Program-made: the position numbers and the translations under genes
Source of the DNA: an uncultured Alphaproteobacteria bacterium
GTDB lineage: Bacteria; Pseudomonadota; Alphaproteobacteria; RF32; CAG-239
Assembly: GCA_947588275.1 (NCBI GenBank)
Contig: CANPYJ010000020.1
Span: forward strand, 1 to 33,008
Reading direction: 5' to 3'
DNA: 33,008 nucleotides
Shown: one piece after another, positions 1-33,008 of the stretch
How the letters are laid out: every line of letters starts with the position of its first letter
Numbering within the stretch: position 1 is the first letter of the stretch
Notes under the pieces: model-generated
What the model saw: only the letters and a program-made list of their open reading frames with translations
What the model was told of the DNA's origin: nothing
The model's database searches: none

Positions 1-748
1 TGTCATAGGCCATAGCCCCGATTTTGAGATGTTCGCGCCAATAAGGCACCTGAATTTGCATCAGGTCGGCACCGGTATCAGGCTGCCTGACAACCGGTAC
101 ATTGCGCAGCACGCCGTGCAGAGCATGGCCGGTCTGAATATCAAGACCGACGCCGACCGCACCCTGATGTAGATTGGCTCGCCCGCCGGAAGCCTTGGTT
201 GGCAGACGCGTCATGGCCATAATCGGATATCCTTTATAGACAATCAACCGCACGTCAGGCACGCCCTGATAGCTGTATTCTTTGAACGCATCCGAAAAAT
301 GCACCAATTCTTCAATCACCGCTTTATCATACTGTCCGCCGAGCGAATAGAGGCCGCTCAAAATATTGGAGATGTGCTGATAAACGTCATGATAGCTGAT
401 TTTGCGTCCCGAGGCGGTGGTAAACAGATTGCCGTCATAGTCGGTGATGACCAGCACGCCCTTGCCGCCGCTGCCTTGCGCCGGCTTAATCACAAATTCG
501 GTGTAGCCGCTAATGATTTTGAGAATATTCTTGACCTCAAACTGAAACTCAATAATGCCGATAAGCTTTGGCGTGCTGATACCGATGTTGTTGGCCAGCG
601 TCTTGGTCTGCACCTTGTCGTCCACCAGCGGATAAAGGCTGCGCTTGTTGCAACGCGCGATAATGTTATAATTGCGGGCGTTCATGCCGAGCACGCCGGC
701 GGCATGCAAGGCGGAAGGACGGGCATATTTTTTGAGCCAGCCAAACAT
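1..748 (-). CDS. ATP-grasp alpha-L-glutamate ligase-like protein (RimK-like), C-terminus cut by window edge
   Basis: Reverse-strand reading frame from ATG at 748 (MFGWLKKYARPSALHAAGVLGMNARNYNIIARYNKRSLYPLVDDKVQTKTLANNIGISTPKLIG...FVIKPAQGSGGKGVLVI...) has an ATP-grasp-like KPAQGSGGKGVLVI motif. It runs off the left edge. Confidence 0.8.
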   Translation of the reverse strand, partial: MFGWLKKYARPSALHAAGVLGMNARNYNIIARCNKRSLYPLVDDKVQTKTLANNIGISTPKLIGIIEFQFEVKNILKIISGYTEFVIKPAQGSGGKGVLVITDYDGNLFTTASGRKISYHDVYQHISNILSGLYSLGGQYDKAVIEELVHFSDAFKEYSYQGVPDVRLIVYKGYPIMAMTRLPTKASGGRANLHQGAVGVGLDIQTGHALHGVLRNVPVVRQPDTGADLMQIQVPYWREHLKIGAMAYD

Positions 749-752
749 CTGC

Positions 753-2303
753 TTATTCCTTGGCCAAAGGCTTAAAACGTTTGAGTTCCAGCAGACGATA
801 GCCGGTGTAGGTGCCGAGCAGCATAACCAAAAGCAAAATCACCAAATTGAGTTCGTTAAAGGCAAACATAATATGGCGAATGTACTCGCTGCTGATGACA
901 AAATAGACCGCCACCGCGGCAAACAAACTGCAAAAGATTTCTTTGCCGGCGTTTTGGGGGCCGTCTTCTTCCCAGGTTATCGAGGCGCGTTCAATAATCC
1001 ATGCCATAATGATGATGGGAAAAAACACCGCCGACAGCGCCGCCTGCCATTGCAACTGATAGCCCAAAACCGTGAGGACTTGCATAATCAGAATCACAAA
1101 GACGACAACGGCACCGATTCTCGGCACCAGCAAAAGGTTGAGCCGGCTCATCAAAAAGCGGATAAACAGACCCAGAGCCACAATCAGTCCAAAACACAGC
1201 AGGCCGGCGCCGAATCCGGTTTTGAGCAGAGCCATCGAGAGCAGCATCGGTGTAAAAGTTCCCATGGTCTGCATGCCGATGACATTGCGGATAAAGACAA
1301 TAATTAAAATCGCCAAAGGAAAGATTGACAGCCACTTAAGGGTGTTTTGTTCGGTCAGCGGCAAGTTGTAGATTGAGTTTTCGAACCACATCGCGCTGCC
1401 TTCCAGTTTGGCACGTCGTTTGGCCAGATTCATCGTCGAAGTAACCGATTTCAAAATCGAGAACTTTATCACCGAGTTTTCGCCGCCCATCACGTCAATC
1501 AGCGCTTTGCCGCCGCGTTGAAACAGAATAAAGTTGTCGGGCAAACCTTTTTTGCCGGTTTGCAGATTATATATTTTCCAGCTGCCGTTCAAATATGCTT
1601 CCAGCATCAAATCCGGTGCCAGAGATTTTTTGCTTTCTTCCAGCTTAAAACCGCGGGCTGCGCGGGAAGCAATGCCCTTAAGGGCCAAAAGCTCACTGAT
1701 GATTTCCAAGGTTTGGGTTTGGGTGCGGTTCACCGGCAGATAAGCCTGCACGGCCGGATCAAGCGGATTCTGATTCAGCAGGGCAATTATCTGTGCCACC
1801 GTATCGCCGTTTTGTTTTTCGGCCAGTTGCAAAATCTGCCGTGCGGCGGCCAAACGCTGCTCGTCAAACATTGGTTTTTCCGGCGCTTGGGGGCGCGGCG
1901 CGCGGGTTTTGCCGCGGGTTGCGATGTTGTCAAAGAGCATAATTTTATAATAGATGTCCTGCTCTTTTTCTTGTGCCGGCGACGTGAGCACAAGCTGCGA
2001 ACCGCTTTTGTTGTGTTTCACGTTGTAGCCGGGAGCAATGACGTTTTCTTCCAAAATCTTAAAGGCGCGGTTGCTGCGCGGCGTGGTCAGCTTAACTTCG
2101 ATTGGTTCGCCGGTCGGCATAAACGAGATGTGTGCCTCCACCGCCCAAAGGTCGGTGTTTTTTTGGGGCGCCAGACTAAATCCCCAGTAGGTGACTTTAT
2201 AATAGATGCTGAAACCGGCAAACAGCACGGCCAAAATCAGCAAAAAAACCAAAATGCCGCGAATGGTAAAAATCTTTTGAGCCAGTGTTTTCAATCTGTT
2301 CAT
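753..2303 (-). CDS. Inactive transglutaminase-like domain fused to a multi-TM (7TM-like) membrane region
   Basis: 516-aa ORF with N-terminal TM, soluble region with transglutaminase-like segment (ISELLALKGIASRAARGFKLEE) and C-terminal hydrophobic helices. It lies between an ATP-grasp gene and a retropepsin-like gene, a known conserved association. Confidence 0.75.
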   Translation of the reverse strand: MNRLKTLAQKIFTIRGILVFLLILAVLFAGFSIYYKVTYWGFSLAPQKNTDLWAVEAHISFMPTGEPIEVKLTTPRSNRAFKILEENVIAPGYNVKHNKSGSQLVLTSPAQEKEQDIYYKIMLFDNIATRGKTRAPRPQAPEKPMFDEQRLAAARQILQLAEKQNGDTVAQIIALLNQNPLDPAVQAYLPVNRTQTQTLEIISELLALKGIASRAARGFKLEESKKSLAPDLMLEAYLNGSWKIYNLQTGKKGLPDNFILFQRGGKALIDVMGGENSVIKFSILKSVTSTMNLAKRRAKLEGSAMWFENSIYNLPLTEQNTLKWLSIFPLAILIIVFIRNVIGMQTMGTFTPMLLSMALLKTGFGAGLLCFGLIVALGLFIRFLMSRLNLLLVPRIGAVVVFVILIMQVLTVLGYQLQWQAALSAVFFPIIIMAWIIERASITWEEDGPQNAGKEIFCSLFAAVAVYFVISSEYIRHIMFAFNELNLVILLLVMLLGTYTGYRLLELKRFKPLAKE

Positions 2304-2317
2304 GGTTCTCAGTCCGT

Positions 2318-2839
2318 TTAGTATAAGGTGTTTTCAACCGCCGGATTCACAATAAAGCGGCCGTTCAGGATGTTTCGGCCTATCAGTGCCTGATAGGCAA
2401 ATTTTTCGCGGTTGGCGAGCGTAAACTCGGCAGTAATGATTTCGTCGCCGATTTTGATGTCCATCATTACCACATGGCGATGTTCGTTGGTTTCTGAGCG
2501 GCGGATATGGGTGTGGCGGACAAGACGTTTTTCAAACACATGACGTTCGTTGTTCTGATTGTTGATAAGCGTGAATGTAACCCACTTTTCGCCATCGCGC
2601 TCAAAAGCGCGCAAATTGTTGACATCGATGGAAGATGTTTCGGCACCGGTATCAATGCGGGCTGCAAAAGAGGCTTCCATCGGCGGAAAATAAATGTGCT
2701 CCACGCCGCCGATGAGCTTCAGCCCGGGGGTCGGCGAAACTGTTGCGGTTTGCGGCGGAATTATGGCGGGTTTAATGGTAGTTTGGCAGGCGGCAGTCAT
2801 AAAACTTATCAAGGCGATTAAAAGGTGGATTTTTTTCAT
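2318..2839 (-). CDS. Retropepsin-like aspartic protease / putative ATP-dependent zinc protease family, lipoprotein
   Basis: Lipoprotein signal MKKIHLLIALISFMTAACQ (start chosen at internal Met, 2839); ARIDTGAETSSID catalytic-like motif; LIGRNIL motif near the C-terminus. Confidence 0.8.
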   Translation of the reverse strand: MKKIHLLIALISFMTAACQTTIKPAIIPPQTATVSPTPGLKLIGGVEHIYFPPMEASFAARIDTGAETSSIDVNNLRAFERDGEKWVTFTLINNQNNERHVFEKRLVRHTHIRRSETNEHRHVVMMDIKIGDEIITAEFTLANREKFAYQALIGRNILNGRFIVNPAVENTLY

Positions 2840-2927
2840 TTGGGTTACTTTGCAAAAATAATTTAAGTCGGTTTCATTATGCGCAAAACTAACTCCTTGT
2901 AAAGTCAAATTTTATAGAAGTACAAAA

Positions 2928-2951
2928 AAAGCCGCTTTTGACAGCGGCTTT
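2928..2951 (-). terminator. Rho-independent terminator of porin gene
   Basis: AAAGCCGCT / AGCGGCTTT stem followed on the minus strand by a T run. Confidence 0.8.
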
Positions 2952-2967
2952 GGGGATAAGTTCGAGG

Positions 2968-4230
2968 CTAGAAGAAAACGCTGGCGCGCAAGCTGACGAC
3001 GGTGGCGTGGTCAGATTTTGGGTTTTGCGCCGGATTAATATAAAATTGCACATCGGGGGTAAGGGTCATCCATTTTGACACGCCCCAAGCCCAATAAGCT
3101 TCCACCACGGTTTCGGCGTCGTGTTCCAGGGCTTCTCCCACCGCCGTTTCGTCAATCTTGTTATAAGCGGCGGCAAGACCGATTTGATCCAGCGGATTGC
3201 GATCCAGAGGGTTGTTGTATACGGCGCCCAAAACATAAGACTGATTAATCTCCGCCACGGAGCCGGAGACGCCGTTGATGCGCCCGAAAACCGCCCATTT
3301 GGCACCCAAATCTTGACTCATGTTCAACGACCAGCCGTTGGTGGTTTGGTTTTGCACGTCGACATAAGGCTGGTTATACACCATCACCGAATATTGTCCG
3401 GCGCCCAGATTTTTGATTGTCGGGGTGTAGCTCAAAGAAGCAAAACTGGTATAATGCGCATTTTTGCCGGTCATCTTTGAGGTTGAGAGGCCGTCGCCGT
3501 CTATATTGTGCGCATCTTGTGCGCCAAGAACCACGGTCCACTCGTTGTCGGGCGCAATCTGAACATAGCCGCCCATTGAAGCGGTGGGGTAGGTCGAACT
3601 GGCGTTTTGCGACAAGGCATAGTTGAGAAAGTTTTCTTGCTGATTGGAATCATATGCCGTGCCGTCAAAATTATAAATGGGAAATTGTCCGACCGCCGCC
3701 GTCAGCCAGTTCAGACGATTCGGAAATTGATAAGAAAAATACAGTTCGTCAAAAGAATTGGATAAAGTGGTATAATCGTTGATACCGGTTTCCACGCCGA
3801 TACGATCTCCGATTTTTTCGCCGTTGCTGCCCGCATAGCGCACCATATTATAAGCGGCGTTCAGAGTGCCGGTACCGTAATGATTGTCAAACATTTCCCA
3901 AGTAACCGAAGGATAAACCATGGTTTGAAAAGCCGTTTTTTTGCCGTTGGGCGCACCGTATTGCGGCATGTAAGAAATATCAAGCGCATAGCCGAGACCG
4001 TATCGGTTTTGCAAAAAGTTCTTAAAGTCCGAATATTCCTGTCCGAAGTCCGTAAAAGTATGAGCGCGGCGATGCTCCGAAGCAGCGATTCGCTGAGCGG
4101 CGCTGCGGCTTTTTTTGACTTTCTGGGTGGCGGCCGAGACCGAGGTCGTCTGTGCCGCTGCCGTCTGCGGTGCCGCGGCCGCCGCGGCCAAAGCCGTTCC
4201 AAACATAAGTAAACCGAGAGTTTTATTCAT
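2968..4230 (-). CDS. Carbohydrate porin, OprB-like outer membrane protein
   Basis: 420 aa with signal peptide, beta-strand-rich repeats and terminal aromatic (SLRASVFF). Confidence 0.7.
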   Translation of the reverse strand: MNKTLGLLMFGTALAAAAAAPQTAAAQTTSVSAATQKVKKSRSAAQRIAASEHRRAHTFTDFGQEYSDFKNFLQNRYGLGYALDISYMPQYGAPNGKKTAFQTMVYPSVTWEMFDNHYGTGTLNAAYNMVRYAGSNGEKIGDRIGVETGINDYTTLSNSFDELYFSYQFPNRLNWLTAAVGQFPIYNFDGTAYDSNQQENFLNYALSQNASSTYPTASMGGYVQIAPDNEWTVVLGAQDAHNIDGDGLSTSKMTGKNAHYTSFASLSYTPTIKNLGAGQYSVMVYNQPYVDVQNQTTNGWSLNMSQDLGAKWAVFGRINGVSGSVAEINQSYVLGAVYNNPLDRNPLDQIGLAAAYNKIDETAVGEALEHDAETVVEAYWAWGVSKWMTLTPDVQFYINPAQNPKSDHATVVSLRASVFF

Positions 4231-4388
4231 TTTCTTCCCTTTCTAAAATAACAGTCATAACTGATATATTTCTGCCGCGGCGGATTTAAAGAGGAAAATC
4301 CAAACTTTTATGGACAATATTTCTTGACTTTTGTCTATTTGTCGATTAAGATAGTTTCATAAAAGTCTTTTTAACAAATTATTGCATT

Positions 4389-4769
4389 ATGAAAAAAGTT
4401 ATTTTCGGAGTTAAGTCAAGAACTGAAACTCCTCAGATGATTCTTGAACGGATAAAAAAGTTGTTTCCTCAGTTGGAACAAAACTACCAAATCGGCAAAG
4501 GCTGTTTGTCGCAGTTGGAGCATCTCAAACCGGCCTACCAAATCGGAATGGTTTTTCCGCTGGTGGACATCGTCGACGGTCAAGATGCCGGAATGGTAAT
4601 TTATTATCCGATCAAAGACGCCGTCGTGCACAGTGTCTGCCGGCAGCCGTATTTCCCAATCAAAGCGGGAGAATTCTGCCTTAACACCAGACGCGGCATG
4701 ATTCGCGCCGAAGATTTGAACGGTGAATGCGTGTTAACGTACACTCAATTGTATAACGATAAAATCTGA
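4389..4769 (+). CDS. Hypothetical protein
   Basis: 126-aa ORF preceded by TTGACT-like promoter sequence near 4324; paired with the next ORF 5 bp downstream. No family recognised. Confidence 0.6.
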   Translation: MKKVIFGVKSRTETPQMILERIKKLFPQLEQNYQIGKGCLSQLEHLKPAYQIGMVFPLVDIVDGQDAGMVIYYPIKDAVVHSVCRQPYFPIKAGEFCLNTRRGMIRAEDLNGECVLTYTQLYNDKI

Positions 4770-4774
4770 TTATT

Positions 4775-5155
4775 ATGGAAAAGAAAACAAACGTAAAAGG
4801 AGCTCACACGCCGGCCAATATGACGCACCTGATGGTCGCCAAGCTGGGGTTTAATTTGGAGCAGTTTGACAGCTATTCCAACGCCTATCTGGCAACAATG
4901 GAAGAGTTTATTCCGGGGCCGATATGGTGCATGGATTTGTATTGCGGACAGCATGTGTACAGAGCCATCTTTGAGGAGTTTTCGCTCAACATCTACATCT
5001 ACTACGGTCAGGAGAAACCCACGCGTCTGATTGATCAAGGACAGGAATGGGTGCGGATTGTCCACAGAAAAGATCGCAGAATACGGCAGAGAGGGTACGT
5101 TTTCAGCAATCGTCGGCTGGAACCCTGCCTGCACTGGGTGCCGATGGAGGCCTGA
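4775..5155 (+). CDS. Hypothetical protein
   Basis: 126-aa ORF immediately downstream of the previous one and ahead of a strong bidirectional terminator. No family recognised. Confidence 0.6.
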   Translation: MEKKTNVKGAHTPANMTHLMVAKLGFNLEQFDSYSNAYLATMEEFIPGPIWCMDLYCGQHVYRAIFEEFSLNIYIYYGQEKPTRLIDQGQEWVRIVHRKDRRIRQRGYVFSNRRLEPCLHWVPMEA

Positions 5156-5170
5156 ACGACCGTAATGACC

Positions 5171-5199
5171 AAAAGCCGCCTTTCCCAAAGGCGGCTTTT
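5171..5199. terminator. Bidirectional intrinsic terminator
   Basis: Perfect 13-bp stem AAAAGCCGCCTTT-CCC-AAAGGCGGCTTTT between convergent genes. Confidence 0.85.
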
Positions 5200-5206
5200 G
5201 GCGTGT

Positions 5207-7288
5207 CTAGCTGCGATAAGTGCGTATCGTGTCGTCTTTTTCAAACAAATAGAGCAGGGTGCGCAGCGCCTGCCCGCGCGGCGACTGCAAATTTGGATCG
5301 CGTTCCAAAATCAGCTTGGCATCCTGATTGGCGATAGACAGCAGGTTTTTGTGCATACTCATGTCTGCCAGCCTAAACTCTGCAAATCCGCTTTGTTTGG
5401 TTCCCAAAATCTCGCCGCCGCCGCGCAGCTCCAAGTCTTTTTCCGCAATCATAAAACCGTCTTCGCTTTGCCGCATGATGTTCAGGCGTTCGCGCGCGGT
5501 TGCGCTCAGCGGCGGAACATATGTCAAAATGCAGGTCGAGGCCTCAAATCCGCGCTTAATGCGCCCGCGCAGCTGGTGCAGCTGCGCCAGACCGAACCGT
5601 TCGGCATGCTCAATAATCATCAGCGTGGCTTCCGGAACATTGACGCCGACTTCAATCACCGTGGTTGCCACCAAAAGCTTGATGTCGCCGTTCTTAAACC
5701 GCTCCATCACCGCGTCTTTGTCTTTTTCTTTCATTTTGCCGTGCACCAGTCCGACGTCGGCGCCAAAAATCTTTTGCAGCGTCGCAAAACGTTCTTCGGC
5801 CGCCGCCAAATCCGATTTTTCCGATTCTTCAACCAGCGGACAGACCCAATAAGCGCGGCATCCGGATTCCAACTTGCGCTTGAGGGCGGCCGTCACTTCT
5901 GACAACTTGTCAGCCGGTAAAACCCGCGTATCCACCGGCTTGCGTCCGGCCGGCGCCTGGTCGAGCTTGGAATACTCCATATCGCCGTATGCCGTAAGCA
6001 CCAACGTGCGCGGAATCGGGGTGGCGGTCATGACCAAAATGTCGGCCTGATTGCCTTTTTCAGACAAGCTCAGCCGCTGGTGCACGCCAAACCGATGCTG
6101 TTCGTCCACGACCACAAAGGCCAAATCTTTGAATTTCACATCTTCCTGAAACAGGGCATGGGTGCCAATGAGAATTTGAATTTTGCCTTTCTGAAGGGCA
6201 GTCAAAATCTCGGTGCGGGTTTTGCCTTTGGTTTTGCCGGTCAAAAGCTCGACGCGCACGCCGATTTTTTCGCACATCGGCGCAATGGTTTCCAAATGCT
6301 GCTTGGCCAAAATTTCGGTCGGCGCCATAATGGCCGCTTGTGCGCCGCATTCCACGGCGTTGAGCATAGCCATAAGCGCCACGATGGTTTTGCCGCTGCC
6401 GACATCGCCTTGCAGCAGTCTCAGCATTCGAAACGGAGCTTTTTGATCGGCATAAATTTCGCCCAGCACGGTTTGCTGCGCCGATGTCAGGTCAAAAGGC
6501 AGGTTCTGCAAAATCTGCCGCCGCAGACAGCCGTTGCCTTCCATGCTGCGTCCGGCCTGTTTTTTTATCCGCTGGCGGACAATCGCCAACGCCAGCTGGT
6601 TGGCCAAAAGTTCATCATAGGCCAGTCTCTGCCGGGCCGCGCTGTCGGAGGCCAAATCTTTGGAACATTGCGGATGGTGCGCCTGCCGCAGCGCCTCGGC
6701 AAAAGAAGGCCAATTTTGCTGCGCGGCAAAAGCCGTGTCTTGCCACTCGGGCAGGGGTGGCACTTTGGTCAGAGCCTGCTGCATAAATTTGCCGAGCATT
6801 TTGTTGGACAATCCGGCCGTCAGCGGATAGACGGTTTCCACTGCAGCGATTTGCGGCCAATCTTCAGGTTTGCCGATATAGTCCGGATGCGGCATTTGCA
6901 GTCGGCCGTTGAAACGTTCGGTTTTGCCGCTCAAAACGCGGGTACTGCCCACCGGCAGGGCTTTTTTTATCGAATCGGGATAAGCCTTAAAGAAAATCAG
7001 CTCCATTTGGTCGGTGTCGTCTTCAACCTCCACCCGCCACGGCTGTTTGTTGGTGCGCGGCTGAATATGCTCGACCACCCGCGCCGTAACCGTGCAAATT
7101 CTTCCGGCTTCCGCCTCAGCCAGTTTGGGCGAATAGCGCCGGTCAACCAGCCCCGAGGGCAAATGCCACAGCAGGTTGACGATTTTGGTGCCGCCCAAAA
7201 GATTGCCAAGCAAAGTTCGCGCCCGTTCGCCCACGCCTTTCAGCGAAGCCGCATCGGCAAACAGGGGATATAGGATTTCCGGACGCAT
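5207..7288 (-). CDS. recG: ATP-dependent DNA helicase RecG
   Basis: 693 aa; LLQGDVGSGKT, VVDEQHRFGVHQR, LVMTATPIPRTL, QLRGRIKRG motifs. Confidence 0.95.
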   Translation of the reverse strand: MRPEILYPLFADAASLKGVGERARTLLGNLLGGTKIVNLLWHLPSGLVDRRYSPKLAEAEAGRICTVTARVVEHIQPRTNKQPWRVEVEDDTDQMELIFFKAYPDSIKKALPVGSTRVLSGKTERFNGRLQMPHPDYIGKPEDWPQIAAVETVYPLTAGLSNKMLGKFMQQALTKVPPLPEWQDTAFAAQQNWPSFAEALRQAHHPQCSKDLASDSAARQRLAYDELLANQLALAIVRQRIKKQAGRSMEGNGCLRRQILQNLPFDLTSAQQTVLGEIYADQKAPFRMLRLLQGDVGSGKTIVALMAMLNAVECGAQAAIMAPTEILAKQHLETIAPMCEKIGVRVELLTGKTKGKTRTEILTALQKGKIQILIGTHALFQEDVKFKDLAFVVVDEQHRFGVHQRLSLSEKGNQADILVMTATPIPRTLVLTAYGDMEYSKLDQAPAGRKPVDTRVLPADKLSEVTAALKRKLESGCRAYWVCPLVEESEKSDLAAAEERFATLQKIFGADVGLVHGKMKEKDKDAVMERFKNGDIKLLVATTVIEVGVNVPEATLMIIEHAERFGLAQLHQLRGRIKRGFEASTCILTYVPPLSATARERLNIMRQSEDGFMIAEKDLELRGGGEILGTKQSGFAEFRLADMSMHKNLLSIANQDAKLILERDPNLQSPRGQALRTLLYLFEKDDTIRTYRS

Positions 7289-7372
7289 ATATGCCTCAAA
7301 ACCAAAAAAAGTGTTGCTATTGAAAGCCGATTGTATATATTTTAATTCGTAAAGTAAAGACCAGACAACAAG

Positions 7373-10300
7373 ATGAAGTACGATATCAACAAATTAGCAG
7401 GCTTTACGCTGTCTTCCGTAGCCGAAGGATATGATGCCTTTTTGCTGGACGACTTTGCCCAAAGCGCCAAAGATTTGCTCTATGTCGTGTCGGATGGCAC
7501 CGAACTGGCGCGTGTCGCCGATTTGCTGGAATACCTCAATCCGACGTTGCAAGTGCTGCGTTTTCCGGCATGGGACACGGTGCCTTATGACCGTGTGTCG
7601 CCCAATGTCAATGTTGTGGCCGCGCGGATTCGGACGCTTTCGGAATTATCGCTCCGACCGACGCCGACCCAGCCGCGCGTGGTTGTGACAAGTGCCGGCG
7701 CGCTGATGCAAAAATTACCGCCGAAGAAAATTTTTCTTAACTCGTTGCGTGAAGTTTCGGTTGGCAGCGAACTGAATTTTGACGATTTTTTACATTATCT
7801 TTCTGTCAACGGCTACAATCGCGTCGAACAGGTCTATGAGCCCGGCGAATATGCGGTGCGCGGCGATATTATCGACATTTTTCCGGTCGGAACCGAGCAG
7901 CCGCTGCGGCTGGATTTGTTTGACAACGAGATTGAGCGCATTCGTATTTTTGATGTCATGAGCCAGTGCACCGTCGGCGAGAGAAAAAACTATGAATTTC
8001 GGGTGATGAGCGAAGTTGTTCTCAACGCCGACACCGTCAAGACTTTTCGCGGCAAATATCGTGAAGCTTTTGGCGCCGCTTTTGCCGAAGACGCGATTTA
8101 TGAGGCGATTTCCGCCGGCCGTAAATATTTGGGAATGGAAAACTGGTTGCCGTTTTTTTATGAAGATGCGCTCCCCGGACTTCTGAATTATTTGCCGGCG
8201 GCCAAAATAATTTTGGGCAGAAATGTTGATGACGCCGTTGACGCCAAAGCCGAGAGCATTGCCGACTACTATCAGGCAAGGCTGGAGGCTTTGCAAGTCA
8301 AGTCGGCTGCCGAAGAAGACGCCTATCGGCCGGTGCCGCCGGAGCAAATGTATTATCCGGCCGCGGAACTGCGTCATCTGTTGCAAACGCGACAGCCACT
8401 GTGTCTGACTGCGTTGAGCGTGCCGGATTCGGAAAACGTCATCAACTGCGGCGTGGTTGCGGGGCGCAATTTTTCGGGGCTGAAAAACGCCGCGGCCGGA
8501 CAGGTTTATACCGAACTTAAAAATTATTTGTCCGAAAACGCCAAACTCAAAAAGGTTATCGCTTGCTTCAGCGAAGGTTCCCGCGAGCGTATTGCCGGTC
8601 TGCTCAACGAATACGGCATTTCGGAGCTGACTTTAGCCGACAGCTGGGCAGAGGCAAAGCAAAAAGCCGATCGGATCGTGCTGGCATTGATGCCCCTGCT
8701 GCACGGTTTCAAAGGCGACGGGATGCTTTTGATTTCCGAGCAGGATATTTTGGGCGAAAAACAAAATCGCCGCCCCAAAAAAGTGACGGCCAAAGATTTT
8801 ATCGCCGATGTGTCGGCGCTCAATGTCGGCGAGCTGGTCGTGCATATTGAGCACGGCATTGGGCGGTTTATGGGCTTGGAAAACATCGTTGCCGGCGGTG
8901 CTCCGCACGATTGTCTCAAAATTTTGTATGCCAATGATGCCAAACTGTTTGTACCGGTCGAAAACATAGATTCGCTGTCACGTTATGGCATCGAAGACGA
9001 AAACGTTCAACTCGATGTTTTGGGCGGCGCCGCCTGGCAGGCCAAAAAAGCGCGGGTCAAGCAAAAAATCCGCGACATCGCCGAAAAACTCATCAAAATT
9101 GCCGCCGAACGTCAGCTCAAAAAGGCTGATTGTTTTGTTCCGCCGCAGGGGATGTTTGAGGACTTTTGCGCTCGTTTCCCTTATACCGAAACCGATGATC
9201 AGCTGAACGCCATTCATGACGTTCTGGCCGATCTCAATGCCGCGGTGCCGATGGACAGACTGGTTTGCGGCGATGTCGGTTTCGGCAAGACAGAAGTCGC
9301 CCTGCGGGCGGCGTTTGCGGTTGCCGCGGGCGGGGCGCAGGTTGCCGTAGTGGTGCCGACGACCTTGCTGGCTCGCCAACATTATCAAAACTTCAAACAG
9401 CGGATGGAAGGATTCCCGCTGCGGGTGCGGATGCTTTCGCGCTTGGTTTCGGCCAAAGAAGCGGCTGAAGTCAAGCAGGGGCTGGCCGACGGTTCAATCG
9501 AAATTGTCATCGGCACGCATGCTCTTTTGAGCAAAGACATTCGGTTTTGCAATTTGGGACTGCTGATTATTGACGAGGAGCAGCATTTTGGGGTGGCGCA
9601 TAAAGAAAAACTCAAGCAGCTCAAGTCCGATATTCATGTTTTGACGCTCACCGCCACGCCAATTCCGCGCACCTTGCAACTTTCTCTGACCGGTGTCAAA
9701 CAGTTGTCGATTATTGCCACGCCGCCGGTAGATCGGTTGGCGGCGCGCACTTTTGTCACGCCGTATGACCGCGTGCTGATAAAAGAGGCTCTCTATCGCG
9801 AGAAATTTCGCGGCGGTCAAACCTTCTTTGTTTGTCCGCGGGTGTCCGACATTCCCGAAGTTGAGCGCGAGCTGCGCGCGCTGGTGCCCGATATCCGTAT
9901 TCTTACGGCGCATGGGCAGATGCCTCCGAACAAATTGGAAGAAGTGATGAACGAGTTTGCCGACGGACATGCCGATATGCTTCTTTCAACCACGATTATT
10001 GAGTCCGGCATTGACATGCCGACGGTCAACACGATGATTGTCCACCGCGCCGATATGTTTGGTTTGGCGCAGCTATATCAGCTTAAGGGACGGATAGGAC
10101 GCGGCAAAATCCGCGGCTATGCCTATTTTACCATTCCGCCCAAACGCCGTCTGAGCGAGATTGCCGAGCGCCGGTTAAGCATTTTGCAGGCGATGGACAC
10201 TTTGGGTGCGGGTTTCTCGCTGGCCAGTCACGACATGGATATCCGCGGCTCCGGTAATGTTTTGGGCGAAGAACAGTCCGGTCACATCAAAGAAGTCGGC

Positions 10301-10837
10301 ATTTCGCTGTATCAGCACATGCTGGAAGAAGAGATTTTGCGTCTGCGCGCCGGTGTGTTGGCCGACGAGCGGCAGGCCGAGGCCAAGTCATGGACGCCGC
10401 AAATCACCACCGGCATCCCGATTATGATTCCTGAGACCTATGTGCGCGATTTGGGCGTTAGACTGGGGCTGTATAAACGTATCGGCGAAATCGAAAACGC
10501 CGAAAATGCCGCCGATATGCGCGAGGAGCTGATAGACCGTTTTGGCCCCTTGCCCGAAGAAGTGGACAATCTGCTCAAAACCGTAGAAATCAAGATACTG
10601 TGTCGTGAAGCCGGCATTGACAAGATTGACGCCGGCGCCAAGGGAATATTGATTGCTTTGCGCGGCGGCACTTTTGCCGAACCCGAAAAACTGATGAACT
10701 ATATTTATTCTTCATTCGGTGTCGTCAAAGTCCGCTCCGACCAAAAACTGCTGATTGAAAAAGATTTGTCGGATTACGCCGAACGCGTTGCCGCCATCAA
10801 ACATTACGTGACGCAAATTCGCGCCCTTTTGCCATAG
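7373..10837 (+). CDS. mfd: Transcription-repair coupling factor Mfd
   Basis: 1154 aa; VVHIEHGIGRFMGLE (RID-like), CGDVGFGKTEVALRAAF, IIDEEQHFGVAHKEKLK, TATPIPRTLQLSLTG. Confidence 0.96.
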   Translation: MKYDINKLAGFTLSSVAEGYDAFLLDDFAQSAKDLLYVVSDGTELARVADLLEYLNPTLQVLRFPAWDTVPYDRVSPNVNVVAARIRTLSELSLRPTPTQPRVVVTSAGALMQKLPPKKIFLNSLREVSVGSELNFDDFLHYLSVNGYNRVEQVYEPGEYAVRGDIIDIFPVGTEQPLRLDLFDNEIERIRIFDVMSQCTVGERKNYEFRVMSEVVLNADTVKTFRGKYREAFGAAFAEDAIYEAISAGRKYLGMENWLPFFYEDALPGLLNYLPAAKIILGRNVDDAVDAKAESIADYYQARLEALQVKSAAEEDAYRPVPPEQMYYPAAELRHLLQTRQPLCLTALSVPDSENVINCGVVAGRNFSGLKNAAAGQVYTELKNYLSENAKLKKVIACFSEGSRERIAGLLNEYGISELTLADSWAEAKQKADRIVLALMPLLHGFKGDGMLLISEQDILGEKQNRRPKKVTAKDFIADVSALNVGELVVHIEHGIGRFMGLENIVAGGAPHDCLKILYANDAKLFVPVENIDSLSRYGIEDENVQLDVLGGAAWQAKKARVKQKIRDIAEKLIKIAAERQLKKADCFVPPQGMFEDFCARFPYTETDDQLNAIHDVLADLNAAVPMDRLVCGDVGFGKTEVALRAAFAVAAGGAQVAVVVPTTLLARQHYQNFKQRMEGFPLRVRMLSRLVSAKEAAEVKQGLADGSIEIVIGTHALLSKDIRFCNLGLLIIDEEQHFGVAHKEKLKQLKSDIHVLTLTATPIPRTLQLSLTGVKQLSIIATPPVDRLAARTFVTPYDRVLIKEALYREKFRGGQTFFVCPRVSDIPEVERELRALVPDIRILTAHGQMPPNKLEEVMNEFADGHADMLLSTTIIESGIDMPTVNTMIVHRADMFGLAQLYQLKGRIGRGKIRGYAYFTIPPKRRLSEIAERRLSILQAMDTLGAGFSLASHDMDIRGSGNVLGEEQSGHIKEVGISLYQHMLEEEILRLRAGVLADERQAEAKSWTPQITTGIPIMIPETYVRDLGVRLGLYKRIGEIENAENAADMREELIDRFGPLPEEVDNLLKTVEIKILCREAGIDKIDAGAKGILIALRGGTFAEPEKLMNYIYSSFGVVKVRSDQKLLIEKDLSDYAERVAAIKHYVTQIRALLP

Positions 10838-10849
10838 AGGAAAAACACG

Positions 10850-11518
10850 ATGACTCAGCCGGCGCTCAAATTCTACAATATGATGATTCACCTGATAAAA
10901 AATAACAAACTCTACGAGGAGAACGTGGCCGTCAAAAACGTGTGGAAAAAAGAGGGCAATACGTTTTTGGACGTGTATTTTTATCGCACTCGCAAATCCT
11001 ACGTTTTTGATGCGGTGTTTATTCATGATATTCTGGATTTGAGCAATGAAAAATACTATCAGACGATTGAGGAATTTGCCGCCGATTTTGCCGTTTCCGA
11101 GGGCTCAAAGCCGTCGTCTGCCGGAGAAGAACCGCGCCATGTCGCGGACAAGAAGATTTTTGAACCGATAAGCGTCGATTTGATTATACTGACTTTTATG
11201 GCGTGCCTCGGAGGTCTGGACAGCATCCAAAAAAGCATAATCTGCGACTATATCCGGCGTCAGATACCTCAAGCCCGCAACATGAGCCGGCCGTATTTGG
11301 AAACCTATATTGAAAGTTTGTCGCCGGATGACAAAAGTTTTTATAACGCGCTGCGTCGCCTCAACTATCAGAATAAGGAGGCGGTGGAGCATTTGTGCGC
11401 CGAAGCGGTCAAAGTCTGTTTGGCTGACGGGCGGTTGCACTATCGCGAAAAATTTTATATTGCCGAGTTGTTGCAGGTTTGCCGCGAGGCCGGCATAAAT
11501 ATGGAAGTGGCGATTTAG
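10850..11518 (+). CDS. Hypothetical protein with C-terminal TerB-like helical region
   Basis: 222 aa; C-terminus EHLCAEAVKVCLADGRLHYREKFYIAELLQVCREAGI resembles TerB-type ADG...E repeats; 12 bp after mfd. Confidence 0.55.
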   Translation: MTQPALKFYNMMIHLIKNNKLYEENVAVKNVWKKEGNTFLDVYFYRTRKSYVFDAVFIHDILDLSNEKYYQTIEEFAADFAVSEGSKPSSAGEEPRHVADKKIFEPISVDLIILTFMACLGGLDSIQKSIICDYIRRQIPQARNMSRPYLETYIESLSPDDKSFYNALRRLNYQNKEAVEHLCAEAVKVCLADGRLHYREKFYIAELLQVCREAGINMEVAI

Positions 11519-11522
11519 GCAC

Positions 11523-11556
11523 AAAAAAACAGGAGCCGCCGAGCTCCTGTTTTTTT
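11523..11556. terminator. Bidirectional intrinsic terminator
   Basis: ACAGGAGC-CGCCGA-GCTCCTGT stem flanked by A and T tracts between convergent genes. Confidence 0.85.
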
Positions 11557-11576
11557 GAAAATGCCGACAGAAAAGC

Positions 11577-12218
11577 TTATTGCCGGTTGATGAGGGCAAT
11601 TTCCACGCGGCGATTTTGCTCGCGTCCGGCTGCCGTGCTGTTGGATGCGATCGGATTGGATGAACCCAGGCCGTCGGTAATCAGACGGTTGCCGTCAACG
11701 CCTTTGAGGCGCAGATAAGTTGACACGGCATTGGCGCGTCTGAGCGAAAGTGCGTTGTTGGTGGCGTCGCTGCCGGTATTGTCGGTATATCCGTAGACTT
11801 GCACCAAAGTTTTGTCATACTCGACAATGACTTTGGCAATAGAAGTGAGCACCGGTTGGAAGGCCGGTTTGATGATGGCTTCATTGGTGTCAAACGTGAT
11901 GTTTCCGGGCATAATCAGGTAGACGCGGCCGTCAACCTCTTTGACCTGCACGCCGGTGCCGACCAATTCGGCCCGCAGTTTGCGCGCCTGAATATCCATA
12001 TAGGCTCCGGTTCCCGCGCCGGCCACCGCGCCGACGCCGGCTCCGATAAGCGCACCTTTTTTGCCGCCGGCCAAAGCGCCGATTCCGGCTCCGGCCAAAG
12101 TGCCGATCCCGGTTCCCCAGGCGGTTTTGGAAACTTTGCTTTCGCCGGTATACGGATCAACGGCGCAGGCGCCGAGCAGCGAAATGGCGGTCAGGGCGCA
12201 GATAAAAGACTTTTTCAT
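11577..12218 (-). CDS. OmpA-family lipoprotein with glycine-zipper region
   Basis: MKKSFICALTAISLLGACAVD lipobox; glycine-zipper repeats (GAGIGALAGGKKGALIGAGVGAVAGAGTGAY); OmpA-like C-terminus (GYTDNTGSDATNNALSLRRANAVSTYL...REQNRRVEIAL). Confidence 0.88.
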   Translation of the reverse strand: MKKSFICALTAISLLGACAVDPYTGESKVSKTAWGTGIGTLAGAGIGALAGGKKGALIGAGVGAVAGAGTGAYMDIQARKLRAELVGTGVQVKEVDGRVYLIMPGNITFDTNEAIIKPAFQPVLTSIAKVIVEYDKTLVQVYGYTDNTGSDATNNALSLRRANAVSTYLRLKGVDGNRLITDGLGSSNPIASNSTAAGREQNRRVEIALINRQ

Positions 12219-12288
12219 TATGTTTCTCCTCAAGTTCAAATCTGCGTCTATTCTGACGTCAATTCACCGTCAAGTCAAGAGCAATAAA

Positions 12289-12939
12289 TTATTTTTTGGA
12301 GCGCCGCCAATGATGATAAATATAAACCGCAACCAAAATCAGGTAGAGTATGCCAAGTCCCCACAGCCCCCAAAACTTGAGCTGTCTGTCGCTCCACTCG
12401 CGGGTGATTTTGTTGACGCCGAGGGCGCTTCCGTGCACTGCAAATTCGGCCTTGGGATTTTCGTGTAGGAGCGAGGCCGCAATCTGATAATCTTCGTTCA
12501 AAAAGTCAAACTCAATCACCAGATCGCCGTCGACTTCGCGCAGGCGGGAAGAAACAGCCTCGCTGGTTGCGGTTTTGTCAAGCGTATAGTGCACCAGTTT
12601 GGCGTCTTTGGGCACGACGATGCGAATGGGATCATGTCCGATTTTAGACACGTCTGACCCCGACAGCGCGGCGGCGCCTTTGTTTTGCAGATAAATGCGG
12701 GTCAGGTAGAGGTCGGTATAGCCTTTGCCGCGGACGTTGACTTTGTAGTCGTTGTCGTTGCGCGAGGAAATAAAAGTGACGGTTTCGGTCTGATACTTAA
12801 GAATGGGGCGACTGATATAAAAGATATAGTAACCGACGGCAATTCCCGAAACCGCCAGAATAAACGCGCCGGTCGGACTGGTCCAAAAACCCCAGACTGC
12901 GTGTAAAAATTCTTTCCAGTCCTTATGCAGATTTTTCAT
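12289..12939 (-). CDS. Hypothetical membrane protein, N- and C-terminal TM helices around a soluble domain
   Basis: 216 aa; TM at residues ~24-44 and near the C-terminus. Confidence 0.6.
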   Translation of the reverse strand: MKNLHKDWKEFLHAVWGFWTSPTGAFILAVSGIAVGYYIFYISRPILKYQTETVTFISSRNDNDYKVNVRGKGYTDLYLTRIYLQNKGAAALSGSDVSKIGHDPIRIVVPKDAKLVHYTLDKTATSEAVSSRLREVDGDLVIEFDFLNEDYQIAASLLHENPKAEFAVHGSALGVNKITREWSDRQLKFWGLWGLGILYLILVAVYIYHHWRRSKK

Positions 12940-13004
12940 GCAAAGCTCCTTCGGGCCAATATATAAGCCTTATATCGGCGCAAAAAAGGAGCCGGTGACA
13001 AGAA

Positions 13005-14219
13005 TTATTTTCTTTTGCTGCGGCCGCTCAGATAGCCGATGGCAAAAGAAATGCCGTTAATAATCATTTTGCGGTCACGCTGGCGGAGTGAAGCCCAAAA
13101 ATCCCATGCCGTGCGCAAGAAGTTTTTGCGCGGCTGTTCGGCCGCCGACGCGGCGGTTGCGGCAACTGCCGCGGGCAGGGGTTTGACTTCGCCGCGCCAG
13201 GGTTCCAGCATGGCGGCAATTTCGTTGTCGGGCATATAAGCGCCGTGAATACGCATGAGGTCGCCGTCTGCCGGCAGAAACAATGCGTCGCCGCGTCCCA
13301 AAAGTTTTTCGGCGCCGGCAGTGTCCAAAATCGTTCGAGAGTCGGCGGCGCTGGCCGTCTTATAGGCCAGGCGGGTCGGAAAATTGGCTTTGAGGACGCC
13401 GGTCACCACGTCAACCGACGGCCGTTGCGTGGCCAAAATAATGTGTATGCCGGCGGCGCGGGCTTTTTGCGCCAGGCGTTGAACATAGTCGTCGGCATAT
13501 TTGTCGGCTGTCGTCAAATCAGCAAATTCGTCAATCACACATACGATATAGGGCAAATGGCCGGCGCTTTGATTGTAGTCGGCAATGTTTTTGACCAGAT
13601 TTTCCTCAAACAAGGCATAACGACGTTCCATTTCCTGCACCAAATAAGCCAACGTGGCCGACGCTTGCGCGGTTTCGGTCACCACCGGTGCCAGCATGTA
13701 TTTTTGATTGTTATACACGCTGAATTCAATGCGCTTGGGGTCAATCAGCACAAGTTTCAAATCGGCCGGTTTGTGCTTGGCTATGAGCGAAAGGATAAAT
13801 GTGTTCAGCCCTACCGATTTTCCGGAACCGGTTGTGCCTGCCGCCAGCAGATGCGGCATTTTGGCCAAATCCGCAATTACCGGTCGGCCTTTAATGTCTA
13901 CCCCGAGAATAATCGGCAGTGCGCCGTTGTTTTGCAAAAATTCGGGCGCGGCCAGAAGCGTCTTAAAGTCCACCGTTTGCATGTGCGCGGTCGGAAGCTC
14001 AAAACCGATGGTGCCGTTTTCTTCCAAAGCTTCCACACGCAGAGAGGGCGCGCCGAGTTCGCGCGCAATGTCGTCGAGAGAGGCAGTGATATTCTTCAAC
14101 TTGGTTCCGGCCGCCGGCAAAAATTCAACCAGAGTTACCAAAGGCCCTTCTGTCACGGCGACGATTTTTCCGCTGATGCCGTAATGGTTCAAAACTTCTT
14201 CCAGATTTTGCATTGTCAT
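13005..14219 (-). CDS. Short FtsK/SpoIIIE-type DNA translocase ATPase lacking N-terminal TM region
   Basis: 404 aa; HLLAAGTTGSGKSVGLN Walker A, VCVIDEFADL Walker B, AAGIHIILATQRPSVDVVTGVLKANFPTRLAYKTAS. Confidence 0.88.
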   Translation of the reverse strand: MTMQNLEEVLNHYGISGKIVAVTEGPLVTLVEFLPAAGTKLKNITASLDDIARELGAPSLRVEALEENGTIGFELPTAHMQTVDFKTLLAAPEFLQNNGALPIILGVDIKGRPVIADLAKMPHLLAAGTTGSGKSVGLNTFILSLIAKHKPADLKLVLIDPKRIEFSVYNNQKYMLAPVVTETAQASATLAYLVQEMERRYALFEENLVKNIADYNQSAGHLPYIVCVIDEFADLTTADKYADDYVQRLAQKARAAGIHIILATQRPSVDVVTGVLKANFPTRLAYKTASAADSRTILDTAGAEKLLGRGDALFLPADGDLMRIHGAYMPDNEIAAMLEPWRGEVKPLPAAVAATAASAAEQPRKNFLRTAWDFWASLRQRDRKMIINGISFAIGYLSGRSKRK

Positions 14220-14368
14220 ACCTTCGTAAAAAATGAAACTTGTTTCAATGTAATCCGTTTTGCCGAAAATGTAAACAGCGTATCGGTATCGGCCAGGTGA
14301 AAACGCTTTTGTGTCTGCAAATTTTTGCGTCAGTCAAAAAAATATTATCCGACGGTTGTTTTTTTTTC

Positions 14369-14399
14369 TTGACTTAGAGCATGCTCTAAAAATTATATT
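14369..14399 (+). promoter_or_regulatory. Promoter with overlapping operator-like palindrome
   Basis: TTGACT -35-like at 14369-14374, perfect 16-bp palindrome TTAGAGCATGCTCTAA at 14374-14389, TATATT -10-like at 14394-14399, upstream of the 14430 ORF. Confidence 0.7.
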
Positions 14400-14429
14400 A
14401 AATATAGATTTTTAACCCAGGAGAGTGTC

Positions 14430-15317
14430 ATGAATAAACCGATTGTTTACTTTACCAAAGAAATTTCGCCGGAGAGCCTGATTAGAATTTATCACAAACT
14501 CGGTCGCGGGCTGGAAGGCCGTGTCGGAGTCAAAATTTCCACCGGCGAGCCGGGCGGTCACAATTATCTCAAACCGGAGCTTATCGGCAAGCTGGTCAAA
14601 GAGCTAAATGCCGCAATCATTGAGTGCAACACCGCCTATGCCGGTCGCCGCAACACCTCTGCCGAACATCTGAAGGCGATTGAGGAACACGGTTTCAATA
14701 AAATCGCCCAAGTCGATTTGATGGATGTCGACGGCGAATTTGAGATTCCGGTCACGGGCGGCCGTCATTTGGATGTCGACATTGTCGGTTCGCATCTCAA
14801 AAATTATGATTCCATTCTTAATCTGGCGCACTTCAAGGGGCATGCAATGGGAGGTTTTGGCGGTGTCATCAAAAACCAGTCCATAGGCGTTGCCTCCAGC
14901 CGCGGCAAGACCTATATCCACACTGCCGGCGCCACTCGCGAACCCTCTGAACTGTGGGACAACCTGCCGGAGCAGAACGCCTTTTTGGAGTCAATGGCCG
15001 AAGCCGCCAAAGCCGTGGCCGATTTTATGAAAGGCAATATTCTGTATATCAATGTTATGAACAATTTGTCAGTGGATTGTGACTGCGATTCGCATCCCGA
15101 AGATCCGTGTATGGCGGATATCGGCATTTTGGCCTCGACTGATCCGGTAGCGGTCGATCAGGCCGCAATTGACAAAATTTGGTCTTCGACCGACCGTGGC
15201 CGCGATCATTTCATTGCCCGCGTCGAACGGCAAAACGGGCGGCATATTCTGCCTTATGCCGAAGCTTTGGGTTTGGGTTCCCGCCAATATAGTTTGGTAA
15301 ACATTGACAATGATTAA
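14430..15317 (+). CDS. DUF362 domain-containing protein
   Basis: 295 aa; RVGVKISTGEPGGHNYLKPELI, LNLAHFKGHAMGGFGGVIKNQSIG, DPVAVDQAAIDKI typical of DUF362 proteins; preceded by an AGGAGAG Shine-Dalgarno sequence. Confidence 0.85.
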   Translation: MNKPIVYFTKEISPESLIRIYHKLGRGLEGRVGVKISTGEPGGHNYLKPELIGKLVKELNAAIIECNTAYAGRRNTSAEHLKAIEEHGFNKIAQVDLMDVDGEFEIPVTGGRHLDVDIVGSHLKNYDSILNLAHFKGHAMGGFGGVIKNQSIGVASSRGKTYIHTAGATREPSELWDNLPEQNAFLESMAEAAKAVADFMKGNILYINVMNNLSVDCDCDSHPEDPCMADIGILASTDPVAVDQAAIDKIWSSTDRGRDHFIARVERQNGRHILPYAEALGLGSRQYSLVNIDND

Positions 15318-15891
15318 ATTGATGCAAATTTTGGGCCTCGTGGCGGCGCTGGTGATATCGGCCGTTGTCACGGTGGCCGCAAAGGAGGATAAACCACCGA
15401 TGACAAACAAAACTTTGGTTGTATATTTTTCATACAGCGGCAATACCAAACGCATTGCCGACCTCATCAGCGCCGAGACAGGTGCCGATACGGCGCGCAT
15501 CGAAACCATTGCGCCTTATGTCGGCACTATGGATGAAATTTCGGAGCAAGGCAAAAAAGAAGTCGAGCAGGGTTATCTGCCGCCAATCAAACCGCTTGGC
15601 GTCAATCCGGCCGAGTATAAGCGCATTGTCATCGGCACGCCGACCTGGTGGTATACCATGGCGCCGGCGGTGCGCGCTTTTTTGCGCCAAATCGACTGGC
15701 AGGGCAAAGAGGTTGTCTTGTATATGACCAACGCCGGTTGGCCGGGACATGTGATTGCCGATATGAAGAAGGCTGTCGCCGGAGCCAAAGTTATTGCCGA
15801 CAAGGAAATTTTGTTTGACTCCGACGGCGGTAACGAGTTGATAACCCCAGAGTCTGAAATCAAAGACTGGATAAACGGTTGGCAATTTTGA
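15310..15891 (+). CDS. Flavodoxin family protein, with possible N-terminal signal/anchor
   Basis: LVVYFSYSGNTKRIADLI FMN-binding loop; TPTWWYTMAPAVRAFL; N-terminal hydrophobic MQILGLVAALVISAVVTVAA. Overlaps the DUF362 stop. Confidence 0.88.
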   Translation: MIKLMQILGLVAALVISAVVTVAAKEDKPPMTNKTLVVYFSYSGNTKRIADLISAETGADTARIETIAPYVGTMDEISEQGKKEVEQGYLPPIKPLGVNPAEYKRIVIGTPTWWYTMAPAVRAFLRQIDWQGKEVVLYMTNAGWPGHVIADMKKAVAGAKVIADKEILFDSDGGNELITPESEIKDWINGWQF

Positions 15892-15961
15892 CCGCCTTAA
15901 TAATTGTCAATGTTCTTCTGATAGGGCAACGGACGGTCTTTTTCAATGCGGAGCAGGCAGA

Positions 15962-16384
15962 ATGAGCAAGATTAAATCAGGATTGTCGGCGATTTTGAGT
16001 TTATGTGCCGCGGCGTCAATCTGCGCGGCACAGGAAGCAGGGAAAATGCCTATGGGAATTACGGTAAATATCTATTATAGCGGCAAAGACGGCAATGCGC
16101 GTAAATTTGCCGAGGAGATGGAAAAAAGCGGAACAGTGGCGGAGATTCGCCGCGAAACCGGCAACAAACGTTATGAATATTTCTTTTCCAAAGATGATGA
16201 GCAAACGGTTTTGCTGATTGACAGCTGGGAAAGTCAGGAGGCGTTGGACAGGCATCACGCTTCGCCAATGATGGAAAAGATTTCAAAACTGCGCGACAAA
16301 TATGATTTGCATATGAAAGTAGAGCGTTATGTGGAAGATGCTTCGGGAATTCCGGCCGCGGATAAAATTTTCGTCAAAGAATAG
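15962..16384 (+). CDS. Antibiotic biosynthesis monooxygenase (ABM)-like / putative quinol monooxygenase, secreted
   Basis: 140 aa with signal-like N-terminus (ILSLCAAASICAAQ) and ABM-like core (SWESQEALDRHHASPMMEKI). Confidence 0.75.
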   Translation: MSKIKSGLSAILSLCAAASICAAQEAGKMPMGITVNIYYSGKDGNARKFAEEMEKSGTVAEIRRETGNKRYEYFFSKDDEQTVLLIDSWESQEALDRHHASPMMEKISKLRDKYDLHMKVERYVEDASGIPAADKIFVKE

Positions 16385-16385
16385 G

Positions 16386-17420
16386 ATGTTTGCAGCCGTT
16401 AAGTCTTATTTGGGCGCGGTTTTGGCTGCGCTGTTGATGTATGCCCCATCGCATGCCCAAACCCTTGTTGACGTGCACAGTCATATTATCGTTTCGGAAT
16501 ATATTGATTTTCTCAAAAAGCATCATGCCGAATTGCAAGAAACGTTTCCTTTGCCTGAGTGGAGTGTCGACAATCATCTTAAGTTTATGTCCGATTTGGG
16601 GATTGGCTATTCTGTCTTATCTCTTCCGGCTCCTCAGCCGTATTTTGGAAACAGTCGCGAAAGTGCCGACATTGTGAGAGAATTAAATAAAATATCGGCT
16701 CAAATTCGTGATTCAAATCCTGAAAAATTTAAATTTTTGGCAACCCTGCCTCTGCCTGATGTCAAAGCGGCCGTCAAAGAGGTTGAATATGCTTTTGAGG
16801 TGTTGCATGCAGACGGAATTAAGTTGGCTACCAATAGTTACGGTCAATATTTGGGAGATGTCGAACTTGACGATTTGATGGCAGTTTTAGATAAATATCA
16901 TGCCGTCGTCTTTATACATCCGCATCGTCCGGAGCCCTACAACGAGAAAATTATTCAAACAACGCCCTTGGCAATGTACGAGTATCCGGCAGAAACAACT
17001 CGTGCCGTCGTCAATATGATTTCGCACAATGTGGTGGCGCGTTATCCGAACATCAAGATGATTGTTCCTCACTGCGGTTCATTTTTGCCGTTGGCTCTGC
17101 CGCGGATGAAGGCCATATTTCCGGCCATGAAAGCCAAAGGTTTGATGCCGGATATTGATTGGGATAAAAACCTTGCGGGATTATATTATGATTTGGCCGG
17201 TGTTCCGACGGGACAACTGATTAAAACGATGCTGACAATTACTTCGCCGGATCATATTCTGTATGGCTCGGATTATCCGTATCAGCCGGAAGAGGTCTTA
17301 AAAAGCAATCTTGACAATCTGCGCCGCACGCTGCATGCCGATCAGGAATTGGCGCCTTATGCCGAAAATATTTTATATCAAAATGCTGCCAAACTGTTTA
17401 AGATAGGAGAAAAGAAATGA
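16386..17420 (+). CDS. Amidohydrolase family (ACMSD-like TIM barrel), predicted secreted
   Basis: Signal-like MFAAVKSYLGAVLAALLMYAPSHAQ; DVHSHI metal motif; FIHPHRP; IVPHCGSFLP; HILYGSDYPY. Start chosen at 16386, just after the upstream stop. Confidence 0.85.
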   Translation: MFAAVKSYLGAVLAALLMYAPSHAQTLVDVHSHIIVSEYIDFLKKHHAELQETFPLPEWSVDNHLKFMSDLGIGYSVLSLPAPQPYFGNSRESADIVRELNKISAQIRDSNPEKFKFLATLPLPDVKAAVKEVEYAFEVLHADGIKLATNSYGQYLGDVELDDLMAVLDKYHAVVFIHPHRPEPYNEKIIQTTPLAMYEYPAETTRAVVNMISHNVVARYPNIKMIVPHCGSFLPLALPRMKAIFPAMKAKGLMPDIDWDKNLAGLYYDLAGVPTGQLIKTMLTITSPDHILYGSDYPYQPEEVLKSNLDNLRRTLHADQELAPYAENILYQNAAKLFKIGEKK

Positions 17421-17977
17421 AAAAGAGTTTAGGATCCGTTTTGGCCTTATATCCGACCCCGGTCGCCATCATCGGGGTGATGAATCAAGACAAACCGACA
17501 TGGATGCTTGTCGGTCATGTCGGCATTATCGGACATGATAAGATTTTGCTTAGTTTGCACAAAATCCACTACACAAACAAATTTATCAGACAAAACAACC
17601 GCCTGTCCGTTAATATTGTTGACGAAAATATATTGCCGCAGGCTGATTATGTCGGCATTAACAGCGGCATAAATGTCGATAAAAGCGATGTTTTTGTTTA
17701 TACGTTGAGCGAAAATAATACGCCGCTGATTGACGCAAGCCCGTTGACAATGGACTGCCTCGTCGTCGACAACTATGAAACGGATAATTTTGACAATTTT
17801 GTTTGCACGATTGAAAATACGTTTGTCGAAGAAAGTATGTTGGATGAAAAAAACAAAGTCGACTATCGCCGGTTAAAACCGGTTTTGTTTGAAATGCCGA
17901 CATATTCCTATCTGAGAACCGGCGACGTGATTGAACGCGGAGGAATTTTGGGAAAAAATTGGAAGAAAGGAGCATGA
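17417..17977 (+). CDS. Flavin reductase family protein
   Basis: 186 aa flavin-reductase-like fold sequence (LALYPTPVAIIGVM...RLSVNIVDENILPQADYVG); 4-bp ATGA overlap with the preceding gene. Confidence 0.75.
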   Translation: MKKSLGSVLALYPTPVAIIGVMNQDKPTWMLVGHVGIIGHDKILLSLHKIHYTNKFIRQNNRLSVNIVDENILPQADYVGINSGINVDKSDVFVYTLSENNTPLIDASPLTMDCLVVDNYETDNFDNFVCTIENTFVEESMLDEKNKVDYRRLKPVLFEMPTYSYLRTGDVIERGGILGKNWKKGA

Positions 17978-17978
17978 A

Positions 17979-18194
17979 ATGCCTGTTATGACTTTGGAGA
18001 CTGCCAAGCTTACGCAAAAGCAAAAAAAAGCCTTGGTGCAGGAATTAGTTCCGCTTTTTGCAAAAATTATCAATATGCCGGAAGAAACAATTTATACTTT
18101 CATCAAGGAAAATGAAGGCGATAATGTCGGTGTCGGTCAAAATCTGCTTTCAGAGATGCGTTCCAATGATAAAAAAACAACGGCGACCCTTTAA
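17979..18194 (+). CDS. 4-oxalocrotonate tautomerase family protein
   Basis: Met-Pro N-terminus (MPVMTLETAKLTQKQKKALVQELVPLFAKIINMPEETIYTFIKE), providing the expected Pro-1. Confidence 0.82.
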   Translation: MPVMTLETAKLTQKQKKALVQELVPLFAKIINMPEETIYTFIKENEGDNVGVGQNLLSEMRSNDKKTTATL

Positions 18195-18204
18195 AAGGTC
18201 ACCG
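18181..18204 (+). terminator. Intrinsic terminator of the 14.4-18.2 kb operon
   Basis: CGGCGACC...GGTCACCG stem followed by a T run. Confidence 0.6.
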
Positions 18205-18218
18205 CAGTTTTTTATGAA

Positions 18219-18593
18219 TTAGATCAAAAGATCTAATATCTCTTGATCACTTGGAAGCTCTGGAAGCTTCACATCAAGTATCCACGCTTCATATTCAGGG
18301 GAGACTGCAAAATATGAGGTGTCCGATTTTGCGAGCCTGCCACCAAAAGCCTCATACAAGGCTTCAGCATGTTCTTTCGACCCAACGAAGTAGGCATAGA
18401 TGCCATGTCTACTTTCATCAACGCTGAAAACTTCAATAGGAAGCTTTGTATCCTTATAGATGTAGTAAACAACATCGCGCAGGACACATCCATGACAAGC
18501 ACGACAAATGAAAATCTTGCCATAGTTTTTAACGTCTGAAAACGATTGAGCAAGACGCTCTTTCGCAACTTTCAAAGCTTCTTTTTTGTTCAT
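18219..18593 (-). CDS. Hypothetical protein with CxxCxxC motif
   Basis: ~124 aa from MNKKEALKVAKERLAQS; KIFICRACHGCVLRD; start chosen at 18593 rather than 18647. No family recognised. Confidence 0.55.
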   Translation of the reverse strand: MNKKEALKVAKERLAQSFSDVKNYGKIFICRACHGCVLRDVVYYIYKDTKLPIEVFSVDESRHGIYAYFVGSKEHAEALYEAFGGRLAKSDTSYFAVSPEYEAWILDVKLPELPSDQEILDLLI

Positions 18594-18656
18594 AATTTTA
18601 TATTTTAAATAGTTAATAATAATTCTTTTACAATCGAAGTATAGCACATTTCTTAA

Positions 18657-18892
18657 GTTATAGCTTGCTTTCCAAATCTGATATGCTATACTTACAACAC
18701 CCTCATTTATTCATTGAGTAAATGTTATAGCTTGCTTTCCAAATCTGATATGCTATACTTCATTTAAGGCTCCTACCCAAGCCGCTGGGTGTTATAGCTT
18801 GCTTTCCAAATCTGATATGCTATACTAACTTATCGTTAACGTCTGCTTGCTCAATGGTTATAGCTTGCTTTCCATATCTGATATGAGATATT
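18657..18892 (+). CRISPR. Mini CRISPR array: 4 repeats, 3 spacers, type II-C-like repeat
   Basis: GTTATAGCTTGCTTTCCAAATCTGATATGCTATACT at 18657-18692, 18724-18759 and 18791-18826 (identical); degenerate copy GTTATAGCTTGCTTTCCATATCTGATATGAGATATT at 18857-18892. Unique spacers of 31, 31 and 30 bp. Confidence 0.92.
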
Positions 18893-18964
18893 TCGCATGG
18901 TTGTATTATGTCGGTGTTTTCATGGGTAAATGCATCAGGTGATGGTGCACATCGGCATTTGCCG

Positions 18965-19450
18965 TTAAATTGGCTTTTCCAACCGTATAATTGCCACATC
19001 CGTTTTTCCAAATTTTTTAGCTGGCGTATTTGATTTTGTCATGCCAAGTTTTTCGTAAAATCCGACCGCTGGACCGTCCTTGATTGTCCATACGATTAAT
19101 TTTTTGTATCCTTTTTTCTTTTTCAAGACACAAATTTCACACATCAAAGCACGGCCTAATCCTTGTCTTTGAAAATCCGGATGAATATACAACATTTGAA
19201 CTTCAACCGTTCGGGCCTCGGGGACTTGAACACATAAAAACCCCGCAATATGGTTGTTTAATTCAACAACATAATATTCAACGGATTTGATTCGTGCGGC
19301 CGTTCGTTGGATGACGGCATCATCAAAGGGCATCTGATCCAAAAAATCATCCGGCAAATATCCGCGATAGCAAACTTGATAAGCATGGTAATGTATAAAC
19401 TTGATGTCTTTAGCATCGGTGGGAACGGCTTGACGAATTTTTATTGGCAT
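18965..19450 (-). CDS. GNAT family N-acetyltransferase
   Basis: 161 aa; VQMLYIHPDFQRQGLGRALMCEI acetyl-CoA binding motif; VGFYEKLGM. Confidence 0.9.
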   Translation of the reverse strand: MPIKIRQAVPTDAKDIKFIHYHAYQVCYRGYLPDDFLDQMPFDDAVIQRTAARIKSVEYYVVELNNHIAGFLCVQVPEARTVEVQMLYIHPDFQRQGLGRALMCEICVLKKKKGYKKLIVWTIKDGPAVGFYEKLGMTKSNTPAKKFGKTDVAIIRLEKPI

Positions 19451-19469
19451 TTGTGGCGCATTTCCTTAT

Positions 19470-19546
19470 TGGTCGGGACGAGAGGATTCGAACCTCCGAC
19501 TTCTTGCACCCCATGCAAGCGCTCTACCAGACTGAACTACGTCCCG
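19470..19546 (-). tRNA. tRNA-Pro(GGG) with encoded CCA
   Basis: Reverse complement CGGGACGTAGTTCAGTCTGGTAGAGCGCTTGCATGGGGTGCAAGAAGTCGGAGGTTCGAATCCTCTCGTCCCGACCA folds as a cloverleaf; anticodon loop ATGGGGT. Confidence 0.95.
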
Positions 19547-19582
19547 AATATGTATCAAAATAATAAATTTACTTTCAAGGTG

Positions 19583-19740
19583 CAAGAAGTCTCCGACTTC
19601 TTGTCTTGCTTGTAAGGGTGCGAGCACCCTAACGCGCTTCGGTCACTTGTTTTGTAACAACGGCTCAGCATCGCTGTCGCTTGCTCACCGTTTAACAAAA
19701 CGTCGCCTCTCGTTCAAAAATATTCCGCCGGAATATTTTT
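19583..19740. repeat. Cluster of four hairpins between tRNA-Pro and its truncated copy
   Basis: CAAGAAGTC-TCC-GACTTCTTG (19583-19603); AGGGTG-CGAG-CACCCT (19615-19630); GTTTTGT...ACAAAAC long imperfect stem (19649-19701); AAAAATATTCC-GCC-GGAATATTTTT (19716-19740). Confidence 0.8.
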
Positions 19741-19750
19741 TTGCCTCAAG

Positions 19751-19793
19751 CCCCATGCAAGCGCTCTACCAGACTGAACTACGTCCCGAATAT
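19751..19793 (-). pseudogene. Truncated tRNA-Pro copy (5' half plus 5 nt of upstream flank)
   Basis: 43 bp identical to 19509-19551, covering the tRNA 5' end through the anticodon loop, then diverging. Confidence 0.9.
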
Positions 19794-19881
19794 ATGCCGA
19801 TTTTTATAATAATAAACTGTAACTACAAGTCTTGTTTGCCAGCCTAGCCTTACGGCGTCGCCAAGCATCGCAGCTTTTCTT

Positions 19882-19910
19882 TCTATATAACTCCGCCGCC
19901 GAAAAAGCAA
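19882..19910 (-). promoter_or_regulatory. Candidate promoter reading toward tRNA-Pro
   Basis: Minus strand TTGCTT-N17-TATAGA. Confidence 0.5.
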
Positions 19911-20072
19911 GTAAAAAATTTAATTTCGTGCCACATTAGACGCCATATTTTTCAAGACGCCTGTAAGGGCAGGGGAATTGCCTTGCAAAAGAGAAAAAGT
20001 TTCAACATCTTAGGCGACTGAAAAAGTTACGCTCATCACAAAAAAGAGGAAGTTCCAAACTTCCTCCGCAAA

Positions 20073-20480
20073 TTATGATTGTTTAGATTTTTCCACCGCG
20101 GCCGCCAGCGAATGCTGCAAAGCGCTCAACTTCTGCCTCAAACCGCTTAAAAATTCGCGCATCGGCGCATCCGGCTCAATTTCCGGTACGTTAAAGAAAT
20201 CTTTTTGAATTTCTTCGCCGACCAGATTTTTGACGCCTTTTTCCTTAAAAAGCTTTTGCACGCCTTCGATCGTGTAACGCTCATCATAAAGAAAATGTTT
20301 GATTGTTTTGACCAGTTCCACGTCGTCGGGGCGATAATAGCGTCGTCCTCCGCTGCGTTTCATCGGTTTTATCTGGCTGAATTTGGTCTCCCAAAAGCGC
20401 AGGACATGCGTTGCCACACCGAGTTCTTCGGCCACCTCGGCAATGGTTCGGAACGCCGCCTTGCTTTTGTTGACAACCAT
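20073..20480 (-). CDS. MerR family transcriptional regulator
   Basis: [52 protein letters not shown]. Confidence 0.92.
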
Positions 20481-20494
20481 AAGCGTTCTCTGAC

Positions 20495-20779
20495 TTAGGC
20501 GTTGATTAGCTTGCGCATTGTTTGTGAGGGCTTAAACGAAATGACGCGCCGCGGACTGATGACAGCTTCGACGCCGGTTTTGGGATTGCGTCCGGCGCGG
20601 GCTTTTTTGTTGCGCAACGAAAAAGTGCCGAAAGACGACAGTTTGACGTCTTTCCCGTCGGCAAGTTCCTTAACGATTTCGTCAAGAATCATATCTAAAA
20701 TATCGTTGGAATCTTTTCTTGACAATCCGATTTCCTGATAAATGCTTTCGGCAACATCGGCGCGGGTAATTGTTTTCAT
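20495..20779 (-). CDS. ihfA: Integration host factor subunit alpha
   Basis: HU/IHF fold sequence; [25 protein letters not shown]...[11 protein letters not shown]; neighbourhood of fabH/plsX. Confidence 0.9.
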
Positions 20780-20871
20780 TTCTTTCCTCATTAAGCTTGT
20801 TTTCGTTAATTGATATTGGGATATTTATCTCAAAATTAGAGCGCTGACAAGAGCTAATCCACAGTTTTTTT

Positions 20872-21849
20872 CTACAACCTGATAACGGCACCGCCCCATG
20901 TAAAACCGGCTCCCATCGCGGTCAGCACGACCACGTCGCCTTTTTTGATGGTTCCGTCGCTCATACGTTCGGACAAAGCCATCGGAATGGTCGCCGCCGA
21001 GGTATTACCGTAGTTGGCAATATTGACAATAACTTTTTCATCGGAGATATTAAGTTTTTTGCCGACATTTTCGATAATGCGAATATTGGCCTGATGGGGA
21101 ATAATCCAGTCAACCTCCTGCGCAGTGATGCCGGCCTCTTGCATAGCGGCTTCGGCAGCCTCGGGCATGCTGTTGACGGCAAATTTAAAGACTTCTTTGC
21201 CATCCATAGAAACAAACCCGGCATTTTGCGTGGCCGAAACCCCGCCGGTGGTGCGCAGATTGTCAAAATGCGTGCCGTCTGCAAAGAGCTTGGTTGCCAA
21301 AATTCCGACATCTTGCGAATTTCCGTTGCCTTCATGGGCGCGCAAAACAACTGCTCCGGCGCCGTCGCCGAACAATACGCAGGTATTGCGGTCGGTCCAA
21401 TCGGTAATTTTGGAAAGTGTTTCCGCACCGATGACCAGTGCGGTTTTGGCTTGTCCAAGTCGAATCATATTGTCGGCCATGGCCAGTGCATATACAAAAC
21501 CGGAGCAGGCGGCCGACATGTCAAAAGCCGGCGTTCCGGGTTTTACACCGAGTTGGGAGGCGATTCGAATAGCCGTGGCCGGAGTCGTATAATCCGGCGT
21601 TACCGTGGCCAAAATCACCACGTCAAGATCTTCGGCACCGATTTGTGCCGTTTTCAGCGCCATTTGCGCAGCTTTAAGCGACAAATCGGAGTTTATTTCG
21701 TCTTCGACCACATGACGCGCCTTAATGCCGGTGCGGGTTGTAATCCATTCGTCGCTTGTTTCAACCATTTGAGCCATATCGTCATTGGTCAAAACTTTGG
21801 CAGGCGCATAATGGCCGTGTCCGATGACTTCAGATCTAATAAACTTCAT
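20872..21849 (-). CDS. fabH: 3-oxoacyl-ACP synthase III
   Basis: TRTGIKARHV, DMSAACSGFVYAL active-site Cys, IPHQANIRI, NYGNTSAATIP. Confidence 0.95.
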   Translation of the reverse strand: MKFIRSEVIGHGHYAPAKVLTNDDMAQMVETSDEWITTRTGIKARHVVEDEINSDLSLKAAQMALKTAQIGAEDLDVVILATVTPDYTTPATAIRIASQLGVKPGTPAFDMSAACSGFVYALAMADNMIRLGQAKTALVIGAETLSKITDWTDRNTCVLFGDGAGAVVLRAHEGNGNSQDVGILATKLFADGTHFDNLRTTGGVSATQNAGFVSMDGKEVFKFAVNSMPEAAEAAMQEAGITAQEVDWIIPHQANIRIIENVGKKLNISDEKVIVNIANYGNTSAATIPMALSERMSDGTIKKGDVVVLTAMGAGFTWGGAVIRL

Positions 21850-22900
21850 AAATTGCTTCCTGTGATAATTCGTCGAGGTCGATCTTTTCGACTTCTTCGC
21901 GTATGGTTGCCACAAAGTTTTGGCGCACCAGATGAATGGCATTGCCGACCGCCACCGAAAATCCGAGGGCGTCGGTTCCGCCGTGACTCTTGACCGAAAG
22001 TCCGTTCAGTCCGACAAACATGGCGCCGTTATAGAGACGAGGATCCATCAGTTTTTTGATCTGAAAGATAACTCCGATCATAAACGGCAGACCAAGCTTG
22101 GCCAAAATGGAGCCTCGCACGGCGTCCTTAAGCATTCTGACCACCAGCCGCGCCGTGCCTTCAATCGATTTCAGAGCTATATTGCCCGTAAAACCATCGG
22201 CCACAATCACGTCGGCCACGCCGTTGGGAATTTCGTGCGGTTCGATGTAGCCGCGGAAATCAATGTTCATTTTGGCGTTTTTAATCATATGCGCGGCTTG
22301 GCGGATTTCCTCTTTGCCCTTCATCTCTTCGGCACCGATGTTGAGCAGCGCCACCCGCGGTCTATTAATACCCAGAGCATGCTTGGCCAAAATATCTCCC
22401 ATCAAGGCAAATTCGGCCAGATTGATGGCGTTGCACTCGGTATTGGCCCCCAAATCAAGCATCACATATTTGCCGGTGCGGTGCGGCATGATACTGACGA
22501 TTGCCGGCCGATGAATTTTGGTAATGGTTTTGAGCACAAGTTTGGAGATGGCCATCAAAGCGCCCGTGTTGCCGGCTGAAACAATAGCCTGCGCTTCGCC
22601 TTTGCGCACGGCGTCAATGGCCATATACATGCTGGTGTTGCGGTTGCGGATAACGAGCGAGGGCTTGTCTTCATTGTGCACCATTTCGCTGGTGTGGCGC
22701 AGTTCGCAGACTTTTTTGAGGTCGGCAAACTGGTTTAAAATGGGGCTTACTTTAGCCTCGTCTCCAAACAAAAGAAAACGGGCGTCGGGATTCTTTTTGG
22801 CGGCAAGCGCCAAGCCTTCAATAACGACTCGCGGAGAATTGTCTCCGCCCATAGCATCGACTGAGATGACCAGATTATTCGTAGACAAAACCTGCTCCAT
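21836..22900 (-). CDS. plsX: Phosphate acyltransferase PlsX
   Basis: ISVDAMGGDNSPRVVIEG; VSAGNTGALMAIS; overlaps fabH by 14 bp. Confidence 0.95.
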   Translation of the reverse strand: MEQVLSTNNLVISVDAMGGDNSPRVVIEGLALAAKKNPDARFLLFGDEAKVSPILNQFADLKKVCELRHTSEMVHNEDKPSLVIRNRNTSMYMAIDAVRKGEAQAIVSAGNTGALMAISKLVLKTITKIHRPAIVSIMPHRTGKYVMLDLGANTECNAINLAEFALMGDILAKHALGINRPRVALLNIGAEEMKGKEEIRQAAHMIKNAKMNIDFRGYIEPHEIPNGVADVIVADGFTGNIALKSIEGTARLVVRMLKDAVRGSILAKLGLPFMIGVIFQIKKLMDPRLYNGAMFVGLNGLSVKSHGGTDALGFSVAVGNAIHLVRQNFVATIREEVEKIDLDELSQEAIYEVY

Positions 22901-22958
22901 TCGATAAAGATAATAAGCCCCAAAGCCGGACTTCGGGGCAAGTTACAAACAACAAAGC

Positions 22959-23150
22959 CTATTCGGCGTCGGCTTTTTTGCGGGCGATGACTTCGCGTCC
23001 GTCATATTGACCGCAGGACGGGCAGACGTTGTGAGGTTTTTTCAGTTCACCGCAGTTGGGGCATTCCATATAGGAGTTAGCCTTCAGAGCGTCATGCGAA
23101 CGGCGCATGTTGCGGCGCGACTGTGTGGTTTTTTTCTTAGGTGTAGCCAT
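22959..23150 (-). CDS. rpmF: 50S ribosomal protein L32
   Basis: [22 protein letters not shown]...[25 protein letters not shown]. Confidence 0.95.
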
Positions 23151-23298
23151 AGTCTTATACTCTTATCTTAAAGTTGTTAAATCAATTCGATATTGTCATA
23201 CTCTATTTAGTTTTTAAAATCAACCAAATAAAATGTTCTTTTTGCGAAATTCTGCAAATCTTTTATCCAATTATTTCAGCTTTGGCAAGGACTTTTTT

Positions 23299-23817
23299 CT
23301 ATTTCTTTAATTTTGCCAGCGCCGCAAACGGGTGCGCGGCGGCGGTTGTTTCCTCGTCAAACTCGGACTTAAACTCAAAAACTTCGCCCTCGCGTCGCGG
23401 AAAATCATCCAAGACCAAAGCCAGCTGCTCCATCGCAATGGCTCCCAGATCGATTTGCCCGTTTTCAACCAAATCCGGCACTTCGTCATCAAATTCAAAG
23501 TCCAGTTCCTGAAGTTGGGCGCGCGTCAGCTCGGTGTCATAAAAAACGCTGAACTCGCTGTGATAGGGCTTTATAAACGGTTCCAGACTGATAACGCTGG
23601 TTTGTGTGACATCGGCACTGACTGTGCCGTTTACGTCTATGCGGTGTTCTTTGCGATAAAACCTCACAGTCAGCTCGGCCTCAAATCTTTGTACCGCATC
23701 CACTTTCAGCACTTGGCCGATGAAGGCCAGCTGCGCCGCGTCGGCTTGCAGCCGATAGGTCTTGTCGCCGCTGCCCATATCCTCAACTTTCAGGGGAAAT
23801 GAAAAAAGATTTTGCAT
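23299..23817 (-). CDS. DUF177 (YceD family) protein
   Basis: 172 aa directly upstream of rpmF; acidic C-terminal half with PDLVENGQIDLGAIAMEQLALVLDDFPR. Confidence 0.85.
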   Translation of the reverse strand: MQNLFSFPLKVEDMGSGDKTYRLQADAAQLAFIGQVLKVDAVQRFEAELTVRFYRKEHRIDVNGTVSADVTQTSVISLEPFIKPYHSEFSVFYDTELTRAQLQELDFEFDDEVPDLVENGQIDLGAIAMEQLALVLDDFPRREGEVFEFKSEFDEETTAAAHPFAALAKLKK

Positions 23818-23880
23818 TCGTGTTTTCCCTATGTTATAAGCATAATTAATTTACATAGGTATAACTGCAAGGAAGTTTAG

Positions 23881-24354
23881 ATGTCAACAGTCAAATTTTT
23901 GTTTTTGTGCGGCGTTAGCTTTGCGTTGACGGCATGTTCCGCCGCTAAAACCGATGAATGGTTCGTTTCTCACAGCGGCAATATGCCTTCGGAGGAACGC
24001 ATAGCCATGGTAGCCAAGGGCGATTCTCAAGACAAGGTGCTCAAAGTTCTGGGCGCGCCGTCTTCGGTTGTGACTTTTGATAAAAATACTTGGATTTATA
24101 TGTCTTCCGATATTAAAAAAGTGGCGTTTTTTGCACCGGAAGAAATTGATCGTGATATTCTTAAAATTCATTTCAGCCAAGACGGTCGGGTTGTGGCCAT
24201 TACACGTTTGGACAAAGCCAGCGGGCAGGAAGTGGCCATCAATACCGATAAAACCGAAGCTCCCGGAGAAAATCCCGGATTCTTCCGCAAATATTTTGGC
24301 GGGGTCGGACAATACAATCCTTTGGGCGGCATGAACAGTCAAAACCGCCTGTAA
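23881..24354 (+). CDS. Outer membrane assembly lipoprotein, BamE/SmpA/OmlA-like
   Basis: Lipobox FALTACSA; MVAKGDSQDKVLKVLGAPSSVVTFDKNTWIYMSS; divergent from DUF177 as in other alphaproteobacteria. Confidence 0.85.
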   Translation: MSTVKFLFLCGVSFALTACSAAKTDEWFVSHSGNMPSEERIAMVAKGDSQDKVLKVLGAPSSVVTFDKNTWIYMSSDIKKVAFFAPEEIDRDILKIHFSQDGRVVAITRLDKASGQEVAINTDKTEAPGENPGFFRKYFGGVGQYNPLGGMNSQNRL

Positions 24355-24361
24355 TCAAAAA

Positions 24362-24385
24362 AAGCCTCTCTGGTCAGAGAGGCTT
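24362..24385. terminator. Intrinsic terminator
   Basis: AAGCCTCTCT-GGTC-AGAGAGGCTT between convergent genes. Confidence 0.8.
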
Positions 24386-24396
24386 CTTTGCAATAT

Positions 24397-25749
24397 TCAG
24401 ATAATGAAATACTGAATGTAAACATACAGCGTGGCCATGCCGACCGTCAACAACATAATCGGAATCGACCATTTCATAAAGCCCAAAAAGCTGATGGGCT
24501 GTCCTTGCCGTGCCGCCATTCCGGCCACAATTACATTGGCCGAGGCGCCGATCAGCGTCGCGTTGCCGCCAAAACAAGCGCCCAGCGACAGTGCCCACCA
24601 AACCGGCATCATGGCTTCTCGGCCGCCCAACGCCGGCTCCATCGATTTGAGCATCGGTATCATTGTAGCCACAAAAGGAATATTGTCTATGGCGCCCGAA
24701 ACCAAGGCCGAAACCCAAATGATAAGCAAGCTGGCTTTGCTGATGCTGCCGGCGGTCAGGGCAATGAACTTCTGCCCCAAAAGCGCCAAAACGCCTGTTA
24801 CTTCCAAACCGTAAACAATCACAAACAGACCGGCAAAGAAAAAGATGGTCGTCCAGTCTACCATGGCAAAAATCTGTTCGATTTTGCGATCGCGCTCTTC
24901 GTGCCCGGAATGCCAGGTATAGAGCAAAAGCAGCACCGCGCCGCCGGCCATGGCGATGGTGCCGTTGGCGATGTGCAGATGTTCGGCGCTGATAAAGCCG
25001 ATAATGACCAAAGCCAGAACACCGAGCGCCTTTTTGAGCAAATCCATATCCTTGATGCTTTCGGTTTCGCGCAAAAGCATAATTTTGTTGCGCCGTTGCA
25101 GAGTGGAAGTCAGTCGCCGGCCGAACCAAAAGTCAAAAATGCCGACCACGATTACCATCGCCAGAATGACAATCGGCGTCAACTCATACAAAAAGTCCAT
25201 AAACGACAAATTAAGCGCCGATCCGATGAGAATGTTGGGCGGATCTCCAATCAGGGTGGCGGTGCCGCCGAGATTGGAGGCAAAAATCTCAACCAACAGG
25301 TACGGATAAGTCGGTACGCCGAGCTTTTTGGTAATCTGAAACGTTACCGGCACAATCAGCAAAACCGTGGTGACATTGTCCAAAAAGGCCGAAAACAAGG
25401 CAGTTACAATCGCCAGCACGATTAATATGCCGCGCGGATTGGCATGCACCCGCTTAGCCGCCCAAATGGCCACATATTGAAAAATGCCTGTTTTTTCGCA
25501 GATGCCGACAATCATCATCATGCCGATCAGCAGGGCAAGGGTATTAAAGTCAATTCCCGCAAATGCCTGCTGTTGCGTCAAAATGCCGGCAAAAATCATC
25601 ACCGATGCGCCAAGCAGTGCGACCACCGCTCGGTTCAGTCTTTCCGTAAACAAGATGACATAGGCGATAATCACAATCGCCGCCGCCACGATTTTGGCGT
25701 CCAGTCCGAAGACCATCGCCGGAATATTCGTCAGCTCTGCACCATGCAT
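24397..25749 (-). CDS. ArsB/NhaD (SLC13-like) ion transporter
   Basis: 450 aa, multiple TM helices; FLDNVTTVLLIVPV, NLGGTATLIGDPPNILIG, GNATLIGASANVIVAGMA. Confidence 0.88.
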   Translation of the reverse strand: MHGAELTNIPAMVFGLDAKIVAAAIVIIAYVILFTERLNRAVVALLGASVMIFAGILTQQQAFAGIDFNTLALLIGMMMIVGICEKTGIFQYVAIWAAKRVHANPRGILIVLAIVTALFSAFLDNVTTVLLIVPVTFQITKKLGVPTYPYLLVEIFASNLGGTATLIGDPPNILIGSALNLSFMDFLYELTPIVILAMVIVVGIFDFWFGRRLTSTLQRRNKIMLLRETESIKDMDLLKKALGVLALVIIGFISAEHLHIANGTIAMAGGAVLLLLYTWHSGHEERDRKIEQIFAMVDWTTIFFFAGLFVIVYGLEVTGVLALLGQKFIALTAGSISKASLLIIWVSALVSGAIDNIPFVATMIPMLKSMEPALGGREAMMPVWWALSLGACFGGNATLIGASANVIVAGMAARQGQPISFLGFMKWSIPIMLLTVGMATLYVYIQYFII

Positions 25750-25830
25750 GACCGATTACCTCATAAAATAACAAACTTACTCATAATATAAGCATTAATT
25801 TCCTAAATATTGTCTTAAAATATAAAAAAA

Positions 25831-25859
25831 TCCCTCTCCGGCAACTGAGCAGAGAGGGA
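25831..25859 (-). terminator. Intrinsic terminator of ppiD-like gene
   Basis: TCCCTCT...AGAGGGA stem with T run on the minus strand. Confidence 0.7.
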
Positions 25860-25874
25860 AAGCTGTGTCAGCGT

Positions 25875-27755
25875 CTAATCACCGAGACCGAGATATTTGT
25901 ATTTGACGCGAACTTTATAGTCTGAACCGTAAGCCTCAACCAACTCGTCTTCAAGCTCCAACGCCATATTTTGCGCGGCTGTCGCCCGCACGGCATCAAC
26001 TGAAGCTTCCTCTGGGGAATGCGAACTGCGGATAATTTTTTCCGGCAGGGCAATGACAATTCTTTCGTCCGAGGCAAAAACTTTCGGCTGTCCGACTCGT
26101 TCCAGATACATTTCTTTAAGTTGCGTCATGGTGAGGCCGGCAAAACTTTGTCCGCGTTTAAGCGGTTTGGTCGTTTGCAGATTGAGGTTGAAACGCCGCG
26201 CCACGTCGGCAAATTTGTCGCCGTTTTCCAAGTCATGGGTAACGTCGTTTACAATCTCCTGAGCAATGGCGCTTTTTTCGTTTTCCAGCCAGAGCTTTTC
26301 AATCTCGCCGCGCACGGCGGCCAAATCTTTGATGTGAGCGTCGTTAATGGCATCCACGCGAAGCAGGGCGAAGCCGTTGTCGGTTTCTATCACCTGACTG
26401 ATTTCGCCGGTGTTGTACGAATAAGCCGTATCCACGAAGTCAGACAGCGCGGCCATGGCTTTGCCGGCCGCATCGGCCTTGGCATAACTGCCGTCTTCTC
26501 TGAGGCCGGAAACGGTATTGACTTTAACCTTATATTCTGTGGCAATGTCGTCCAGTCCGGCGCCTGCCCCGAGTTTGTCTTCGATGCCTGCCACGGCTTC
26601 CGCCGCTTGTTCATAGGCCTGTTCCTTGCGGATTTCTTCGGCAATCTGATTTTTGACGGCGGCCAGCTTGGTCTCTTTTTTGGGCGTAATGTCAACCACT
26701 TTCATGATGTGCCAGCCCATGTCCGATTTCACGGGCAGGGTATGTTGGCCTTTTTTGAGGGCAAAAACGGCTTCGCTCATGTCGGCAATCAGCATGTCTT
26801 GCGAAACTTCGCCCAAATCGGTCGTCGCTTTGTCTTGCTTGGCAATGTCGGCCGCCACCTTATAAAAGTCGCCGCCGGCGTTGAGCGCCGCTTCGGCTTT
26901 GTCGGCGGTGGCCTGATCGTCAAATACCATTTGCAACACATGACGGTTTTCCGGCGTCACATAGCGTTCCAGATTATCCTGATAATAGGCGGCTATGTCT
27001 TCTTCCGAAGGCGAGTATTTTTGTGCCAGCAGGTCAATCGGCAGTTCGATAAACGAAACGTCGCGATTTTCGGATTCTTCGAATTGCAGGGCAAAATCCT
27101 GATAATACTGGTCGATTTCATCGTCTGAAATTTGTCGGTCGACTTTCAGCTTGGCCGGCTCAATCACGACATACTCAAAAACGGTGCGCTGATTTTCCAG
27201 CTGGGTCAGATAAGCGTCCATGGCGTGCGGCACAATCAGACCGCGGGCCGGAAGCTGTGTCAGATGCTGCCGGATGATGTCGGCGCGCAGGCTGTCGACG
27301 TATTTTTTTTCGCTCCAGCCGGTGATGTTGAGCATTCGCCGCATTTTAGCGAGGTCAAACTGCCCCGAGGCGTCCATAAATTCGGGCTGAGAATATATAA
27401 TTTTGCGAATGAGCTCATCGCTGATGACAACGCTGTTGTCGGCGGCTGTTTTGCTCAGAATGGCGCGCTCAAGATCGCGCTGGACAATTTCCTGAAGCAT
27501 GGCGGTGCGCATGGAGTCGCTGATTTCCGTATCCTCGCCCAAAAAATTGCGGGTGGTTTGCAGCTGGTCGTTGAGCTGATTGTTGATTTCGTCTTGCGTG
27601 ACAATCAGATCATCGACGCGGATAATCGGCTGCCGACCGCCGCTGCGGCTGAGATAACCCGAAATGCCGAACAGCGACATAAAGCTCAGCGCCGTCAGCA
27701 CCAAAATCCCCTTAACGAGCCATGAATCCTGAAAACTTCTGATTTTGCTAATCAT
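25875..27755 (-). CDS. SurA N-terminal domain / PpiD-like peptidylprolyl isomerase
   Basis: N-terminal TM (SWLVKGILVLTALSFMSLFGISGYL), parvulin-like core (FALKKGQHTLPVKSDMGWHIMKV). Start chosen at MISKIRSF. Confidence 0.88.
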   Translation of the reverse strand: MISKIRSFQDSWLVKGILVLTALSFMSLFGISGYLSRSGGRQPIIRVDDLIVTQDEINNQLNDQLQTTRNFLGEDTEISDSMRTAMLQEIVQRDLERAILSKTAADNSVVISDELIRKIIYSQPEFMDASGQFDLAKMRRMLNITGWSEKKYVDSLRADIIRQHLTQLPARGLIVPHAMDAYLTQLENQRTVFEYVVIEPAKLKVDRQISDDEIDQYYQDFALQFEESENRDVSFIELPIDLLAQKYSPSEEDIAAYYQDNLERYVTPENRHVLQMVFDDQATADKAEAALNAGGDFYKVAADIAKQDKATTDLGEVSQDMLIADMSEAVFALKKGQHTLPVKSDMGWHIMKVVDITPKKETKLAAVKNQIAEEIRKEQAYEQAAEAVAGIEDKLGAGAGLDDIATEYKVKVNTVSGLREDGSYAKADAAGKAMAALSDFVDTAYSYNTGEISQVIETDNGFALLRVDAINDAHIKDLAAVRGEIEKLWLENEKSAIAQEIVNDVTHDLENGDKFADVARRFNLNLQTTKPLKRGQSFAGLTMTQLKEMYLERVGQPKVFASDERIVIALPEKIIRSSHSPEEASVDAVRATAAQNMALELEDELVEAYGSDYKVRVKYKYLGLGD

Positions 27756-27905
27756 AAAATTTGTCCTTCTGCAATTTATGCACATATTATTAGACGCGAT
27801 TATAACAACATTCGCAATTTATACAACTTCAAAATATTGGTGTTGAAAAGTTTTTTTGAGTGTGGTAGAAGAAAAATAATTTTATTGAACAGAAAGGATA
27901 ACTGC

Positions 27906-28670
27906 ATGCAACGTAGAAAAATGATTGCCGGAAACTGGAAAATGAACGGTTTGCTTGAAGACGGCGTTATGTTGGCGCAGAATTTTGCCAACTTGGTCAA
28001 AAGTAACGGCAAACCGCAGTGCGAGTTTGTTTTGTGTCCGCCGGCCACGCTGCTTTTTTCAATCAAAAAAGTTGTGCGCGGAAAGCACATTGCGGTTGGC
28101 GCGCAGGATGTGCATTTTGCCGAAAAAGGCGCTCATACCGGCGATATAAGCGCTCCCATGCTCAAGAACTTGGGCTGCACCTATGTCATTGTCGGCCACT
28201 CCGAACGCCGTGCCGATCATGGCGAGACCGATGAGATTGTTTGCAAAAAAGCCGCGGCGGCGCACAATGCCGGCCTCAAAACCATCATCTGCATCGGCGA
28301 AACTTTGGCCGAGCGCGAAGCCGGACAGGCGGTAGAGGTTTGTCGTCAGCAGATTGCAGCTTCGGTTCCTGCCGATTCGATAGCGTTAAATACGGTGATT
28401 GCCTACGAGCCGATTTGGGCTATCGGCACCGGTAAGATTCCGACGCCGGAGGATGTCAAAGCGGTTCATGCCGCGGTTCGCAGTGCACTGGAGAAAAAAA
28501 TGGGTTGTGCCGAAGCCGGCAAAGTCCGCATTTTATACGGCGGTTCGGTCAAACCTTCCAATGCCGGCGAACTGTTGAATTTGGAGAATGTTGACGGCGC
28601 GTTGGTCGGCGGTGCCAGCCTCAATGCTCAGGACTTTTTCGATATTGCCTGCAACGGCGGTTGTTATTAA
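27906..28670 (+). CDS. tpiA: Triosephosphate isomerase
   Basis: MIAGNWKMNG, VIVGHSERR, AYEPIWAIGTGK, ILYGGSVKPSNAGEL. Confidence 0.96.
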   Translation: MQRRKMIAGNWKMNGLLEDGVMLAQNFANLVKSNGKPQCEFVLCPPATLLFSIKKVVRGKHIAVGAQDVHFAEKGAHTGDISAPMLKNLGCTYVIVGHSERRADHGETDEIVCKKAAAAHNAGLKTIICIGETLAEREAGQAVEVCRQQIAASVPADSIALNTVIAYEPIWAIGTGKIPTPEDVKAVHAAVRSALEKKMGCAEAGKVRILYGGSVKPSNAGELLNLENVDGALVGGASLNAQDFFDIACNGGCY

Positions 28671-28689
28671 GTTAAGAAAGGATTGACAA

Positions 28690-29025
28690 ATGGGAACAGT
28701 ACTGTTGGTTGTTCATTTACTGGCCTGCATTTTTTTGGTGGCGGTTATTCTGCTTCAGCGTTCTACGGGCGGCGCGCTTGACGGTTTGGGCGGCGGCTCC
28801 GGAGCCTCCAGTTTTTTGACCGCGCGCGGCACCGGCAACTTTCTGACGCGCACCACGGCGGTTTTGGCGGTGGTGCTGTTTGTCACCAGCATATCGCTGT
28901 CATTGTACTACAAAGGATTGCATCGTCAGGCCTCGGGGTCTATTTTGGAGAGTGCGCCGACGCAAAGTCAGCCGTTGGCGCCGGAAACTCCGACAATGCC
29001 GGAAGTGCCGGCAGCGGGGCAATAG
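28690..29025 (+). CDS. secG: Preprotein translocase subunit SecG
   Basis: 111 aa, two TM helices, VILLQRSTGGALDGLGGGSGASSFLTARGTGNFLTRTTAVLAV. Confidence 0.93.
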   Translation: MGTVLLVVHLLACIFLVAVILLQRSTGGALDGLGGGSGASSFLTARGTGNFLTRTTAVLAVVLFVTSISLSLYYKGLHRQASGSILESAPTQSQPLAPETPTMPEVPAAGQ

Positions 29026-29055
29026 CGGGGCGGCAATGAGCGGCGTCTGTTCAAT

Positions 29056-29083
29056 CAAGGGCACCTTTTGAAAGGTGCCCTTG
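29056..29083 (+). terminator. Intrinsic terminator
   Basis: CAAGGGCACCTTT-TG-AAAGGTGCCCTTG stem between secG and pyrG. Confidence 0.7.
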
Positions 29084-29115
29084 TCACTTTAAAATCTTTA
29101 GTTTAAGGAACGTAA

Positions 29116-30753
29116 ATGTCTGAAAAAAGCAAATTTATATTTATCACCGGTGGCGTGGTTTCTTCATTGGGCAAAGGCTTGGCTTCGGCGTCTTTGGCGT
29201 CCGTCTTGCAGGCGCGGGGTTTCAAGGTTCGCTTGCGCAAACTGGATCCGTATCTCAATGTTGATCCCGGCACCATGAGCCCGTATCAGCACGGCGAAGT
29301 TTTTGTGACCGATGACGGCGCCGAAACCGACTTGGATCTCGGGCATTATGAGCGTTTTTCGGGCGTGCCATGCCACAAGACCGACAGTATGACCACCGGC
29401 AAAATTTATCAGCGTGTCATCGACAAAGAACGCCGCGGCGATTATCTTGGCGCCACGATTCAGGTGATTCCGCATGTCACCAACGAGATTAAAGATTTTA
29501 TACTCTCGGACATTACCGATGAAGATTTTGTTTTGTGCGAGATTGGCGGCACCGTCGGCGATATTGAAGGGCAGCCGTATTTGGAGGCCATTCGTCAGGT
29601 GGCGTATGATTTGGGACGCGAGCGCGCAATGTTTATTCATGTGACGTTGCTGCCGTATATTCCCACGGCCGGAGAACTCAAAACCAAACCCACCCAGCAC
29701 TCGGTCAAAAAGTTACAGGAATACGGCATTCAGCCCGATATGCTGCTGTGTCGTTCGCAGATGCCGATTCCGCCGAACGAGAAGCGCAAAATCGCGCTGT
29801 TTTGCAACATTAAGGAAGAGAACGTCATTACGGCGCTTGATGTCAGCAGCATCTATCAGGTGCCGATTTCTTATTCGCATGAGGGAATGGATCGTCAGGT
29901 TTGCCGCCATTTTGGCATTGCCTGCGAGCAAGAGCCGGATTTAAGTAAATGGGAGCATATCGTCGAGACGCTCAAACATCCCGAAGGCGAGGTGCGGATT
30001 GCCGTTGTCGGCAAATACACCCAGCTTCTGGAAGCCTACAAGTCTTTGAACGAGGCTTTGACTCACGGCGGAATAGCCAACAAATACAAGGTCAAAATCA
30101 AGTGGATTGATTCGGAACTTTTGGAAAAAGAGGATGCCTCGCAGTATTTGGCTGACGTCAGCGGTATTTTGGTTCCCGGCGGTTTCGGTCAACGCGGCAC
30201 CGAGGGCAAAATTGCCGCCGTGCGCTATGCCCGCGAAAACAAGATTCCGTTTTTGGGCATTTGTTTCGGCATGCAAATGGCGGTGATTGAGACGCTGCGC
30301 AACGTTGCCGGCATCAAAAACGCCGGCACCACCGAGTTTATGCCGGATTGTGAGCCGGTTGTCGGTCTGATGACCGAATGGGACAAAGACGGTGCCAAGC
30401 AGATTCGCACCAAGGACGGAGATTTGGGCGGCACCATGCGTTTGGGAGCCTACAAATGCGTGCTTGCGCCGAACTCTAAGGCTGCCGAAGCTTATGGCTG
30501 CGACGAAATATCCGAGCGGCACCGGCATCGCTACGAAGTCAATATGGCTTACGAGTCGGCTTTGCGAATGTCGGGCATGAGCATCACCGGCAAATCGCCG
30601 GACGGCAGACTTCCTGAAATCGTCGAAATACCGGATCATCCGTGGTTTGTGGGCGTACAGTTTCACCCTGAACTCAAATCTCGGCCGTTTGCGCCGGCGC
30701 CGTTGTTTGTGGCCTTTATCCGCGCAGCCATTGACAAGAGTCGCCTCTTATAG
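29116..30753 (+). CDS. pyrG: CTP synthase
   Basis: [57 protein letters not shown]. Confidence 0.97.
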
Positions 30754-30844
30754 CAAAAAAACGCAATATTTGGCTTTTTTTAACAATTTGTTGAATATAT
30801 TGATTATAAAATAAGCCAAATTGTTATGACAAAGGAAGACGGCA

Positions 30845-31474
30845 ATGCTTTATGACAGAGAATACAAAGTTCAGGATAACGCGCTGGTGCCGATGGTAAT
30901 TGAGCAAACCTCAAGAGGCGAGCGCTCATTTGACATTTATTCGCGGCTGTTGAAAGAACGCATTATCTTTTTGACCGGCGAGGTTAACGACGAAGTTTCG
31001 TCCTTGGTTTGCGCGCAGCTGTTGTTTTTGGAATCCGAGAATCCCAAAAAAGACATTTTTCTCTACATCAATTCCCCCGGCGGCTCGGTTACCGCCGGCA
31101 TGGCGATGTTTGACACCATGCAGTATATCACCTGCGACGTCAATACGCTGTGCATCGGGCAGGCTTGTTCCATGGGGTCGCTGTTGCTTACCGCCGGCGC
31201 CAAGGGCAAACGTTTTGCGCTGCCGAACTCGCAGATTATGATTCATCAGCCTTCCGGCGGTTTTCAGGGGCAGGCGACCGATATGGAAATCCGGACTCGC
31301 CTGATTCTCAATATGAAAAAGCGCCTCAATAAGATTTATGCCGACAAGACGGGACAAAAATTGGCCGTCATTGAAAAAGCCATGGAGCGCGACAATTTTA
31401 TGACACCGGAAGAAGCCAAAAAGTTTGGCTTGATTGACCATATTGTCACCTCGCGTGAAGAAGTTTTGAAATAG
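30845..31474 (+). CDS. clpP: ATP-dependent Clp protease proteolytic subunit
   Basis: [48 protein letters not shown]. Confidence 0.97.
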
Positions 31475-31484
31475 GAATAAACCG

Positions 31485-32753
31485 ATGAGCGATAATCACG
31501 AAAACAACGACAGCCTTTTGCATTGTTCATTTTGCGGCAAAAGTCAGAACGAGGTCAAAAAACTCATTGCCGGCCGCGGCGTATACATTTGCGACGAATG
31601 CATTGAAGTCTGCATCAACATTGTCGCCGACGAGATGGCCGAAATCAACAAGACGGAGGGCATTTCCTCGACGGGTCCCAATCTGCCGTCGCCGTCAAAG
31701 ATTAAGGAGTTTTTGGATCAATATGTCATCGGGCAGGACTATGCCAAAAAAGTTTTGTCGGTGGCCGTATACAATCACTATAAGCGTCTTAATTCGCAAA
31801 AATCGGGACAAGATGTTGAGATTGCCAAGTCCAACGTTATTTTAATCGGCTCCACCGGCAGCGGCAAAACATTGCTTGCGCAGACTCTGGCCAAAATTTT
31901 GGATGTGCCTTTTGCCATTTCCGATGCCACCACGCTTACCGAAGCCGGCTATGTTGGCGAAGATGTCGAGAACATTATTTTGAAATTGGTGCAAAATGCC
32001 AATTATGACATTGAAAAAGCGCAGCGCGGCATTGTTTATATTGATGAAATTGATAAAATCACCCGCAAGACGGACGGACCGTCCATCACCCGCGACGTTT
32101 CGGGCGAGGGGGTGCAGCAGGCCTTGCTCAAGATTATTGAGGGCACGGTGGCCAACGTTCCGCCTCAAGGCGGACGCAAGCATCCGCAGCAAGAGTTCTT
32201 GCATGTTGACACATCCAATATTTTGTTTATCTGCGGCGGTGCCTTTGCCGGATTGGAGAAGATTGTCAGCCGCCGCGGCAAAGAAACGTCCATTGGCTTC
32301 GGCGCCAAGGTCGCGGCCAAAGAAGAACGCAACATCGGCGAAATCATTAAAGATGTGCAGCCCGAAGATTTGCTCAAATACGGGCTTATTCCGGAGTTTG
32401 TCGGCCGTTTGCCGGTGATTGCCACCTTGGGCGATTTGGATGAAGAAGCGCTTGTCAAAGTGCTGACGGAGCCCAAAAACGCATTGGTCAAGCAATATGC
32501 CTGCATGTTCGACATGGAAGGCGTCAAGCTGACGTTCACGCCCAAAGCCTTAAGGGCGATTGCCCGCAAGGCCATCGACCGCAAAACCGGCGCTCGCGGT
32601 TTGCGCGCGATTATGGAAGACAACTTGCTGGAGTTGATGTATGATATTCCCGACAAAAAGAATGTGGTGGAAATCGTCATTGACGAGCATGTCATCAACG
32701 ACAAAAAAGCGCCCAAATTCATTCTGAACAAGGCCGACAAAAAAGCCTCTTAA
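31485..32753 (+). CDS. clpX: ATP-dependent Clp protease ATP-binding subunit ClpX
   Basis: N-terminal zinc finger [17 protein letters not shown]...[26 protein letters not shown] pore motif. Confidence 0.97.
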
Positions 32754-32854
32754 AGAAACGGACATTTGTTTTCAATATAAAATAAATTAGTTAAGAGTCA
32801 ATTAAATCTTTCTTTTTTGTTCAAAAATCTTGAATTTTTGTTCGTGTGCAAACG

Positions 32855-32882
32855 TTGCAAAAAATCGTCCGTTTTTTTGCAA
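32855..32882 (+). terminator. Likely terminator downstream of clpX
   Basis: TTGCAAAAAA...TTTTTTGCAA inverted repeat. Confidence 0.4.
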
Positions 32883-32945
32883 TGAAACAGGCATTTTAAT
32901 AAATTGAATTTAGTTACTAGTTTATTTTTTATAAAGGAATGAACC

Positions 32946-33008
32946 ATGAATAAAGCTTTATTGTTGGCGGGTGTTGCCGCTTGCTTGTTTGCCGCGAATG
33001 CGAACGCT
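32946..33008 (+). CDS. Start of an exported protein, cut by window edge
   Basis: MNKALLLAGVAACLFAANANA signal peptide-like sequence with AAGGAATG upstream. Confidence 0.6.
   Translation, partial: MNKALLLAGVAACLFAANANA

Follow-up and report, generated by a model that had tools for sequence, protein, structure and literature searches.

A short CRISPR array beside tRNA-Pro in an uncultured gut alphaproteobacterium, a probable relic of a deleted type II-C locus

The CRISPR array at positions 18657-18892 of the window (the whole 33,008-nt stretch of DNA analysed here) is very probably a decayed type II-C locus, the relic of a deletion. This reading is favoured because the site is syntenic with an intact locus in one relative (G015) and with an empty site in another (G021), both of the same genus. 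Orphan arrays usually go unexplained because their history is invisible; the intact, empty and array-only versions of one site within one genus point to a plausible route, namely deletion with junctions inside CRISPR repeats. In kind the feature is ordinary, an orphan II-C relic whose history can be read with unusual clarity.

The array consists of four 36-bp repeats, three identical and a divergent last copy, spaced at 67, 67 and 66 nt:

18657-18692, + strand: CRISPR repeat 1, 36 nt, perfect, the same sequence as the G039 repeat; its 3' end has an extended -10-like box (TGCTATACT)
18693-18723, + strand: spacer 1, 31 nt
18724-18759, + strand: CRISPR repeat 2, perfect
18760-18790, + strand: spacer 2, 31 nt
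18791-18826, + strand: CRISPR repeat 3, perfect
18827-18856, + strand: spacer 3, 30 nt
18857-18892, + strand: last (fourth) repeat, nucleotides 1-29 with one substitution, nucleotides 30-36 at 4/7 identity

Repeats 1-3 are copies of the 36-mer GTTATAGCTTGCTTTCCAAATCTGATATGCTATACT. The four mismatches of the last repeat fall at positions 19, 30, 31 and 35, leaving the first 18 nt unchanged and the promoter-like box lost. In repeats 1-3 the TGCTATACT box is recognised by sequence, and a generic sigma-70 promoter scan scores no site. A preliminary description of this DNA had reported three identical repeats and a degenerate fourth at these intervals, with three unique spacers; coordinates and spacing were reproduced, and the spacer sequences agree fully with those given there. 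A type II-C array is expected to show identical repeats at regular intervals around unrelated spacers, as seen here. Exact 20-mers recurring at 40-80 nt number 36 in the window, and none of 50 first-order Markov simulations produced any. Positions 18636-18649 (GAAGTATAGCACAT), just upstream of the array, form a near inverted copy of the 3' end of the repeat, which may be chance or an old inverted repeat fragment.

Repeats of this family (≤3 mismatches) were found in 9 of 137 genomes. One is G039, from another genus of the same family, in which 11 copies of the identical 36-mer (0 mismatches), with unrelated 30-nt spacers, adjoin cas9 (1115 aa), cas1 (304 aa) and cas2 (109 aa). The G039 Cas9 scores 541 bits against TIGR01865 and has Cas9 chains of about 1080-1150 aa as its nearest neighbours in the PDB, its Cas1 belongs to type II (TIGR03639, 300 bits), and a tracrRNA with the anti-repeat CAAATTTGGAAAGCGAGCTGTAAC lies just upstream of cas9. 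This locus contains no further cas-like ORF, and none lies between cas9 and the array; it has a II-C layout because the array is accompanied by Cas9, type-II Cas1 and Cas2 with no additional cas gene. The identity of the repeats supports the assignment of the window array to type II and, within it, to II-C, in agreement with the preliminary reading of the repeat as II-C-like. The Neisseria repeat quoted in that description shares 23/36 positions with the window repeat in an ungapped alignment.

All seven intact multi-repeat arrays examined end, on the cas-proximal (3') side, with a perfect repeat followed by a hairpin (e.g. AACCTGTTGATTTTTCAACAGGTT; weaker in G117), and their degenerate repeats, where present, lie at the far (5') end. 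These ends fit the published II-C pattern, in which spacers are acquired via the last repeat, each repeat contains a promoter and mutations gather in the first repeat (PMC12080349). The window shows the opposite: its mutated repeat is the last, and its 3' end has neither a perfect last repeat nor a hairpin.

The surroundings of the array were compared with the corresponding site in relatives, using the following features of the window:

18219-18647, - strand: 142-aa ORF, the array's other flank; no Pfam, NCBIfam or PADLOC match
18965-19450, - strand: GNAT N-acetyltransferase gene (Pfam PF13508 / PF00583)
19470-19546, - strand: tRNA-Pro(GGG), the syntenic anchor; the G015 CRISPR-cas locus lies on its 3' side
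20073-20791, - strand: MerR-family regulator and ihfA, conserved flank common to G015 and G021

Read toward tRNA-Pro(GGG), the window carries recG, mfd, OmpA, a DWKEF protein, an FtsK-like gene, a five-gene metabolic cassette, the 142-aa ORF and the array, past which follow the GNAT gene, tRNA-Pro, MerR and ihfA. The corresponding order in G015 (CALXVV010000013.1, an uncultured member of the Alphaproteobacteria from the window's genus) is OmpA, PPase, DWKEF, an NTF2-like gene, array, cas2, cas1, cas9, tracrRNA, tRNA-Pro, MerR and ihfA. Both genomes have a MerR-ihfA-fabH-plsX run beside tRNA-Pro, with OmpA and the DWKEF protein on the far side; the G015 array lies on the + strand and its cas genes on the - strand, in the same orientation to the tRNA as in the window. 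The place of G015's cas2-cas1-cas9-tracrRNA is occupied in the window by the GNAT gene, which is absent from the loci of 18 relatives examined. The empty version of the site is found in G021, a sister of G015 whose DNA is 97-98% identical on either side: recG, mfd, OmpA, DWKEF, NTF2, tRNA-Pro, MerR and ihfA follow one another with no CRISPR, and the genome is also negative for Cas9, Cas1 and tracrRNA. At its junction (L105), roughly 250 nt away from the 3' end of tRNA-Pro and at the point where the first G015 repeat starts, G021 has the 12-nt sequence GTTATGGCTACC, identical at 10/12 positions to the repeat start GTTATAGCTTCC (chance about 4e-5 for that one position), which reads as a putative deletion scar.

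Other differences were noted around this site. The FtsK-like gene and cassette at 13005-17977 (DUF362, flavodoxin-like, ABM monooxygenase, amidohydrolase and flavin reductase genes) have no counterpart in the corresponding interval of G015 or G021. A 43-bp, 100% identical partial copy of the 5' part of tRNA-Pro (19751-19793) lies upstream of the intact gene, and partial copies beside tRNA-Pro also occur in several sister species.

The host genome (G000; 1,392,563 bases in 39 contigs with an estimated completeness of 100%; the window is all of contig C20) was searched for the machinery that a functional II-C system would use. Cas9 was sought with TIGR01865, used in place of the RuvC_III Pfam model, which matched no control; the search of the host genome was negative, and 37 of the 137 genomes searched were positive, five of them in the window's own genus. 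Cas1 (PF01867) was likewise negative in the host and positive, by the same search, in G015, G039 and G043. Cas2 was searched for within the window and not found, cas proteins giving chance-level tblastn scores there. No cas-like protein at all is present in the 33-kb window, as the preliminary description had stated for Cas9, Cas1 and Cas2 near the array. The same description had proposed looking genome-wide for cas9 and cas1, for further arrays of the same repeat and for a tracrRNA anti-repeat. Neither cas gene and no further array was found in the host genome, where the anti-repeat pattern matched the array itself and, elsewhere, at the level of a reversed-pattern control. R1, a covariance model of the tracrRNA body built from six sequences, was also negative in the host; it matches nine relatives with E-values from 4e-7 to 1e-16, six of the nine having supplied the model.

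Several candidate remnants were considered and rejected. A degenerate tracrRNA tail 3' of the last repeat (ATATTTCGCATGG compared with AAATTTCGAGTGG) was not recovered by a covariance model from six tracr tails, and the stump with its flank folds no better than shuffled sequences. Between the array and the tRNA, local alignments and tblastn for leftover cas fragments stayed at or near chance, and a 41-nt AT-rich match on the array's other flank is low-complexity sequence, not a cas fragment.

The spacers gave no convincing protospacer among GenBank phages. Outside its own array, spacer 1 has nothing within 3 mismatches in 157 family genomes, and its resemblance to a Salmonella prophage gene (25/28, E 0.07) was taken as chance. 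Spacer 2 is without a match in the same 157 genomes, its own array aside, and in the phage collection, where spacer 3 gave a single chance-level 18-nt match (E 0.6). Self-targeting was rejected: spacer 3 and the ORF at 18219-18647 share two 10-nt words, and shuffled spacers give matches within the window that are at least as good.

We infer for the window array a deletion, its junction and a lack of function, along the following lines. In the ancestor, a full array-cas2-cas1-cas9-tracrRNA unit would have stood 3' of tRNA-Pro. A deletion would have started inside the present fourth repeat, after about nucleotide 29, with a probable junction near 18885/18886; this start is placed within the repeat because 28 of its first 29 positions match, 4 of its last 7 do, and the 3' hairpin is missing. 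Along with the remaining repeats and spacers, the event would have taken out the acquisition (3') end of the array, the cas operon and the tracrRNA, and the GNAT gene would have come to stand between the array stump and the tRNA. Short spacer-repeat RNAs or precursor crRNAs could still arise from the TGCTATACT boxes of repeats 1-3; such transcription is only presumed, because the generic promoter scan does not score these boxes. With neither Cas9 nor tracrRNA the RNAs would guide nothing, and with no Cas1 no spacer would be added. Since repeats 1-3 are undecayed, the loss would be recent, or else something preserves them or an outside partner is supplied. The gap between array and tRNA, in which no cas remnant was found, counts against the deletion history.

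Compared with known type II-C systems, the window shares the repeat length of 36 nt, 30-nt spacers and a promoter-like box located within the repeat at its 3' end, and the intact relatives agree in cas9-cas1-cas2, an opposite-strand array and a Cas9 near chains of about 1080-1150 aa; unlike those systems, the window has an array stump alone, lacking cas genes, tracrRNA and 3' acquisition flank. It resembles other orphan arrays in being short and in belonging to a genome where neither Cas9 nor Cas1 was found, and differs from them in that the intact and empty sites of sister species show its probable origin. With the G015 locus it shares the chromosomal site, the orientation and the repeat family (3 mismatches), whereas G015 has 21 repeats, a complete cas operon and a tracrRNA.

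The preliminary description had left two possibilities, a relic or an array served in trans by a distant locus. The former is strengthened by the intact and empty sites of the same genus; a distant locus within the genome finds no support, the searches for Cas9, Cas1 and tracrRNA being negative. It is unlikely that the array is alive through Cas9 and tracrRNA provided in trans from a plasmid, a phage or an unassembled contig, its three fixed spacers serving in immunity or gene control. A cas9-bearing plasmid or mobile element could be missing from the 39-contig assembly, and distant Cas9 homologues (28-33% identity) do occur on plasmids. The three undecayed repeats, with promoter-like boxes and tracr-pairing halves intact, would also suit a working array, as would the sparing of the first 18 nt of the last repeat, the part needed for the last crRNA. 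Nevertheless, the assembly contains no Cas9, Cas1 or tracrRNA, neither the array nor its spacers match the plasmid collection, and the acquisition end is gone.

Insertion beside tRNA-Pro of a mini-array that came without cas genes, as a solo mobile unit or on a phage, and never had any at this site is very unlikely. The tRNA-Pro flank does vary between species, and the window repeat is matched exactly in another genus (G039) and less closely in the same-genus G015; against this stand the orthologous full locus in G015, with the same strand arrangement, and the array-adjacent ORFs, none of which was recognised as an integrase or phage gene. The reading that this is no CRISPR at all but some unrelated repeat, short tandem or interspersed, to which the mere four copies might lend themselves, has a negligible probability and is refuted by G039, where the same 36-mer forms an 11-repeat array beside Cas9, Cas1 and Cas2. 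Copies dispersed singly through the genome, named in the preliminary description as evidence against an array, were not found either: a whole-genome search (≤3 mismatches over the first 30 nt) confined the repeat to its four copies in the window.

Under the preferred reading of a relic left by deletion, one II-C locus at tRNA-Pro that was lost repeatedly would be the simplest history. Between G015 (L088) and G039 (L089), Cas2 is 90% and Cas1 67% identical, Cas9 about 30-32%, and the repeats are near-identical. Strong divergence of Cas9 alongside similar Cas1 and Cas2 implies that parts of the locus were apparently exchanged between lineages, Cas9 apparently within one repeat/adaptation lineage; independent arrival at the same tRNA is therefore possible.

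A related case was observed in G068 (CALXRS010000033.1, L094), where a single-spacer CRISPR unit fused to a tracrRNA body lies beside rplS on the - strand (about 9106-8958). The unit comprises a half-repeat (TTATGCTATAAT), one 30-nt spacer and one full repeat, passing directly into the tracrRNA body (AATCGAAAATTTCGAGTGGGG...CATCCCCTTTTTT) with a terminator. No Cas1 and no credible Cas9 were found in this genome (one partial TIGR01865 match of 19.6 bits), and no second repeat-tracrRNA fusion in 157 family genomes. In intact loci the 8-mer GCTATAAT occurs at the end of both the repeat and the anti-repeat, and a deletion between these direct copies would therefore remove the cas operon and make exactly the G068 fusion, which is likely the product of such an event between last repeat and anti-repeat. 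The fused RNA folds as an sgRNA (-33.2 kcal/mol; 0/200 shuffles as good), and its tail scores 81 bits against R1, the G068 sequence being among the model's six; the unit is predicted to be a natural sgRNA-like gene. It is highly improbable, though conceivable, that the family's orphan II-C stumps are kept as standing guide sets, used when mobile elements bring Cas9 and tracrRNA, with the G068 fusion as a more self-contained form. G068 suggests that the same deletion route can join a spacer-repeat to a tracrRNA body, so that a single-guide RNA gene arises by chance, a case that bears on the origin of natural sgRNAs. The tracr-L of S. pyogenes also acts as a natural single guide, but there the source is a longer tracrRNA transcript, not an array fusion (PMC11417352).
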